NCBI RefSeq assembly: GCF_000219125.1 | Contig: NZ_AFGF01000017.1 | Span: 62,001 to 126,000 of the forward strand | DNA: 64,000 bases | Source of the DNA: Acetonema longum DSM 6540 | GTDB lineage: Bacteria; Bacillota; Negativicutes; Sporomusales; Acetonemataceae | Direction of reading: 5' to 3' | Made by a program: the position numbers and the translations under genes | The notes under the pieces: generated by a model | The model's database searches: none | What the model saw: only the letters and a program-made list of their open reading frames with translations | What the model was told of the DNA's origin: nothing | Shown: positions 1-64,000 of the stretch, piece after piece | How positions within the stretch are numbered: the stretch's first letter is position 1 | Layout of the letters: every line of letters begins with the position of its first letter

Positions 1-492
1 CTGCGGCGAGTGATCGGCATGGATATCCCGGCTGTGTGCATTGAACGGCGAAAATTTGCCTCCAAACAGGATTTTGAGCAGGCTCTGGCGGCCGAACTGA
101 AACTGCATCGTGTGGACTTGGTGGTGCTGGCCGGATTTATGCGCCTTTTGGGATCGGAGTTTTTATCCCGGTTTGCCGGCAGGGTAATGAATATCCATCC
201 GTCGCTGCTGCCTTCCTTTCCCGGTCTGGAAGCGCAACAACAGGCGATTGACTATGGTGTCAGAGTGTCTGGCTGTACTGTGCATTTTGTTGATCAAGGC
301 GTGGATTCCGGTCCGATTATCCTGCAGGAAGCAGTGCCGGTTTTACCGGAGGATACGGCGGGAATCCTGGCTGAACGGATCCTGGCGGTGGAACATGTTC
401 TGTACCCGCGGGCCATCCAGTTGTTTTGTCAGGGGCAGCTTAAACTGGCCGGACGGCGGGTTCTTCTGGAAGAAAGGGGCTCACACTTATGA
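1..492 (+). CDS. purN: Phosphoribosylglycinamide formyltransferase, 5'-truncated by window edge
   Basis: This is the C-terminal part of the folate-dependent GAR transformylase, which formylates glycinamide ribonucleotide in step 3 of purine synthesis. The reading frame is open from base 1, so the true start lies upstream. The formyltransferase signature [12 protein letters not shown] is visible at about 187-222, carrying the catalytic Asn and His, and the later [11 protein letters not shown] carries the conserved Asp. The usual LHAQ after the signature reads LEAQ here. The stop overlaps the purH start as ATGA, so the two genes are probably translationally coupled in one purine operon. Confidence 0.95.
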
Positions 493-2030
493 AACCACAA
501 ACCGCTTTAATCAGCGTTTCAGATAAAACAGGTTTAATCGAATTTGCCAAAGGGCTGCAGGAGCAGGGAATCAGGATTATCTCCACCGGCGGCACTATGA
601 AGACATTGCGGGAGGCCGGCATTTCGGTTACTTATGTCAGTGATGTCACCGGCTTTCCTGAGATCATGGACGGGCGGGTTAAAACTCTCAATCCCCTCAT
701 CCATGGCGGCATTCTGGCCCTCCGGGACAACCCGGACCACGTTCAGGCTATGCAGGAACACGGCATTCAACCCATTGACCTGGCAGTGGTCAATCTCTAT
801 CCTTTTGCCGCCACTATCGCCAAGCCCGGCGTCAGTCAGGAAGAAGCTGTGGAAAACATCGATATCGGCGGACCAGCTATGATCCGGGCGGCAGCGAAAA
901 ACTTCCGGCATGTGGCGGTAGTGGTGAATCCGGCCAGATACCCGATGATTTTGCGGGAATTGTCCGCTCAGGAAGGGATTTCGCCGGAAACCCGCAGGGA
1001 GCTGGCACGTGAGGCTTTCAGCCATACAGCAACCTATGATGGCTGCATTGCCGGTTATTTGTCCGGCCAGACGAATGCAGGCATGCTCCCGGCGGACTTG
1101 CACCTTGCCTACGAAAAGATTCAGGATTTGCGCTATGGGGAAAATCCCCATCAGCAGGCGGCATTTTATCGCGCCAAGTCCGGCGTTGCCGCCGGAGTGG
1201 CCAACGCGAAACAGCTCCATGGCAGGGAACTTTCCTACAATAATATTGTGGATATAGAAGCCGCCTATAGCATCGTGGCCGAGTTTCAGCAGCCGGCGGC
1301 AGTGATTATCAAGCATACCAATCCCTGCGGCGCCGGCTGCGGCAAGACGATTTCAGCTGCCTATCACAAAGCCTATCAGGCGGACCCGGTTTCAGCTTTT
1401 GGCGGAATCGTCGGTTTAAATCAGACGGTGGATCTGGCCACGGCGGAAGAAATCAGCACGATTTTTGTCGAAGCTGTCATTGCGCCGGGCTATACGTCGG
1501 AGGCACTGACTTTATTGCAGCAAAAGCAGAATATCCGGCTGCTGGAACTGCCTGTGAAGGAAGCCGATTCCCGGGAAATGGCGATTAAGCCGGTTTCCGG
1601 AGGTATCTTGCTGCAGCAGGCGGATCAGGTTGACCTGATCTCAGAGCAGCTTCAGACGGTAACCAAGCGTCAGCCGACACCGGCTGAATGGGATCAGCTT
1701 TTGTTTGCCTGGCGGATCGTAAAACATGTGAAATCCAATGCCATTGTCCTTGCCGGCAACGATCAGACCCTGGGGGTAGGCGCCGGCCAGATGAACCGGG
1801 TAGGGGCGGCGGAAATCGCTCTGAAACAGGCAGGCAAGCTGGCCGCCGGTGCGGTTATGGCTTCAGACGCCTTTTTTCCCTTCCGGGATACAGTTGACGC
1901 AGCGGCCAAAGGCGGCATCACCGCCATTATCCAGCCCGGCGGCTCGGTGAGAGATGCCGAGTCCATTGAGGCGGCTGACGCCAAAGGAATTGCCATGGTG
2001 TTTACCGGCATCCGTCATTTTAAACATTAG
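489..2030 (+). CDS. purH: Bifunctional AICAR transformylase / IMP cyclohydrolase
   Basis: This enzyme carries out the last two steps of IMP synthesis in the cytoplasm. At 513 residues it has the normal family length. The N-terminal MGS-like cyclohydrolase domain covers about residues 1-190. The AICAR transformylase domain follows, with KHTNPCGAG at 275-283, whose Lys-His pair is catalytic, and SNAIVLA near 417. One oddity is that the highly conserved KTLHP of the cyclohydrolase domain reads KTLNP (Asn at residue 68), while the preceding Lys is kept. The ATG overlaps the purN stop by 4 bp. purD follows after 30 bp. Confidence 0.97.
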
Positions 2031-2060
2031 GAGACCGTTACGCTGAGGGGAAGTGGAAGT

Positions 2061-3335
2061 TTGAAAATATTAGTCATTGGCAGCGGCGGGCGCGAACATG
2101 CGCTGGTCTGGAAACTGGCTCAGAGCCCCAGGGTTCAAAAAATTTTTTGCGTGCCCGGCAATCCCGGCATAGGGGAGATGGCTGAGTGCGTTGCTTTGGA
2201 TAGCAATGACAGTGAAGCTTTGTGCTCTTTTGCCCGGCAGCAGGGCATTGACCTGACGGTGGTGGGGCCGGAGGGACCCTTGTCCGGCGGGATTGTGGAT
2301 CTCTTTACCGCCCATGGGCTGCGAATCTTCGGCCCCGGACGGCAGGCAGCCGAAATCGAGAGTTCCAAGGCCTTCGCCAAAGATCTGATGGCCAAATATC
2401 AGATCCCTACGGCAGGCTATGCAGTGTTTCAGACCGTGGCTGACGCCAAAGAGTATATCCGGCAAAAAGGAGCGCCGCTGGTGGTTAAGGCTGACGGCCT
2501 GGCAGCCGGCAAAGGGGTTATTGTGGCCATGACGGTGAATGAAGCTTTGATGGCCGTCGATGCCATGCTTACGGAACAGGCCTTCGGCGCAGCTGGCAGC
2601 CGGGTAGTGATTGAGGAATTTATGCAGGGGGAAGAAGCTTCCATTCTGACCTTTACCGACGGGGCTACCGTCAAAACCATGGTGGCCGCCCAGGACCACA
2701 AGCGGGTGTATGATGGCGATCAGGGACCCAATACCGGCGGCATGGGCGCTTACGCCCCGGCGCCGGTCGTGACCCCCGAACTCATGACCCGGATTCAGCA
2801 GGAGATTCTGCAGCCGGTTGTAGACGCCATGAGACGGGAAGGGAGAACCTATAAGGGCTGTTTATATCTGGGAGTGATGCTTACTGACGCCGGCCCCAAA
2901 GTGGTGGAATTCAACGCCCGGTTTGGCGATCCGGAAACCCAGGTAGTGCTGCCCCTTCTGGCCAGCGATTTGCTCCCGGTTATGGAGGCCTGCATCGACG
3001 GAACCCTGGCCGAAACCGAGATCAAGTGGCGGGATCAGGCTGCCGTGTGTGTGGTGATGGCGGCAGGGGGCTACCCGGGAACCTACCGTAAGGGCGATCC
3101 GATCACCGGCCTTGAAACGGCTGCCGGATCAGGCGCCATGGTATTTCATGCCGGAACAGCCCTGAAGGAAGGCAAGGTAACCACTGCCGGCGGCAGGGTG
3201 CTGGGTATGACAGCGGTGGGCGATGGCATTCGCCAAGCCTTGAGTAAGGCTTATCAGGCTTTGGAAAATATCTCCTTTCCCGGCGCTTATTTTCGGCGGG
3301 ATATAGGACATAGGGCCATAAACGGTAAAAATTGA
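2061..3335 (+). CDS. purD: Phosphoribosylamine-glycine ligase (GAR synthetase)
   Basis: This ATP-grasp enzyme joins phosphoribosylamine and glycine with ATP. The protein has 424 residues. An N-terminal GSGGREHAL nucleotide-fold motif is at residues 7-15, and the ATP-grasp loop KADGLAAGKGV is at 143-153, followed by the acidic metal-binding segment EFNARFGDPE. The start is TTG at 2061, chosen because it follows a purine-rich AGGGGAAG stretch and gives the canonical MKILVIGSGG N-terminus. It is the last gene of the purine operon and is followed by two hairpins, the second with a U-tract. Confidence 0.97.
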   Translation: MKILVIGSGGREHALVWKLAQSPRVQKIFCVPGNPGIGEMAECVALDSNDSEALCSFARQQGIDLTVVGPEGPLSGGIVDLFTAHGLRIFGPGRQAAEIESSKAFAKDLMAKYQIPTAGYAVFQTVADAKEYIRQKGAPLVVKADGLAAGKGVIVAMTVNEALMAVDAMLTEQAFGAAGSRVVIEEFMQGEEASILTFTDGATVKTMVAAQDHKRVYDGDQGPNTGGMGAYAPAPVVTPELMTRIQQEILQPVVDAMRREGRTYKGCLYLGVMLTDAGPKVVEFNARFGDPETQVVLPLLASDLLPVMEACIDGTLAETEIKWRDQAAVCVVMAAGGYPGTYRKGDPITGLETAAGSGAMVFHAGTALKEGKVTTAGGRVLGMTAVGDGIRQALSKAYQALENISFPGAYFRRDIGHRAINGKN

Positions 3336-3339
3336 GAAA

Positions 3340-3364
3340 GATAGCCGGTTGATAACCGGCTATC
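3340..3364 (+). other. Perfect 11-bp stem hairpin just after purD
   Basis: Arms GATAGCCGGTT (3340-3350) and AACCGGCTATC (3354-3364) enclose a GAT loop. No U-run follows, so it is not itself a classical terminator. It lies 15 bp upstream of one and may stabilise the purine mRNA 3' end. Confidence 0.6.
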
Positions 3365-3379
3365 AGTCGTGTTATAGTA

Positions 3380-3408
3380 GCATCGGGGAACTTTCCCGAT
3401 GCTTTTTT
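3380..3408 (+). terminator. Rho-independent terminator of the purine operon
   Basis: GCATCGGG (3380-3387) pairs with CCCGATGC (3395-3402), followed by six T residues. It is placed 45 bp after the purD stop and before the convergent gene at 3485-4084. Confidence 0.85.
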
Positions 3409-3484
3409 GATTTGTTTGACAGGAAAAACGTGGGTTACTTCTAAATGGAAACGATACTCCTGTACGTACATCTCTGACTGAAGG

Positions 3485-4084
3485 TTATGCCTGGGGAATA
3501 ATATCTTGGCAGCAGTCAACGGCGCGGGCAATCGATGTCAATGCTTCGAGATTCACCACGACAGACCTTACGTCATCGGAAGAGATCACGTCGATTCCGG
3601 GGAGAAGAATTTCGTCTACGGTTAAAAACGCCAGTCTGTCATCGGTTTTGCTGAGGACTCCTTGGAACACAAAGCCGCCGAAGGTGGTCAGCACCACGTC
3701 TTCACCCACCATCCGGTTCAACTGGCGGATTAGGTCGCAGCTGTCCAGCCGCTGGGAAGAATCTTGCTCATCCTCAGGCCGTGCGTTTGCGACAGGGGGT
3801 ATGAAAGGATCCGCGATGATACCGCTGGCCCTGGCTACGATCTGCCATAAATCAACCCGGGCGAATTCGACGTTCTGGACAGTGCCGCCGGGAGTGAGAA
3901 TCTGTACAAAGTTTGAGGATGCCACTCTGGCCGGTACCAGTGTGGCAATGCGACAATCCTCTATATTTTGCAGCCAGCCAAAGTAAGTTAAACCGTCAAA
4001 GCCAAACAACAGGACATCATTATTCAGCTCACGTTCCAATTCTCTGATGAGGCACAGGTTGCGCAGTTCGGTGCATAAACCCAT
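3485..4084 (-). CDS. Unknown protein made of two repeated units
   Basis: I do not recognise this 199-residue protein. It is built from two copies of one unit. Residues about 12-95 begin LIRELERELNNDVLLFGFDG, and residues about 118-190 begin LIRQLNRMVGEDVVLTTFGG. Each unit has a helix followed by short beta-like segments ending in a V-x-L-x3-x-IARA-type helix (LWQIVARASG and LTSIARAVDC). The helix-then-small-barrel pattern is reminiscent of an Sm-like or PRC-barrel fold, but that is a guess. There are no signal peptide or membrane segments. The start is well supported by AAGGAGGAG eight bases upstream. The linker, about residues 96-117, is acidic. Divergent from the DUF456 gene; a candidate sporulation-type promoter lies upstream. 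Confidence 0.75.
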   Translation of the reverse strand: MGLCTELRNLCLIRELERELNNDVLLFGFDGLTYFGWLQNIEDCRIATLVPARVASSNFVQILTPGGTVQNVEFARVDLWQIVARASGIIADPFIPPVANARPEDEQDSSQRLDSCDLIRQLNRMVGEDVVLTTFGGFVFQGVLSKTDDRLAFLTVDEILLPGIDVISSDDVRSVVVNLEALTSIARAVDCCQDIIPQA

Positions 4085-4112
4085 ATTTTTTAACTCCTCC
4101 TTAAAGTAATCT

Positions 4113-4139
4113 ACTATACTGTATGAATGAGTTACTCAT
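4113..4139 (-). promoter_or_regulatory. Candidate promoter and palindrome between divergent genes
   Basis: On the minus strand CATACAGT (4118-4125) matches the sigma-E -10 consensus CATACANT, but the upstream -35-like ATAAT is closer than usual. The overlapping TATAGT could equally be a vegetative -10. A 13-base palindrome ATGAGT-T-ACTCAT (4127-4139) lies in the spacer and could be an operator. Confidence 0.35.
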
Positions 4140-4178
4140 TATGTCACTTGTTTCAATCCTTATTCTTTTGTCTGGCGG

Positions 4179-4703
4179 GTGATGGCTCTGGATATTAATG
4201 CTGTGTTATTGTCCGGCGGTATGACGCTTCTGTTATGCGCCGCCGTATTTTCTACCCTGCTGGGTTTGCCCGGCAACCTTTTGGTATTGCTGCTGGCTGC
4301 CGGCTATGGATTTTATGAAGGATTTCAAATTTTTGATCCGGGATTTTTAGGTCTTCTCTTGGGGATCTATCTGGCCGGGGAAGGGGCGGAATTTCTGGCA
4401 GCGGCTGTGGGAGCCAAAAAAGCGAAAGCTTCCCGGGCAGCGGTGGTTGCGGCCTATATCGGCGGCTTTGCCGGCGCTCTTCTCGGCACCATGCTGCTGC
4501 CGGTCATTGGTACCATTCTGGGATCGGCTGCCGGCGGTTTTGCCGCCAGTTATAGTGTGGAATACAGCCGAACGGACAAATCACAGGCCATGCGGGTAGC
4601 GGTGCACGTGGTCGTGGCCCAGGGCCTTGGTTTACTGGCTAAGATGGCCGCCGGCGTGAGCATGGCGGCGTTGGTGCTATTGCGTTGGCCTCTGTGGCAT
4701 TAA
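4179..4703 (+). CDS. DUF456 family small integral membrane protein
   Basis: This 174-residue, very hydrophobic protein matches the DUF456 (YqgC-like) pattern. It has an N-terminal membrane pair around LLGLPGNLLVLLLAAGYG, a glycine-rich middle (residues about 85-120, GGFAGALLGTMLLPVIGTIL) and a C-terminal hydrophobic segment. Function is unknown for the family. The start is either GTG 4179 or the adjacent ATG 4182; no strong ribosome site is visible. It lies 20 bp upstream of the secreted DUF1800 gene in the same direction, so co-transcription is likely. Nothing in the sequence shows a substrate. Confidence 0.85.
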   Translation: MMALDINAVLLSGGMTLLLCAAVFSTLLGLPGNLLVLLLAAGYGFYEGFQIFDPGFLGLLLGIYLAGEGAEFLAAAVGAKKAKASRAAVVAAYIGGFAGALLGTMLLPVIGTILGSAAGGFAASYSVEYSRTDKSQAMRVAVHVVVAQGLGLLAKMAAGVSMAALVLLRWPLWH

Positions 4704-4723
4704 TCCGGGAAAGGAGAGAATGG

Positions 4724-6361
4724 ATGAGAATATTAGTATTTCTGTTGCTTTTCCTGTCTCTTGTTTCCTCCGGAATGATCCGGGCTCAAGCCCAATCGCT
4801 GCTGCCCTACGCCCGATACGGACTGACCGATCGGCAGGCTGCCGCCTTCCTGTTGGACCGGTTTGCTTTCGGCGCCAGGCCTGGGGAGGTAGAGATGGTA
4901 GTAGCAAAGGGTGTTTCAAATTGGTGGGAGGAACAGTTGACCGGGACCCTGCCGGAAGAAAGGCTGGCGGCCGAACTGGCTTCTCTGCCGGCATTGGGTC
5001 TGTCTGCCAGGCAGATGGCCTATGCTTATCCCAATGCGGGTACGGTATGGATGGAGGCCCGTCAGGACGGATACATACCGGCGGGGTCCTTGCCGGAAGC
5101 TCAGACCAACAGGAAGCTGGAGCAGTATCGTCAGGCCAAAGGATATGGCAGCCAGAACGACTTGGTGGCGCAGTTATATAAGCAAAAAATCGCCCGGGCG
5201 ATTTACAGTGAAAATCAATTAGTGGAAGTCCTTACCGATTTTTGGTTTAATCAATTCAACGTCTCGGTCACTGACAGCCGGGCTTTGCCTTACATATTGT
5301 CTTATGAACGGGATGCCATCCGGCCGCATCTGTTCGGCAAATACAGTGAACTGCTGAAGGCAACGGCGAAGCATCCGGCCATGCTCTATTATCTGGATAA
5401 TGCTTCGTCCTTTGATGACGGGGCCGCTTTACCCCAGGGCGGTCTGAATGAAAACTATGCTCGCGCCCTGCTTGAACTTCACACCCTGGGTGCGGCAAAC
5501 CGGTATAAGCCACAGGATGTCACTGGAGTTGCCCGGGTGTTTACCGGCTGGACCGTCTTACCGCGGGGGCAGGCGGGAGAGCGGCTGGCGGCCCGGATCA
5601 CTCGGGATGAAACCGGCGATGCCTTGGGATCTCACGGTTTCTTATTCCTCTCTGGTTTGCATGATGCGAAAGAGAAGGCGGTCCTGGGCGCTGCTATTTT
5701 GCCGGGCGGGATGGCTGAAGGAGAAAATCTGCTGGTCGCGCTGGCCAGGCGGAAGGACACCGCCGACAACATTGCCCGCAAGCTGGCGGTCAGGTTTATT
5801 GCCGATAAACCACCCTCTGGGGCAGTGAAGCGATTAAGCGGGATTTATCTGCGCACTGACGGCGATTTACGGGCTTTGCTGCAGGGCATTGTCAACTCCC
5901 CGGAATTCTGGCAGCAAGCCGGGCTGCGACAAAAGGTTAAGCCGCCGGCGGCCTATATCATCAGTGCAGTCCGCAGCCTGGACGCAACGGTGACCGATTA
6001 CCGCTCCCTGACCCGGTGGATGGCCCGTCTGGGACAGCCCTGGTATGCCTGCATCACACCGGCGGGATATTCCGATAAAGGAACAGACTGGCTTAACAGC
6101 GGTGCGCTGCTGCAACGCATGAACTTTGCCTTTGCCTTAGCCCGGGGTCAAATTCCTGGTGTGAATTGGTCGGCAGATCCCTGGGGCGATACTCTTCAGC
6201 GTTACGCCGGTGCAGGTCTATCCCCCATAGCTGCCCGGATGCTGCCGGAACGGAAATATGACGGCTTTGCGTCTCTGGCTACAGAATATCCCCAGCCAGT
6301 TCTAACCATCCGCGACGCAGCCGGACTAGTCCTGGCGTCGCCTGAATTCCAACGTTACTAG
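4724..6361 (+). CDS. Secreted DUF1800 family protein
   Basis: The protein has 545 residues, starting at ATG 4724 with AAGGAGAG five bases upstream; an upstream in-frame ATG at 4685 has no such site. Residues 1-24 form a clear Sec signal peptide ending at RAQA-QS. DUF1800 landmarks are a N-terminal AAAFLLDRFAFGA segment, DFWFNQFNV near residue 165, NENYARALLELHTLG near 245 and a GWTV motif. The family has no established biochemical function, but is typically encoded next to a DUF1501 protein, as here. It therefore likely acts outside the membrane with that partner. The stop codon abuts a dispersed repeat, which separates it from the DUF1501 gene. Confidence 0.9.
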   Translation: MRILVFLLLFLSLVSSGMIRAQAQSLLPYARYGLTDRQAAAFLLDRFAFGARPGEVEMVVAKGVSNWWEEQLTGTLPEERLAAELASLPALGLSARQMAYAYPNAGTVWMEARQDGYIPAGSLPEAQTNRKLEQYRQAKGYGSQNDLVAQLYKQKIARAIYSENQLVEVLTDFWFNQFNVSVTDSRALPYILSYERDAIRPHLFGKYSELLKATAKHPAMLYYLDNASSFDDGAALPQGGLNENYARALLELHTLGAANRYKPQDVTGVARVFTGWTVLPRGQAGERLAARITRDETGDALGSHGFLFLSGLHDAKEKAVLGAAILPGGMAEGENLLVALARRKDTADNIARKLAVRFIADKPPSGAVKRLSGIYLRTDGDLRALLQGIVNSPEFWQQAGLRQKVKPPAAYIISAVRSLDATVTDYRSLTRWMARLGQPWYACITPAGYSDKGTDWLNSGALLQRMNFAFALARGQIPGVNWSADPWGDTLQRYAGAGLSPIAARMLPERKYDGFASLATEYPQPVLTIRDAAGLVLASPEFQRY

Positions 6362-6586
6362 GGGGACCGTTGGAAAAGGCCCATCTGCATCGTTGCCCGT
6401 TCGACGTACCCTGCGAACGTACAGTCTCACGCCCGGCCTCGTCGCGCTGTATCAAAATCCGCGATTTTTCGGGAAGGCGCGATAGTGGATGAGCCCGCAT
6501 AAGATGAAAAGTCGCCTGAATTCTTCACTGTACGGAAACGCAGAGCGTTTCTCTTACCTAGCATCTGGACCTTTTTGAACGGTCCC
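6362..6586 (+). repeat. MITE-like dispersed repeat, copy A (about 225 bp)
   Basis: The left end GGGACCGTTGGAAAAGGCC (6363-6381) is a near-perfect inverted copy of the right end GGACCTTTTTGAACGGTCC (6567-6585). The interior shares long blocks with 61396-61566, including GCGCTGTATCA, GCCTGAATTCTTCACT and GCGTTTCTCTTACCT. No protein is encoded. The element begins at the base after the DUF1800 stop codon TAG. Confidence 0.85.
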
Positions 6587-6644
6587 GGATTCGAGGCCAT
6601 AGATGAATTGGGCACAGACTTCCAGGGTTTGAAAGGAGGACTTT

Positions 6645-7877
6645 ATGCTGTTGACACGTCGGCAGTTTCTGCAAACCACGGCCGGCCTTATCGCGCTGCT
6701 GGCCGGGGGAGAATATGGCAACGCCGCCGCTGCTTCCTTTGGCAGACCGGCAGAGTCTAACACGCTGGTGATTCTTTCGCTAAAAGGCGGGATGGACGGA
6801 CTTATGGCGGCGGCGCCGCTGAACGACCGCTATCTGACCGGTTGCCGGCCGACGCTGGCTATGACCGGAAGCATGCTGGCACTGGATGGGCAGTTCGGGC
6901 TGCATCCGTCCCTGGCCCCCTTGCTGCCCTTGTATCAGGCAGGACAACTGGCGATGATTCACGGCGTTGGCTCACCGGATCCTTCCCGCTTTCATTCTGA
7001 TGCCCAGTATTATCTGGAAGCCGGTACACCCGGCAGCAAACACAGCAAGAGCGGCTGGCTGAACCGGGCCGACGCTTTATTAGGCGGAAACAAGCCCTTA
7101 AGCCTGGTGTCCCTGACTCATATTTTGCCGCTGATCATGCGGGGAGAGAGGCCGGCTGCAGCTATGGCCAATATTAGGGATTTTTCCTACCGGCTGGGGC
7201 TTCTGAGAGAAGATAACGCCCGGCTGGCCCAAAGTCTCCAGTCCATGTATCAGCAGAGCGACTATCCGACTCTGCAGGCAACGGCCGCTGAAATTCAGGC
7301 AGTTGTCGAGAAACTGGCGGCAGTACAGCAGCAATCCCTGTTACCGGAAACGGGAATTCTCTATCCCAACACCGCCTTTGGCCGGGCTATGCGGCAGCTG
7401 GCCATGCTGATCAAGGCTGACGCAGGCGTGAGGTTTGCCTTTGTTGAGCTGGAAGGGTGGGATACCCATATTCGGCAGGGGACCGCCAACGGACCGTTTG
7501 CCCGTCAGGCCTATGAACTGGCATTAGGTATGGCCGGATTCTGGCAGGATATCGGTGCCCGGCAACAATCGGTAGTATTAGCCACCCTGACTGAATTTGG
7601 CCGGACTGTTCAGGAAAATGAGTCCGGCGGAACTGACCACGGGCGAGGTTCCTGTTCATTTCTGCTGGGAACCCAGGTCGCCGGAGGCCGGGTTTACGGA
7701 CAGATTCCGGAACTGGCACCGGACAATTTGGCAGAAGGACAGGCGTTGCCTGTGACTACTGATTTCCGGGCAATATTAGCCGAAATCTTCCGCCGGCATT
7801 TCAGACTGACGAAATATCAGGCGATTTTTCCCGGCTGGGAAGCAGGAGCCAAGCCGCTATCTCTGTGGAAACAATAA
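6645..7877 (+). CDS. DUF1501 family protein with Tat signal
   Basis: The protein has 410 residues, with the start supported by AAAGGAGG six bases upstream. The N-terminus contains a twin-arginine motif TRRQFLQ (residues 4-10) and a hydrophobic stretch ending in an alanine-rich cleavage region near AAAAS, so it is predicted to be exported folded by the Tat system, probably with a bound metal. DUF1501 proteins belong to the alkaline-phosphatase/sulfatase-like superfamily. Conserved segments seen are LKGGMDGL, FVELEGWDTH and LTEFGRT...GTDHGRG, the last rich in likely metal ligands. It is the partner of the upstream DUF1800 protein. Substrate unknown. Confidence 0.9.
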   Translation: MLLTRRQFLQTTAGLIALLAGGEYGNAAAASFGRPAESNTLVILSLKGGMDGLMAAAPLNDRYLTGCRPTLAMTGSMLALDGQFGLHPSLAPLLPLYQAGQLAMIHGVGSPDPSRFHSDAQYYLEAGTPGSKHSKSGWLNRADALLGGNKPLSLVSLTHILPLIMRGERPAAAMANIRDFSYRLGLLREDNARLAQSLQSMYQQSDYPTLQATAAEIQAVVEKLAAVQQQSLLPETGILYPNTAFGRAMRQLAMLIKADAGVRFAFVELEGWDTHIRQGTANGPFARQAYELALGMAGFWQDIGARQQSVVLATLTEFGRTVQENESGGTDHGRGSCSFLLGTQVAGGRVYGQIPELAPDNLAEGQALPVTTDFRAILAEIFRRHFRLTKYQAIFPGWEAGAKPLSLWKQ

Positions 7878-7889
7878 AAAATAAAAAGG

Positions 7890-7945
7890 AAACCGGGGTA
7901 TCGCAAACGTTGGAAAAAACGCGTGTGATACCCCGGTTTATTTTA
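7890..7945. terminator. Terminator between DUF1501 and korC (convergent)
   Basis: Arms AAACCGGGGTATC (7890-7902) and GATACCCCGGTTT (7927-7939), followed on the plus strand by ATTTTA. The A-rich left flank makes it usable from both sides. Confidence 0.8.
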
Positions 7946-7964
7946 GGGTCCTGTAGTTACTGCC

Positions 7965-8489
7965 TTATTTTATTAACCCCATACCCAGTTCCAAAGCCTT
8001 TTTGTTGATTTCCTCGGTTCCCTGGGGAACCCGATGGAGGACGGCTTTGGTTACTGCTTCCACTGAAACCGCTTTGGTCAGGGATACAATGGCGCCCAGG
8101 GCCACGATATTGGCGAACAGGGCTTTGCCGAGTTGCTCGTGAGCCACTTTGGTGATGGGGAGTTTTAGAACGTTTTTGGCATGGGCCGGCACGTCCTTGA
8201 CAAAGGTGGTATCGATGATGAGAGTGCCGCCGGTTTTCAGATCAGTGGCGTATTTATTGGTGGCTTCCTGGCTCATGGCCAGGACCAGGTCCGGCTCAGT
8301 TACTTTCGGATAATGAATCGGTTTTTCCGAAATGATAACTTCGGCTTTGCTGGCGCCGCCGCGGGCTTCCGGGCCGTAAGACTGGGACTGGATGGCCAGT
8401 TTGTTGTCCAGGAGCGCAGCTTCCGCCAAAATAATGCCGATGAGAATCAGGCCCTGACCGCCTGAACCGGATAAGCGTAATTCCATCAT
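7965..8489 (-). CDS. korC: 2-oxoacid:ferredoxin oxidoreductase, gamma subunit
   Basis: This 174-residue subunit belongs to a CoA-acylating 2-oxoacid:ferredoxin oxidoreductase (2-oxoglutarate or branched-chain type). The glycine-rich GSGGQGLILIG at residues 7-17 and the QSQSYGPEARGG segment at 35-46 are typical of the gamma domain. AAAGGAG lies about 9 bases upstream of tandem ATG codons at 8489/8486. It is the last gene of a minus-strand korD-korA-korB-korC operon, two bases after korB. The substrate (2-oxoglutarate versus 2-oxoisovalerate) cannot be decided from sequence alone. Confidence 0.93.
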   Translation of the reverse strand: MMELRLSGSGGQGLILIGIILAEAALLDNKLAIQSQSYGPEARGGASKAEVIISEKPIHYPKVTEPDLVLAMSQEATNKYATDLKTGGTLIIDTTFVKDVPAHAKNVLKLPITKVAHEQLGKALFANIVALGAIVSLTKAVSVEAVTKAVLHRVPQGTEEINKKALELGMGLIK

Positions 8490-8491
8490 AA

Positions 8492-9328
8492 TTACTTAGC
8501 TCCTTTCTGCGCATTGGCAATGACCAGATCATCATACTGTTTGGTATACTCAGGAGCTTCCGATTTATGAAGCACACCGATGAGGAATTTGCCGGCCAAT
8601 TGTTCCGGAGTCATTTTTTTTGCGGCTTCCACATTCACCGCATGATCCCGTTGCCATTTCATCATGGTTGGAGCGTCGCCCAATTTGTTCTGGCGTCCGT
8701 TATAGATCGGGCATTGAGTCACGGCTTCGATCAGAGAGAAGCCGTCATGGGCAATGCCCTGGGCAATGACATCTACTAGCAGCTGGGTGTGAAAGGCGGT
8801 ACTCCGGGCGACGAAAGTGGCTCCGGCAGCCTTGGCCAACTCCGGAACATCGAAAGGACGCTCCAGAGTGCCGTAAGGAGCGGTGGTAGCGATGCTGTGG
8901 GAGGGGGTCAAGGGGGAGTATTGTCCGCCGGTCATGCCGTAAATATTGTTATTGTACAAGACCACCGTCAGGTTGATATTGCGACGGGCAGCGTGAATGA
9001 AATGGTTGCCGCCGATAGCGGTGCTGTCGCCGTCGCCTGTGACTACGATCACATTCAGTCTTGGTTCGGACAGCTTGACGCCGGTGGCCACCGGCAGAGC
9101 CCGGCCATGGGCGCTGTGTACTGTGTCGAAATTCAGGTAACCGGATGCCCGTGAGGAACAGCCGATGCCGGACACAATGACGGTTTCATCTTGGTTGAGT
9201 CCCAACTTATCAATAGCCTTTACGATCGCGCCGGTCACAATGCCGTTGCCGCAGCCAGGGCACCAGATATGCGGCAGGCGGGGCCGGAAATATTTCTCAA
9301 CGAGTTTTTCCATTTGTTCTATAGCCAT
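8492..9328 (-). CDS. korB: 2-oxoacid:ferredoxin oxidoreductase, beta (TPP-binding) subunit
   Basis: This catalytic subunit binds thiamine diphosphate. The start is taken at ATG 9328, seven bases after AGGAGGCG, giving 278 residues; an upstream in-frame start at 9370 has no ribosome site. Residues 23-28 read CPGCGN, the cysteine-containing beta-subunit signature, and the TPP motif GDGDSTAIGGNH with NNNIYGMTGGQ follows near residues 88-130. It lies between korA and korC and forms a heterotetramer with the ferredoxin subunit KorD. Confidence 0.95.
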   Translation of the reverse strand: MAIEQMEKLVEKYFRPRLPHIWCPGCGNGIVTGAIVKAIDKLGLNQDETVIVSGIGCSSRASGYLNFDTVHSAHGRALPVATGVKLSEPRLNVIVVTGDGDSTAIGGNHFIHAARRNINLTVVLYNNNIYGMTGGQYSPLTPSHSIATTAPYGTLERPFDVPELAKAAGATFVARSTAFHTQLLVDVIAQGIAHDGFSLIEAVTQCPIYNGRQNKLGDAPTMMKWQRDHAVNVEAAKKMTPEQLAGKFLIGVLHKSEAPEYTKQYDDLVIANAQKGAK

Positions 9329-9389
9329 AACACGCCTCCTGATTTTTTTCGGAATGGGAATCTGTTGCAACGAGGCAGACGGGCCTGTT

Positions 9390-10517
9390 TCAACGGCCCC
9401 CTAAAACCTGCAGCAGTTCCTTGGGCGAAATCGGATCGGAATCGTACTTGGCCACCAGCTTCACTGGAGCCTTGCCTTCCACAACCCGTTTTACTTCTCC
9501 CACAACCTGGCCGTAATTCATTTCGGCAACCACGATGTTTTTTACTTTCGTCGCCAGTTTGGCAATCTGTTTGTCAGGGAAAGGCCACATGGTAATCATG
9601 CGGAACATGCCGGCCTTGATTCCCTGCTCCCGGGCCATGTCAATGGCGGCGTAAGCCGAACGGGCCGTTCCGCCGTAGGCTATGATGGCGGTATCGGCGT
9701 CTTCCAGGCGATATTCCTCATAGAGGACGATATCATCCAGATGGTTTTCAATTTTTTCATGCAATCGTTTCAGCAACTTTGCGGTAGCAGCCGGGGAACC
9801 GTTGGGGAAGCCGGTTTCGTCATGGACCAGGCCGGTTACGTGATACCGGTAGCCTTGCCCAAAGGCAGCCATGGGCGGCACCAAGTCCTGGTCAGGCTTG
9901 TAGGCCTGGTAGTCGGCGCTGGGAGCGGCGGGGGCTTTACGGCAAGGCTGCTTTACCTCACTATAGTCAGGAAGCTCAATCTTTTCCCGCATGTGGCCGA
10001 TTACCTCGTCCATCAGGAAAATGACCGGTACGCGGTATTTCTCCGACATTTCATAGGCTTTGATTGTGAGGGAAAAACATTCAGGCACACTGGCCGGCGT
10101 CAGGGCGATGATCGGATGATCACCATGGGTACCCCAGCGGGCCTGCATCACATCGCCTTGAGCGGCGGCGGTAGGCTGTCCGGTGCTGGGACCCACCCGC
10201 TGTACGTTGGCAATGACTACAGGGGTCTCGGTAATGGCCGCATAGCCGATCAATTCCTGCTTTAACGAAAACCCGGGGCCGCTGGTTGCGGTTAAAACTT
10301 TTTTCCCTGTCAGGGAAGCGCCGATGATTGCCGCCATACTGGCGATTTCATCTTCCATTTGGATGAATTTCCCGCCAACCTGCGGCAGGCGTTTGGCCAG
10401 AGACTCCGCAATTTCCGTGGACGGGGTGATGGGGTATCCGGCAAAAAACTTGACACCTGCTGCGATAGCGCCCTCGGCACAGGCTTGGTTCCCTTGCATA
10501 AGAAGAACTTTTGCCAC
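9390..10517 (-). CDS. korA: 2-oxoacid:ferredoxin oxidoreductase, alpha subunit
   Basis: This 375-residue alpha subunit contains the pyrimidine-binding domain with AGYPITPSTEI near residues 26-36 and QMEDEIASMAAIIGAS near 53-68. It continues with TATSGPGFSLKQE and the GPSTGQPTAAAQGD segment, all hallmarks of KorA/VorA. A C-terminal transketolase-like domain follows (DTAIIAYGGTARSAY). With KorB it makes acyl-CoA, CO2 and reduced ferredoxin from a 2-oxoacid and CoA, or runs the reverse reaction. It is the second gene of the operon. Confidence 0.95.
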   Translation of the reverse strand: MAKVLLMQGNQACAEGAIAAGVKFFAGYPITPSTEIAESLAKRLPQVGGKFIQMEDEIASMAAIIGASLTGKKVLTATSGPGFSLKQELIGYAAITETPVVIANVQRVGPSTGQPTAAAQGDVMQARWGTHGDHPIIALTPASVPECFSLTIKAYEMSEKYRVPVIFLMDEVIGHMREKIELPDYSEVKQPCRKAPAAPSADYQAYKPDQDLVPPMAAFGQGYRYHVTGLVHDETGFPNGSPAATAKLLKRLHEKIENHLDDIVLYEEYRLEDADTAIIAYGGTARSAYAAIDMAREQGIKAGMFRMITMWPFPDKQIAKLATKVKNIVVAEMNYGQVVGEVKRVVEGKAPVKLVAKYDSDPISPKELLQVLGGR

Positions 10518-10542
10518 TCTATATCCACTCCTTAAGTCTTCT

Positions 10543-10728
10543 CTACTTCTTCTCTACAAAAATCGCATAATCGGGACACCGCATTTCACATTGCTTACAG
10601 CTAATGCATTTGCTTTCATCAAGGACGATTACTTTTTCAAGCTCACTCAGTCCCAGTACCTGTTTAGGACAAAATGTAACACATATGCCGCAACCTTTAC
10701 AACGTTTTTCGATAATTTTCAACGCCAT
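10543..10728 (-). CDS. korD: 2-oxoacid:ferredoxin oxidoreductase, 2[4Fe-4S] delta subunit
   Basis: This 61-residue bacterial-type ferredoxin has two clusters of the C-x2-C-x2-C-x3-CP form: CKGCGICVTFCP and CISCKQCEMRCP. The start is placed at ATG 10728, which follows GGAGGTGAG at good spacing; an upstream in-frame ATG at 10752 lies before that site. It accepts electrons from the KorAB active site. It is the first gene of the korDABC operon. Confidence 0.93.
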   Translation of the reverse strand: MALKIIEKRCKGCGICVTFCPKQVLGLSELEKVIVLDESKCISCKQCEMRCPDYAIFVEKK

Positions 10729-11005
10729 TTTCTCACCTCCGTATAGTATCATTTGGGGGGAAAGCGGATGCTGTTTGCTATGCTGGCAGCCAATTTTCCC
10801 GCTGAAACGCTGGGTTCATTACTGAAACCGTTTCTGCTGTTGAACAATTACGACGCCACCAGGGGAAATCCTGCTCAAATTGGCTGACTTTCTAATGAAT
10901 GTGTAAAGTATATTCTGATTTATCAATTTATGTATTTATATATGTTTACATACATAAATACATGATTTGTTGTTTAACAAAAAAACGCTGGCGCAATCAA
11001 AACCG
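10729..11005. other. Intergenic region upstream of korD; AT-rich palindrome
   Basis: No gene is visible. At 10930-10963 the 10-bp arms ATGTATTTAT and ATAAATACAT flank a shorter imperfect inner stem, giving a near-perfect 34-bp inverted repeat about 200 bp upstream of korD. It could be an operator or a hairpin; no clear sigma-A promoter was found. Confidence 0.4.
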
Positions 11006-11041
11006 GAGGCCGCACAGAGTGGAAAAACCCTTTGCGGCCTC
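11006..11041 (-). terminator. Terminator downstream of metQ
   Basis: Arms GAGGCCGCA (11006-11014) and TGCGGCCTC (11033-11041). On the minus strand it is followed by CGGTTTTG, and on the plus strand by TTTATT. It ends the metNIQ transcript. Confidence 0.7.
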
Positions 11042-11071
11042 TTTATTCTGTTTTATATCAATCCGGTTCGC

Positions 11072-11881
11072 TTACCAGGCAACCAATACGGAACCTTTGA
11101 AATGTTCCTGGATAAATTTTTTCACTTCGTCAGTTTGATAAGCTTTGAGCAGTTTTTGTACGGCAGGATTGTCTTTGTTCTTGGACTGAACGGCAACGAT
11201 GTTGGCGTAAGGAGAATTGCCGTCTTCCAGAGCCAGGGCGTCTTTGGTCGGTACTAAGCCGGCAGTCATGGCGTAGTTGGTATTAACGGCTGCCAGGTCC
11301 ATATCCGCCAGAGAGCGGGGGATTTGAGCCGCATCCAGCTCACGGATTTTGATATTTTTCGGATTTTCGGCAATATCGGCCACGCTGACCAGAATGCCGG
11401 CGCCCGATTTCAATTTAATCAGGCCCTGTGATTCCAAAAGCAGCAGAGCTCTGCCGCCGTTGGTGGGATCGTTGGGAATGGCCACTACAGCGCCGCTTTT
11501 GACCTCGACGATGCTTTTGACTTTTTGCGAATACAGTCCCATCGGGAAGATAACGGTTTTAGCCACGCTGGTGATATCATACTGACGGTCTTTGATCATA
11601 TTATCCAAATACGGCTGATGCTGATAGCTGTTTACGTCAATATCTCCCTGATGCAGAGCCACATTGGGCTGAACATAGTCGTTGAACTCGACGATCTGGA
11701 TCTTGAGACCGTCTTTTTCGGCGACCTTCTTTACCATTTCCATGATTTCGGCGTGAGGACCGGCGGTAACGCCTACTTTTAGGGGTTTATCTGTCTGTGT
11801 TTCCTGTTTAGTGCCGCCGCAGCCGGCAGCCAGAAGGGACAGGGAGAAGAGAAGGGTAAGAATGAGAGCAAGCTTTTTCAT
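11072..11881 (-). CDS. metQ: Methionine ABC transporter, substrate-binding lipoprotein
   Basis: This 269-residue NlpA-family lipoprotein binds methionine outside the membrane. Residues 1-20 are a lipoprotein signal ending in the lipobox LAAGC, so the mature protein would be lipidated on that Cys. The family pattern KVGVTAGPHAEIM, FNDYVQPN and SYQHQPYLDN is plain. The start follows AAGGAGG at good spacing. It is the last gene of a minus-strand metN-metI-metQ operon controlled by the SAM-I riboswitch near 13.7 kb. Confidence 0.95.
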   Translation of the reverse strand: MKKLALILTLLFSLSLLAAGCGGTKQETQTDKPLKVGVTAGPHAEIMEMVKKVAEKDGLKIQIVEFNDYVQPNVALHQGDIDVNSYQHQPYLDNMIKDRQYDITSVAKTVIFPMGLYSQKVKSIVEVKSGAVVAIPNDPTNGGRALLLLESQGLIKLKSGAGILVSVADIAENPKNIKIRELDAAQIPRSLADMDLAAVNTNYAMTAGLVPTKDALALEDGNSPYANIVAVQSKNKDNPAVQKLLKAYQTDEVKKFIQEHFKGSVLVAW

Positions 11882-11900
11882 GGGTAAACCTCCTTAACAT

Positions 11901-12554
11901 TTATCGTTTATCTAAGCGTCGTGCCAGGTAATCCCCGCAGGACTGAACAATCTGTACCTGGGCGATGAGAATTATTACGGTGATCAGCATGATATCGGCG
12001 CGAAAACGCTGATATCCATAGCGGATGGCCAGGTCTCCCAGGCCGCCGCCGCCGATGGCCCCGGCCATGGCCGAGTAGCCGATCAGGCTGATGACGGTGA
12101 TGGTCAGCCCGAGAATAATGGAGGGCAGTGCTTCCGGAATCAATACTTTAAAGATAATCTGCCGAGGCGAGGCTCCCATAGCCTGGGCGGCTTCCACCAC
12201 GCCATGGTCCACTTCCCGCAGGGATGATTCGACGATCCGGCCGACAAAGGGAATAGCGGCTATACTTAGCGGTACAATGGCGGCTTCAGTGCCGATGGAT
12301 GTGCCCACGATCAGGCGGGTCAGGGGGATGATGGCTACCATCAGGATGATAAACGGTGTGGAACGGGCAGCGTTGGCAATCGCGCCTAAGATGCGGTTGA
12401 TATAAAGGTTCTCCAGAATATGGCCCTTGTCGGTAGCCACCAGAATCACGCCCAGGGGCAGGCCAAGGATAGCGGACGCCAGTGCGGATACACCCACCAT
12501 ATAGCAGGTTTCCCAAAGAGACTCAGCCAATAGCACGATTAGTTCTTGCGACAT
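11901..12554 (-). CDS. metI: Methionine ABC transporter, permease
   Basis: This integral membrane permease has about five membrane segments, carries the EAAXAMGAS-type coupling loop (VEAAQAMGASPRQI, near residues 120-135) that contacts the ATPase, and matches MetI in length (217 residues). The ATG at 12554 is preferred over TTG 12560 because GAGGTGA lies six bases before it. It overlaps the 3' end of metN by about 32 bp, which suggests translational coupling. The partner ATPase gene is frameshifted in this sequence. Confidence 0.93.
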   Translation of the reverse strand: MSQELIVLLAESLWETCYMVGVSALASAILGLPLGVILVATDKGHILENLYINRILGAIANAARSTPFIILMVAIIPLTRLIVGTSIGTEAAIVPLSIAAIPFVGRIVESSLREVDHGVVEAAQAMGASPRQIIFKVLIPEALPSIILGLTITVISLIGYSAMAGAIGGGGLGDLAIRYGYQRFRADIMLITVIILIAQVQIVQSCGDYLARRLDKR

Positions 12555-13594
12555 AGCCAATCACCTCAATTCCTAAATCACGGGCTTTCAGATACTGGAG
12601 GGCATTATCCAGGGAAGTTTGCTCCCCAGATATTTCCAGCAAAAGAGTGCCGAAAGTAGTGTGTTGAATATGGTCAATATTGCCGAACAGGATGCTGGCA
12701 TCCACATTAAAGCGGCGGATGACGCTGGCAATGACCGGCTCCTGGGCCGCCTGGCCGATGAATGAGATACGGATGACCAGATTGCCGTCTGGCAGCGGCT
12801 TGGCGGAGAAAGCGGTATTCTGAAAGAAGTCAGGCAGGTCGTAATTGACAATGGTCCGGATGAACTCCCGGGTGATGGGTGCCTGGGGTTTGGCGAACAA
12901 ATCCAGAACCGGCCCTTGTTCGATGATCTTGCCGTTGTCGATGACTGCCACCCGATCGCAGATTTTTTTGATGACCTGCATCTCATGGGTAATCAGGACA
13001 ATGGTCAATCCCAGCTTGCGATTGATATCCCTCAGCAGTTCCAAAATTGATTTGGTGGTTTGCGGATCCAGGGCTGAGGTGGCTTCGTCGCACAGCAGCA
13101 CTTTCGGTTTGTTGGCACGCCCGGGCGATGCCCACCCGTTGCTTCTGGCCGCCGCTTAGCTGCGCCGGATACTGATCTTTTTTATCGGCCAGCCCTACCA
13201 GCTCTAAGAGCGGCATCACTGCCTCACGGATCTGGGATTTGTTCCAGCCGGCCAGTTCCAGGGGAAAGGCCACGTTATCGTAAACAGTGCGGGAGGTCAG
13301 CAGGTTGAAGTGCTGAAAGATCATACCGATTTTTTTGCGGACTTGCCGCAGCTCCTCTTCCGGCAGGACAGTCATTTCCTGACCGTCCACCAGAACTGAC
13401 CCCTGGGTGGGTCTTTCCAGCATATTGATGCAGCGGATCAGGGTGCTTTTGCCGGCGCCGCTTTTGCCAATGATTCCGAAGATTTCGCCCCGGGTTACAC
13501 TCAGGCTGACGCCTTGTATCGCATGTACATTGCCTCTGGCGCTGCTATAGGTCTTTTCAAGGTCGCTCATGGCGATCATGAGGTCTTTTGGCAT
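12523..13594 (-). pseudogene. metN: Methionine ABC transporter ATPase, frameshifted
   Basis: Two overlapping frames together make a full MetN. The first half (from ATG 13594, AAGGAG nine bases upstream) holds Walker [10 protein letters not shown], the Q-loop and the signature [14 protein letters not shown]. The second half, starting at about 13101, resumes with [12 protein letters not shown] (Walker B) and continues through HEMQVI to the C-terminal NIL substrate-sensing domain. The join lies at about 13114-13123. Seven bases stand where the usual ARALANKP coding needs nine, so two bases are missing. It is either a real inactivating mutation or a sequencing error. Being the first gene behind a SAM riboswitch, its loss would disable import by MetIQ. 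Confidence 0.9.
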
Positions 13595-13610
13595 TTTAAT
13601 TGACTCCTTC

Positions 13611-13656
13611 CGAAAAAATTTAAGAACCCCTCTTCGTATAGCAGACGAAGAGGGGT
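13611..13656 (-). terminator. Riboswitch-controlled terminator of metNIQ
   Basis: Read on the minus strand, ACCCCTCTTCGT (13655-13644) pairs with ACGAAGAGGGGT (13637-13626), followed by TTCTTAAATTTTTT. It lies directly between the SAM-I aptamer and the metN ribosome site. Confidence 0.88.
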
Positions 13657-13670
13657 GATCACGCCATCTC

Positions 13671-13774
13671 TTTCATCTGTCAGGAAAAATCCTGATGGAA
13701 TTGGCACCGTTTCGCAAAATGCGATGGTTGCCGCGGCGTCATCGGGCCAGTCCCTCAGCCAACTCTTGATGAAA
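13671..13774 (-). promoter_or_regulatory. SAM-I (S-box) riboswitch
   Basis: The minus-strand transcript shows the S-box order: P1 5' strand TTTCATC, CAAGAG, GAGGGACTGGCCCGATGA, CGGCAACC, then GTGCCAATTCC and the closing GATGAAA (13677-13671). These are the conserved aptamer elements. SAM binding would favour the downstream terminator and switch off metNIQ. Confidence 0.93.
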
Positions 13775-13808
13775 TCTTAAACATATATAGTTATAGTTGA
13801 TGAAATAT

Positions 13809-13837
13809 ATAGTAGCATGTTGGCGAAAGTCTGTCAA
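13809..13837 (-). promoter_or_regulatory. Sigma-A promoter of metNIQ
   Basis: On the minus strand, -35 TTGACA (13837-13832), 17-bp spacer, -10 TACTAT (13814-13809), placed about 35 bp before the riboswitch aptamer. Confidence 0.8.
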
Positions 13838-13983
13838 TAGGACGGCAAATAAAGTTATATTCCGAATTGATCGATTCCTTATTTTTTTGATTTTATCCGG
13901 TAAAGAATAAAAGGAGTAAAGCAGGAAAGGAAAGGTAAGTGGCGAACTAAAAATTAAGACAGAATGAAAAGGGGGAGCAGTCA

Positions 13984-14283
13984 GTGGCGATCAATCCAAA
14001 ACTCAAAGACGAGTTAACGGATCAGCTTATGCGCGCGGTGCTGTTATTAAAAAGCGAGGAAGAATGCTATCAGTTCTTTGAGGATATCTCCACCATCGGG
14101 GAGCTCAAGGCACTTTCACAGCGCCTGGAAGTAGCCCGGATGCTGGAAGCGCGTCATACCTATGATGAAATTGTGGCGAGGACAGGCGCCAGCACTGCTA
14201 CGATCAGCCGGGTGAAGCGGTGTTTGTACTATGGAGCGGACGGATATAAGATAGTACTGGAGCGATTAGGGGAGGACCGTTGA
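13984..14283 (+). CDS. yerC: YerC/TrpR-family DNA-binding protein
   Basis: This 99-residue protein of the TrpR-related YerC/YecD family carries a helix-turn-helix at about residues 58-80 (YDEIVARTGASTATISRVKRCLYYG). The start is GTG 13984, six bases after GGGGGAG. It lies immediately upstream of hisZ. Comparative work on Firmicutes has associated YerC-type regulators with histidine genes, and this neighbourhood agrees, but direct regulation here is inference. The ligand is unknown. Its stop codon lies inside the left end of a dispersed repeat. Confidence 0.9.
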   Translation: MAINPKLKDELTDQLMRAVLLLKSEEECYQFFEDISTIGELKALSQRLEVARMLEARHTYDEIVARTGASTATISRVKRCLYYGADGYKIVLERLGEDR

Positions 14284-14351
14284 AAAGGACCAGCTGCGTC
14301 ACTTCAGCCTCCTGTGGGCGGGCCTGGCATCTGGGCCTTTTTGAACGGTCC
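14274..14351 (+). repeat. MITE-like dispersed repeat, copy B (about 78 bp, internally deleted)
   Basis: The left end GGACCGTTGAAAAGGACC (14274-14291) and the right end GGGCCTTTTTGAACGGTCC (14333-14351) match copies at 6.4 and 61.4 kb; most of the interior is missing. The preserved right inner block is GGCATCTGGGCC. The left end overlaps the last codons and stop of yerC. Confidence 0.85.
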
Positions 14352-14396
14352 GGGGCTACAGATAATTTTGCAACAGAAATGTGGGGAGGAGTAGAA

Positions 14397-15584
14397 TTGA
14401 CAAACCGGAAGGATTATGTACCGCAAATTCCATACGGGACCAGGGATTTTTTGCCGCAGCAGGCTCATGGCAAACGGCTTTTGGAGGGCCAGCTGGCTCG
14501 ATTGTTTACTGTCTGGGGTTATGAGGAAGTGGTCACTCCCACCATGGAGTATTACGAAACATTAACCACCGGGGCCGGCGGCGAGTTAAGCGAAAATGCT
14601 TTTAAATTTTTTGACCGCAATAATCAGATCCTGGCGCTGCGGTCGGATATGACTACTCCCATCGCCAGGGTCGCCGCCGCTCGTCTGCAGGAGAGCCCAA
14701 TGCCCTTGCGCCTGTTTTATCTGGCCAATGTATTTCGCCAGGAACAGGCTCAAACCGGCCGGCAGTGCGAATTTTACCAGGCAGGGGTGGAATTGATGGG
14801 GGCCCGGCAACCGGCGGCTGACGCCGAAGTAATTGCCCTGGCGGTTACTGGCCTACAGCAGGCCGGCTTGCAAAACTTTCAAATCGGGTTGGGACAGGTG
14901 GACTTTATCAACGGTGTGATGGCTGAATTCGATCTGACCGCCAAAGAACGCCTGCTGGTCAAAAAGGCCATGTTGAAGCGGGATCTGGTGGGTCTTGACA
15001 CGCTTATCGCCCGCAGCGGGCTGAGCCAGGCCGCAGGGGAAATATTGCGCAAAATACCGTTGATGAGCGGGAAAGAAGAGATCCTGGACCAGGGCTACAA
15101 AATGGTGAAGAATCAAACAGCCCGCGGGGCCCTGGAGAACTTGGACTATATTTATCAGCAGTTAAAGCATTATGAATTAAATGAAAATGTGAATTTTGAC
15201 TTAGGCATCATCCGGGATTTTGACTACTACACCGGTATGGTATTTGAAGGCTATACGCCGGGGCTTGGGTTCCCATTATGCGGCGGCGGACGCTATGATA
15301 ACATGGCCTCTGACTTTGGGGTCAACCTTCCGGCTACCGGCTTTGCCCTGGGCATTGAGAGGGTCATGCTGGCCCGGGAGCGGCAGGGAATGGCAATGCC
15401 AACCGCGGCAAAGGATTTTTATATCGCTTGGGCCGAGAATAAAATGGATCAAGCTATCAGCGAGGCTGGAAAACTTCGCCGGGCCGGCCGCACCGTAGAA
15501 TTGGCCATGGCGTCCGCGACTCAGAGTCAGGCCCAGGAACAGCAAGAGACAAAAGGGTATGCCGCCCTGCGCTATTTTGGCTAG
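14397..15584 (+). CDS. hisZ: ATP phosphoribosyltransferase regulatory subunit
   Basis: HisZ is a histidyl-tRNA-synthetase-like protein that lacks aminoacylation activity and forms the active ATP phosphoribosyltransferase with short HisG. The start is set at TTG 14397, about five bases after GGGGAGGAG, giving 395 residues and the typical N-terminus IPYGTRDFLPQQ. The frame stays open back to 14280, but that extension translates the dispersed repeat. Class II synthetase-like motifs visible are motif 2 (FRQEQAQTGRQCEFYQAGVE) and LGIERVMLARE near the C-terminus. It is separated from hisG by two minus-strand genes. Confidence 0.93.
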   Translation: MTNRKDYVPQIPYGTRDFLPQQAHGKRLLEGQLARLFTVWGYEEVVTPTMEYYETLTTGAGGELSENAFKFFDRNNQILALRSDMTTPIARVAAARLQESPMPLRLFYLANVFRQEQAQTGRQCEFYQAGVELMGARQPAADAEVIALAVTGLQQAGLQNFQIGLGQVDFINGVMAEFDLTAKERLLVKKAMLKRDLVGLDTLIARSGLSQAAGEILRKIPLMSGKEEILDQGYKMVKNQTARGALENLDYIYQQLKHYELNENVNFDLGIIRDFDYYTGMVFEGYTPGLGFPLCGGGRYDNMASDFGVNLPATGFALGIERVMLARERQGMAMPTAAKDFYIAWAENKMDQAISEAGKLRRAGRTVELAMASATQSQAQEQQETKGYAALRYFG

Positions 15585-15602
15585 GGGAGCCGCAGAAAAA
15601 GT

Positions 15603-15656
15603 CAGGCCGTCGAAAGATTCTCCTTGGATGGGGAGTTTTCGACGGCCTGTTTATTT
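15603..15656. terminator. Terminator after hisZ
   Basis: CAGGCCGTCGAAA (15603-15615) pairs with TTTCGACGGCCTG (15637-15649), followed by TTTATTT. It shows that hisZ is not co-transcribed with hisG. Confidence 0.85.
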
Positions 15657-15876
15657 AATGGTTTATTGTGTACAAGGCGTACAGCGCCATAAGCCACATC
15701 ACTATAATTACATAGGCTGCTAGCCAAATTTTTGGTTTGCCAGCCGGAGGATTGTTTCTTGCTTCTTCCCGGCATGCCTCCAGTATACTTGAGGGTATTA
15801 TCTTAATTACCAGAGCGATAGCTAGTGGCAGTATTCTTTTCCAACGGCCCCTTTTAATAACCCTTAACCTTGTCAA
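15655..15876 (-). CDS. Small unknown membrane protein
   Basis: This 73-residue protein has a basic N-terminus (RLRVIKRGRWKR), a first hydrophobic stretch (about 15-30) and a strong membrane segment at about residues 50-70 (IWLAAYVIIVMWLMALYALY). The only in-frame start is TTG 15876, inside the 3' end of the upstream dehydrogenase gene, with no clear ribosome site; translation may be coupled to that gene. I recognise no family. Its stop touches the hisZ terminator. Confidence 0.5.
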   Translation of the reverse strand: MTRLRVIKRGRWKRILPLAIALVIKIIPSSILEACREEARNNPPAGKPKIWLAAYVIIVMWLMALYALYTINH

Positions 15877-16804
15877 TTACATTGAACATCTCCCGGTCAT
15901 TAACGTAGCGCAGTAAATTATCGGCAAAAAGTTTGACGGCCCGGTCCAGATAATGGGGAGACAGAGCGGCCACATGGGGCGTGATAATGACGTTGGACAT
16001 GTCCCAGAGAGGGCTTTCGGCCGGCAGTGGTTCATGCTCGAACACATCCAGCCCTGCCCCCTGAATCAGACCCTGTTCCAGGGCGTCCGCCAGGTCGGGC
16101 TGGCATACCACCGCGCCGCGGGCAATGTTGATAAAGTAGGCCGTCCGTTTCATAGCGCTAAACTGTTCCAGCCGGAATAACCCTTTGGTATCTTCGGTTA
16201 ATGGCAGGGTCACGACAACGAAATCGCATTGGGACAGCATTTCATTCATCCGTTCGGCCGGATACATTTTGTCCACAAAGATCTCGGTGGTTGCGGTGCG
16301 TTTGGTGGCTAACACGTGCATGCCCAGGCCTTTGGCCCTTTTGGCGATTTCCCGGCCGATGCTACCCAGGCCTACGATCCCGATGGTCTTTTCGTGGATC
16401 TCCTGAGGCTCTACCCGTTTCCAAATATGCTGCTGCTGCTGGCGGATGAAAAGATTGAAGCCGCGGGTAAAGGCCAGCATGAAAGCAAAAACATGCTCGG
16501 AAACGGGTATGCCATGTATGCCGCGGGAATTCGTCAGAATGGTATTGCTTTGCTGGATTTCCGGGAATACCAGATTTTCCACTCCTGCGCTTAGAGCGTG
16601 CACCCATTTCAGTTTGGGCGCAGCAAGGTATAACCGGCGAATATCCGCAAATCCCCAAGCTACCAGAATATCCGTGTTTTCTATGTATTCCGGCGCGTGC
16701 GCCAAATCGCAGCTTATCACGCTGGTATCAGGGATCATGTTGGTAATGGTCTGGGTATGACGTTCGGCTAAAGGATTAAGGAAAAGGACATTCAATGCGG
16801 GCAT
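15854..16804 (-). CDS. D-isomer-specific 2-hydroxyacid dehydrogenase family protein
   Basis: This cytoplasmic NAD(P)-dependent oxidoreductase contains the Rossmann motif GIVGLGSIGREIAKRA near residue 140, an INIARGAVV segment with the conserved Arg region, GLDVFEHEPLP with the catalytic Glu, and TPHVAALSPHY with the catalytic His. The ATG at 16804 (AAGGGGG about nine bases upstream) is preferred to ATG 16828, giving 316 residues. Substrate is not evident. It lies on the minus strand between hisZ and hisG and interrupts the histidine cluster. Confidence 0.9.
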   Translation of the reverse strand: MPALNVLFLNPLAERHTQTITNMIPDTSVISCDLAHAPEYIENTDILVAWGFADIRRLYLAAPKLKWVHALSAGVENLVFPEIQQSNTILTNSRGIHGIPVSEHVFAFMLAFTRGFNLFIRQQQQHIWKRVEPQEIHEKTIGIVGLGSIGREIAKRAKGLGMHVLATKRTATTEIFVDKMYPAERMNEMLSQCDFVVVTLPLTEDTKGLFRLEQFSAMKRTAYFINIARGAVVCQPDLADALEQGLIQGAGLDVFEHEPLPAESPLWDMSNVIITPHVAALSPHYLDRAVKLFADNLLRYVNDREMFNVIDKVKGY

Positions 16805-16916
16805 CAGTATGAACCCCCTTAGACTCATTGTTCCTTATGAATTATTCGACATGCAATTTAAAATTCCTACATTTGGTTTTTGAATTCCATCGGTACCATT
16901 TTAAGCAAAAATCAGA

Positions 16917-16945
16917 TTGACGGTTTATAAGAACAATGCTATTAT
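16917..16945 (+). promoter_or_regulatory. Sigma-A promoter of the hisG operon
   Basis: -35 TTGACG (16917-16922), 17-bp spacer, -10 TATTAT (16940-16945), 50 bp before the hisG ATG in an otherwise AT-rich gap. Confidence 0.8.
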
Positions 16946-16953
16946 ATTAGCAT
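16936..16953. promoter_or_regulatory. Palindrome over the hisG -10 box, candidate repressor site
   Basis: ATGCTA (16936-16941) and TAGCAT (16948-16953) form a perfect inverted repeat with a 6-bp spacer covering the -10 element. This is the position expected for a repressor; YerC, encoded 2.7 kb upstream, is a candidate by context only. Confidence 0.5.
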
Positions 16954-16994
16954 ATTAATACTTTAACTAATTAAAGAAATAATAGGAGAGTAAA

Positions 16995-17669
16995 ATGACA
17001 GCCAGTGATATGAATTACATAACGGTGGCTCTACCCAAAGGCAAATTATTCGGACCGGCGGCGAAAATGCTGATGGAGCTGGGGTATGCACCGGAGGATC
17101 TCAGGGAGAATTCCCGCAAGCTGGTCATCACCAATGAGACAGGCAAGATGCACTTCATCATCACCAAGCCGGCGGATCTGCCGACTTATGTGGAATACGG
17201 CGCGGCTGACATCGGCATCATCGGCAAGGATGTACTGCTGGAAGACAGTAAAGATGTCTATGAGCTGATGGACCTGAAATTCGGCTTTTGCCGCATGATG
17301 GTGGCAGTTCCCCAGTCCTTGCAGCGGGAAAAACTCAGCGATTACGCTCACATGCGAGTGGCGACAAAATATCCCCGGATTGCCCAAGGGTTCTTCCACA
17401 GCCAGGGTATCCAGGTGGAAATTATCAAACTCAATGGCTCTATTGAACTGGCTCCCATGGTGGGATTGGCCGAAATCATCGTGGATCTGGTGGAGACAGG
17501 AAGGACGTTGCGGGAGAATAATCTGGTGGAGGTGGCCGAGATCCATCCTGCTACGGCGCGGTTTATCGCCAACCGGGTGAGCTTCAAGATGAAATCCGCG
17601 CGGATTAACCGGCTGCTGGGTCAACTGAAGGAAAAACTGGAAAGTGGGTGCCCTGATGCGAAGGTTTGA
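16995..17669 (+). CDS. hisG: ATP phosphoribosyltransferase catalytic subunit, short form
   Basis: HisG starts histidine synthesis by joining ATP and PRPP. At 224 residues it is the short form lacking the C-terminal regulatory domain, which requires HisZ, present at 14.4 kb. Seen are VALPKGKLF near residue 11, the DIGIIGKDVLLE segment near 72 and the PRPP-binding region EIIVDLVETGRTLRENNL near 160. The ribosome site AGGAGAG precedes ATG 16995. It overlaps hisD by 14 bp. Confidence 0.97.
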   Translation: MTASDMNYITVALPKGKLFGPAAKMLMELGYAPEDLRENSRKLVITNETGKMHFIITKPADLPTYVEYGAADIGIIGKDVLLEDSKDVYELMDLKFGFCRMMVAVPQSLQREKLSDYAHMRVATKYPRIAQGFFHSQGIQVEIIKLNGSIELAPMVGLAEIIVDLVETGRTLRENNLVEVAEIHPATARFIANRVSFKMKSARINRLLGQLKEKLESGCPDAKV

Positions 17670-19017
17670 TGCGGTCGGCATGGACCAACAGGAATTAGCG
17701 AATTTGCTGCGGAAACCGCCCTTTGATCTTGTACGGCTGCCGGCAGCGGCTGAAAAAAGAATGGAGGCCATGTTTGGACGGGAAATGACTGCTTCTCAGG
17801 TAGTGGCGCAGATTATTGAAGATGTGCGATCGGCGGGCAATGAGGCGCTCATCCGCTATACCCGGTTGATCGACGGGGTAGAGCTTACCCCGGAGACCTT
17901 AGAAATCAGCCAAGGAGAATTCGCGGCGGTAGAATCTCAGGTGGACGACCAACTGAAAGAATCCATCAATCTGGCGATTGAAAATGTCCGGCGCTTCCAC
18001 CGGGAACAGCTGCCCAGGACCTGGCTGACCTATCGGGACCACGGCGCCATGCAGGGACAGGCCTGCCTGCCCCTGGAACGGGTGGGCATCTATGTACCCG
18101 GGGGTAAGGCCAGCTACCCCTCCTCAGTGATTATGAACGCTGTGCCGGCCACCGTAGCCGGCGTACGGGAAATCATCATGGCCGTGCCGCCTGCCCGTGA
18201 CGGCAGTGTCAATCCTTATGTACTGTATGCGGCCCGCCAGGCCGGTGTGCACAAGGTATACAGACTGGGCGGCGCCCAGGCCGTGGCTGCCCTGGCCTTT
18301 GGCACCGAAACAATCGGCCGGGTGGATAAGATTACCGGGCCGGGCAATATTTTCGTTACCCTGGCGAAGAAAGCCGTATATGGCTTTTGTGATATCGATA
18401 TGCTGGCCGGTCCCAGCGAAATTCTGATCGTAGCCGACCGGACCGCTGATCCGCGTTATGTGGCGGCGGATCTGTTAAGCCAGGCTGAACATGATGAACT
18501 GGCTTCCTCGATTCTGGCCACTGAAAGTCCCGAACTGGCGGCCCGGGTAGAGAAGGAACTGGACCGGCAGCTGGCTCTTTTGCCCCGGCGGGACATTGCG
18601 GCGGCGTCGCTGGCGGCCAACGGCATGATCATTACCGTAGCAGATATGGCTCAGGCCATGGAGGTAGCCAATCTAGCGGCGCCGGAACATCTGGAGCTCC
18701 TCACGGCGGAGCCCTTCTCCCTGTTGCCTTTGGTCCGTCATGCCGGTGCAGTGTTTTTAGGCCCTTATTCGCCTGAACCTCTGGGCGATTATCTGGCCGG
18801 CCCCAATCATGTGCTGCCTACGGGCGGCACTGCCAGGTTTTATTCGGTGCTGAATGTGGAGAGCTTCATGAAGCGGACCAGTATTGTCGCCTATACCAAA
18901 GAGGCGCTGGCGGCTGCCGGCGAACATATCATCCGGCTGGCTGACGCCGAAGGGCTTGGGGCCCATGCCAATGCCGTGCGCATGAGGAGGGAAGATGAGA
19001 GTGAAAAAAATTCGTGA
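17656..19017 (+). CDS. hisD: Histidinol dehydrogenase
   Basis: This Zn- and NAD-dependent enzyme oxidises histidinol to histidine in the last two steps. The start is taken at ATG 17656, inside the end of hisG, giving 453 residues; GTG 17644 in the same frame is an alternative. Motifs seen are [20 protein letters not shown], the [11 protein letters not shown] segment, [18 protein letters not shown] with metal ligands, and APEHLEL with the catalytic Glu-His. hisC begins 23 bp before its stop. Confidence 0.97.
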
Positions 19018-20113
19018 GAACATCAGCCAACTAAAACCCTACAGCACCGCAGAAACTCAATGGCGCGTCAGACTAGACGCCAACGAACGGCCGGAGAATC
19101 TGCCTTCTGCGGTGAAAGAGCAAGTTTTAAACCGTCTGGCGGGCCTGGATTTCAACCGCTATCCCGACAGCGGCGCAACGGAATTGCGGCAAAAAATCGG
19201 GGCCGCATTTGGGCTGGACGGAGGCAATGTGCTGCTGGGAAACGGGTCCAGTGAGCTGCTGGCAGTGATCTGCACTGTGTTTGGAGGAGAGGGTCGAAAA
19301 ATCATCTACCCCACCCCGTCTTTTTCCATGTATTCCGTGTATGCCAAACTGTCAGACAGTCCGGCCTTCGCTATTCCCCTGGAAGCGGATTTTAGCCCGA
19401 ATATGGAAAAAGTCATTGGCGCTGCTCAGAGTGAACAGGCCGGTTTGGTTATTCTCTGCAATCCCAACAATCCCACCGGCAACGTGATGCAATCGACTGA
19501 CATCCGGACCGTACTGGCAGCTGCTACCTGTCCGGTGGTAGTGGATGAGGCCTATTATGAATATTGCGGCCAATCGGTCAGTGACCTGTTGCCTCAGTTT
19601 CCCAACCTGATTATTACCCGTACCTTTTCCAAGGCCTACGGCCTGGCCGGGGTCCGGGCAGGCTATATGCTGGCGGCGGCGGATATTGTGGCGGCAGTGA
19701 TCAAAGCCCAATTGCCTTATCATATGAATGCGCTGTCTTTAGCGGCTGCTACAGCTGTCTGGGAGACGCGGCAGGCTTTTGCCGCCGACATTGCCCTGAC
19801 GATAGCCGAAAGGGAGCGGATGACTGACAGTTTGGGACATTTATCAACTGTTCAGGTTTACCCCTCCAAAACCAACTTTTTGCTGATCCGGGTAGAGCAA
19901 CCTGCCGCCTTGCGGGAAATGTTCGCCGCTCAGAGTGTCGGTATCCGGGACTTCAGCGATTATCAGGGACTGGAGGGATGCTTCCGGATTACGGTGGGAA
20001 CCAGAATAGAAAATAATTTGGCTATGAATATATTGGAACGGTATCATAAGACCCGGGAACCAAGCGGCGGCGCAGGATTCCCGAAAGGAGATTCCTATGG
20101 TGAGACTCGCTGA
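18995..20113 (+). CDS. hisC: Histidinol-phosphate aminotransferase
   Basis: This PLP-dependent class I/II aminotransferase has 372 residues. The PLP-binding lysine sits in [17 protein letters not shown] near residue 210. Other conserved parts are [22 protein letters not shown] and the Asp/Tyr pair in VVDEAYYEY. The ribosome site GAGGAGG (18984-18990) lies within the hisD end. It overlaps hisD by 23 bp and hisB by 17 bp. Confidence 0.96.
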
Positions 20114-20684
20114 TATAGAACGAAAAACAGCCGAAACGGCAATCGCAGCCGTCCTAAATCTGGACGGCGCCGGAACGGCTGCTATCCAAACCGGCGTGGG
20201 ATTTTTCGATCATATGCTGACGCTTTGGACCCGTCACGGTCTGTTCGATTTGACACTGGAGGCCAAAGGGGATATGCAGGTAGATGCCCATCATACGGTG
20301 GAGGATGTCGGCATTGTCTTAGGGCAGGCCTTTGCCGCCGCCCTGGGGGATAAGCAGGGCATCCGCCGCTACGGCACAGCTTTTGTTCCTATGGATGAAG
20401 CCCTGGCCACGGTTTCCCTCGATATCAGCGGCCGCCCCTATCTGGTTTACGAGGTCCCTTTGCCTGCCCAGAAAGTGGGTGAGTTTGACACTGAGCTGGC
20501 CGAGGAGTTCCTGCGGGCCTTTGCCGTACATGCCGGTGTGACCCTGCATGTACGGCTGCTGGCCGGCAAGAATACTCATCACATCCTGGAGGCGGTGTTC
20601 AAGGCTCTGGGCCGGGCTCTGGACAAAGCCAGCCGGAAGGACGAGAGAATCCGGGGAGTATTATCCACGAAAGGAATACTTTAG
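20097..20684 (+). CDS. hisB: Imidazoleglycerol-phosphate dehydratase
   Basis: This 195-residue monofunctional HisB, without the phosphatase domain found in enterobacteria, dehydrates IGP using manganese. The duplicated metal-binding motifs are [15 protein letters not shown] near residue 63 and [18 protein letters not shown] near 158. The N-terminal GVGFFDHML motif is present. The start follows GAAAGGAG at good spacing. No separate histidinol-phosphate phosphatase gene is seen in this cluster. Confidence 0.97.
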
Positions 20685-20698
20685 CAGGGAGGCGCGTT

Positions 20699-21319
20699 AT
20701 GAACAGCAAGGCTGATATTGCCATCATCGACTACGGTATGGGTAACCTGGGCAGCGTGGCAAAAGCCTTTACCGGCCTGGGAGTTCGGGCGGAAGTTACC
20801 GGCAGTCCTAATGCCATCCTGCAGGCCGGTAAAGTTGTCTTGCCGGGAGTCGGGGCCTTTGGCGACTGCATGGCCAATCTGGGCAGGTTCGGCCTGATAG
20901 ATACCATTCGCCGGGTGATTGACCGGGGAACCCCTTTTCTCGGTATTTGCCTGGGACTGCAAATGTTGTTTGAAGGCAGCGAGGAGGACCCTGGCATACC
21001 CGGGTTGGGCATTTTTCCGGGTTTGGTAAAAAACATTGAGGCCCCCGGATTAAAGGTGCCCCATATGGGCTGGAACAGCCTGTCCCTGAGCAGCGGCAGT
21101 CCCTTGTTTGTCGGACTGGGGGAATCTCCCTGCGTCTATTTTGTGCACAGCTATCATGCCGTGCCCGCCGACCCGTCCATCATCACCGCTGCCGCTGTTT
21201 ACGGCGGAACGGTGACGGCGGCGGTGGGAAAGGACACCATTCAGGCCGTTCAATTCCATCCGGAAAAATCCAGCGCCACCGGCCTGAAAATCCTCAAAAA
21301 CTTTATAGATAACATATAA
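20699..21319 (+). CDS. hisH: Imidazole glycerol phosphate synthase, glutaminase subunit
   Basis: This class I glutamine amidotransferase, of 206 residues, supplies ammonia to HisF. The nucleophilic Cys is in LGICLGLQML near residue 85, and the His-Glu pair is in QFHPEKS near 187. GAFGDCM carries the P-loop-like region. GGGAGGCG precedes the ATG. It is followed by a very stable hairpin before hisA. Confidence 0.97.
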   Translation: MNSKADIAIIDYGMGNLGSVAKAFTGLGVRAEVTGSPNAILQAGKVVLPGVGAFGDCMANLGRFGLIDTIRRVIDRGTPFLGICLGLQMLFEGSEEDPGIPGLGIFPGLVKNIEAPGLKVPHMGWNSLSLSSGSPLFVGLGESPCVYFVHSYHAVPADPSIITAAAVYGGTVTAAVGKDTIQAVQFHPEKSSATGLKILKNFIDNI

Positions 21320-21323
21320 TACC

Positions 21324-21347
21324 GGGACGGTTCGAAAGAACCGTCCC
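21324..21347 (+). other. Perfect GAAA-tetraloop hairpin between hisH and hisA
   Basis: GGGACGGTTC (21324-21333) and GAACCGTCCC (21338-21347) flank a GAAA loop, four bases after the hisH stop. There is no U-tract, so it is unlikely to end transcription and more likely affects mRNA processing or stability. Confidence 0.75.
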
Positions 21348-21365
21348 CTTGAAGCGGGTGACAAT

Positions 21366-22094
21366 ATGATCTTATTTCCGGCGATTGATATACGCGGGGG
21401 GAAATGTGTCAGATTAACTGAAGGCAGGTTTGACCGGGAGACCGTTTTTGCCGGGGATCCGGTGGCGATGGCGCTGCAATGGACAGCTGCCGGGGCTGAA
21501 TATTTGCATGTAGTGGACCTGGATGGGGCTGTGGCCGGAACCCCGGTCCATGAGGAAATCATTGCCGCCATTGTAAGAAAAAGCGGTCTGCCGGTGCAGG
21601 TAGGCGGCGGCATTCGTACCCTTCAAAGCATCGAGGCATTGCTATCGCTGGGTGTGGCCAGAGTCATCCTGGGCTCGGCGGCGGTGAAAAATCCCGCACT
21701 GGTGGAGGCCGCCTGCCGACAGTACGACGAACGGATTGTGGTCGGCATCGATGCCAGACAGGGCCGGGTTGCGGTGGAAGGATGGGTCGAGAGCAGCGGA
21801 GTGGCTGCGGTTGATCTGGCAAAAAAAATGGCGGCAGTTGGGGTCCGGCGGCTTATTTATACCGACATTGGCCGGGATGGAACCCTGGCCGGGGTAAATC
21901 TGCCTGAGACCTGCGAAATCGCCCGCGCCGCCGGCATACCGGTTATCGCCTCCGGCGGCGTCCGGGATATGAGGGATATTTTGGTCCTGCAAAAAGCTCC
22001 CGCCGGGATCGAGGGAGTGATTATCGGCAAAGCTTTATATACCGGGACGCTTTCGTTAAAAGAAGCATTGCGGCAAATTCGGGGAGGGGTATAG
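21366..22094 (+). CDS. hisA: Phosphoribosylformimino-AICAR-P isomerase (ProFAR isomerase)
   Basis: This (beta-alpha)8-barrel isomerase of 242 residues performs the Amadori rearrangement in histidine synthesis. The catalytic Asp is in [14 protein letters not shown] (residue 8). The half-barrel repeats show as VQVGGGIRT and IASGGVRD, and [14 protein letters not shown] carries the second catalytic Asp. The ribosome site is weak (GGGTGA). It is immediately followed by hisF. Confidence 0.97.
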
Positions 22095-22096
22095 AG

Positions 22097-22855
22097 TTGT
22101 TTACCAAACGCATTATTCCCTGCCTGGATGTAAAGGACGGCAGGGTGGTTAAGGGAACCAATTTTGTCGGCCTGAGAGACGCCGGCGACCCCGTGGAGAT
22201 GGCGGCGGTGTATGACCGGGAATTGGCCGACGAATTGATCTTTTTGGATATTACCGCCTCGGAGGAACAGAGAAATACTATGGTGGATGTGGTAGAACGC
22301 ACTGCCTCTCAGGTTTTTATTCCCTTTACCGTAGGCGGCGGCATTCGCACCGCTGAGGATATCCGCAAGATGCTCCAGGCGGGAGCCGATAAAGTTTCAC
22401 TGAATACCGCGGCGGTGAACAACCCGCTTTTGTTGGCGGAAGGCGCCAGGCGATTCGGCCGTCAGTGCATGGTGCTGGCGGTTGACGCCCGTCAGGCCGG
22501 ACCCGGCCATTGGGAGGTCTGTATCAACGGCGGCAGGATTCCCACCGGCATGGACGTGCTGACGTGGGTGCAAAAGGCCACGGCCCTGGGAGCCGGCGAA
22601 ATCCTGCTGACCAGCATGGACCGGGACGGCACCAAAGACGGCTACGATATTCCTCTGACCCGGGCGGTGGCCGAAGCCGTGTCTGTACCGGTTATCGCCT
22701 CCGGCGGCGCCGGCTGTCTGGAACATTTTTATGAAGCCCTGACCGATGGCAAGGCCGACGCAGTACTGGCCGCCTCGGTGTTCCACTACAGTCAGTTTAC
22801 GATTAAAGCCGTGAAAGAATATCTGAAACAGCGAAAGGTGGAGGTCAGATTATGA
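22097..22855 (+). CDS. hisF: Imidazole glycerol phosphate synthase, cyclase subunit
   Basis: This (beta-alpha)8-barrel cyclase of 252 residues forms IGP and AICAR with HisH. Catalytic Asp residues lie in [15 protein letters not shown] (residue 11) and [13 protein letters not shown]. The half-barrel motifs FTVGGGIRT and IASGGAG are present. The start is TTG 22097, preceded by GGGGAGGGG, two bases after the hisA stop. The stop overlaps hisIE as ATGA. Confidence 0.97.
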
Positions 22856-23502
22856 ACCTGGACCTGAAAAACCTGAAATTTGACGCAAACGGCCTGATGC
22901 CGGCTGTGATTCAGGATGCGCACACGGGCGCTGTGCTGATGCTGGCCTATATGAATCAGGAATCCCTTGAGAAAACCATAGCTACCGGATTGACTTGGTT
23001 TTACAGTCGCAGCCGCCAACGTTTATGGAATAAAGGCGAAACCTCCGGCCATATCCAAAAAGTCCGTGAAATCTATTTTGATTGTGATGCCGACACGCTG
23101 CTGGTCAAGGTAGAGCAAGTGGGAGTGGCCTGCCATGAAGGCAGTTACTCCTGCTTCAGCCGGAAACTGTATGTCCCGGAGCAAACCAACCTTGAGCCGG
23201 CTGCTGTCAGCGACTTTACCCCGGCGGTCATTCTGAATGAACTCTATGGGGTCATTACCGACCGTAAAACAAACCGCAAAGAAGGTTCTTATACCAATTA
23301 TCTGTTTGATAAGGGACAGGATAAGATCCTGAAAAAAGTCGGCGAAGAAGCGGCTGAAACCATCATAGCCTCCAAAAATCAGGATGAAAATGAAATATTA
23401 TACGAAATGGCGGATTTGTGGTATCACTGCCTGGTATTGCTGTCCTATCACAATCTAACTCCGGCCGAACTGCTGAAAGAATTACATAGTCGGCGCAAGT
23501 AG
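22852..23502 (+). CDS. hisI: Bifunctional phosphoribosyl-AMP cyclohydrolase / phosphoribosyl-ATP pyrophosphatase
   Basis: This HisIE fusion has 216 residues. HisI (about 1-115) has [17 protein letters not shown] and the metal-binding DCDADTLL with later Cys residues ([11 protein letters not shown]). HisE (about 125-216) has [12 protein letters not shown] and [12 protein letters not shown], typical of the MazG-like pyrophosphohydrolase. It carries out steps 2 and 3 of the pathway. It is the last gene of the his operon and is followed by a terminator. Confidence 0.96.
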
Positions 23503-23526
23503 CAGCGGAAAATCTGCGATAAAAGC

Positions 23527-23566
23527 ACAAATCCTGCAAAGTTTCTTGCTTTGCAGGATTTGTATT
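23527..23566. terminator. Terminator between hisIE and spoVAE
   Basis: ACAAATCCTGCAAAG (23527-23541) pairs with CTTTGCAGGATTTGT (23549-23563), followed by ATTAT. The convergent placement suggests use from both sides. Confidence 0.85.
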
Positions 23567-23918
23567 ATCCCTTCGGTTTAAACAGGAGAGCCGCTAGAAA
23601 ACCGAAAATAATCGCCGCTGAGATGCCGCTGCTGGTGATTTTGAAGATACCGGTCAATACCCCGATGATGCCGGTTCTTTCGGCCTCCTGCAGGGCGCCT
23701 TTGACCAGTGAATTGCCAAAGCTGCTGATCGGAACGGAAGCCCCGGCGCCGGCAAACTGAATCAGCTGGTCATACAATCCGAATCCTCCCAATATGGCGC
23801 CGGATACCACCAGTGTGACCATGGTATGGGCCGGGGTCAATTTCAATCCGTCCATCAGGAGTTGCCCCAACACGCAGATTGCGCCGCCGACGACAAACGC
23901 CAAAATAAATTTTTCCAC
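23565..23918 (-). CDS. spoVAE: Stage V sporulation protein AE (SpoVAEb-type)
   Basis: This 117-residue, highly hydrophobic protein matches SpoVAE(b), with a [14 protein letters not shown]-terminal membrane segment and the [29 protein letters not shown] motif shared with SpoVAC. SpoVA proteins form the inner spore membrane channel that moves dipicolinic acid into the forespore and out at germination. It is the last gene of a minus-strand spoVAC-spoVAD-spoVAE operon, the minimal set found in clostridia. Confidence 0.95.
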
Positions 23919-23934
23919 GCTAAGACCTCCCTTG

Positions 23935-24936
23935 TTATCGTTCTATGGACACCGCATGGGCGATGCAGGGGATGGTTTCTTTTTGTTGATAAGACATAGG
24001 GGAGAGCAGGGCCCCGGTGGCGATAACCAGAATCCGGTTCAGTTCTCCCCGGCGCATGCGGTTTAACAAATGGCCAAACGTGGTGGTAGCGACACAGGCG
24101 CAACCGCTGGCGCCGGCTAAAACCTGCTGATCTTCCCTGTACATTAAAAGGCCGCAGTCGGTCAGCTTTTCTTCCGGAATAACAAGCCCGCGCTGGGTGA
24201 GCAAATCACTGGCGATGCGGTGGCCCACCTGGCCTAAATCGCCGGTGGCAATCAGGTCATAGTGAGACGGGGTAATTCCTAAATCACGGAAGTGAGATTC
24301 AATGGTGTCCACTGCTGCCGGCGCCATGGCCGCTCCCATGTTGAACGGGTCGGAAACCCCTAAGTCAATCACCCGGCCAATGGTCGACGCTACGACCCGC
24401 GGTCCCTGACCCTGCTTGGCCACGATGGCAGCTCCGGCGCCGGTGACAGTCCACTGGGCGGTGGGCGGTTTCTGGGAGCCATATTCAGTGGGATAGCGGT
24501 ATTGTTTTTCCGCCGCGGCGTTATGACTGGAGGTGGCGATCAAGGCATTGAGGGCAAAGCCGCTCTCTACTATCAGCGAGGCCAGGGACAGACCCTCGAT
24601 GGAGCTGGAGCAGGCGCCGTAGACGCCCAGAAAAGGCACCCCCAAGCTGCGGGCGGTAAAGCTGCTGGGAATGATCTGATTGATCAGATCACCGCTGAGA
24701 AAAAACTGAATAGCTTCTTTGGTCACTCCGGCTTTTTGGATGGCTATTTCGCAGGCTTGCTCCAAAAGTTCTCTTTCGGCCTGTTCATAGCTATCCTGCT
24801 CCAGCCAGATGTCATCGTGCAACAGGTCGAAATCATCAGCCAGCTTGCCCCGGGCCTCAAAGGGGCCGCCAACAGCTGCCGAGCTGATGATGATCGGTTT
24901 GGATGGAAAAATCCAGGTTTGTTGTCCTTGCAACAT
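23935..24936 (-). CDS. spoVAD: Stage V sporulation protein AD
   Basis: This 333-residue soluble SpoVA component has a thiolase-like fold and in Bacillus binds dipicolinic acid. The family pattern is clear: [19 protein letters not shown] near the N-terminus, [13 protein letters not shown] near residue 105 where the thiolase-like Cys sits, and [12 protein letters not shown] near 235. The start is ATG 24936, two bases after the spoVAC stop. Confidence 0.96.
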
Positions 24937-24938
24937 AT

Positions 24939-25418
24939 TTACATCCCGCCTAACGATTCGATCAGTATTTTGATGATTGCCACAATAAAAGCGCTAAAGA
25001 CGCCAAAAACGATCACCGGTCCGGCGATTTTAAACATATTGCCTCCGACCCCTAAGACAAAGCCTTCGCTTTTGTGGTCCAGGGCAGCTGAGGCGATGGT
25101 ATTGGCAAAACCGGTAACCGGAACGGCTGAACCGGCGCCAGCCCATTGGGCGATTTTGTCATATACGCCTAATGTGGTCAGAATCACCGAGAGAAGAATC
25201 AGAATGGCCACAGTAGGATCGCCGGCTGATTTTTCGTCAAAATTAAAATTGGTTATAAAAAAAAACTGAATTCCCTGGCCGATGGTACAAATTACGCCGC
25301 CGCCAATAAAAGCCCGTATGCAATTGGCCAGGATGGGGCGCTTTGGCTCCCTGTCGTCGGCAAATTTTTGGTATTGCTGTTGGACCGGGGTTGGTTTCTT
25401 TTGTTTGCTGCCGGACAC
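24939..25418 (-). CDS. spoVAC: Stage V sporulation protein AC
   Basis: This 159-residue integral membrane protein is the mechanosensitive-type component of the SpoVA channel in Bacillus. After a charged N-terminus of about 30 residues come several membrane segments and the conserved GVYDKIAQWAGAGSAVPVTGFANTIASAALD, homologous to SpoVAE. The start is GTG 25418, nine bases after GAGGTG. I looked for a sigma-G promoter upstream and found no convincing match. Confidence 0.95.
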   Translation of the reverse strand: MSGSKQKKPTPVQQQYQKFADDREPKRPILANCIRAFIGGGVICTIGQGIQFFFITNFNFDEKSAGDPTVAILILLSVILTTLGVYDKIAQWAGAGSAVPVTGFANTIASAALDHKSEGFVLGVGGNMFKIAGPVIVFGVFSAFIVAIIKILIESLGGM

Positions 25419-25683
25419 GGCATCAACACCTCTACTTTCATATATGCGTATCAGCGTACTACGCTTATCACCGTATTAGTCTTTTTCATCTTTGAGAATT
25501 TCATGCGTGAAGTATTATTTAAATCGGTAAAAGATGGCCTGCGCACATGAATGTGTCAGGTCATTTCAAATTATCGAAAATTAGGATGTGGCATTTTAAT
25601 AGGATTGGAGTTATGCTTAATAGGATTATCATCCATTTCTATAAAATAAATTTTTAAAAAAATTATTGTACGCAGGTGTTATT

Positions 25684-26895
25684 ATGGAATCTTGGGAAAA
25701 AAATCTCGGGGTCTGCTGGCTGGCGACACTGATTGTATCATTGGGAATGAGCCAGATGGCTCCGATACTGCCTCTGTATGTGGAGCATCTGGGAGTTCAT
25801 GGCCAGGCGGACATCGCCAGGTGGTCGGGCATTGTCTTTGGCCTCAATTTTGTCAGCTTAGCTATTTTCTCTCCTATCTGGGGAAGATTATCCGATCAAT
25901 ACGGACGCAGGCCGATGATTTTGCGGGCCAGTTTTTCTTTGGCTGTGATCATGACCTGTATGGGCTTTGCGCAAAATGTCTGGCAATTGGCCGGACTGCG
26001 GCTGATGCAGGGGACACTTTCCGGCTTCCAGTCGACAGTGGTTACACTGGTGGGGACTCAGACTCCCACCGAGAGGGCGGGGTGGGCCTTGGGAGTGCTT
26101 TTCAGCGCCCAGGTGGGAGGAACCTTGATGGGCCCCTTATTAGGCGGGGTTTTATCGGAATTTGTCGGTTTTCGCGGCAATTTTTTTGTTATCGGGATTC
26201 TGTGTTTTCTCGCCTTTATTGCCTCGTACCGGTTCATTTACGAGAAAAAAATCGACACAACCCAGCCGGCTCTGGATTTCCACGAAGTATGGAGCCGACT
26301 GCCTCATCCTCGGGACACTGTCTGTCTCTTGATCACTACCTTGCTGCTACAGTTGGCTCTCATGGCGATCCAGCCGATTATTACCGTTTATATCTCTCAT
26401 TTGTCGGCGGATGCGGCTCATATCGCCCTGGTATCCGGTGCGGTTTTCGCCGCTTCCGGTCTGGCCAGTCTTCTGGCCGCTCCCAAGCTGGGCAAGATCT
26501 CCGACCGGATCGGCCCTCATAAGGTGCTGCTGGCGGCATTGACGGCAGCCGGGATTATCTATATACCCCAGGCGTTTGTCAGTCATGCATGGGAATTGGG
26601 CATCCTCCGCTTTATGCTGGGCATGGCTGTCGCCGGTCTGCTGCCGTCCGTTAACAGCCTGATCAAGCACAGCACGCCGCCGGCCATTACCGGCCGGGCT
26701 TTCGGCTTTAATCAGTCCGCCCAGTATGTGGGCATGTTTTTGGGGTCGATGTTAGGCGGACAAATGGCAGCTGCCTTTGGCATTCAGAATGTATTCTTAT
26801 TCACCGGCGGATTATTGCTGGCAAACGCCTTTTGGGTATATCACACGATATATCAGCATGATGAACTTTTTCGCGGCACGGACGAGGAGAAATAA
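25684..26895 (+). CDS. MFS transporter, multidrug-efflux type
   Basis: This 12-segment major facilitator has 403 residues. The MFS motif A appears as GRLSDQYGRRPMIL near residue 70, with a weaker second copy GKISDRIGPHKVLL near 270. Motif C-like glycine/proline spacing (GGTLMGPLLGGVLSEFVG) suggests a drug-proton antiporter. The ATG 25684 is preferred over TTG 25666 because CAGGTG lies before it. It is transcribed divergently from spoVAC and ends in a terminator. Substrate unknown. Confidence 0.88.
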   Translation: MESWEKNLGVCWLATLIVSLGMSQMAPILPLYVEHLGVHGQADIARWSGIVFGLNFVSLAIFSPIWGRLSDQYGRRPMILRASFSLAVIMTCMGFAQNVWQLAGLRLMQGTLSGFQSTVVTLVGTQTPTERAGWALGVLFSAQVGGTLMGPLLGGVLSEFVGFRGNFFVIGILCFLAFIASYRFIYEKKIDTTQPALDFHEVWSRLPHPRDTVCLLITTLLLQLALMAIQPIITVYISHLSADAAHIALVSGAVFAASGLASLLAAPKLGKISDRIGPHKVLLAALTAAGIIYIPQAFVSHAWELGILRFMLGMAVAGLLPSVNSLIKHSTPPAITGRAFGFNQSAQYVGMFLGSMLGGQMAAAFGIQNVFLFTGGLLLANAFWVYHTIYQHDELFRGTDEEK

Positions 26896-26926
26896 AACAG
26901 TCCCGGCAATTTGCCGGGACTGTTTT
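26894..26926. terminator. Bidirectional terminator between the MFS gene and nifU
   Basis: AAAACAGTCCCGGC pairs with GCCGGGACTGTTTT around a short AATTT loop (26894-26926), with T-runs at the 3' end of either strand. Confidence 0.88.
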
Positions 26927-26927
26927 A

Positions 26928-27356
26928 TTAATGACCGTGGACTTGTTCGTGAATATCGGTATGTTCCTTGTAATCCCATGGTTTCAGGCCCTGGGAGATG
27001 CGATAATCATTAATGGCCTTGTGAACGGCTTCTTCGGCCAGCACTGAGCAATGCATTTTAACCGGAGGCAGGCCGTCAAGAGCCTCGGCTACCGCCTTAT
27101 TGGTCAGATCCCAGGCTTCTTCCAGGGTCTTGCCTTTAATCATCTCCGTAGCCATGCTGGAGGAAGCGATGGCTGAGCCACAGCCAAAGGTATTGAATTT
27201 TACATCCAGGATACGGTTATTCTCCACTTTCAAATAGATTTTCATAATATCGCCGCATACGGCGTTGCCGACTTCGCCGACGCCGTTGGCATCGGCGATT
27301 TCGCCGACATTTCGCGGATTCATAAAGTGATCCATTACTTTTTCACTATAGTTCAT
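26928..27356 (-). CDS. nifU: Fe-S cluster assembly scaffold, IscU/NifU-N type
   Basis: This 142-residue scaffold receives sulfur from NifS and holds nascent Fe-S clusters. The three scaffold cysteines are in GNAVCGD, FNTFGCGSAIASSS and MHCSVLAEEAV. The start is ATG 27356, eight bases after GAGGGG and overlapping the nifS stop as ATGA; the in-frame ATG at 27392 lies within nifS. The C-terminus is His-rich (HTDIHEQVHGH). It is the last gene of iscR-nifS-nifU. Confidence 0.95.
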   Translation of the reverse strand: MNYSEKVMDHFMNPRNVGEIADANGVGEVGNAVCGDIMKIYLKVENNRILDVKFNTFGCGSAIASSSMATEMIKGKTLEEAWDLTNKAVAEALDGLPPVKMHCSVLAEEAVHKAINDYRISQGLKPWDYKEHTDIHEQVHGH

Positions 27357-28546
27357 TGCGCTTTCCCCTCTTCTTGCAAGAATTTTTTCCACAGAGGCGA
27401 CATATCTCTCAGTCGCTGCACGATAGGCGGCAGGACTTCCAGTACATAGTCGATGTCCTGTTCAGTGGTGGCGCTGCCCAGGGTGAGTCTGAGAGAGCCG
27501 TGGGCGATTTCATGGGGTAGTCCGATTGCCAGCAGCACATGAGAAGGATCAAGGGAGCCGGAGGTGCAGGCGCTGCCGCTGGAAGCTGCGACCCCTTTGC
27601 TGTCTAAGAGCAATAGCATAGATTCGCCTTCGATGAACTCAAAGCATACATTTACATTGCTGGTCATCCGTTTATCGCCGGCAGGGCCGTTTAAGCGTGT
27701 ATAGGGGATTTGGGTCAGTCCGTTGATCAGTTTGTCCCGCAGGAAGCCCAAATGACGATTTTCTTCCTCCATATTGGACACCGAGAGTTCCAGGGCTTTT
27801 CCCAGGCCAACAATGCCGGCGATGTTTTCTGTGCCGGCCCGTTTGCCTCTTTCCTGTCCGCCGCCGTGAATCAGGCTGTCGATTTTTACACCCCGGCGGA
27901 TATACAGAACTCCCACGCCTTTGGGACCGTAAAATTTGTGAGCTGCCAAACTCAGAAGATCAATATTCAAGGCTTTCACATCAATGGGAACATGCCCGGC
28001 CACCTGGACGGCATCGGTATGAAACAATACGTTTCTTTCCCGGCAAATCTTGCCGATTTCCGAAATCGGCTCAATCGTGCCGATTTCATTATTGGCGAAC
28101 ATCACCGACACCAGGATAGTTTTATCGGTAATAGCCTTTTTTAACTCATCCGGATTGATAAAGCCCTGGCTGTCCACCGGCAAATAGGTCACCTGGAATC
28201 CGTTTTTCTCTAAAAACTCGCAAGTGTGTAGAATCGCGTGATGCTCAATTTTAGTGGTAATAATGTGGTTACCCCGGTTTTTATGAGCAAAGGCTACACC
28301 TTTTAAGGCCCAGTTATCTGCTTCCGAGCCGCCGCCGGTAAAATAGATCTCGTCTTTCGCGGTATTTAAAACTTTGGCAACTCTTTCCCTGGCCTGGTCG
28401 ATGGCCTGTTCGGTCACCCGCGACATGGCATAGATAGAAGAGGGATTGCCGTAATATGTATTCAGATAAGGCAGCATCTCGTTGAAAACTTCCGGTTTAA
28501 TGTACGTTGTGGCCGAATGATCCAGATAAATTTGTTTTTCACTCAC
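27353..28546 (-). CDS. nifS: Cysteine desulfurase, NifS/IscS family
   Basis: This 397-residue PLP enzyme removes sulfur from cysteine for Fe-S cluster building. The PLP lysine is in SLAAHKFYGPKGVG near residue 205, and the persulfide-forming Cys is in ASSGSACTSGSLD near 325; the nearby HTDAVQVAGH is also conserved. It overlaps iscR by 8 bp at its start and nifU by 4 bp at its end. Confidence 0.96.
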   Translation of the reverse strand: MSEKQIYLDHSATTYIKPEVFNEMLPYLNTYYGNPSSIYAMSRVTEQAIDQARERVAKVLNTAKDEIYFTGGGSEADNWALKGVAFAHKNRGNHIITTKIEHHAILHTCEFLEKNGFQVTYLPVDSQGFINPDELKKAITDKTILVSVMFANNEIGTIEPISEIGKICRERNVLFHTDAVQVAGHVPIDVKALNIDLLSLAAHKFYGPKGVGVLYIRRGVKIDSLIHGGGQERGKRAGTENIAGIVGLGKALELSVSNMEEENRHLGFLRDKLINGLTQIPYTRLNGPAGDKRMTSNVNVCFEFIEGESMLLLLDSKGVAASSGSACTSGSLDPSHVLLAIGLPHEIAHGSLRLTLGSATTEQDIDYVLEVLPPIVQRLRDMSPLWKKFLQEEGKAQ

Positions 28547-28982
28547 GTTCTACACCGTCCTTTTGATTTTGGTTCATCATATTATAATCATCAACCATAT
28601 CCTGTAGAGTAGTCGATTTGAGCACGCTGTCAATGCTTTCCTTGATCCTGACCCATAGGAGCCGGGTGGCGCATTGGTTCATATTGCTGCAGGCTGTATC
28701 TTCCACGCAATCGGATATTTCAATGTCGCCTTCCAGGACTTGTATAATATCGTAGACCGGCACCTGACCGGGAGGTTTGTTTAAAGTATAACCGCCGTAA
28801 GCGCCGCGAATGCTTTTGATAATGCCCGCCTTGCGCAACTGGGCAAACAACTGCTCCAAATAGTATTCCGATATACTGTGCTGTTCGGCAATCGACTTGA
28901 TAGAGACCGGCTCCTTGCCATAATGGATCGCCAGTTCCAAGACGGATTTTACGCCATAGCGCCCTTTGGTAGACAATTTCAT
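28539..28982 (-). CDS. iscR: Rrf2-family Fe-S regulator, IscR-like
   Basis: This 147-residue winged-helix regulator starts at ATG 28982 (MKLSTKGRYG), close after GGCGGTGATG. The helix-turn-helix occupies about residues 27-52. Cys residues are spaced C-x5-C-x5-C (DCVEDTACSNMNQC), the same spacing as the 2Fe-2S ligands of E. coli IscR. It is thus an Fe-S sensor rather than a CymR-type protein, which lacks them. It heads the nifS-nifU operon and probably autoregulates it. Confidence 0.92.
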   Translation of the reverse strand: MKLSTKGRYGVKSVLELAIHYGKEPVSIKSIAEQHSISEYYLEQLFAQLRKAGIIKSIRGAYGGYTLNKPPGQVPVYDIIQVLEGDIEISDCVEDTACSNMNQCATRLLWVRIKESIDSVLKSTTLQDMVDDYNMMNQNQKDGVERE

Positions 28983-28997
28983 TTCATCACCGCCCAC

Positions 28998-29012
28998 CAC
29001 TAATTCCTAGTG
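28998..29012. promoter_or_regulatory. Inverted repeat in the iscR leader
   Basis: CACTA-N5-TAGTG lies about 15 bp downstream of the predicted iscR -10 and is a candidate autoregulatory Rrf2 site. Confidence 0.4.
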
Positions 29013-29027
29013 ATTTACTCTGCATTA

Positions 29028-29056
29028 ATGGTAACAAATCCGATCGGCATTGTCAA
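29028..29056 (-). promoter_or_regulatory. Sigma-A promoter of iscR-nifS-nifU
   Basis: On the minus strand, -35 TTGACA (29056-29051), 17-bp spacer, -10 TACCAT (29033-29028), about 45 bp before the iscR start. Confidence 0.75.
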
Positions 29057-29228
29057 CATTAAATCATAAAAAAATGCACATGTTCTGATTTTGCACGGCT
29101 GACCTTGATCAGCAGAAAAGGCAGGCGTGAGTGGATCGGCATTGAGACTGGATTATCATACCATTATCACAAAATATAGGGATCATGATATAATTATTGC
29201 TATCATTCAGGTGAAAAGGGGCGATAGG

Positions 29229-30827
29229 GTGAAGGAAAGACCATGCCTGCCGCTGTTGCGGATTTTGGCTTGTATGGCCTGTATATTATTCAGCCTGTCC
29301 CTGACCGTATCGGCCGCCACACTGGTCTATGTGCCGCTGGATGACCGGCCGGTGTGTTTAAGGGACCCGGTGGAGACCTTGCAGGCTGCAGGAATGAAGA
29401 TTGTGACGCCTCCCAGGTTTCTCCTGTCAGGCCGGGACAGGGCGGGAGATCCTGACGGACTGTGGCAGTGGCTGCAGGAAGCGGCCAAAGGGGCCGATGC
29501 GGCGGTTGTATCCGCCGACGCCTTGCTTTATGGCGGGCTGGTGTCATCCCGGACTCACCTTATCCCGGATAGACTGCTGCAGCAAAGAGTGGAGAATTTT
29601 CAGCAGCTGCGGCGGCAAAATCCCCGGCTGCGGCTGTACGGATTTTCCACTGTGATGCGTTCGCCTCAGGGATCGGCCGGGGGAACCGATCCGGCATACA
29701 TAGAAACCCGTGGCTGGCAGATTTACCGCTACGGGGCATTGCTCGACAGACAGGAGCAGCTCGGGCTTAGCGGTAAAGAAGAGCAAGAGATGGAGGAACT
29801 GATTCAGCTTTTACCGGCAGAGATATTGACGGACTGGAACGGGAGAAGGGCCAAAAATCACCGGCTGAACCTCATGCTGCTGCAACGGACCCGGGAGGGA
29901 CTGTTTGATTATTTTATCCTGGGGCGGGACGACAACGGGCCCTACTCTCAGACCCAGCGGGAACTGCGTCATCTGCGACGGGAGGCGGCCGATCTTTCCT
30001 CACGGGTGTTTGCCACCTTTTCCGGCGCGGATCAACTGGGCATGGTCCTTTTAACTCGGGCCGTCAACAGACTGACCTTTCAGGTTCCTTTGATAGCGGT
30101 GCAATATGCGGAAGGCAGCGGGGAGCAGACGATTCCTTCCTATCAGGGGGAACCAGTCGGAGTCAGCGCTCTGGATCATATTGTTGCCGCCGGCGGGCTG
30201 CCGGTGCGGGACCCAGCCCGGGCCAATCTGGTCTTGCTTATCAATACGCCTCCCAACGGCAGAACGCCGGAAGCCGGCGCCGGCGGAAATATTGTCCGGC
30301 CAACGGTCGCCTTGCGGCAGTTTGTGGCTATGGTGGAACAGCAAATCAACTTGGGCAAGAGGGTAGCGATTGCCGACGTGGCTTTCGCCAACGGTTCCGA
30401 CAATTCCCTGATGCAGCTTTTAGCCCAGAGGGACCTGCTGAACAGAATTCATGCCTATTCCGGCTGGAATACAGCCAGCAATAGCCTGGGTTTTGCTCTT
30501 AGCCAGGGGATACTCAGCGCCAGGATGTCCGGCCAGGACAAGGATAAGCTCTTGACAGTGCGCCTGTTGGATGACTGGGCCTATCAGGCCAACGTTCGCT
30601 CACTGATGCTGCGGGAAGTTCTGGCGCCCTTTCCCCAGTCAGCAGTTTCTCTGGGAATTTTAAAGCCGGCGGTGGAAGCCAGGACCACCGCTGAATTGAA
30701 AAAATTCGCGGCGGACCGGTTTGGCAGTTTCCCCCTCCGGCTGTTTCAGGCCAGTCACCCCTGGAACCGTATGTTCGAGGTGCGTATTGATGTATTCAAC
30801 GCTTACCCGCTTCATCCCTGGGACTGA
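29229..30827 (+). CDS. Exported DUF4127 family protein
   Basis: This 532-residue protein starts at GTG 29229 after AAAAGGGG; an upstream in-frame ATG at 29127 lacks a ribosome site. Residues 1-28 form a Sec signal (hydrophobic LLRILACMACILFSLSLTVSA). Directly after comes YVPLDDRPVC, the DUF4127 hallmark, then VVSADALLYGGLV, the FILGRDDNGPYSQ segment and VAIADVAFANGSDN. The family is uncharacterised; conserved Asp/Arg residues suggest an enzyme. Its last 32 bp overlap the 3' end of a convergent ABC transporter gene. Confidence 0.9.
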   Translation: MKERPCLPLLRILACMACILFSLSLTVSAATLVYVPLDDRPVCLRDPVETLQAAGMKIVTPPRFLLSGRDRAGDPDGLWQWLQEAAKGADAAVVSADALLYGGLVSSRTHLIPDRLLQQRVENFQQLRRQNPRLRLYGFSTVMRSPQGSAGGTDPAYIETRGWQIYRYGALLDRQEQLGLSGKEEQEMEELIQLLPAEILTDWNGRRAKNHRLNLMLLQRTREGLFDYFILGRDDNGPYSQTQRELRHLRREAADLSSRVFATFSGADQLGMVLLTRAVNRLTFQVPLIAVQYAEGSGEQTIPSYQGEPVGVSALDHIVAAGGLPVRDPARANLVLLINTPPNGRTPEAGAGGNIVRPTVALRQFVAMVEQQINLGKRVAIADVAFANGSDNSLMQLLAQRDLLNRIHAYSGWNTASNSLGFALSQGILSARMSGQDKDKLLTVRLLDDWAYQANVRSLMLREVLAPFPQSAVSLGILKPAVEARTTAELKKFAADRFGSFPLRLFQASHPWNRMFEVRIDVFNAYPLHPWD

Positions 30828-31425
30828 GGCAGGCAAAATCCACGATGCGGCTGCAAATCTGTCTGGCCAGGGCCAGGTTATGGGTGATAACCAAGAGCCC
30901 CATGCTCCGCTGCTGGATAATGTCCAGCAGGTAGCTCCATATCTGCGCTTGCGTGATTACATCCAGCATGGTGCTGATTTCGTCGGCTATCAGAAACCGG
31001 GTTTTTGCCCCCAGCACCCGGGCCAGGCAAAACCGCTGCAGCTCGCCGCCAGAAAGCTCGTTGGGCCAGCGGTCCAGCCAGTCCGGCTCAATTCCCAGGG
31101 ATTGGAGCAGGGCGTTATCCGGTGTATAGCCTTCATACAGCGAGTCGCGCAATTTCCAGCGAGGGTTCAGGGCTTTTTCCGGGTGTTGGTAAATCAGCTG
31201 TACCGGGCAGTAGTCTTGGGAAGGGAGGGGCTGTCCGTCCAGAAGGACCTGGCCTGTGTGGGGCGTAAGATAGCCCGCCAGGAGCCGGGCCAGAGTGCTT
31301 TTGCCGCAGCCGCTGGGCCCCACCAGGCCGACCCGTTCATTTTCGTTGATCCATAGGTTGATATCCTTTAAAATCCAGGACCCTTGGCTATAGTGAAAAC
31401 CGATTTGTCTGGCTTCAAGTCGCAT
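30796..31425 (-). CDS. Nickel/peptide-type ABC transporter, second ATPase
   Basis: This 209-residue ATPase of the Opp/Dpp/Nik family has Walker A GPSGCGKST near residue 36, the Q-loop in LIYQHPEKALNP, signature LSGGELQRFCLARVL near 123 and Walker B FLIADEIS. It is short because it lacks the C-terminal peptide-transporter extension present in its partner. It overlaps the partner ATPase gene by 11 bp and ends inside the convergent DUF4127 gene. NikE is the closest named role, but the substrate is not proven. Confidence 0.9.
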   Translation of the reverse strand: MRLEARQIGFHYSQGSWILKDINLWINENERVGLVGPSGCGKSTLARLLAGYLTPHTGQVLLDGQPLPSQDYCPVQLIYQHPEKALNPRWKLRDSLYEGYTPDNALLQSLGIEPDWLDRWPNELSGGELQRFCLARVLGAKTRFLIADEISTMLDVITQAQIWSYLLDIIQQRSMGLLVITHNLALARQICSRIVDFACLSPRDEAGKR

Positions 31426-32353
31426 GGACGCACCTCACACTGCCGCCCCTTAGTTCCCGCAAGGGGATTTTTTTATTGCATTCCGGGGTTTTTAAGCCGC
31501 AGCGGGCTGTGAACAGACAGCCTGTTGGCAAATTGCCGGCATAGGGCTGAAAGCCGGCCAGAGGCCGGAAGCCGTTTTGAGGCAGCGCCCGGTACAGGGC
31601 TTTAGAATAAGGATGCCGCAAGGCTGCCTCGCCGGCGGTAAAATCTTTTGCCGCCGCCACTTCTACCGTAGTGCCGCCGTAGAATATCGCCACCCGGTCG
31701 GCTATGGCACAGGCCAGTTCAATGTCATGGGTGATGAGGATCACGCTTTTGCCGCTGTCCGCCAGTTCCCGGAAGGTGTTCATCATGTCCTGGGCAATGT
31801 CGGCTCCCAGTCCGGGGGTGGGTTCATCAGCAATGATCAGCCTGGCCCCGGATAGGACTGCCGTGGAGACCAGCACCCGCCGGGCCATGCCGCCGGAGAG
31901 CTGAAACGGAAACATGGCTTCGATCTCAGACTGTAAATCATAGCGTTGAAAGGCTTCCCTCTGGGCGGTGACGGCGGCGGTTTTGTTGCCGCCCCGCACC
32001 TGATCACCCACCCGCAGCAGCGGGTCAAGATAGGTCACCGCTTGAGGCGTCAGGGCGATTTCCTTGCCCCGCAGCTGTTCCTGCCGGGAGGGGGTTAATT
32101 CCTGTCCCTGATACAGCATCCTGCCGCTCACTGTGGCGTTGGCAGGCAGCAATCCCAGCACGGCATGAGCCAACAAGCTTTTGCCGGAACCGCTGGATCC
32201 GGCAATGGCCAGAATTTCTCCCTGATTTACGGTTACGCTTAATTCGGAAATTACCTGCAGGTTGTGCTGCCGCAGGGTCTTATCGTACATGCGAAAGGTG
32301 ACGGAAAGATCATGCACATCTAAGAGGGGAGTTTGACCGGGCGCCGGATTCAT
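31415..32353 (-). CDS. Nickel/peptide-type ABC transporter, first ATPase
   Basis: This 312-residue ATPase of the Opp/Dpp/Nik family contains Walker A GSSGSGKSL, the Q-loop in LTPQAVTYLDPL, a slightly atypical signature LSGGMARRVL and Walker B LIIADEPT. Its C-terminal extension ends with the LPTGCLFTARC...C cysteine motif typical of oligopeptide/nickel ATPases. It lies fourth in a minus-strand operon: binding protein, two permeases, two ATPases. Confidence 0.9.
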   Translation of the reverse strand: MNPAPGQTPLLDVHDLSVTFRMYDKTLRQHNLQVISELSVTVNQGEILAIAGSSGSGKSLLAHAVLGLLPANATVSGRMLYQGQELTPSRQEQLRGKEIALTPQAVTYLDPLLRVGDQVRGGNKTAAVTAQREAFQRYDLQSEIEAMFPFQLSGGMARRVLVSTAVLSGARLIIADEPTPGLGADIAQDMMNTFRELADSGKSVILITHDIELACAIADRVAIFYGGTTVEVAAAKDFTAGEAALRHPYSKALYRALPQNGFRPLAGFQPYAGNLPTGCLFTARCGLKTPECNKKIPLRELRGGSVRCVHAT

Positions 32354-32366
32354 GGCTTATCCTCCT

Positions 32367-33242
32367 TTATTCATGAGCACTGTGAGGGTCCAGAATGGTT
32401 CGCAGGTGATCGCCAATGAGATCAAACATCAAGACGGTTCCAAGCAGCGCCAGACCGGGAAAAAAGGCCAGCCACCACATCCCCGTGACCAGATGCTTCA
32501 TGGCTTCGGCCAGGATGACGCCGACAGCCGGCATATCCAGAGGCAGGCCGTACCCGAGAAAGGTAATGGCGGCTTCGTGGAGGATGGCATGGGGAAACAG
32601 CAGGATCAGCCCGACAATGTATTGGGGCAGCACGTGGGGGATCATATGCTTTCTGGCAATCCACCAGCTTCCTTTGCCTAGTTTGCGGGAGGCGGCCACA
32701 TATTGGGCGCTGTTGACCTGGAGGACCTCCGCCCGGATTACCCGGGTCAAGTTGGGCCAGTGAGTCAGGGCCACGCCGATGATCACGCCGCTGGTGCCCC
32801 TGCCCAGCATAAAGGAAATCAGCATCAGCATGATGATATGGGGCATGCCCATGCATAAATCCACCAGCCAGTTGATGGCTTTATCCACTTTGCCGCCCGC
32901 AACCGCCGACAGGATGCCCAGAGTCAGAGCAATCCCCGAACTGCAGGCAGCGGCCAGCAGGCCGATTAAAATGCTGGTGGACAGACCCTTGACCGTGCGG
33001 AAGAACATGTCCCGGCCCAGATAGTCTGTGCCGAAAGGATGAGATAAGGATGGAATGAGTTTTTGGGCCGAGTAGTCGGGGGCATAGGCCTGGGGGGGCA
33101 TAAGGACCCCGGCGGCAGCCACAATAACGATAAACAGCGTTGCCAGACACAGGAAAACAAGGGTCTGGGTTCGCCGGTTCAGGCGGAAAAGTTTTTTAGC
33201 ATGGCCGGCATGGCAAAAACGAGAGGCAAAACTATTATCCAT
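32367..33242 (-). CDS. Nickel/peptide-type ABC transporter, permease (DppC/NikC-like)
   Basis: This 291-residue permease starts at ATG 33242, about eight bases after GAGGAG and within the end of the preceding gene; an in-frame ATG at 33317 has no site. Features are an N-terminal membrane segment, the HPFGTDYLGRDMF signature of DppC/NikC proteins near residue 70, and a coupling loop around YVAASRKLGKGSWWIARKHMIP. It overlaps the first permease by 8 bp. Confidence 0.92.
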   Translation of the reverse strand: MDNSFASRFCHAGHAKKLFRLNRRTQTLVFLCLATLFIVIVAAAGVLMPPQAYAPDYSAQKLIPSLSHPFGTDYLGRDMFFRTVKGLSTSILIGLLAAACSSGIALTLGILSAVAGGKVDKAINWLVDLCMGMPHIIMLMLISFMLGRGTSGVIIGVALTHWPNLTRVIRAEVLQVNSAQYVAASRKLGKGSWWIARKHMIPHVLPQYIVGLILLFPHAILHEAAITFLGYGLPLDMPAVGVILAEAMKHLVTGMWWLAFFPGLALLGTVLMFDLIGDHLRTILDPHSAHE

Positions 33243-34224
33243 GGGACCGCTCCTCTCTGATCTGGGGATCGACCAAACAGTAGATAATGTTGGCCAGAAG
33301 ATTGCCGGTAAAGACAAAGACCGCGCTGCAGAGAGCGATCCCTAAGAGCAGCGGGGCGTCTCCTCTTAGTCCCGCCAGGGTGGCGGCATTGCCCAGACCG
33401 GGATAGGAAAACACCTGCTCAGCCAGCACCGAGCCGCCGAACAGTTCGCTGAAGGAAGCAAACTGCAAGGTAATGGCCGGCAGCATAATATTGCGGATAC
33501 CGTGACGCCGGACCGCCGGCCATTTCTTTTCGCCCCGGGCATAGGCAAACAGCATATAGTCGCTGGCCATTACATCGATCAGTTTTTGCCGGGTGTGGAG
33601 CGCAATAGCGGCTACGCCGGTGATACTCAGAGTCAGGGACGGCAGGATCAAATGATGAATCCGTTCGCCCAGAGTGACCTCGCCGGACAGTTTGCCGATA
33701 GGCGCAGCCAGGGCGATGGGGAACCACTCCAACCGAACGGCGAACAGGGTTAACAGCAGCAGTCCCAGCCAAAAGGCCGGCGTGGAAGACAAAATCAGAC
33801 AAAAGGTTTTGATGCCCCGGTCCAGGACGCTTCCTCGGTAAACTCCGGCCACGACGCCTAGAATAAAGCCCAGCAAGCCTGACAGTACCCAGGCTGTTCC
33901 CATCAGGGCGAGAGAGGTCTGAAACCGTTCGGCGATCACTTGGGATACCGGCAGCCGGTAAGTGATGGAGGTTCCCATATCGCCGGCCAGCATATTCCGG
34001 GCCCAAATAAAATACCGCTCCCCCGGCGGCTTATCGAGTCCCCAGTATGCCGCCACGTTTTGGCGCTGTTCCTGGGAGACCCCTGACTCAGATCCTACAT
34101 AGGCGTCTACCGGATCAATGGGGGATGATATAACCAGCCCAAACGCCAGAATGCTGACCGCTACCAGCAGGCTGCTGAGGCGCAGCAGGGTCCAGCCGAT
34201 ATGCAACAGTGCATTTTTACTCAT
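33235..34224 (-). CDS. Nickel/peptide-type ABC transporter, permease (DppB/NikB-like)
   Basis: This 329-residue permease of the DppB/NikB type has an N-terminal membrane helix, a periplasmic YWGLDKPPGERYFIW segment, GDMGTSITYRLPV, and a coupling loop with YMLFAYARGEKKWPAVRRHGIRN. It is separated from the binding-protein gene by 99 bp containing a large hairpin, which may set the relative amounts of binding protein and membrane complex. Confidence 0.92.
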   Translation of the reverse strand: MSKNALLHIGWTLLRLSSLLVAVSILAFGLVISSPIDPVDAYVGSESGVSQEQRQNVAAYWGLDKPPGERYFIWARNMLAGDMGTSITYRLPVSQVIAERFQTSLALMGTAWVLSGLLGFILGVVAGVYRGSVLDRGIKTFCLILSSTPAFWLGLLLLTLFAVRLEWFPIALAAPIGKLSGEVTLGERIHHLILPSLTLSITGVAAIALHTRQKLIDVMASDYMLFAYARGEKKWPAVRRHGIRNIMLPAITLQFASFSELFGGSVLAEQVFSYPGLGNAATLAGLRGDAPLLLGIALCSAVFVFTGNLLANIIYCLVDPQIREERSHG

Positions 34225-34248
34225 AATTTCCTCCCGGCCAAGTCATCA

Positions 34249-34293
34249 GCAAAACCATTGGCGCTTCGGATTCATCCGCTCCAATGGTTTTGC
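34249..34293 (-). other. Long intercistronic hairpin between binding-protein and permease genes
   Basis: GCAAAACCATTGG (34249-34261) pairs with CCAATGGTTTTGC (34281-34293), extended inside by CGGAT/ATCCG. No U-run follows on the minus strand, so it probably limits 3' decay or causes only partial termination. Confidence 0.7.
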
Positions 34294-34323
34294 CTGATCA
34301 GTGGAATTCTGGTTGACTTCCGG

Positions 34324-35928
34324 TTATTGCTGCATTTGCCATTCATTCATATTAGCAATGACCGGCTGTCCGTGCCCGTGGGGATGAAGCAGCTGTTTGC
34401 CCAGATCTAAGCCATCCCGGACAAAATAGGTGTGATCAATATTGACGATCCAGAGAAACGGATAATCAGCGTTGATGCCGGTTTTTCCGTCCCACTGGGC
34501 AAGTTGCCAGTACCGAATAGCCTCTTCCATGCTGGTGGCGGCCAGGGCCTGGTCGATATAAGCGTCCACCTGGGGATTGGAATATGATGAAGGATTGTTT
34601 GATCCTACACCAGCCATTTGGGAATAGTATCCATTATATAAATCAAGAGGATTGTAGTCGCCACTGCCCCAGCAGGTCGGGGTATGCAGCGCCTGGGATT
34701 TGCAGTCGGTCCAGGGAGCTGCCTGAGCCTTTAGGTGGATTCCCAGCTTTTTGGCATCTTCGCTGAGGGCGACAGCCAGATTGTAGCGCTGCAGGTCATC
34801 AGTACGGCCGGTGATGGTAAATTCGGCTTTCAGGCCGTTCTTTTCCCGGATGCTGTCCCCATCAGTATCTTTCCAGCCTGCCGCCTCCAGGATCTGACGC
34901 GCTTCTTCCACTTGATTGTCTTTAAATGGCGTTGAAGGGTTGAACCAGGGCAGTGCATCCACCCGGCCATAGGCCGGGGTTCCCACGCCGCTCAGGGCGT
35001 TTTGAATGATTTTCTTCCGGTCAATACCGATATTGAGGGCTTTACGAATGGCGAAATCGCTGGTGACGTTGTTGCCGGCCACCTTGCCGTCAGCTCTGGA
35101 GCTTTCCGGGGTCACCGGCAGATTAAAGCCCCGGTTGTCCACGGTAGGCAGGGCCACCAGATGCATGCCCTCCACGGTTTCTTTCGAATATTCCGGGTTC
35201 ACCATTACCACATCCAGACGGCCGGATTTCGCGCTGGCCAGGGCTGCTTCTTCTTCCAGATTGAGAATGGTGACCTTCTTAAAGGAAGGCTTTGTACCGT
35301 AGTAGTATTCGTTAGGCACAACGATCAGCTGCTGCTCCTTGTCAAGCTGGGCCAGCTTCCAAGGGCCGCTTCCCACCGGCTTGTCGCCGAATTCTCTGCC
35401 ATAGGCATGCTCCGGTACAATGCCCAGCAGGGCAGTGGTGGAGGCGAAAGGAGACCAGGGCTTATGGAGGATAAAGACCACGGTCTTGTTATCCACCGCT
35501 TGGGCAGAGGCCAACACGGTCAAATCAACGCTGGAGCCGCTGCTTTTCGCTGTCAGATATGTAAACACCACATCTTTTGCCGTCAGGGGGGTTCCGTCGG
35601 AAAATTTGACGTCCTCCCGCAGATGATAGGTATAGGTCAGGCCGTCTTTACTTACGGTATAACCGGTAGCCAGGTCCGGGTGCACTTCGATGTCGGCATT
35701 GAATCTTAACAGTGAGCTGAAAAACAGTCCGTAGCCGTAAATGCCATACCCGGTGCAGGGATCATAGCCGCCGCTGGCGGCTCCCTTGCCTACGGAAATA
35801 ATCAGTTCATCCCGGGGGCGGCTGTCAGCCTGGCTTTTCCCGGAAGGTCCCGTGCATCCGGGCAAAATCAGGCAAACGGTCAAAATTCCGGCCAAAATAA
35901 AAGCAATCCATTTTGCATTTCGGATCAT
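34324..35928 (-). CDS. Nickel/peptide-type ABC transporter, substrate-binding lipoprotein
   Basis: This 534-residue family 5 solute-binding protein has a lipoprotein signal ending LILPGC. The family core YHLREDVKFSDGTPLTAKDVVFT is near residue 102, with GSGPWKL near 186 and ALNIGIDRKKI near 300. The C-terminus carries LLHPHGHGQPVIANMNEW, a His-rich tail that I associate with a metal-importer-like subgroup, although peptide binding cannot be excluded. The AGGAGG site is 7-8 bases before ATG 35928. It is the first gene of the operon, preceded by a 130-base leader with a terminator. Confidence 0.9.
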   Translation of the reverse strand: MIRNAKWIAFILAGILTVCLILPGCTGPSGKSQADSRPRDELIISVGKGAASGGYDPCTGYGIYGYGLFFSSLLRFNADIEVHPDLATGYTVSKDGLTYTYHLREDVKFSDGTPLTAKDVVFTYLTAKSSGSSVDLTVLASAQAVDNKTVVFILHKPWSPFASTTALLGIVPEHAYGREFGDKPVGSGPWKLAQLDKEQQLIVVPNEYYYGTKPSFKKVTILNLEEEAALASAKSGRLDVVMVNPEYSKETVEGMHLVALPTVDNRGFNLPVTPESSRADGKVAGNNVTSDFAIRKALNIGIDRKKIIQNALSGVGTPAYGRVDALPWFNPSTPFKDNQVEEARQILEAAGWKDTDGDSIREKNGLKAEFTITGRTDDLQRYNLAVALSEDAKKLGIHLKAQAAPWTDCKSQALHTPTCWGSGDYNPLDLYNGYYSQMAGVGSNNPSSYSNPQVDAYIDQALAATSMEEAIRYWQLAQWDGKTGINADYPFLWIVNIDHTYFVRDGLDLGKQLLHPHGHGQPVIANMNEWQMQQ

Positions 35929-35949
35929 ATCAATTCCTCCTGTCGTTTA

Positions 35950-35985
35950 GAAAAAATAAAAGAAGGCTAAGTGCTTAGCCTTCTT
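35950..35985 (-). terminator. Leader terminator (attenuator) before the binding-protein gene
   Basis: AAGAAGGCTAAG and CTTAGCCTTCTT form a perfect 12-bp stem with a 2-base loop (35985-35960), followed by TTTATTTTTT on the minus strand and then at once by the ribosome site of the gene. A terminator in this position implies conditional read-through. Confidence 0.88.
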
Positions 35986-36066
35986 GGCGTTCCGTACAGC
36001 TTCAAGCCGTAGGAAAAAAACAATCTGCGGCGCAGTTTGGCTGCTTTCACGTACTTCATGTACTCT
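35986..36066 (-). promoter_or_regulatory. Structured 5' leader, unassigned candidate riboswitch
   Basis: About 80 nucleotides of leader lie between the promoter and the attenuator. Possible stems are GTAC/GTAC with AGC/GCT and GCC/GGC pairing across the leader, and CTGC-GCC-GCAG followed by a second U-run. I cannot match it to a known riboswitch class. Confidence 0.45.
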
Positions 36067-36072
36067 CAGTTT

Positions 36073-36101
36073 ATTATAATCGAATTTTCTCATAACGTCA
36101 A
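36073..36101 (-). promoter_or_regulatory. Sigma-A promoter of the nickel/peptide transporter operon
   Basis: On the minus strand, -35 TTGACG (36101-36096), 17-bp spacer, perfect -10 TATAAT (36078-36073). Confidence 0.85.
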
Positions 36102-36355
36102 TCGCGTCCTGTGAAATTATGGATGCCTTTTTGGATGAATCTACCTAAAGGTATTCCGAGTTTTTGCGGCGAAGGAAGATCAACATAACAACAGAAACAG
36201 AATGATCGTAACGGTCTTTCGGGCTATTTTTTTGGTCTTTTTTACTTGTATAACGATGCACTACTACAAATACTACTGGGAGACTCATACCAATTTATTG
36301 CGGCCTTGAATTTAGGCTCTTTCACGGTCTCCTCAACGAAAGGATTGCTGGAGCA
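36102..36355. other. Intergenic region upstream of the PBP2 gene
   Basis: No gene is seen. The plus strand has TTTACT at about 36240 and TACAAA 18 bases downstream as a weak promoter candidate for the PBP2 gene. Confidence 0.3.
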
Positions 36356-38290
36356 ATGGTCGGCAAGCATTCGAATTACCGGCTGGATATCCTGCTTTAT
36401 ATTGGCGGGCTGATCGTTACTGTTCTTATACTGCGGCTGGCTTATTTACAGTTGTTTCATGGGTATAATTTCCAACAGCTTGCTGATGATAACCGAATCA
36501 AAATCATGCCGGTCACAGCACCCAGGGGGCTGTTCTATGACCGGAACGGCTTGTTATTGGTCTCTAACCGGCCTGGTTTTACAGTATCGTTGGTGCCTCT
36601 GTCCGGTCCGGTGCCGGATGATGTGTTAGTGAAGCTGGCGGATATTTTGGGCATGAAGCTGGAAGACCTTAAGTCTAAAATCCCCCAGCAGGGTAATCAG
36701 CGGGAACCCATACGGATCAAAAGTGATGTAGGCTATGAGATTATTACCAAAATCGAAGAACGGCGCGATGATTTGCCCGGGGTGGTCATCGAGGTTCAAT
36801 CGGTGCGAAATTACGTCTATGATGAGCTGGCTGCCCATTTGTTCGGTTACGTGGGCGAAATCAGTGACTCTGAGCTGGAAGGCCAAAAAGATAAAGGGTA
36901 CAAACTGGGCGATCTGATCGGCAAGTTCGGCCTGGAAAAAGTCTATGATCAAGAAATTCGAGGGGTTGACGGCGGGGCCCGGGTGGAAGTGGACGCCGGG
37001 GGACATCCGGTCAAGATGCTGGGCAAAAAGGAGCCGGTGCCGGGCAACAGCCTGGTGCTGACCATTGATGCCAGGATCCAGAGGGCGGCGGAGAAGGCCA
37101 TGGATGACCGATTGAATTTTCTCCAGAAACGATTCGGCAATCCCAATGCCAAGGCGGCCGCCGTCGTGGTGATGAACCCCCAGACCGGCGCCATTTTGGC
37201 CATGGTCAGCCGCCCGACATTTAATCCCAACCTATTTAACGGCGGCATTTCGGTGAAAGACTGGAAAACCATTAATGACAATCCCTTTAACCCTATGCAG
37301 AACCGGGCGATTAACGCCGAGTATCCTCCGGGATCGGCCTTTAAAATTATTATAGGGGCGGCAGCTCTGGAGACGGGGAAAGTGACGCTGGAGGAAAAGA
37401 TTATGGATAAAGGCCGTCACTGGTTGGTAGCCAAAGGCAATTCCCACGGCTCCGCCTTAGGACTGATCGATTTCCATGAGGCTATGGTGAAATCCAATAA
37501 CGTTTATTTTTATGAAATGGGTAACCGTTTGGGTATCGATACCATGGAGAAATGGTCCAGGGACTTTGGCATGGGTTCCCCTACCGGGATTAATCTGCCG
37601 AATGAAAGCGAAGGCCTGGTGGCCAACCGCAAATATAAGAAAAAGGTATATGGTGAGGAATGGTATCTGTCCGAGACATTCGACGCGGCCATCGGTCAGG
37701 GCTTTCAACTGGCAACGCCGCTGCAGATGGCCGCATTGATCAGCCAGGTCGCCAACGGAGGCCATCGTTACCGTCCTTACCTGGTCAGCCGGATTGTGTC
37801 TTCCAACGGTGAGACGGTTAAAACCTTTGAACCGGAGGAAACCGGCCGGGTGGCGTTATCGGAAAAGACTCTCAGTGCCATTCGGAGCGCCCTGAGGGAA
37901 GTTACGGAGCCTCATGGCACTGCCGGTTATGTTTTTGGCGGACTGCCGATTACGATTGCCGGCAAAACCAGTACCGCCGAGAATTCTCATGGGGATGATC
38001 ATGGCTGGTTTGTGGCCTACGGGCCCTATGAAAATCCCAGGATCGCGGTGGCGGTGATTGTGGAACAGGGGGGCTACGGCTCCGATTCGGCAGCGCCCAT
38101 CGTGAGAAAAATCATGGAGGCGGCCTTTAATATTCCTCCTCACCGGGATGCCGCCGACGAATTTGCGGAGGAAGAGGCGGCCAAGGCTGCCAAAAATGGC
38201 GTGAAAGCCGACAACGGGAAAGACGACTTGCTGAATCATTTGCTGGACGCCAATAAAAGAAGGATTTATTCTCCTATGACGGCGCTGTAA
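36356..38290 (+). CDS. mrdA: Penicillin-binding protein 2, class B transpeptidase
   Basis: This 644-residue monofunctional D,D-transpeptidase is of the PBP2/MrdA type that works with RodA in side-wall growth. There is one N-terminal membrane anchor (about residues 12-32), a dimerisation domain with TAPRGLFYDRNG and GYVGEISDSEL, and the transpeptidase domain from about 265. The SxxK active site is S327-A-F-K330, SxN is S380-N-N382, and the third motif reads K537-T-S539 instead of the usual KTG or KSG. The C-terminus has an acidic, Ala/Lys-rich tail. It is flanked by terminators and apparently monocistronic. Confidence 0.93.
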   Translation: MVGKHSNYRLDILLYIGGLIVTVLILRLAYLQLFHGYNFQQLADDNRIKIMPVTAPRGLFYDRNGLLLVSNRPGFTVSLVPLSGPVPDDVLVKLADILGMKLEDLKSKIPQQGNQREPIRIKSDVGYEIITKIEERRDDLPGVVIEVQSVRNYVYDELAAHLFGYVGEISDSELEGQKDKGYKLGDLIGKFGLEKVYDQEIRGVDGGARVEVDAGGHPVKMLGKKEPVPGNSLVLTIDARIQRAAEKAMDDRLNFLQKRFGNPNAKAAAVVVMNPQTGAILAMVSRPTFNPNLFNGGISVKDWKTINDNPFNPMQNRAINAEYPPGSAFKIIIGAAALETGKVTLEEKIMDKGRHWLVAKGNSHGSALGLIDFHEAMVKSNNVYFYEMGNRLGIDTMEKWSRDFGMGSPTGINLPNESEGLVANRKYKKKVYGEEWYLSETFDAAIGQGFQLATPLQMAALISQVANGGHRYRPYLVSRIVSSNGETVKTFEPEETGRVALSEKTLSAIRSALREVTEPHGTAGYVFGGLPITIAGKTSTAENSHGDDHGWFVAYGPYENPRIAVAVIVEQGGYGSDSAAPIVRKIMEAAFNIPPHRDAADEFAEEEAAKAAKNGVKADNGKDDLLNHLLDANKRRIYSPMTAL

Positions 38291-38357
38291 GATCTGTCTT
38301 TTCGAATCATGAAGGAATTATGTTAAAATATCGAATCCCCCAAAATAGAAAATAAAG

Positions 38358-38388
38358 AAAGAGACCTGGGTACCCAGGTCTCTTTTGC
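38358..38388. terminator. Bidirectional terminator between the PBP2 and PilZ genes
   Basis: A perfect 28-base palindrome, AAAGAGACCTGGGT and its complement (38358-38385), with A- and T-runs at the ends. Confidence 0.9.
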
Positions 38389-38391
38389 AAA

Positions 38392-39021
38392 CTAAGTTTT
38401 GCGGCGGCGTTCCGCCTGTATTTTAAAGATGTACTTCATAATTTTGTTGCGGTTTGTTTCGCTCAGTCCCACGAATTCGAGGCCTATTTTCACCCGGTTT
38501 GTTTCGTCTCCGCTGCTACGCAGGACTCTGGCCAAAATTCGCATCTGCCCAGCATCAGGCAGATCAAAGGTCAGATAATATGTTTCGTTCAGCGCCAGAG
38601 CCTGGTGGCCCAGAAGCCCCGTTCCGCCGCCGCTGATATTCTGGATAATGTATCCGGGGAAATCCTGCTTGCTTTCAGGTTCTTCCACCGCTACAGGAAG
38701 ACATGTCTCCACTCTTACAAATTGTCGCATTTGATGCTTGATAAAACTCTCCGGCGCGGCAATGTGGGTCAGACGCCGGGTTTCATCATTGGCCAGCACC
38801 CAACTGCTGAATACATAAGGAACATCATCCATGACGACCCGGCAATAAATCCGGCTTTCAGGCTGAAGAAGAATCGGTTCCCGGCCCCTGACCGGCAGGG
38901 TCAGAATGATGAATTCAGGCATTGCAGCTGCTATCTGGCTAAGGTATTTGTCTCCCGTCATGTCAGGATCAAGATAAATTTCCAGCCCTTGATTGATTTT
39001 GAGCTGCTGATCCAGTTCCAT
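38392..39021 (-). CDS. PilZ-domain protein, YcgR-like c-di-GMP receptor
   Basis: This 209-residue cytoplasmic protein has an N-terminal YcgR-type domain (about 1-95) and a C-terminal PilZ domain (about 98-205). The c-di-GMP contacts are R-x3-R in QMRQFVRVE near residue 98 and the N-x-S-x2-G motif in NISGGGTG near 127. YcgR-like proteins slow flagellar rotation or control related outputs in response to c-di-GMP. The start follows GGGAGGAA. The gene is alone, divergent from citXG. Confidence 0.9.
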   Translation of the reverse strand: MELDQQLKINQGLEIYLDPDMTGDKYLSQIAAAMPEFIILTLPVRGREPILLQPESRIYCRVVMDDVPYVFSSWVLANDETRRLTHIAAPESFIKHQMRQFVRVETCLPVAVEEPESKQDFPGYIIQNISGGGTGLLGHQALALNETYYLTFDLPDAGQMRILARVLRSSGDETNRVKIGLEFVGLSETNRNKIMKYIFKIQAERRRKT

Positions 39022-39349
39022 AGCGTTCCTCCCATTGTTGGTATCATGAAATTACCGGTCTGCATGGGGCAGTTGGGTTATATAGCTACTTTCCTGAGCT
39101 TATCGTGATTTTATCACAAAATGAATGGAAAATAAAGCCGGAGGGTGTAACTGCAGGAAATTTTTGTTCCTGCCGAGAAAGAAATTATCCAGGCAAATGG
39201 ACACTGGCCGCCTATCGGAGACTCTGGCGAAAAATTCCGGGGTGATTGCCCTGGACGATAAAGGGATCGACACACCGGTCGGAAGTCCGGTTCACGTCAT
39301 TAGGGAGCCGCAGATGAGTTTGGCAACAGGATTTTAGGAGTGTGAGCCT
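39022..39349. other. Divergent intergenic region with a palindrome; possible gene remnant
   Basis: GTGAT-TTT-ATCAC (39105-39117) is a perfect inverted repeat, one base shorter in its spacer than a CRP/FNR-type site. A 70-codon frame (39125-39337) ends at the citXG ribosome site, but has no ribosome site of its own and no family I recognise; it could be a decayed gene end. Confidence 0.35.
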
Positions 39350-40750
39350 ATGCAAAGAAAGCCCAGCCGTCAAGTCAGCCTGGACGATGTCTTGGCCGCT
39401 AAAGAACAAAGAGCTGCAGTTCAGGCCGAATTGCGGCAAATCTATCGTACCCCGGTCGTGAGCATTACCGTCAATATGCCGGGAAATGTCAAGTATAGTC
39501 AAGAAACGGCAGACTTAGTCTACCGGGCGCTGGAGCAAATCCGCCGCCCGCTTCGCTCCGCCGGTCTTATTCTGCTGGAGGAACGGCTTTGTCATATGCC
39601 GGCCGGGCCTACGGCCATTCTGGCCGCCCGGGGTGAGGCGGCAGTCCTCAAAGAGATCAGCGTCGAGCTTGAAGATACCCTTCCCTATGGACGGCTGCTG
39701 GATATAGATGTGTTTGATGCCCAGGGAGCCCAGCTAAGCCGGGATACGCTCGGAATAAAGCCCCGGACCTGTTTTATCTGCTCGGAGCGGGCCAGTGACT
39801 GCATGCGGGCCCGGCGCCACACAGCCGAAGAGATCCTGGCTGCCGTCCGCCGCCTGCTGCAGCTCTTTCAGGCGGAAAAGACCAACCCCTGGCCTGCTCC
39901 GGTGACAATGATCGGACAAACAGCCCTGGAAGCCATGATGGTGGAAGTGGCCTGCACGCCTGCTCCCGGACTGGTTGACCGGTACAATTCCGGGGCCCAC
40001 CAGGACATGGATTTTTTCACATTTATCGCCAGCAGCAGTGCCATCAGTCAGGCCTTGTATCAATGCGCCCTGGCCGGCTGGCAGCATGAGGGAGACCCGG
40101 CGGAACTGCTGCCTGTGCTGCGGACCATCGGCATAGCCGCCGAAGGGAAGATGCTTGCAGCCACGAAAGGGGTTAATACTCAAAAGGGACTGCTCTTTTT
40201 GCTGGGAGTGATCACCGGAGCTGCCGCCATGGTCCTGCGCCGGGATAAGAGTTTCCTGGTTGAGCCGATTCTGGCCTCCGCTGCTGCCATGTGCCGCGAT
40301 ATTGTGGAGCAGGAACTGACGGCTTTAAAAAGTATAAACCCGATCAAAAAACTGACTGCCGGCGAGCGCCTGTACCTGCGTCACGGCATTACCGGCATTC
40401 GCGGTGAAATTGCCGCCGGGCTTCCGATAGTTACCTGCCAAGGTCTCCCTGCACTGCAGCAGGGGCTGGAAGCCGGCCTTTCCCTCAATGACGCACTGGT
40501 GCATACCCTGATGGCCCTGATGACCCAAACCCAGGACACGACAATTTTAAATCGTCACGACAACTCCACTTTGACCTACGTTCAACAGGAGGCCAGGGCG
40601 GTGATGGCCGCTGGCGGCATGCTGACCGGCCAGGGCAGAGCCAGGATCGAGGAGTTGGATGCCATCTTTATCGGCAGGAATATCAGTCCCGGGGGTTCTG
40701 CCGATTTGCTGGCGGTGACCTATTTTATCCACAGAGTGACAAACGTATAA
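39350..40750 (+). CDS. citXG: CitX-CitG fusion: citrate lyase prosthetic-group biosynthesis
   Basis: This 466-residue fusion has CitX at about residues 1-175 (holo-ACP synthase, apo-citrate lyase phosphoribosyl-dephospho-CoA transferase), with DIDVFD at 118-123 and GIKPRTCFIC near 135. CitG follows from about 185 to 466 (triphosphoribosyl-dephospho-CoA synthase), with VEVACTPAPGLVDRYNSGAHQDMDF and GVNTQKGLLF. The two steps make and attach the 2'-(5''-triphosphoribosyl)-3'-dephospho-CoA group on CitD. GGAGTGTGAG precedes the ATG. No citC, citD, citE or citF is in the window, so the lyase must lie elsewhere or be lost. Confidence 0.93.
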   Translation: MQRKPSRQVSLDDVLAAKEQRAAVQAELRQIYRTPVVSITVNMPGNVKYSQETADLVYRALEQIRRPLRSAGLILLEERLCHMPAGPTAILAARGEAAVLKEISVELEDTLPYGRLLDIDVFDAQGAQLSRDTLGIKPRTCFICSERASDCMRARRHTAEEILAAVRRLLQLFQAEKTNPWPAPVTMIGQTALEAMMVEVACTPAPGLVDRYNSGAHQDMDFFTFIASSSAISQALYQCALAGWQHEGDPAELLPVLRTIGIAAEGKMLAATKGVNTQKGLLFLLGVITGAAAMVLRRDKSFLVEPILASAAAMCRDIVEQELTALKSINPIKKLTAGERLYLRHGITGIRGEIAAGLPIVTCQGLPALQQGLEAGLSLNDALVHTLMALMTQTQDTTILNRHDNSTLTYVQQEARAVMAAGGMLTGQGRARIEELDAIFIGRNISPGGSADLLAVTYFIHRVTNV

Positions 40751-40824
40751 AAAGCTGTCCTGAATAGGACGGTTTATTCCGGAGAGGCTTTTTCCATCCC
40801 AGCGAAACGCCAAGCCTCAGGTCT

Positions 40825-40864
40825 GGGGGCTGCCGTGATCATGGCAGCCCCCGTGCTTTCTTTA
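40825..40864 (+). terminator. Terminator after citXG
   Basis: GGGGGCTGCC (40825-40834) pairs with GGCAGCCCCC (40843-40852), followed by a T-rich stretch. A weaker GTCCT/AGGAC hairpin is at 40757-40770. Confidence 0.75.
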
Positions 40865-40906
40865 TTCATCTTTTCGGGCGGATTTCACAAAAAAGGGGTT
40901 TTGCAG

Positions 40907-40935
40907 TTGACAAAGAAGTTATTTGTCTGTAAAGC
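40907..40935 (+). promoter_or_regulatory. Candidate promoter of the PAS gene
   Basis: TTGACA (40907-40912), 17-bp spacer, weak -10 TAAAGC (40930-40935). Confidence 0.5.
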
Positions 40936-40954
40936 AAAGGGAGTGTGAGCTAGA

Positions 40955-41467
40955 ATGCTGGACCTTGATGCCATAATGGAGACCATTATTGACAGTGCCG
41001 TCGAGGGTATAGCGATCGTCGATACACAGGGGATCATAGTGTTTTTGAATAAGGCTTACGAGAACATTCTGGGCGTTAAAAAGGAAGATGCCATCGGCAG
41101 GCATGTCACGGAAGTCATTGACTTTACCCGGTTGCACATCGTTATCAAAACAGGTATTCCGGAAATCGGAGAGATTCAGCAGATCAGGGGAAAAAACACA
41201 ATTGTTCAAAGGTTGCCGATTATAAAGAATGGCCAGATTATAGCCGGTGTAGGCAAGGTAATCTTTAAGAACGAAGAAGAGGTTCAGGATATTATCCACA
41301 AATTAGAAACGAAGGTTAAGTACCTTGAAAGCGAATTGAATAATCTTTTCGCAGCGAAATATAGCGCAGTGAAATTAGCAATAAGCCGGGGCGGTCATCA
41401 GTCATGGAGGGGAAGCTATGAGCAGGATTTTTTCCACACAGGCGAATTTGTTAAAAAAAATAGCTGA
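40955..41467 (+). CDS. PAS-domain protein, likely truncated sigma-54 activator
   Basis: This 170-residue protein carries a single PAS domain at about residues 8-108 (GIAIVDTQGIIVFLNKAYENILG), then a coiled-coil linker (KLETKVKYLESELNNL). The order PAS, then LESELNNLFAAKYS, is what precedes the AAA+ domain in many PAS-containing sigma-54-dependent activators, where DxIIG normally follows. Here the sequence instead runs into an unrelated tail (AISRGGHQSWRG) overlapping the next gene by 50 bp. I infer loss of the AAA+ and DNA-binding domains. A stand-alone PAS sensor is possible. Confidence 0.75.
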   Translation: MLDLDAIMETIIDSAVEGIAIVDTQGIIVFLNKAYENILGVKKEDAIGRHVTEVIDFTRLHIVIKTGIPEIGEIQQIRGKNTIVQRLPIIKNGQIIAGVGKVIFKNEEEVQDIIHKLETKVKYLESELNNLFAAKYSAVKLAISRGGHQSWRGSYEQDFFHTGEFVKKNS

Positions 41468-41885
41468 GTTTAAGGATTCCGCAGACCGAGACCATTCTCT
41501 GGATTGGGAAAGGATCCATTCGATCAGTTGTGCCAAGATCGGGCAAATATTGGCGCTGAAGCGGGGCGTGGATGCCGAACTGGCGGCCATTGCCTGCTCT
41601 GTACACGACTATGGCCGTATCATCACCGGCAAACAGCGCGGCCATGCAGCCGCAGCTTATGCACCGCTAAAACACTTCCTGGCGGAAACGGGCCGCTTTA
41701 CCGCGGATGAAATCGAGCGGCTGGCACAGGCGGCCAAAAATCACAGCAGCAAGACCGAGATCGGAACGCCGCTTGAGGAGATAGTCAAAGACGCGGATGT
41801 GCTGGATTGTTATCAGTACGGGCTGCCGCTGGAAAGAGAGGAGCAGAGGCAGCGGCTGAAAATGATTCTGGCGGAAATCAGTTAA
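41418..41885 (+). CDS. HD-domain phosphohydrolase family protein
   Basis: This 155-residue protein has the metal-binding pattern of HD hydrolases: H at ERIHSISCAK near residue 35, the HD doublet in CSVHDYGRI near 64, a His in KNHSSKTE, and a final Asp in VKDADVLDCY. GGAGGGGAAG precedes the ATG. It overlaps the preceding PAS gene by 50 bp in another frame. Substrate unknown; small HD proteins act on nucleotides or second messengers. Confidence 0.85.
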   Translation: MSRIFSTQANLLKKIAEFKDSADRDHSLDWERIHSISCAKIGQILALKRGVDAELAAIACSVHDYGRIITGKQRGHAAAAYAPLKHFLAETGRFTADEIERLAQAAKNHSSKTEIGTPLEEIVKDADVLDCYQYGLPLEREEQRQRLKMILAEIS

Positions 41886-41919
41886 ACTGAGCGGCAGCGG
41901 GGCGTTTGGGGGAGAACCC

Positions 41920-41948
41920 TTGCAAAAGATTCTGATTTATGCTACAAT
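41920..41948 (+). promoter_or_regulatory. Promoter of the fabH-like gene
   Basis: -35 TTGCAA (41920-41925), 17-bp spacer, -10 TACAAT (41943-41948). Confidence 0.75.
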
Positions 41949-41962
41949 CATACCATCAGATA

Positions 41963-41979
41963 TTAGTATCAGGTAATAA
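41963..41979. promoter_or_regulatory. FapR-like operator
   Basis: TTAGTATCAGGTAATAA matches 14 of 17 positions of the FapR palindrome TTAGTACCTGGTACTAA. It starts about 8 bases after the predicted transcription start of the fabH-like gene. Confidence 0.65.
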
Positions 41980-42010
41980 CGTCTGATGATGTTGGCATGA
42001 ATTGGGGGTA

Positions 42011-43000
42011 ATGAATATCAATTCACGTTCCAAAATAACAGGGGTGGGCGCATACGTACCGCAGCGAAAATTAACGAACCATGATTTGGAAAGCATGGTG
42101 GATACAACTGATGAATGGATTACTCGCCGCACCGGGGTCAAGGAGCGGCGGCTGGCTGGCAAAGAAGAGTTTGCAAGCGATTTGGCGATAAAGGCTGTTG
42201 AAAATTTAATAGCAAAATATGACATCCGTGTAGATGACGTGGATATGGTCATTGTAACAACCTTTACGGCCGACCATTTAACGCCGTCTGTTTCAGCAAT
42301 CGTTCAAGGCCATTTCGACATGAAACAGGCCGGAACAATGGATCTCAACGCCGCCTGCACTGGCTTTGTCTATGGACTATGCGTGGCTGATTCCTTAATA
42401 ACGGCCGGCCACAGCAATAAGGTATTGGTGGTTGCTTCGGAAGTACTATCCAAGATTGTGGATTATTCAGACCGGAATACCTGTATCCTTTTTGGAGACG
42501 CCGCCGCCGCCATGCTGCTTGAACGGGCCGGTGAAACCAGTGGAACGGGAAGTTTTCTTGCCTCATATTTTACTTCGGACGGAACGCTGGCGCCCAATAT
42601 CACTTGCAGCAACCTATCGGAAACGGTCAATGGGCAAGAGGTGGGTAAGACCCGTTTATTTCAGCAGGAAGGTAAATTCTTATATGAATATGTGGTTAAG
42701 AATATTCCCGAGGGTGTTTATAACCTGTTGGGCAGAAGCAATCTGACTCTGGGCGATATTCAATGGTTTGTGCCTCATAGCGCCAATTTGCGCATGATCA
42801 AAGCTCTTTGTGAACGGCTTAATTTCCCGTTGCAGTCTACTTTGATCAGTAATGAGCTTTACGGCAATACCTCGTCGGCATCGATTCCTCTGGCCATTTG
42901 GCTGGCTTTGGAAGAATCGAGTATTAAAACGGGAGATAAAATGATACTATACGGCTTTGGCGCCGGATTGACCCATGGCGGCGTCGTCATTGAATGGTAA
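42011..43000 (+). CDS. fabH: 3-oxoacyl-ACP synthase III family protein (FabH-like)
   Basis: This KAS III enzyme condenses an acyl-CoA with malonyl-ACP to start fatty-acid (or related) synthesis. The Cys-His-Asn triad is in LNAACTGFVYGL near residue 115, WFVPHSANLRMI near 250 and YGNTSSASIP near 285. The N-terminal DTTDEWITRRTGVKERR is typical. The start is ATG 42011 or TTG 42002; neither has ideal spacing from GGGGG at 42004-42008. It stands alone without other fab genes, so a paralogue with a special primer or product is possible. A FapR-like operator precedes it. Confidence 0.92.
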   Translation: MNINSRSKITGVGAYVPQRKLTNHDLESMVDTTDEWITRRTGVKERRLAGKEEFASDLAIKAVENLIAKYDIRVDDVDMVIVTTFTADHLTPSVSAIVQGHFDMKQAGTMDLNAACTGFVYGLCVADSLITAGHSNKVLVVASEVLSKIVDYSDRNTCILFGDAAAAMLLERAGETSGTGSFLASYFTSDGTLAPNITCSNLSETVNGQEVGKTRLFQQEGKFLYEYVVKNIPEGVYNLLGRSNLTLGDIQWFVPHSANLRMIKALCERLNFPLQSTLISNELYGNTSSASIPLAIWLALEESSIKTGDKMILYGFGAGLTHGGVVIEW

Positions 43001-43047
43001 AAAATATCTGGGAAACAACGCGGGCACAATCCCGCCGGTAGAATCGA

Positions 43048-43101
43048 GCAACAAGAAATCCTGTCAAACTCAGGCTTTGAGTAGTTGGGATTTCTTGTTG
43101 C
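43048..43101. terminator. Hairpin between the convergent fabH-like gene and katE
   Basis: GCAACAAGAAATCC (43048-43061) pairs with GGATTTCTTGTTGC (43088-43101) and has an inner CTCAAAG-type stem. The U-tract is poor. Confidence 0.65.
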
Positions 43102-43117
43102 CTGAAAAAGGCTCAAA

Positions 43118-45265
43118 TCACATGAACTGTCCGTTGGAACGCTTTGCCTGGCTGGTCCGCTCCCAGTGACGGTGCATGGCGATAAGCTTCATAAATTCCT
43201 GGCTAAAGCCGGCCCAGTCCGATGTTTTGCGGATGGTGGCCACTCCCAGGGCAGTGCTCAATTGGTTGGCAGCGTTCGGCGGCGCCAACTGTACAGTTCT
43301 CGCATCCGAGGCCCGGAGCAAGTCCACTCCTTCATCGGCAGCGGCGATAGTTTTGGCGTGCTTAAAAGCTTCGTTGATAAAATCCCGGGTATCTGATGTC
43401 TGTGATAAGCTTTCAATGCTTCCGGACCCGCCGGGCACATAGACGGCGTCATATAAGAGAGCGCCGGCAGTGGCAAAATCTTTGACGGCTTCGAATATCT
43501 GGCCTTCGGCGCTGGTGATCATGCCCATATGGCTGCTTATAATCTCCGTTTGGATTCCCGCAGTTTTAAGGACGCTGACGACCTGACTGACGGCAGGATA
43601 AGAAACGCCGTTTTCTGCCAGCACAGCCACCTTGCGGCTCACAGGAGACTGTCTGGTGTTTGCCTGGCTTAGCGCTGCCGAGTTTGCGGCAACTGCCGTT
43701 CTTCCCGGTTCCGCCGGCGGGATTGCGCCGATTTTTAGCGCAAGCTGGCTGGCTAGTTCCGGGGCCACCTGATTAAACATGTCTACCACCCGTTGTTTGA
43801 TGGCTTTATCTTTGACACTGCCCACCTCAAAATGGAAGGCGTCAATGATGTGCTCCTTTTCCGGGGCTGACATGCTGTTCCAAAACAAGGCGGCCTGACT
43901 GAAAAAATCCTGGAAGCTGTCGCTGCGGGCGCGAATCACGCGGGCATCGATCTTTTCGGCGTAATGGACATAGCCGCCTTCGGCCTCGGGAACCGGCGCC
44001 GGATAGCCCTGCCGCAGGCTGTTGGGGAAGTAGCTTACCTGGCCTTTGTCCACCGTCATGCGGTGCAGGCCGTCCCGCTGGTTGTTATGAATAGGGATAA
44101 CAGGACGGTTAATGGGGATTTCATGAAAATTCGGTCCGCCCAGACGGGTGAGCTGGGTGTCCTGATAGGAAAACAGCCGTCCCTGCAGCAGCGGGTCATT
44201 GCTAAAGTCGATTCCCGGCACAATATTGGCGGGACAAAAGGCTACCTGCTCGGTTTCGGCGAAAAAGTTGTCAGTGTTGCGGGTTAAGGTCATTTTGCCG
44301 ATGATTTTTACCGGAACCAATTCTTCGGGCCAGAGTTTAGTAGGATCGAGAATATCAAAATCAAAGGCGGTTTCCTGAGACTCGTCTATCATCTGCACGC
44401 CAAACTCATACTCCGGATAGTTCCCCTGCTCGATGGCATCCCACAAGTCCCGCCGGTGAAAATCGGGATCTTTTCCCGACAGCTTCTGGGCCTCATCCCG
44501 CATCAGCGAATGCACCCCCAGGAGAGGCTTCCAGTGAAACTTCACAAACCGGGCGTTGCCTTGAGCATTGACAAAGCGAAAGGTATTGACGCCAAAGCCT
44601 TCCATCATGCGGAAACTGCGGGGGATGGCCCGGTCGGACATGATCCACATCACCATATGGGCGGTTTCCGGGGTGTTAACCACAAAGTCCCAGAAGGTAT
44701 CATGGGCCGTTGTGGCCTGTGGCACTTCATTGTGCGGCTCGGGCTTGACGGCGTGGATCACATCCGGGAATTTGATGGCGTCTTGAATGAAAAATACCGG
44801 AATATTGTTCCCGACCAGGTCGTAGTTGCCATCCTCAGTATAAAACTTAGTGGCAAAGCCCCTTACGTCCCGCACGGTATCCGCCGAGCCTTTGGAACCG
44901 GCCACAGTGGAAAAGCGCACAAACACCGGCGTTTTCACCCGGGGATCCTGCAAAAATTTGGCCTTGGTATATTCTGCCATGGATTCGTATACCTGAAAAA
45001 AGCCATGGGCGCCGAAGCCGCGGGCATGCACCACCCGCTCCGGAATGCGTTCATGGTCAAAATGGGTGATCTTTTCACGGAAATGAAAATCCTCCATGAG
45101 AGTGGGGCCCCGTACTCCGGCCTTGAGGGAATCATCCGTATGGGAAAGCCTTACCCCCAGATTGGTTGTCAGCGGCTGTTCGCGATGATCGGCGGTATGG
45201 CGCTCCATTTGCCTCGTTTTCATATCGTCCCCGGAAACAGTCGTATTTCCTTGATTTTGCTGCAT
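43118..45265 (-). CDS. katE: Large-subunit catalase (HPII/KatE type)
   Basis: This clade 2 monofunctional haem catalase of about 715 residues destroys hydrogen peroxide. The distal His is in [12 protein letters not shown] (H81 counted from ATG 45268), Asn in [10 protein letters not shown] (N154), and the haem-ligand Tyr in [15 protein letters not shown] (Y368). A linker near residue 540-565 leads to a C-terminal DJ-1/PfpI-like domain (KVAVLAENG...VYVPGGSGS), the mark of the large-subunit clade. AGGAGG precedes tandem ATGs; 45265 has the better spacing. It indicates aerotolerance in an otherwise anaerobic gene set. Confidence 0.95.
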
Positions 45266-45379
45266 CATAGCACCTCCTGCAACTATGGGTATTGCTGCTA
45301 CCTGTTAAATGATACCTTAGTATTCCGTTGATAATGCTATTTAATACCGCACAATCAGGGTGACAGACTCATAGGGTAA

Positions 45380-45422
45380 AAAATCCTGCCCGATTCAAAA
45401 TTTTGAGATTGGACAGGATTTC
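45380..45422 (-). terminator. Terminator of the polysaccharide deacetylase gene
   Basis: On the minus strand AAATCCTG and CAGGATTT close a longer imperfect stem with CAAAATTTTG at the tip, followed by TTTTTT. Confidence 0.8.
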
Positions 45423-45430
45423 ACGTTTGG

Positions 45431-46078
45431 TTAAGCTGACAGCCCCAGCAGTTCCGGAACCGTCACCAATCGCAGCCCTTGTGCCTGTAACTGGTCGACC
45501 ATCTGCGGCAGCGCCTGCACTGTTCCGGTCAGATTTGGGCCTTCCCCGCTGTGCAGCAGGATTATGCCGCCGGCACGGGTATTGGACAATACATTGTTTA
45601 AAATGGCACCAGCGCTTAGGCCTCTCCAGTCCTGAGGGTCCACCGACCAAAGGATCAGGTTAAAACCATTTTGGGTAACCGTTTTCAGCACCTGTTGATT
45701 GTAGGCGCCGCCTACCGGGCGCAGCAAACCGGGGATTACTCCGGTGGCAGCAGATATAGCGCTGTTGGCTTTGGAAAGCTGGCTGAACATTTGGGGCAAG
45801 GATAGCTGAGTAAGACTGACGTGGCTATAGCCGTGGCTGGCGATGGTATGCCCTTCACGTACAATACGGGCCGCTATTCGGGGATTCTTTTCAACTTCTT
45901 GCCCCAGGACGAAAAATGTTGCTTTCACTCCTTTGGCGGCCAGTATATCTAGTATTTGGGGCGTCCACTTCGTATCGGGACCATCATCGAACGTTAGTGC
46001 TGCCAGCGGTTTGGAGGGATCGCCCATGCGATAAACAACCGCCTGCCGGTTAAAATCGCTTGTACTTGGCACATACAT
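45431..46078 (-). CDS. Polysaccharide deacetylase (NodB homology)
   Basis: This metal-dependent deacetylase has all five NodB motifs: TFDDGPDT, SHGYSHVSLTQL (H-x3-H), LLRPVGGAYN, LWSVDPQDW and LLHSGEG. It probably removes acetyl groups from peptidoglycan or another polysaccharide. The start is uncertain. ATG 46078 and GTG 46072 lie after GGGAGAG, while the frame stays open to ATG 46174, which would add a basic segment (KAYKYKKGSK) but no membrane helix. No secretion signal is seen from any start, which is unusual for the family. Confidence 0.85.
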   Translation of the reverse strand: MYVPSTSDFNRQAVVYRMGDPSKPLAALTFDDGPDTKWTPQILDILAAKGVKATFFVLGQEVEKNPRIAARIVREGHTIASHGYSHVSLTQLSLPQMFSQLSKANSAISAATGVIPGLLRPVGGAYNQQVLKTVTQNGFNLILWSVDPQDWRGLSAGAILNNVLSNTRAGGIILLHSGEGPNLTGTVQALPQMVDQLQAQGLRLVTVPELLGLSA

Positions 46079-46705
46079 CTCTCCCTGTTTCGAGCCTTTC
46101 TTATATTTGTATGCTTTAACGGCGCTAAAAGGAAGAGTCCGGGGAAGAGCGGGTGGTGCTCCGCGGAAATTCATGATAGATAACAGTCTTCTTGAAGTGG
46201 AAATCAGGAATATGATACAATATCATTAAATCATCAGGGAATTGCCGCGGGCGAAGTATGCCTGGTGCGTGCCGGAATGTCCGAAATGCCGCTGCGCAGC
46301 CGCGTAAGTTCATTACCGGGGCATTTCGGGCGATACCACTGAACATATGAAACGCCGGTTTGCAGCGGACGTAATTAACTGTAAACCGGCGCATGTATTT
46401 ATTATGTGCGGAACAAATGACCTGCTTTTACAGAGTGGTATTGGTGCTAAGCCACAATATTGCGGCTATGGCAAGAATGAGCCATGCTGCTCGGATTCAT
46501 CCGGTCGTACTGCGTCCGCCGCTGATTATGGACAAGGTCAGGACAAACAGTTATTTGTTGAGATTAGATAGATCGTTAGTAAGCAATTACAAATATTACC
46601 ACGCTGGCAGGAATAAACAACACCGAAAACGAAATTTTCAGGTAATATATACAAGGTGCATTGTAACATCCTGGCAAGAGTCAAGACAAGAAGGGGGAGA
46701 TCGGT
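46079..46705. other. Long intergenic region with promoter and two large hairpins
   Basis: TTGAAG (46192-46197) and TACAAT (46216-46221), 18-bp spacer, form a candidate plus-strand promoter. Downstream, CCGAAATGCC/GGCATTTCGG (46281-46290 and 46320-46329) and CGCCGGTTT/AAACCGGCG (46353-46361 and 46383-46391) form two stems. A 74-codon frame at 46347 lacks a ribosome site and is not called. The stretch could encode an untranslated RNA; function unknown. Confidence 0.4.
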
Positions 46706-48214
46706 ATGACAACCAAACTGTCACTGAAGGAAGCGCTGGCCGATCCGGCGCGGCCATCCATCACCTGGGAACTGGTTCCGGGTCGGGGCGTCAGGGAAAA
46801 GGCCCAGGAACACCTGGTAAAAATGGCGTCGCTGGCGGCTCAGGACCCCAGGATCAACGCTGTTACCATTACGGACAATCCGGGCGGTAAAGCGGCTATT
46901 TCCGTTTATGCCATGGCAGCGGAAGTCAAGCGGCTGGGCATTGATCCGTTGGTTCACTTTACGACCAAAGACAGAAACAGAAATGCCCTGGAGAGCGAGC
47001 TGTACTCCCTGGCCAGGGCCGATGTGGAGAATCTTTTGGTGATGACCGGGGATTATCCGGTGGATGGGTACGCCGGCAATGCCAAGCCGGTGTTTGACTT
47101 CGATGCGGTGCATGCCTTGCGCATGATTACCAAAATGAATGCAGGGAGCTACACGAAGCTGCCGGCCACGACTTTTTTTGCTGGCGCGGTGGTTTCACCG
47201 TTTAAGTCAACCGAGGCTGAGGCCATGGCTCAATACTATAAGCTGCATAAAAAGGCAGCCAACGGGGCCAGGTTCATTATCACCCAGCTGGGCTATGACG
47301 CCCGAAAGTTTGATGAACTGAGAAAATACGTGGACCTGCATCAGTTGTCAGTGCCCCTGATCGGCAATATCTTCGTACTGTCGTTGCCCGTGGCCAAGTT
47401 GATGAATAAAAACCTGATACCCGGCTGTGTAGTTACGGATTCCCTGGTAGCTCGGCTGGAATCCGAAGTCGGTCAGGAGAATAAAAAAGAGCTGCAGCTT
47501 TTACGGGCGGCTAAACTATATGCCGTGCTGAAAGGGCTGAAATATGACGGAATCAATATCGGCGGCCACGGTTTGGGCTACAGTGATGTACAGTACATTA
47601 TCGATAAAGGCGAGGAATTGAGCGGGAACTGGCAGGACATTGCCAAGGCTGAATTTGATCATCCTCAGGAGAATGGCTTTTATTTCTTTGAAAAAGATGC
47701 GGCCACCGGGCTCAATACCAGTCAGCCTGTCGATCGCAGCAAAACCGGAGCATCCGGCTCCTTCAAGCAGAAATTTATGGATGTTGTCCATGCGGTGGCG
47801 TTTGATCGCCAAGCGCCGTTTTATCCGGTAAACAGAGCTATTGCCAGATATATCGATCAATCCTGGCTGAAAAAGCCCTTTACCCTTGCCGAATATACGA
47901 CCAAAACAATGACGAATCAATGCCGTTTCTGCGGCGACTGTGCCATGCACGAGCTTGGCTTTATCTGCCCTATGTCCCAATGTCCCAAGCAACAGCGCAA
48001 CGGCGCCTGCGGCGGCAGCCGCGACGGCTGGTGTGAGGTATATCCGGGCCGGCAAAAGTGCATCTATGTGACGATGTATGAGGGCTTTAAAAAGGGTGGC
48101 AAGGAAGAACGCATGAAGGATAAATATATGCCTCCCTGCAACTGGCAGCTGCATCGCACTTCTTCCTGGCTGAACTACTTTAATGAACGGGATTATAACA
48201 GTACTAAAGATTGA
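46706..48214 (+). CDS. metF: Methylenetetrahydrofolate reductase with C-terminal MetV domain
   Basis: This 502-residue fusion has a MetF barrel (about residues 15-330), with ITWELVPGRG, INAVTITDNPGG, LLVMTGDYP and FIITQLGYD. The Cys-rich MTHFR C-terminal (MetV) domain covers about 395-470: CRFCGDCAMHELGFICP, then CPKQQRNGACGG and WCEVYPGRQKCIY. In acetogens MetV pairs with MetF in the methyl branch of the Wood-Ljungdahl pathway; here both are one chain. GAAGGGGGAG precedes the ATG. No other one-carbon genes are adjacent in the window. Confidence 0.9.
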   Translation: MTTKLSLKEALADPARPSITWELVPGRGVREKAQEHLVKMASLAAQDPRINAVTITDNPGGKAAISVYAMAAEVKRLGIDPLVHFTTKDRNRNALESELYSLARADVENLLVMTGDYPVDGYAGNAKPVFDFDAVHALRMITKMNAGSYTKLPATTFFAGAVVSPFKSTEAEAMAQYYKLHKKAANGARFIITQLGYDARKFDELRKYVDLHQLSVPLIGNIFVLSLPVAKLMNKNLIPGCVVTDSLVARLESEVGQENKKELQLLRAAKLYAVLKGLKYDGINIGGHGLGYSDVQYIIDKGEELSGNWQDIAKAEFDHPQENGFYFFEKDAATGLNTSQPVDRSKTGASGSFKQKFMDVVHAVAFDRQAPFYPVNRAIARYIDQSWLKKPFTLAEYTTKTMTNQCRFCGDCAMHELGFICPMSQCPKQQRNGACGGSRDGWCEVYPGRQKCIYVTMYEGFKKGGKEERMKDKYMPPCNWQLHRTSSWLNYFNERDYNSTKD

Positions 48215-48355
48215 ACGCAGGTTTTTTATTATCTTTATTGAGAAAATTTTCACATTTTTGTTTATTCGAAATGCCCGGCAAAAAGCAGTGATCAGATTAA
48301 TATGCCCCCCTTAAAGGTGACATTATCGCAAGTTAAACAAAAGAAGAATCCACAG

Positions 48356-48384
48356 TTGACAACAGCGCATGTTTTAGTTATACT
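48356..48384 (+). promoter_or_regulatory. Sigma-A promoter of the Mn-riboswitch gene
   Basis: -35 TTGACA (48356-48361), 17-bp spacer, -10 TATACT (48379-48384), just before the aptamer. Confidence 0.85.
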
Positions 48385-48395
48385 GAAAATAATTC

Positions 48396-48483
48396 CTAAA
48401 GGGGAGTAGCTTATTGATAGGGTCAACATGCTGGTAGAAATACCTGGCCTTATCGTTGGGATACCAACTAGCGAGACCTTTAG
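48396..48483 (+). promoter_or_regulatory. yybP-ykoY manganese riboswitch
   Basis: The aptamer begins AAAGGGGAGTAGC (48398-48410), contains GGTCAACATGC and TACCTGGCC, and closes with GCGAGACCTTT (48471-48481), as in the yybP-ykoY family. The downstream gene is a predicted Mn exporter, which agrees with known use of this class. Confidence 0.92.
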
Positions 48484-48525
48484 CCACGGTTTAAATGCGT
48501 GGCTAATCGTCTCGTTTTTTTATTT
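48472..48525 (+). terminator. Terminator overlapping the Mn riboswitch
   Basis: CGAGAC at the 3' side of aptamer P1 can instead pair with GTCTCG before seven T residues, with TTAGCCACG/CGTGGCTAA inside. Mn binding should keep P1 and permit transcription. Confidence 0.88.
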
Positions 48526-48596
48526 TTACTGGAGAAGTGAGCGATTGCAGGCCCGCATAATGCCGAACATCTATATTTTAGAAGGGGGATTATTCA

Positions 48597-49274
48597 ATGG
48601 TAGCGTTTATCACTTCTTTAGTATTTGTAGTTCTCGCTGAAATGGGGGATAAAACCCAGCTCTTGGCAATGGCCTTTGCGACCCGTTTTCGCTGGCAAAC
48701 GGTAATGTGGGGTGTTTTTGCCGCAACGGTCGTCAACCACTTGTTTGCAGTAATCGTTGGCAATTACATTACGCAGTTTATTCCGATGAATTACGTTCAG
48801 ATTGCTGCGGCAGTCTCTTTTATTTTGTTCGGACTGTGGACAATCCGCGGAGACAAGCTTGAAGGGGAGGATAAGGCGGATCGATGTAATCCGTTTTGGA
48901 CTGTTGCCATTGCATTTTTTATTGCCGAAATGGGAGATAAAACACAACTGGCAACAGTAGCGCTGGCTGCCCAATTTAATACAATCATTCCGGTTTGGAT
49001 GGGTACCACGCTTGGCATGATGATTGCTGACGGCATCGGTATCATTATCGGAATTGTGCTTGGAAAGCGCATCCCCGAGAGGGTTGTAAAATGGGTTGCG
49101 GCCTTGATCTTTATTGCCTTTGGCTTGCTGGGCCTTTATGAGTATCTCCCGCGAGAGTATATTACCGTACCGGCCATGACCGGGGTACTGGCTGCAACAA
49201 GTGTGGCTGTTTACCTTGTTTCACGCATTGGCGCTCAAAAGGAAACAGAAATGAGGGAAGGGGACGAAATTTAG
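48597..49274 (+). CDS. TMEM165/GDT1 (UPF0016) family manganese exporter
   Basis: This 225-residue membrane protein has six predicted segments in two homologous halves. Each half carries the cation motif E-M-G-D-K-T, at residues 15-20 and 111-116. Bacterial members such as MneA export Mn2+, and the Mn-sensing yybP-ykoY riboswitch directly upstream supports that role here. GGGGG precedes the ATG. A terminator follows, so it is monocistronic. Confidence 0.93.
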   Translation: MVAFITSLVFVVLAEMGDKTQLLAMAFATRFRWQTVMWGVFAATVVNHLFAVIVGNYITQFIPMNYVQIAAAVSFILFGLWTIRGDKLEGEDKADRCNPFWTVAIAFFIAEMGDKTQLATVALAAQFNTIIPVWMGTTLGMMIADGIGIIIGIVLGKRIPERVVKWVAALIFIAFGLLGLYEYLPREYITVPAMTGVLAATSVAVYLVSRIGAQKETEMREGDEI

Positions 49275-49319
49275 GAGGGTTGCTGGCGCCGCAATCAATA
49301 AAAGGCATTTGTGATGACC

Positions 49320-49350
49320 GTCCCGGCAGACATGCCGGGACCTTATTTTT
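49320..49350 (+). terminator. Terminator of the Mn exporter gene
   Basis: GTCCCGGCA (49320-49328) pairs with TGCCGGGAC (49333-49341), followed by CTTATTTTT. Confidence 0.88.
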
Positions 49351-49444
49351 CTTACAAATCCCCCGGAGCGTTAAGATAGGCCTTATCATATTTTTGTCAT
49401 ACTTCCATATTATAATGATGGAGATAAGCCAAGGGGGTGCTTAA

Positions 49445-49870
49445 ATGAACAGCGCAGTTAAGAAGACGGTTATTTATTCGCTGGTGGGTATTTTGCAGTT
49501 TGGTACAGGGGCCTCTGTTTTAGAAGCGGCCGCTTTATATCAGAATAACACTCCGCCGCTTTATGCAATGAGTAAGGGCCATCATCAACCGAATGAAAAG
49601 GACCGGCGAGAAGCTGAGCGCCGGCGGGAAATGGAAAAACGCCGTGAACAGGAGCGCCGAGAGCGGGATCAACGGGAACGGCGACGCCAGCATGACGAAC
49701 GACGGCGTCAGGAGAATGAACGTCATGAACGAGAAATGAGACGCCGCCAACATGAAAGCGAACGCGAATGGCGCGCAAGACAAGAGAGGGAGAAAAAAAG
49801 GCATGACCGCGCTCTGCGCGACATTGCAGCTCTTTTGATCGGAATCGCCATTGGTTCATCGGGTAAGTAA
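49445..49870 (+). CDS. Unknown exported protein with long Arg/Glu-rich helix
   Basis: This 141-residue protein of no recognised family has an N-terminal signal or anchor segment (about residues 8-29). Residues about 50-122 are almost entirely Arg, Glu, Lys, Gln and Asp in heptad-free runs (such as RREAERRREMEKRREQERRE), as in single-alpha-helix or ER/K segments. The C-terminus ends in a hydrophobic stretch IAALLIGIAIGSSG. The repetitive composition arises from varied codons, so it is a selected protein rather than a DNA repeat. AAGGGGGTG lies upstream of the ATG. Possible roles are a rigid periplasmic spacer or a nucleic-acid or polyanion binder; both are guesses. Confidence 0.75.
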   Translation: MNSAVKKTVIYSLVGILQFGTGASVLEAAALYQNNTPPLYAMSKGHHQPNEKDRREAERRREMEKRREQERRERDQRERRRQHDERRRQENERHEREMRRRQHESEREWRARQEREKKRHDRALRDIAALLIGIAIGSSGK

Positions 49871-49920
49871 CCGGATGTGGGGCTGTCATACTGTTTTGGA
49901 TTCCGCAGAAAAATTGTCAT

Positions 49921-49987
49921 AAAAAGCCCGAGAGGGATATCTTGACGGATGAGTGCAGTGCGTCAGGATGTCTTTCTCGGGTTTTTA
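49921..49987 (+). terminator. Terminator after the Arg/Glu-rich protein gene
   Basis: AAAGCCCGAGA and TCTCGGGTTTTT enclose an inner TTGACG/CGTCAG stem. Confidence 0.75.
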
Positions 49988-50228
49988 TGTTGGAGAGGGT
50001 TGCCTATTGAATTTTGCTGGAATTGGGAGTATTCTTAAGTTATAAAATTCCAGATAAAAACATACATGATTCCACTGTGTGGTCTTTTTATAGAAAGGAG
50101 GCGTATTTTCAGAATTTTGTATTTAAGTCATGGCTACATTTTGTCGAAATAATTAATAGAGGAAATTTATCCCATTTATCGAAGCAATATGTAATCTGAC
50201 TTGGAATAGGGGAATAGGGGACGCGACA
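49988..50228. other. AT-rich intergenic region
   Basis: No supported gene. A 61-codon frame at 50014 lacks a ribosome site and any known motif. The sequence is clearly more AT-rich than the flanks. TAGGGGAA is followed directly by a near-copy TAGGGGAC at the ribosome site of the next gene. Confidence 0.4.
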
Positions 50229-50981
50229 ATGGATAAACAGCGTCAGAACGTGCGCCCAAGACAAGACCGTACATACGACCGGCGCTCCGCTCCGGCTAAG
50301 GGGGCCTCCTTTATGATATCATTAGGAGCCAGGCCGGTGTTATGCGGCATTGCCTGGTGGATCATGGGCAAAACCTGTGAGGTAGGACAATCTTTTTGGG
50401 TCGGACTTACCTTTTTCTCACTGCTGTTATTTATTGAATACCTGAAGTCCGATGATGTTTGGTACAAAAGGTGGATTAATATCGCTGGCTTTACCGTGTT
50501 TCTGGGGTTGACGATTATTGGTCTGGCGGGTTTAGTGCAGACGATTGAAGTCGATGTGAGCAAAGCAGTGGCTGATGACATGAAAAAAGCTCTTGCCGTA
50601 AATACGAATTGGAATTACGGGGATAATAATCTGCATAAAGTTGCGGCGATCATCGACAACAGCATTGACAATGAAATCCGCCTATTGCGGCATAATATGC
50701 AGGGAACGCAGGATGCGAACCTGCATAAGGCGTCTGTGGATACTATCTATAATTTATGGACAGGCCTTAAATCCATTCAGGGACTTCATAACGATAAGCA
50801 ACATTTGGTGATTCGAGTTGCCGACGATTTTCTCGCTTTCCGTGAGTATGAAATACCGTTAAAAATTTTTTGGTATTTTATCGGCGGAATAACCGTATTT
50901 ATTACTGTCGCAAATTTTGCGGCGCACATGAGCTGCGATGAACGCAGAAAGTTTTTAAAGAATAAGGGGATGTCCGTATGA
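50229..50981 (+). CDS. Unknown four-helix membrane protein
   Basis: This 250-residue protein I do not recognise has a basic N-terminus (about 1-25), three closely spaced membrane segments (about 29-48, 54-70 and 82-105), a soluble domain of about 105 residues with conserved-looking Asn/Asp/His, and a last membrane helix at about 212-234 followed by a basic tail (CDERRKFLKNKG). The soluble domain would face outside if the N-terminus is inside. GGGGAC precedes the ATG. Its stop overlaps the next gene as ATGA, so the two proteins are probably made together. Confidence 0.75.
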   Translation: MDKQRQNVRPRQDRTYDRRSAPAKGASFMISLGARPVLCGIAWWIMGKTCEVGQSFWVGLTFFSLLLFIEYLKSDDVWYKRWINIAGFTVFLGLTIIGLAGLVQTIEVDVSKAVADDMKKALAVNTNWNYGDNNLHKVAAIIDNSIDNEIRLLRHNMQGTQDANLHKASVDTIYNLWTGLKSIQGLHNDKQHLVIRVADDFLAFREYEIPLKIFWYFIGGITVFITVANFAAHMSCDERRKFLKNKGMSV

Positions 50982-51388
50982 ATGAATTGCTGTTTTTGGG
51001 GATTATAGCCTATGCCGGTCTGGCTTGCGGTACCGCCGTAAAATTTTATGCAGTATATCATATCAAAGGAGTGGATCTGGCATTTGCCTTGATTGCACCC
51101 TTGATCGTTCTGGTTTTGTTTCCGGTATTGTTTGCAGTCACCAAGGCGGGAGAATCGGTGACTGCAAAATTTTCCCGGGGAATTAAGGCTTTATTTCGCT
51201 GTATTGCAGAATATCCGGATTTTGTCGGGACGACAGCCATGGCCGTATGCAGGATAACTGCAACAACAGCGCAACCTGCCACCGCTGAGGCAGCCGATAC
51301 CTGCTGTCATCCCGGCAGGCGAATAAGTAACCCGAATATGTGGGCCATCTGGCGGGAGATTGAAGGCAGGCTGGCCGCCCAGTATTAG
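50978..51388 (+). CDS. Unknown small membrane protein
   Basis: This 136-residue protein has two N-terminal membrane helices (about 3-24 and 33-55), a short basic amphipathic stretch (KFSRGIKALFRCIAEYP) and a C-terminal part rich in Ala/Thr with a CC pair. No family is recognised. It is translationally coupled to the preceding membrane protein by an ATGA overlap, which suggests a two-protein membrane unit of unknown function. Confidence 0.7.
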   Translation: MNELLFLGIIAYAGLACGTAVKFYAVYHIKGVDLAFALIAPLIVLVLFPVLFAVTKAGESVTAKFSRGIKALFRCIAEYPDFVGTTAMAVCRITATTAQPATAEAADTCCHPGRRISNPNMWAIWREIEGRLAAQY

Positions 51389-51451
51389 CCGCCGCCTCGC
51401 CGGATGGCAAACGATTCGGTCTTGCCGTTCTTACTTTACATAGCACATTCA

Positions 51452-51482
51452 GGCTTCCGGCTTTTTACCCGGAGGCTTTATT
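51452..51482 (+). terminator. Probable terminator after the membrane pair
   Basis: GGCTTCCGG and CCGGAGGCT pair with a G-U and flank CTTTTTAC; TTTATTGG follows. Confidence 0.55.
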
Positions 51483-51614
51483 GGTTTACGCCGGGTCATG
51501 CCTTATTTTCCGAAAGCCGCTAAAATACCTCATAGACGAGGCGAAGAATGCTCATCATAAGTAGCAGGGAAAAATAAATGCATTAGAATTTTCGGAATAA
51601 AAGGGGTGAAGCCT

Positions 51615-52832
51615 GTGGATGGAAAAATTGTTATTCTGGGTACGCTGGATACTAAAGGGCAGGAATTCAAGTATATCAAAGACCTGATTGAAAGCACCGG
51701 AACGGCCACGCTGGTCATTAACGCCGGCGTAAAAGGAGAACCCTATTTTACGCCTGAAATATCCAATGCCCAGGTGGCTGAGGCCGGAGGAATGAAGCTG
51801 GGTGAGCTGATCGAGAGAAATGACCGGGGCCTGGCCATGAATGTAATGATGCAGGGCGCGGTAACATGGGTCAGCCAACTGTATACAAAAGGTGAAGTGG
51901 GCGGAATCATCAGCCTGGGCGGCACCGCAGGCACCACCATCGGTACGGCGGCAATGCAGGCTTTGCCGGTAGGTGTGCCAAAAGTCATGGTGTCAACGGT
52001 GGCCTCTGGGGATACCAGGCCCTATGTAGGAGTTAAAGATGTGACCATGATGTATTCGGTGGTGGACATTGCCGGACTGAACGGCCTGTCCCGCCGCATA
52101 CTGGCCAACGCCGCCTTTGCAGTGGCCGGCATGGTCCGTGGCAAGGCACCCGCGGCGGGTGCGGATAAACCGCTGATTGGAGCCACCATGTTTGGCGTGA
52201 CTACGCCTTGCGTGACGAAAGCACGGGAGCATATGGAGGCCAAAGGCTATGAGCTTCTGGTGTTTCATGCCACCGGCACCGGCGGACAGGCTATGGAAGG
52301 ATTGATTGAAGGCGGCTTTATCAAGGGAGTGCTGGATATTACCACTACCGAATGGGCCGATGAACTGGTGGGAGGCGTGATGTCCGGCGGTCCCCGCCGG
52401 CTGGAGGCGGCGGCCAGGGCCGGCATTCCCCAGGTGGTGTCGGTAGGGGCGCTGGATATGGTTAACTTTGGCCCTATGGACACCGTGCCGGTACGATTCA
52501 AAGGCCGCAAGCTGTATCAGCATAACCCCACGGTGACTCTGATGCGCACCACAGTGGAAGAATGCCGCCGCCTGGGCGAGATCATCGCCTCCAAGCTGAA
52601 CAAGGTCCAGGGACCCACTGCGCTGTATCTGCCCTTAAAGGGAGTGTCGCTGATCGATAAAGCCGGTCAGGTTTTCTACGGGCCGGAAGAAGATGCCGCC
52701 TTATTTGCCGCCCTGCGGCAAAATCTGGACCGGAGCAGGGTGGAGATCATCGAAATGGATACGGATATTAATGACGAGCACTTTGCCGTAGCCATGGCTG
52801 AGAAATTGGCTGCCATGATGAAACAGAAGTAA
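51615..52832 (+). CDS. Tm-1-like ATP-binding (UPF0261) family protein
   Basis: This 405-residue protein of the UPF0261/COG5441 family is homologous to the N-terminal domain of the tomato virus-resistance protein Tm-1, which binds ATP. Landmarks are [13 protein letters not shown] near the N-terminus, [29 protein letters not shown] near residue 100, the [14 protein letters not shown] segment near 240 and [10 protein letters not shown] near 345. The start is GTG 51615, seven bases after AAGGGGTGA; GTG 51606 is in frame but too close to the site. It forms an operon with the TIM-barrel gene that corresponds to the other half of plant Tm-1. The bacterial role is unknown. Confidence 0.9.
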
Positions 52833-52857
52833 AAGAACTAACAGGGGGATAACAATA

Positions 52858-53685
52858 ATGGCAGGTTCAAGAAGTACGATTTTGGAGAAGTTGCGGGGGC
52901 AGGCGGCTAAAGGGATGCCTGTGATCGGAGCCGGCGCTGGAACCGGCATATCGGCTAAGAGCGCCGAAGCCGGCGGAGTGGATATGATGGTCATCTATAA
53001 CTCCGGCCGTTACCGCATGGCCGGCAGGGGTTCGCTGGCCGGTCTGATGCCCTATGGCGACGCCAATGCTATCGTTCTGGAAATGGCGCAGGAGGTGCTG
53101 CCGGTGGTAAAAGATACGCCGGTGCTTGCGGGTGTGTGCGGTACCGATCCCTTCCGGCTGATGGACGTGTTTTTAAAACAACTGAAAGAGGTTGGTTTTG
53201 CCGGCGTACAAAATTTTCCCACTGTGGGCCTGATTGACGGCACTTTCCGGCAGAACCTGGAAGAGACCGGCATGGGCTATGACCTGGAAGTGGAGATGAT
53301 CGCCAAGGCCCGCAAGCTGGATCTTCTGACCACCCCTTATGTTTTTTCCGAAGATGAGGCGGTGAAAATGACCCGGGCCGGGGCGGACATTCTGGTGGCT
53401 CATATGGGCCTGACCACCAAGGGGAGCATTGGTGCCAAAACAGCTCTGACTCTGGATGATTGCGTCAAAAAGATCCAGGCCATTCATGACACGGCTAAAG
53501 CCATCAATCCGGATATCCTGGTGATTTGTCACGGCGGTCCTATTGCCGAGCCCGAAGACGCAGCTTATGTTTTGAGCAAAACCAAAGGGGTCATCGGCTT
53601 CTACGGGGCTTCCAGCATGGAGCGGCTGCCGACGGAAAGAGCTATCGCCGCTCAGGTTAAAGCCTTTAAGAATATTCAGTTCTAG
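52858..53685 (+). CDS. TIM-barrel, PEP-hydrolase-like family protein (Tm-1 C-terminal homologue)
   Basis: This 275-residue protein of the COG5564 family, annotated as TIM-barrel signal transduction or phosphoenolpyruvate hydrolase-like. Motifs seen are [19 protein letters not shown] near residue 22, [11 protein letters not shown] near 90, [16 protein letters not shown] near 110, [11 protein letters not shown] near 180 and [13 protein letters not shown] near 220. It is placed 25 bp after the UPF0261 gene, the usual pairing. AGGGGG lies 10 bases before the ATG. The catalytic activity of the pair is not established. Confidence 0.9.
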
Positions 53686-53774
53686 CGGCCGATTGATGCT
53701 TTGACCGGCGGCGAATAAAGCGAGGATACACTGGAAAAACTCATCTGACAAGCGAACCAGACTGAAATCAATAA

Positions 53775-53821
53775 AAAAAGGGGGCGGCCGCATACGTTTC
53801 AAAAACGTTTTGCGGCCGCCC
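53775..53821 (-). terminator. Terminator of the GAPDH gene
   Basis: GGGCGGCCGCA (53782-53792) pairs with TGCGGCCGCCC (53811-53821), with an ACGTTT/AAACGT inner stem. A run of seven T residues follows on the minus strand, so it serves the gap transcript. Further stems, TACATCGCC/GGCGATGTA (53831-53839, 53900-53908), lie between. Confidence 0.8.
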
Positions 53822-53977
53822 TGCTGCATTTACATCGCCTGGAAGATACCGGAACCGCGGCAGAAGGCAGGCGGTTTCGATGCAGCCGCTGTTGCGGCTG
53901 GCGATGTATTCGCCTTTTTAATCAGAGGCAACGTCTGATGTCGGCCAACATTGCCGGGATGTGCGCTGAGGATCAGA

Positions 53978-55018
53978 CTACACTGCCAGTTTATTGGATG
54001 AGTGATGCCGCGAATTCAACTGAGAGCCTATGAATACCGCCAGATCAAGTACCCGGCAGGAGTAGCCCCATTCATTGTCATACCAGGCCAGTATCTTGGC
54101 AGTGCGTTCTCCGATGGTCATAGTCGACAGAGAGTCCACGATGGCCGAATGGCTGTTATCAACAAAGTCGACGGACACCAGCGGCTCCTCGCAATACTCC
54201 AGAATACCGCACAGTTTGCCCTGCGCAGCTTCATACAGGGCTTGATTGATGGCGGCTGCGGTGATATCCTGTTCCAGTTCCAGGACTACATCGGTTAAGG
54301 ATACGTTGGGCACAGGCACGCGGATGGCAATGCCATTAAGTTTACCCTTAAGTTCCGGTATGACCAGGCCGATGGCTTTGGCCGCGCCGGTAGAGGTGGG
54401 CACGATAGATTGCGTGCAGCCGCGGCTGCGACGCGGGTCTTTGTGAGAATTGTCCAGACTGCGCTGGTCGGTTGTAAAGGCATGAACAGTTGACATCAGT
54501 CCATTGACAATGCCGAACCGTTCGTGAATAGTCTTGACAATGGGAGCCAGGCAATTAGTGGTGCAAGAAGCGTTTGATACCACATGATCGATTTCCGGCC
54601 GGTAGGTTGCTTCGTTGACACCCATAACGATCGTTTTGCCGTCATCCTTGCTGGGGGCGGTAAGGATGACTTTTTGCGCACCACTGGCGATGTGGGCGCT
54701 GGCATCTTTGGTCGAATTGAACTTGCCCGTGGCTTCGATGACGATGTCGACACCCAGTTTGCCCCAGCTTAAATTAGCTGGATTACGCTCGGAAACCACT
54801 GCGATTTTCCGGTCGTCTACCGTAAGCAAATTGCCTTCACCGTGTACCTGACCGGGAAATTTTCCGTGCACCGAATCATATTTGAGCAAGTGGGCCAAGG
54901 CAGCAGCATCGGTTGTGCTGTTGACCGCAACAATCTCAATATCCGGCCTTTCCCAGGCAGCGCGCAGACACATGCGGCCAATACGGCCTAAACCATTAAC
55001 AGCGACTCTGATACTCAT
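53978..55018 (-). CDS. gap: Glyceraldehyde-3-phosphate dehydrogenase, type I
   Basis: This glycolytic/gluconeogenic enzyme starts at ATG 55018 (GGAGGAG seven bases upstream), giving 346 residues; an in-frame ATG at 55075 has no site. Features are the Rossmann GLGRIGR at 9-15, the catalytic Cys in SNASCTTNCLAP, the phosphate-binding TSTGAAKAIG, and WYDNEWGYS. At residues 33-37 the sequence is NSTTD where NAD-dependent enzymes have ND-L-TD. Loss of that Asp is typical of NADP-using forms, so it may favour NADP(H). The C-terminus extends 10-12 residues past the usual end. It is monocistronic. Confidence 0.94.
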   Translation of the reverse strand: MSIRVAVNGLGRIGRMCLRAAWERPDIEIVAVNSTTDAAALAHLLKYDSVHGKFPGQVHGEGNLLTVDDRKIAVVSERNPANLSWGKLGVDIVIEATGKFNSTKDASAHIASGAQKVILTAPSKDDGKTIVMGVNEATYRPEIDHVVSNASCTTNCLAPIVKTIHERFGIVNGLMSTVHAFTTDQRSLDNSHKDPRRSRGCTQSIVPTSTGAAKAIGLVIPELKGKLNGIAIRVPVPNVSLTDVVLELEQDITAAAINQALYEAAQGKLCGILEYCEEPLVSVDFVDNSHSAIVDSLSTMTIGERTAKILAWYDNEWGYSCRVLDLAVFIGSQLNSRHHSSNKLAV

Positions 55019-55245
55019 GTTTTCTCCTCCGATCCATGCAACACTTTTCAGACTTTTCGCGAAAAAGTATAGCATAATTAACTATAATTACAGGAATATA
55101 GTAGCACATATATTGAAACAAGTAAATACTTGATGCATGGATTCAGTGATCCTCTGCTAATGGAATTTACCCGTTTGGCCTTTCCCTGGCAGCCGGAAAG
55201 TTTTATAATGAAGTTGCCAGATTTTGTACGGAAGGGGAATTACGC

Positions 55246-55437
55246 ATGCTGAAAAAACTGCTGAAAACCGTGAGTAGCCGTCTGCTGCCGAGTATTGATA
55301 ACAGACAGGACGGAACCGGTCACTGCCATGAGGCAGCGTTTGACCCGGATAGTTTTCCCGAGGCTGTTAAGCAGCAATTAAGAAAAAACCAGGACCGGGA
55401 AAAGCCGGGGGCGGGTGGGAGCAATAATACCGGATAA
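55246..55437 (+). CDS. Small hydrophilic unknown protein
   Basis: This 63-residue protein has a basic amphipathic N-terminus (MLKKLLKTVSSRLLPS) and an acidic middle with a HCHEAAFDPD segment. GGGGAA lies nine bases before the ATG, and a strong terminator begins one base after the stop, which supports it as a real gene. No family is recognised. Confidence 0.6.
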   Translation: MLKKLLKTVSSRLLPSIDNRQDGTGHCHEAAFDPDSFPEAVKQQLRKNQDREKPGAGGSNNTG

Positions 55438-55480
55438 AACAGGGAAGGGACCAGGTTGGCCTGATCCCTTCCCTGTTTAT
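55438..55480 (+). terminator. Terminator after the 63-residue gene
   Basis: AACAGGGAAGGGA and TCCCTTCCCTGTT form a long stem with CAGG/CCTG inside, followed by TATTTAT. Confidence 0.88.
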
Positions 55481-55675
55481 TTATATTCGTATAGGCACGA
55501 ACAAAAAGCGCTGCGGCCCGGAAGCAGCGCTTGGAATGGTCAAAAACTCATCGCCGCCATAGCGGATGACCTTGTCGTCAGAGCGAATGCAGGATTGAAT
55601 CCGCGGGCAGGGAATAGGCCGGCCAGCGGCGAATAGATGCAACAAGCTTCGACAGAGAAAAATACGGAGAATGAT

Positions 55676-57127
55676 ATGAAAAACAACAAGCTGCGTCACT
55701 TTAGTTTTTTACCTTTCGCGGGTTTAGCTGTAATCCTCTTTTTTTTGCTGCTTTGCGGCCAGGCAGGGAAGGCGGCGCCGGATGACGGCAACCCGGGCGG
55801 GATTTCAGCTGTATCAGCCGGTACGGTGATTCAAAACACCGCTGCTGATTTTGCTGCCGGCACTTTTGCCGGCACGGCTGCGGGCGCAAAAGAACCAGTT
55901 ATAGAACTGGCCGGCCCCAGGGGGAAATTCGCTGCCGGGGTCTACACCTCGTCGGTCATCCGACTCGCCCCGTTTGATGAAATGGTGGTTTCCTGGAACG
56001 CGGTTACGCCGCCGGGGACTTGGATCAAGGTCGAAGCTCAGGTTGCGGCGGGGGAGCAATGGTCGGAATGGTTTTCCTGGGGGGAATGGAGCACCACCAC
56101 TGATACCGGTTCGTTCCTGGGCAACCCGAAAAATTCTTTCGCCGATATGGATATTGATACCCTGACCCTCAAGAGTGGCAAAGCTACAGCGGTTCGCTAC
56201 CGGTTGACCCTACATAGCGATAATCCCCAATTGACTCCGGCGGTACGCCTGGTGGCCGTCACCGCTCGCGACAGCCAGCAAAGAGAGAACTCCCCGTCAT
56301 CTTTCAGGCTGGACAAAAACTTAGCCGTACCGATGTATTCCCAGGGACTGAGAGACCCCCGCATTTCCAGCCGGATCTGCAGTCCAACCAGTCTGAACAT
56401 GGTTTTAGAATATTACGGTTTTTACCAGACCCCGGAAGAAACAGCCTGGGGAGTTATGGATTATAAGGGGGACCTGTTTGGCAATTGGTCTTTTAATACC
56501 GCCTATGCCGGCAGTCTGGGTTTGACCTCCTATGTTGCCTTCTATAATTCCCTGGAGGATGTAAAACAGGAAATTGCCCGAGGCTATCCGGTGATTGCCA
56601 GTGTGCGCTATCGCAACAGCGTTACGGTCGCTAAGACATATCCTATCCTGACGAATGCTCCCATTTCCTATACAGCCGGTCATATTGTCGTCATTCGCGG
56701 GTTTTTCTACAAAGACGGCAAAGAGTATGTCCTGGTGAATGACCCGGCAGCGGGGAACCGGCCAGGCGTGCTGCGAGAGTACCTGGCGGAAGAGTTTGAA
56801 GAGGCCTGGACCAAAGTAGCCTATGTGGTTCATCCCGGTCCGGCGCAACCGGCTGCGCCGCGGCGGATTCCGGCGGTATTGCAGGCAGCCGGCACTGTGA
56901 GGCAAAAAGACGGAATTTTATTCCGGGGATACCGGTTAACAGCCGGTTCATCTCTGATTGACCTTAGCCCCGGCAACATCCGCAGCATGGTGCTGCAGCT
57001 GCCGGACGGGCAGGAAAGCTTTATCGCCCCCTCGGCCGACGGCATGCTGTGGCTGAATTCCCGTTATGAGGCCGGGAAGTATAAGCTGATTATTATCGCT
57101 AACAACCATAAAATTTACGAAACATAA
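55676..57127 (+). CDS. Exported C39-like cysteine peptidase domain protein
   Basis: This 483-residue protein starts at ATG 55676 (GGAG six bases upstream; ATG 55637 is in frame). An N-terminal signal or anchor is at about residues 14-30. An Ala/Gly-rich region and a beta-rich domain with repeated W residues (SEWFSWGEWSTTTD) at about 75-200 precede the C39_2 domain. That domain has the catalytic Cys in SRICSPTSLNMVLEYYG (about residue 235), His in YTAGHIVVIRGF and a third residue in VNDPAAG. A beta-rich C-terminal domain follows. Family members cleave peptides or are cell-wall associated; the substrate is unknown. Confidence 0.85.
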   Translation: MKNNKLRHFSFLPFAGLAVILFFLLLCGQAGKAAPDDGNPGGISAVSAGTVIQNTAADFAAGTFAGTAAGAKEPVIELAGPRGKFAAGVYTSSVIRLAPFDEMVVSWNAVTPPGTWIKVEAQVAAGEQWSEWFSWGEWSTTTDTGSFLGNPKNSFADMDIDTLTLKSGKATAVRYRLTLHSDNPQLTPAVRLVAVTARDSQQRENSPSSFRLDKNLAVPMYSQGLRDPRISSRICSPTSLNMVLEYYGFYQTPEETAWGVMDYKGDLFGNWSFNTAYAGSLGLTSYVAFYNSLEDVKQEIARGYPVIASVRYRNSVTVAKTYPILTNAPISYTAGHIVVIRGFFYKDGKEYVLVNDPAAGNRPGVLREYLAEEFEEAWTKVAYVVHPGPAQPAAPRRIPAVLQAAGTVRQKDGILFRGYRLTAGSSLIDLSPGNIRSMVLQLPDGQESFIAPSADGMLWLNSRYEAGKYKLIIIANNHKIYET

Positions 57128-57141
57128 AATTTACTTGATAT

Positions 57142-57184
57142 AAAGTGAAACTGGTTATATACTATAACCAGTTTCACTTTTTAC
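57142..57184 (+). terminator. Terminator after the C39-like gene
   Basis: AAAGTGAAACTGGTTATA (57142-57159) pairs with its perfect complement (57163-57180), followed by TT. Confidence 0.88.
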
Positions 57185-57323
57185 GGCTTTTACAGTGAAA
57201 AAATTACGGGAAATCAGGTGATTCTACAGGTAACATTATCGTAATTTCATAACCTGCAGACCGGCTTGCGCCAGATACAAGAGAATCGGGCGCGGGTCCT
57301 TCAACGTAGTAAATAGCAATGAG
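57185..57323 (+). promoter_or_regulatory. Upstream leader of the pot operon, unassigned
   Basis: About 140 bases precede the attenuator. GCGCC/GGCGC with outer ACC/GGT can form a stem around 57265-57298. No clear sigma-A promoter and no riboswitch class is recognised. Confidence 0.35.
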
Positions 57324-57366
57324 GTTTTCTTGGCCGGATTTATGCCGGCATGAGAAAACTTTTTTA
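57324..57366 (+). terminator. Leader terminator (attenuator) before potA
   Basis: GTTTTCTTGGCCGG and CCGGCATGAGAAAAC form a stem around ATTTATG, followed by six T residues. It lies 80 bases before the potA start with no gene upstream in the same transcript, which implies controlled read-through. Confidence 0.75.
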
Positions 57367-57446
57367 TCTTTTCATATGCTTATCTTTAAGTGAGCTTTAA
57401 GTTATTTCAAATTAGAGGACTTGCAAATAAAAGGAGCGCTGATAGG

Positions 57447-58577
57447 ATGCAGGACATGGCGGTACAGCTCGTCGATCTGGTTAAGGTTTTTGAAGATTCA
57501 ACGGCAGTCAATCATATTCATCTGGATGTAAGAAGAGGGGAGTTTCTCACACTTTTAGGGCCCAGCGGCTGCGGAAAAACCACTACGCTGCGGATGATCG
57601 CCGGCTTTGAACAGCCCACCAGCGGCTCTATTCTGCTGGACGGTCAGCATGTGGAGGCTAAACCACCCTACGAGCGTAATGTGAATACCGTCTTTCAAAG
57701 TTATGCCCTGTTTCCCCATATGAGCGTTTTTGATAATATCGCCTTTGGGCTGACCATGAAGAAGGCTCCGTCAGCTGAAATCAGCCAAAGAGTTAATGAA
57801 GCGCTGTCCCTGGTCCAACTGGACGGGTTCGCCCAGCGCCGGCCGGACCAATTGAGCGGCGGACAGCGGCAAAGGGTAGCCATTGCCCGGGCGATTGTCA
57901 ATCATCCTGAGGTGCTGCTGCTGGATGAGCCGATGGGAGCTCTGGATCTGCAATTGCGCAAGCAAATGCAGATCGAGCTGAAACGGCTGCAGAAAAAACT
58001 GGGCATTACCTTTATCTATGTGACTCACGACCAGGAAGAAGCCCTGACGATGTCCGACCGGATCGCTGTCATGAATGAAGGGGTTATTGAACAGACCGGC
58101 AACCCGGATGAAATTTATGAACGGCCCCAAAGCAAATTTGTCGCCGGCTTTATTGGCGAAACCAATTTATTTAGCGGTAAAGTGACCGGTCTCGACGGGA
58201 ACTACGCCGTCTTAGAAATGGAGAATGGCCGGGCACCGGTCCCCAACCGGGGGCTGAGCTTAGGTGAGGCAGCCTATATCGCCGTGCGGCCGGAACGGAT
58301 TGAACTCAGTGATTCCCCTGATGGCAAGCCTTTTGCCCTGAAGGGCTGGTACAAAGAGCAGATTTATGTAGGCTCGACGATGAAGACGATCATTCATCTG
58401 AATCAGAAGCTGGAGGTTGTGGTCAGTGAACCGGTGGGCAGGGCCCAGACCGGAAAGCTGGCGAAGGGAACGGAAGTGTTTTTGAGCTGGAATCCGGATC
58501 ATGCGGTGCTGGTCAAAGACCCGGCAGGAAGTTCCGTTTCGGCTGGGCCGGCAGAGGCTGCCAAACTGGTAGGTTAA
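57447..58577 (+). CDS. potA: Spermidine/putrescine ABC transporter ATPase
   Basis: The ATPase of the polyamine importer; from ATG 57447 it has 376 residues. Walker A is GPSGCGKTT, the Q-loop is in VFQSYALFPHMSV, the signature is LSGGQRQRVAIARA, and Walker B is VLLLDEPMGALD. A C-terminal TOBE domain (FIGETNLFSGKV, YIAVRPERIEL) follows. AAGGAG lies 10 bases upstream; ATG 57456 is also possible. It heads a potABCD operon. Confidence 0.95.
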   Translation: MQDMAVQLVDLVKVFEDSTAVNHIHLDVRRGEFLTLLGPSGCGKTTTLRMIAGFEQPTSGSILLDGQHVEAKPPYERNVNTVFQSYALFPHMSVFDNIAFGLTMKKAPSAEISQRVNEALSLVQLDGFAQRRPDQLSGGQRQRVAIARAIVNHPEVLLLDEPMGALDLQLRKQMQIELKRLQKKLGITFIYVTHDQEEALTMSDRIAVMNEGVIEQTGNPDEIYERPQSKFVAGFIGETNLFSGKVTGLDGNYAVLEMENGRAPVPNRGLSLGEAAYIAVRPERIELSDSPDGKPFALKGWYKEQIYVGSTMKTIIHLNQKLEVVVSEPVGRAQTGKLAKGTEVFLSWNPDHAVLVKDPAGSSVSAGPAEAAKLVG

Positions 58578-58580
58578 ATC

Positions 58581-59513
58581 ATGTTGATAATGGATGGTGG
58601 TCCTGTGAACAATTCACATTCCGGTCCGGCAGTTCCCTCTGAAACTGCCGGGGAAACAGCAGTTGACCGGAGACGGCATATCCTGACCATGGTGGGGCCG
58701 GGCACCTTTTGGATGGTGTGTTTCGTGGCTTTACCTTTATTGCTGGTGGTGCTGGTGAGCTTTATGCAGCGGGGACTGTACGGTGGCATCGAATACCAGT
58801 TCACCCTGGATAACTATAGCCGTATTTTTAATCCCATGTATATAAAAATACTGTGGAACTCTTTGGTCCTTTCGTTTATAACCACGCTGCTGTGCCTGAT
58901 TCTGGGCTATCCCTTTGCCTATTTTGTGGCCAAGGCTCCCAAACGCTGGCGCAACATCCTGCTGCTGCTGGTGATTTTGCCTTTCTGGACCAACTCCCTG
59001 GTACGGACTTATGCCTGGATCATGCTGCTGCGAACCGAAGGCTTTATCAATACCATTTTATTGAAAATCGGTCTTGTATCTCAGCCTCTGGCCATGATGT
59101 ACAACGAAACAGCCATTCTGATCGGCCTGGTGTATGTGCTGTTTCCCTTCATGGTGCTGCCTCTGATTACTTCTATCGAGAAGCTGGACCCGGCATTATT
59201 AGAGGCAGCCGGCGATTTGGGGGCTAATCCTGTGCGGGCCTTTTTCGGGGTTACGCTTCCCCTGACCAAAGCCGGCATTATGGCCGGCTCCATTCTGGTC
59301 TTTATTCCGGCCCTGGGGTATTTCTTCATTCCGGAACTGATGGGCGGCAGTAAAGCCATGCTGATCAGCAATCTGGTGAAAAATCAGTTTCTTACCGCCA
59401 GAGACTGGCCTTTTGGCTCGGCCATTTCGATTATTCTGATGGCGATCACCCTGATTTTGATTTATCTTTACTTCCGCAATGCCGGCAGCAAAGATAAGCT
59501 GGAGGTGTTTTAG
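58581..59513 (+). CDS. potB: Spermidine/putrescine ABC transporter permease
   Basis: This permease of up to 310 residues has six membrane segments and a coupling loop with LLEAAGDLGANPVRAFFGVTLP near residue 210. The WTNSLVRTYAWIMLL segment is typical of PotB. The start is uncertain: ATG 58581, ATG 58590 or GTG 58605, none with a strong ribosome site. The hydrophilic N-terminus of 35 residues suggests that a later start is possible. It lies three bases after potA. Confidence 0.94.
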   Translation: MLIMDGGPVNNSHSGPAVPSETAGETAVDRRRHILTMVGPGTFWMVCFVALPLLLVVLVSFMQRGLYGGIEYQFTLDNYSRIFNPMYIKILWNSLVLSFITTLLCLILGYPFAYFVAKAPKRWRNILLLLVILPFWTNSLVRTYAWIMLLRTEGFINTILLKIGLVSQPLAMMYNETAILIGLVYVLFPFMVLPLITSIEKLDPALLEAAGDLGANPVRAFFGVTLPLTKAGIMAGSILVFIPALGYFFIPELMGGSKAMLISNLVKNQFLTARDWPFGSAISIILMAITLILIYLYFRNAGSKDKLEVF

Positions 59514-59516
59514 CCA

Positions 59517-60293
59517 GTGAAACTGTTGCGCTGGACGACCATTGGCTATGCCTGCCTGATTTATTTTTTCCTGTATATACCGATCTTTGTCCTGATGGCC
59601 TTTTCCTTTAATGACTCCAAGCTGAACGTGGTCTGGATGGGCTTTACCCTGAAATGGTACGCTGCCTTGTTTGAGGACGCAGCTATTATGAATGCCTTTA
59701 AACTCAGCATGACCCTGGCTTTGGTCAGTACCCTGGCTTCTACCATGATCGGCGCTCTGACGGCAGTAGGCATGTATAAATATCATTTTCGCGGCAAGAG
59801 TATTCTCGACGGCTTGTTATATATTCCGATTCTGATCCCGGAAGTTGTCATGGGTGTGTCCCTGCTGGCCTTGTTTTCCCTGCTGCAGATTCCCGTTGGG
59901 TTTATGACTCTCTTGATTTCCCATGTGGCCTTCAGCATACCCTTTGTGGTCATTGTGGTCCGGGCCCGCCTGGACGGCTTTGACCCATCGCTGGAGGAAG
60001 CGGCCATGGATCTGGGGGCCAATCACTGGCAGACCCTTACCAAAATCGTTCTGCCGATTATCATGCCCGGCATTCTTTCCGGCGCGCTGCTGGCTTTTAC
60101 TCTGTCTTTGGATGATGTGATCATCAGCTTCTTTGTTTCCGGTCCCGCCACTATGACCTTGCCCTTAAAAATCTTCTCCATGGTGAAGTTTGGCGTAACA
60201 CCGACAGTGAATGCTTTATCCACGCTGCTGCTGTTATTGACACTGCTCATGGTCCTGGTAGCGGAATATTTAAATCAACGTAAAACAACCTAA
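59517..60293 (+). CDS. potC: Spermidine/putrescine ABC transporter permease
   Basis: This permease has 258 residues and starts at GTG 59517, three bases after potB. The features are PotC-like: YLYIPIFVLMAFSFNDSK near the N-terminus, a coupling loop LEEAAMDLGANHWQTLTKIVLP near 160 and FTLSLDDVIISFFVSGP near 195. It works with PotA, PotB and PotD. Confidence 0.94.
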   Translation: MKLLRWTTIGYACLIYFFLYIPIFVLMAFSFNDSKLNVVWMGFTLKWYAALFEDAAIMNAFKLSMTLALVSTLASTMIGALTAVGMYKYHFRGKSILDGLLYIPILIPEVVMGVSLLALFSLLQIPVGFMTLLISHVAFSIPFVVIVVRARLDGFDPSLEEAAMDLGANHWQTLTKIVLPIIMPGILSGALLAFTLSLDDVIISFFVSGPATMTLPLKIFSMVKFGVTPTVNALSTLLLLLTLLMVLVAEYLNQRKTT

Positions 60294-60312
60294 CGTATAA
60301 GGAGGAAAAACA

Positions 60313-61395
60313 GTGCAACAAAGCAGATTGGCAAAGGTCTTATGCATTATGATTCTGGCAGCTTTTTTGGTAGCCGGTTGCGGCGGACAAAAAGCAGGGG
60401 ATTCTGGGAATAAGGAAAAACTGGCCTCCGAACTGAACCTATTCATCTGGTCGGAATACATCCCTCAGGCTGTACTGGATAAATTCCAGGAGAAATACGG
60501 CATTAAGGTCAATCTGAGTCACTATTCTTCCAACGAAGAAATGCTGGCCAAACTTCAGGCCGGCGGCGCTTCCCAGTATGACCTGGCAGTAGCCACCGAC
60601 TACATGGTGGAGATCATGCTCAAGCAAAAACAGCCGATCATTCAGGCCTTTGATGTCAACAACATTCCTAACCTGAAAAACATAGACCCCCAATATAAAA
60701 ACAAATTCTTTGATCCGGACAACCAATACACCGTGGCCTATATGTGCGGCAGCGTGCTGCTGGCCGTGAATACCGACAAGGTAAAAGAACCGGTGAAAAG
60801 CTATAAGGATCTGCTGAATCCCGGTCTCAAAAATTCTCTGGTGGTCTTAGACGACCAACGGGCGATTATCGGCATTGGCCTGAAAATCCTGGGCTATTCC
60901 CTGAATGAAACCGATCCCCGGAAATTGGCCGAGGCCAAAGCACAAGTTGCAAAACTCATTCCCAATATTAAAGCCTATGACAGCGACAGCCCCAAAACTC
61001 TCTTAATCAACGGCGAAGCCGCCATCGGCTACGTCTGGAATGCCGAGGCCTCCCTGGCTAAGAAAGAAAATCCCGCCATTGAAGTGGTTTTCCCGGAGGA
61101 AGGCATGTATCTCTGGCAGGACAATTTCGTCCTGACTCATGGCGCCCCTCATAAACGGGAAGCCGAGTTGTTCATGAATTTCATTCTGGAGCCGGAAATC
61201 AGCCTGCTGATCTCCAAAGAATTCCCCTACACCAACCCCAATATGGAAGCGGTCAAGTTGCTGGATAAGGCCCTGCTGGAAGACAAAGCCGTGTATCCCC
61301 CCACGGAAGCACTGGCAAAAGGCGAGTTCCTGAAGGATCTGGGGCAAGCCACCAGAGTGTACGACGAGATTTGGTCCGAACTTAAAACTAAGTAG
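60313..61395 (+). CDS. potD: Spermidine/putrescine ABC transporter, substrate-binding lipoprotein
   Basis: This 360-residue lipoprotein starts at GTG 60313, after GGAGG. The lipobox is LVAGC near residue 23. The polyamine-binding fold is clear: LNLFIWSEYIPQAVLDKFQEKYGIKV, YDLAVATDYMVEIM, and the C-terminal EGMYLWQDNFVL. It is the last pot gene. Its TAG stop is followed directly by a dispersed repeat and then by the operon terminator. Confidence 0.95.
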   Translation: MQQSRLAKVLCIMILAAFLVAGCGGQKAGDSGNKEKLASELNLFIWSEYIPQAVLDKFQEKYGIKVNLSHYSSNEEMLAKLQAGGASQYDLAVATDYMVEIMLKQKQPIIQAFDVNNIPNLKNIDPQYKNKFFDPDNQYTVAYMCGSVLLAVNTDKVKEPVKSYKDLLNPGLKNSLVVLDDQRAIIGIGLKILGYSLNETDPRKLAEAKAQVAKLIPNIKAYDSDSPKTLLINGEAAIGYVWNAEASLAKKENPAIEVVFPEEGMYLWQDNFVLTHGAPHKREAELFMNFILEPEISLLISKEFPYTNPNMEAVKLLDKALLEDKAVYPPTEALAKGEFLKDLGQATRVYDEIWSELKTK

Positions 61396-61566
61396 GGGAC
61401 TGTTGAAAAAGGGCCGTCCTCGCTGCGCTGTATCAGGCTTCACGACTTTTCGGGACAGCGGTAATAGCAGGTGATCCCTTAAGCCGAAAAGGCGCCTGAA
61501 TTCTTCACTAGCATGGAAGCGCAAGCGTTTCTCTTACCTGGCATCTGGGCCTTTTTGAACGGTCCC
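61396..61566 (+). repeat. MITE-like dispersed repeat, copy C (about 171 bp)
   Basis: The left end GGGACTGTTGAAAAAGGGCC and the right end GGGCCTTTTTGAACGGTCCC are inverted copies. The interior shares GCGCTGTATCA, GCCTGAATTCTTCACT and GCGTTTCTCTTACCT with copy A. It starts at the base after the potD stop. Confidence 0.87.
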
Positions 61567-61616
61567 AGATGCTAGGCTAAAGATGGGTTTTGCAACGGGA
61601 GATCATCCGAATAATT

Positions 61617-61657
61617 AAAGGCGTCAAGCCAAGAAATTTCTTGGCTTGACGCCTTTT
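61617..61657 (+). terminator. Terminator of the pot operon
   Basis: A perfect 40-base palindrome (61617-61656) with arms AAAGGCGTCAAGCCAAGAAA and its complement, ending in TTT. Confidence 0.88.
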
Positions 61658-61782
61658 GTCCTGCGTGGGGGTATTCTGGTCAACGGGGCATAGAATAGAA
61701 CATGACGACATGCGACGCCCCGGAGCGGAGAGGACGAAGGGGATTTGTCCGGCAACAGCGAAAGAATAGAGAAAATATAAAG

Positions 61783-61815
61783 GATAATGTTCAGATAATG
61801 TTCAAATAATGTTCA
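61783..61815 (+). repeat. Three tandem 11-bp direct repeats
   Basis: GATAATGTTCA twice and AATAATGTTCA once, in perfect 11-bp register at 61783, 61794 and 61805. They end 22 bp before the DUF401 start codon. The helical-turn spacing suggests cooperative protein binding. Confidence 0.75.
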
Positions 61816-61837
61816 ATAAACAGGGGGTTAAGGGTAT

Positions 61838-63046
61838 ATGGTCTCTGTGATTAAGATTCTCGTCGTTTTAATTTTGATTGTCATCCTATTGAACCGCAAG
61901 GTGAAGCTGGGCAATTCGATGCTGGCCGGTTCCGCGCTGTTATTTTTTTGGACCGGGCCTTCGATGGGCAAGGTGAGTGAGGCTGTCTCAACTACTCTTG
62001 TCAGTCCCAGCACCTGGGAGATCATTTTTGCCTTATATTTTGTCATGTGTCTGGAGTATCAGCTCCGGACCAAGGGCATTATCGACGGATTTATGGCTTC
62101 CGCTCGCAGTATTTTTAACAGCGATCGCCTGCTGCTGGTGGTGATGCCGTCATTTCTTGGGTTTCTGCCTTCGTTGGGCGGCGCTATTTTTTCCGCCCCC
62201 TTGGTGGAAAATGCCGGTAAAGATTATGAATTGACAGCGGAAAAAAAGACAGTGATCAACTATTGGTTCCGCCATGTGTGGGAGTTTACCAACCCTTTAT
62301 TCACCGGCATGCTGCTGGCCAGTCAGTTGTCCGGCATTCCCCTGAGCCGGCTGGTGGTCAGCATGTCCTGGGTCACGATTCTGGCCTTCATTATCGGCTG
62401 GATTTTTCTCATTTCGCCCCTTAAACTCAAAAGCCGGAACGAAGCAGCTCAGCCAGAGCAGCAGGCAGAAAATGAAAAGTGGCGGTATATCCTGCTGGCT
62501 GCCGGTCCGGTTTTAGCCAATCTGGCGCTGGTAGTATTGTTTCAGATCAGCGCTGCGATATCCATGACCATCGTGGTAGTGGCTATGACCATCATCTTGC
62601 GGCAGGGAGCCTCTGACATCCGGGCCATGCTGAATCATGCCCTGGATCAGAAGCTGTTGTGGGGAGTATTTAACATTCTCTTTTTCCAGAACATCCTGCG
62701 GCTATCCGGCGCAGTGACGGATATCACGGTGTTGCTGAACAGTTTTGCCATACCGGCGGCGCTGGTTGTGGGCATCATTGCTTTCCTGGGCGGACTTCTT
62801 ACCGGTACATCCCAGGGATTTGTCGCTATCGCCTTTCCTTTTATCGCTCTGCTGTCACCGGGAGACATTTTCTTAGTCACGGTGTGTTTCATTGCCGGTA
62901 CCGCCGGACACATGCTATCGCCGGCGCATCTTTGCCTGGTAGTAACCCTGGATTACTTTAAAGCCAATTTCGCCAAGTCAATTCGACCGGTTTTTATCCT
63001 GGAGATCATGATGTTGGCCGCCTCCTATGGAATCCTTAGTATGTGA
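61838..63046 (+). CDS. DUF401 family integral membrane protein
   Basis: This 402-residue, very hydrophobic protein of the DUF401 family is related to ion/organic acid transporters of the IT superfamily. Conserved segments are MPSFLGFLPSLGGAIFSAPLVENAG near residue 105, YWFRHVWEFTNPLFTGMLLASQL near 145 and GFVAIAFPFIALLSPGD near 325. About ten membrane segments are visible, with a hydrophilic loop near 205-220. Ribosome site GGGGGTTAAGGG. The substrate is unknown. Three 11-bp repeats lie just upstream. It ends one base from the convergent DUF454 gene. Confidence 0.9.
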   Translation: MVSVIKILVVLILIVILLNRKVKLGNSMLAGSALLFFWTGPSMGKVSEAVSTTLVSPSTWEIIFALYFVMCLEYQLRTKGIIDGFMASARSIFNSDRLLLVVMPSFLGFLPSLGGAIFSAPLVENAGKDYELTAEKKTVINYWFRHVWEFTNPLFTGMLLASQLSGIPLSRLVVSMSWVTILAFIIGWIFLISPLKLKSRNEAAQPEQQAENEKWRYILLAAGPVLANLALVVLFQISAAISMTIVVVAMTIILRQGASDIRAMLNHALDQKLLWGVFNILFFQNILRLSGAVTDITVLLNSFAIPAALVVGIIAFLGGLLTGTSQGFVAIAFPFIALLSPGDIFLVTVCFIAGTAGHMLSPAHLCLVVTLDYFKANFAKSIRPVFILEIMMLAASYGILSM

Positions 63047-63047
63047 C

Positions 63048-63407
63048 TTAGCGAATTGTTCTTATTTTAACAACGAAAATATAATATTTAATCAGCAGCA
63101 ATAGCAGGATCAATAGATGCATAATTGCATTATCGGTCATAAAAACAGGTAATAGCATCATTGAAGTGGAGAAAGTCAGGATATAAATCTTTGATTTTAA
63201 CGGCAGGGCCCAGTTTCGTTCAAACTCCTGCAAGTGGTTGCGGTATATAGAGGTAGAAAGAAACCAGGCATGGAGCCGGTCGGAGCCTTTGGTGAAAAAA
63301 TAGGATGCCAGCAGTAACAAGGGAACTGTCGGCAGCAGCGGCACTACGACGCCAATCGCTCCCAGTCCTAAAAATAATACTCCTAATCCAACATAAACGG
63401 GTTTCAT
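63048..63407 (-). CDS. DUF454 (YbaN) family small membrane protein
   Basis: This 119-residue protein starts at ATG 63407, after GGAGG at good spacing. YbaN-type pattern: GLGAIGVVVPLLPTVPLLLLASYFF near the N-terminus, then SDRLHAWFLSTSIYRNHLQEF, and two C-terminal membrane helices. The family's function is unknown. The promoter region carries a perfect Fur/PerR-family 7-1-7 box, so iron or metal control is likely. Confidence 0.9.
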   Translation of the reverse strand: MKPVYVGLGVLFLGLGAIGVVVPLLPTVPLLLLASYFFTKGSDRLHAWFLSTSIYRNHLQEFERNWALPLKSKIYILTFSTSMMLLPVFMTDNAIMHLLILLLLLIKYYIFVVKIRTIR

Positions 63408-63467
63408 AATAATTCCTCCAGGCGCCAATCGCTTTAACGTAACAGGTGAGGTACATTAACAGTATAA

Positions 63468-63482
63468 TGATAATGATTATCA
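63468..63482. promoter_or_regulatory. Fur-family operator
   Basis: TGATAATGATTATCA is an exact match to the 7-1-7 Fur box TGATAATNATTATCA. It lies immediately downstream of the predicted start of transcription for the DUF454 gene, a repressing position. Confidence 0.85.
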
Positions 63483-63493
63483 ATTCTTACATT

Positions 63494-63522
63494 ATCATAA
63501 TATAGTGCGGAAACACTGTCAA
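63494..63522 (-). promoter_or_regulatory. Sigma-A promoter of the DUF454 gene
   Basis: On the minus strand, -35 TTGACA (63522-63517), 17-bp spacer, -10 TATGAT (63499-63494). Confidence 0.78.
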
Positions 63523-63749
63523 ATACATAAAAACACCCAGCGATAGAAAAAGAGACTTTACGTCTTGTTGTTTTTATTAAACAAAGACAAACGGTCTCCC
63601 TTTTTTTATAGTTAACAAAGTGTTGATTGACCGGATTAACGCTCTCATCAGGCCAAGGAAAAGGCCGGGGCTAAAGGCGAAAGCGCTTTAGCCCGGCTGG
63701 TAATTGACAGGCTCCGGGCTCGGTTGCATGGCAGAAGCAAAAAGGACAT
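63523..63749. other. Intergenic region with hairpins
   Basis: No gene. GAGAC/GTCTC with GTCTTGTTGTTT/AAACAAAGAC (about 63556-63597), flanked by A and T runs, looks like a bidirectional terminator. GGGCTAAAG/CTTTAGCCC (63668-63694) with a GAAA loop is a second stem. Confidence 0.5.
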
Positions 63750-63800
63750 GAAAAGACCAGGAGAGGGTTCGCAGCAGACAATGAACTCTTTCCTGGCCTT
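63750..63800 (-). terminator. Terminator of the chemotaxis receptor gene
   Basis: GGCCAGGAAAGAGTTC and GAACCCTCTCCTGGTC pair (63798-63755), followed by TTTTC on the minus strand. Confidence 0.75.
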
Positions 63801-63823
63801 TTTGAAAATAACAACAGAATGCC

Positions 63824-64000
63824 TTAATTTTCAGTATACTGATACATCGCCTGGGCCGTCTCGGCCAGTTTCGCCGCCATGGCGGCCAGCTCCTGACTGG
63901 ACTTGGCCATTTCCGTAATGGTGGTTTTTTGTCCGGCGGTATGATTGTCAATAGTTTGAATCATTTGCGATAATGCCGCCATAACTTCATAAATGCTGTT
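63824..64000 (-). CDS. Methyl-accepting chemotaxis protein, C-terminal end only
   Basis: Only the last 59 residues are inside the window; the gene continues past the right edge. The translation ends ...TITEMAKSSQELAAMAAKLAETAQAMYQY, with the stop at 63824-63826. The heptad pattern with alternating Ala, Glu and Gln (QMIQTIDNHTAGQKTTITEMAKSS) is the signalling and methylation helix of chemoreceptors. No start or sensor domain can be seen. Confidence 0.8.
   Translation of the reverse strand, partial: NSIYEVMAALSQMIQTIDNHTAGQKTTITEMAKSSQELAAMAAKLAETAQAMYQYTEN

Follow-up and report, generated by a model that had tools for sequence, protein, structure and literature searches.

A short palindromic repeat is present in four copies (A to D) in the 64,000-nucleotide stretch of the Acetonema longum DSM 6540 genome analysed here (the window), and every copy lies at the stop codon of an upstream co-directional gene. 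The reading that we favour, and to which we give an even chance, is that these copies belong to an old palindromic repeat family spread throughout the Negativicutes, which is anchored at stop codons, kept by vertical descent, and acts as a hairpin in mRNA. A sequence-only reading of the window had proposed a dispersed repeat family with terminal inverted repeats, which the profile and sequence searches confirm. That reading counted three copies, all at plus-strand stops; the location at stops holds throughout, but there are four copies, and one of them, copy D (9354–9403), is on the minus strand.

Copy A separates a DUF1800 gene from a DUF1501 gene, a split that had been proposed and is now supported by profile matches of both genes. 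The TAG stop (6359–6361, plus strand) of the DUF1800 gene (4685–6361 in the ORF list, with a complete profile match, 2–419/419) abuts its left end. The full-length element occupies 6360–6617 on the plus strand (nhmmer profile match, E 2.4e-76; alignment of 30 copies), and contains a left arm that forms the terminal inverted repeat (6362–6380, from sequence comparison and folding), an inner right arm that is its partner (6568–6586, from folding and covariation), and an outer right extension (6587–6617) that is conserved in alignments of copies from this genome, all on the same strand. The anticipated core shared by 6362–6586 of copy A and 61396–61566 of copy B is present, with ~79% identity across ~175 bp (E about 1e-35), and the ends of both copies have the form GGGACCGTT-G-AAAAAGG / CCTTTTT-G-AACGGTCCC. 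The right ends had been placed at 6586 and 61566, where these end motifs are indeed found, but conservation extends about 30 bp further; because of the conserved tail GATTCGAGGCYGCAGATGAGTTTTGCAACA, a profile of 21 copies lengthens copy A to ~6617 and copy B to ~61597. Copy B (61393–61597, plus strand) is ~205 bp long with a shortened left part, and its leading TAG (61393–61395) is the stop codon of a PotD-like gene. Copy C (14270–14376, plus strand) is a short form of ~100 bp between a YerC/TrpR-like gene, the stop of which is the TGA at 14281–14283 (plus strand) within the element, and a HisZ-like gene. Copy D is a ~50-bp remnant between the genes for the alpha subunit of a 2-oxoacid:ferredoxin oxidoreductase (pyruvate:ferredoxin-oxidoreductase-type) and a TPP-binding beta subunit, and the alpha gene takes its TGA stop from this remnant.

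The family is not a chance occurrence. With up to three mismatches allowed, the right-end motif occurs 386 times in the genome compared to 61 times for a reversed control, and a single query yields 40 scored copies (4.32 Mb in 295 contigs). There are ~18 elements in a 461-kb sample that was not selected for copies except for the window itself, and we therefore estimate ~160–170 copies per 4.3-Mb genome; a separate estimate from the motif counts gives about the same number. The basic unit is an imperfect hairpin of ~120 nt with the end logo YAGGGGACCGTTG, and the 70 sampled copies fall into size classes of ~85 bp (ends only), ~100–123, ~155, ~230–270 and ~380 bp, with internal hairpin modules that are present or absent at two fixed points (model positions 55/58 and 104/215). 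Six copies were considered to have a different left end, but this was rejected, as the difference is an additional module between model positions 55 and 58. Small or decayed forms are also numerous. These many dispersed non-coding copies with self-complementary structure are as expected of short interspersed palindromic repeats in general. Elsewhere in the genome, three elements lie within ~8 kb (locus L181, G000:C50:12001-32000), including copies at the stops of the acetyl-CoA synthase beta and FolD genes.

Pairing within the element is maintained by compensatory change, judging from aligned copies. A short form of ~120 nt is found in genomes of the same order (e.g. GGCCGTTGATAAAGCCCCATCTGCGT...TAGCATCTGGGGCTTTCTGAACGGCC), and a consensus of 31 pairs derived from 14 sequences has both sides changed in 14 of the pairs, against 3.6 in shuffled sequences and 0–2 in slid structures; the latter comparison is partly circular because the structure was predicted from those same 14 sequences, whereas the shuffle comparison is not. 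Single copies in the window's genome likewise keep the outer helix by compensation (GTAGCGTT/AACGCTAC, GGCCGTT/AACGGCC). The terminal inverted repeats are imperfect, and a G-G mismatch (GTT-G / G-AAC) that makes the stem asymmetric is kept in almost all copies. Folding z-scores of single copies are modest (-2.8 for copy A and -1.9 for copy B), and covariation would also be expected if a single-stranded DNA hairpin were the selected form. An attenuator-like switch, with the left arm pairing to the outer right arm, was seen by eye and rejected, the pairing being no better than expected from independence.

The anchoring at stop codons extends well beyond the window, in agreement with an earlier suggestion of 3'-end association. 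Among near-complete copies in this genome with a co-directional left gene, the stop falls between -6 and +12 nt relative to the left end in 37 of 41; the genes are simple ORF calls, so single stop-to-element distances may be wrong. The leading TAG of the element is the stop in 15 copies and the TGA of its GTTGA is the stop in 10, such that the element itself provides the stop in 25 cases, and TAG accounts for 21 of the 37 anchored stops compared to 62 of 286 long ORFs. Where both flanking genes are co-directional, the gap on the left is at most 5 nt in all 28 cases, whereas uniform placement in the same spacers predicts 7.8 such cases and 0 of 20,000 simulations reached 28; the right end has no such anchoring. 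In an independent and distant genus (g3; genomes G009 and G013) 39 of 44 stops fall between -25 and +12 relative to the left end. Relative to their co-directional neighbours, copies are biased in orientation in the window's genome (29:8, P=0.0008), and more weakly so in g3 (31:17, P=0.06). The host gene ends include those of acetyl-CoA synthase, FolD, YchF, and his and pyruvate-oxidoreductase-type operons. The upstream proteins that were checked are complete by profile (DUF1800 419/419, YchF 368/368, DUF436 171/171, ACS beta 245/245, M23 96/96), and the copies therefore sit at native gene ends with no domains removed, which leads us to reject truncation of host genes by insertion; in some genes the element adds a short tail, for example GDR.

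These placements bear on two other explanations. The repeats could be selfish or neutral leftovers, tolerated only at gene ends and kept by inertia with no function, and both the many small or decayed forms and the typically intergenic location of bacterial repeats are in keeping with this. The spacer beyond the stop should be at least as tolerant of insertion, yet the copies are at the stop itself, only one end is anchored, and the hairpin is maintained by compensatory change, so that we regard a neutral origin of the pattern as unlikely. Look-alike intrinsic terminators, which would share the GC-rich hairpins at gene ends, are highly improbable: terminator-like sites, in which a T run comes directly after a GC-rich stem, number none in copy A and one in copy B, which is near the chance number, and a distinct terminator-like hairpin with its own T run lies downstream of copy B (61618–61658, plus strand, read from the sequence). 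Moreover, 29 of 55 copies in this genome, about half, are located between co-directional genes.

The family is widespread in one class of bacteria, here taken as Negativicutes as judged from named records. A covariance model (R1) finds the hairpin in 24 of 28 genomes of the order, which answers the earlier suggestion to look for copies in related genomes, and several of these have at least 80–128 matches each. Across the class, matches are present in 55 of 121 sampled genomes and 32 of 64 genera; in the rest of the phylum, only 5 of about 194 genomes have one. Several of these five look like real distant relatives at the sequence level, sharing the segments CCATCTTCGTTGTTGC, TCCTGCG and CTCGTCCTTCCTAG; an exact-pattern scan of named genomes gave matches only in Selenomonadales/Negativicutes MAGs. 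Loci L173–L176 in a genome of another class (G263) have distant hairpin relatives, with a short terminator-like hairpin directly before each. The repeat matches no Rfam family above the gathering threshold, and a search of mainly freely accessible literature found no published account, so that an earlier description may exist. The family is apparently undescribed, even though many genomes of the one class carry ~100 copies or more.

The elements could also be active MITEs or REPINs, non-autonomous and mobilised in trans by a transposase with a preference for the 3' ends of genes, in which case anchoring at stops would represent target choice and not function. High copy number, terminal inverted repeats and the symmetry-breaking G-G mismatch fit this, as do the 97–99% alike copies at non-orthologous places between g3 genomes, the nested modules and tandem copies, and one intergenic site at which the element is in opposite orientations (G020:C58 about 19242–19360 compared to G009:C1 659325–659502). 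A transposase with matching ends had been suggested as a check, and none is found among the PF01797 and PF13751 families of this genome; the candidates are three Y1_Tnp genes (two full-length and RAYT-like) and two DDE_Tnp_1_6 genes, and we reject a RAYT or IS1182-type partner because the flanks of these genes are unrelated to the element ends. The RAYT proteins of this genome have no match in 1.7 Mb of relatives' DNA, mostly from G013. Nor is a target-site duplication clear: the left end is YAGGGG and the right has only a weak TCCTA, and no duplication is consistent among copies. The proposal of a mobile RNA-structure cassette is thus sustained for the conserved structure, foldable as RNA or single-stranded DNA, and not so far for transposition. 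Two intact RAYT-like Y1 genes at L097 and L098 (G000:C134 and C76) lie amid different, GGGGACGG-type repeats, another repeat system of this genome. No plasmid match was found, and a plasmid-borne origin was rejected.

Comparison of orthologous sites also weighs against active movement, which we consider possible but not probable. A 20-kb block of G009 containing six elements was aligned with four congeneric g3 species, the main blocks being 85–92% identical, and 95 of 100 mapped pairwise site comparisons are occupied; four of the other five involve one G016 site and one is a loose mapping. Further copies of the family exist, but empty-site counterparts, which had been sought as the other mark of mobility, do not appear cleanly in this block of six sites in five congeneric species, a small sample; the refuting condition set by the earlier reading therefore holds in part. 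The element interiors vary more than the genes, with a mean identity of 86% for orthologous copies and 80% for non-orthologous copies, and some g3 sites carry extra hairpins or tandem copies. Because nearly all sites are occupied and the interiors are variable, we favour a history in which sites are retained for long periods while their content changes, over one of recent scattered insertion. Closer to the window, the copy B site in G005 lacks the element, with a spacer so diverged that a clean empty site cannot be recognised; the DUF1800 protein, sought in order to find an empty counterpart of copy A, has no homologue in 40 relatives; and synteny between the L181 block and G001 is insufficient for an empty-site reading. 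At L034 (G008:C192) an element lies between two near-identical terminator-like hairpins of ~37 bp, possibly a long target duplication.

By layout the family is ERIC/REPIN-like. ERIC (IRU) of the Enterobacteriaceae is an imperfect palindrome of ~127 bp, intergenic and dispersed in up to hundreds of copies (PMC2229807, PMC10969869), but it has a TA target duplication that is not clear here, and the repeat described here belongs to Negativicutes, is anchored at stops and often provides them. REPIN/REP elements (REPINs: PMC3116915) are similar in having hairpins of ~100 nt in which the inverted ends are conserved and the middle varies, and form extragenic, long-kept populations; this repeat differs in lacking a GTAG (or CGTC) tag at either end and in not flanking the RAYT-like genes of its genome. 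In integron attC sites the 5' arm contains RYYYAAC and the 3' arm GTTRRRY; this identity was rejected because GTT is in the 5' arm here and AAC in the 3' arm. BOX of pneumococcus is a modular repeat. BOX and RUP of the same organism share with Correia/NEMIS of Neisseria a small size, internal variability and foldable transcripts (PMC2229807), but they are from other taxa, have other sequences, and are not reported to be anchored at stops in the literature that we found. QMITE2 of Coxiella burnetii, a MITE for which most reported copies are in the 3' untranslated regions of ORFs, differs in sequence and occurs in one species, with no class-wide conservation mentioned in the passage concerned (PMC10969869).

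Returning to the vertically kept mRNA hairpin, the element would once have spread as a non-autonomous element and would now be mostly inherited vertically, with interiors changed by recombination or nested insertion. Because the left arm is at the stop codon of the upstream gene, the element is expected in that gene's transcript, and it would be transcribed together with the gene and fold into a hairpin at the 3' end of the mRNA or between cistrons. A ribosome at the stop codon would cover part of the left arm and open the base of the hairpin, and this could in turn alter how stable the upstream message is or how it is processed, or insulate the downstream cistron. The closest experimental precedent is ERIC in Yersinia, in which an RNase E site is reported to be under the control of RNA conformation, ribosomes and orientation (PMC2229807), with an orientation- and ribosome-dependent effect on upstream mRNA stability (PMC2229807, PMC10969869). 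By analogy, the element probably influences the expression of neighbouring operon genes as an mRNA hairpin. A stronger proposal, which we offer as rather doubtful, is that it is either a portable, class-wide regulator of mRNA fate coupled to termination, or a mobile element with true stop-codon targeting; under the former, each terminating ribosome would open the element because the stop codon is in or next to the hairpin base. The stop anchoring makes it possible to test directly whether interspersed hairpins travel as passive passengers or form a distributed layer of post-transcriptional control, and the g3 genus, with its conserved sites and altered interiors, provides natural experiments. 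The sole Rfam match in the window is a SAM riboswitch (RF00162, 91.5 bits; 13670–13775, minus strand) upstream of an ABC-transporter operon.
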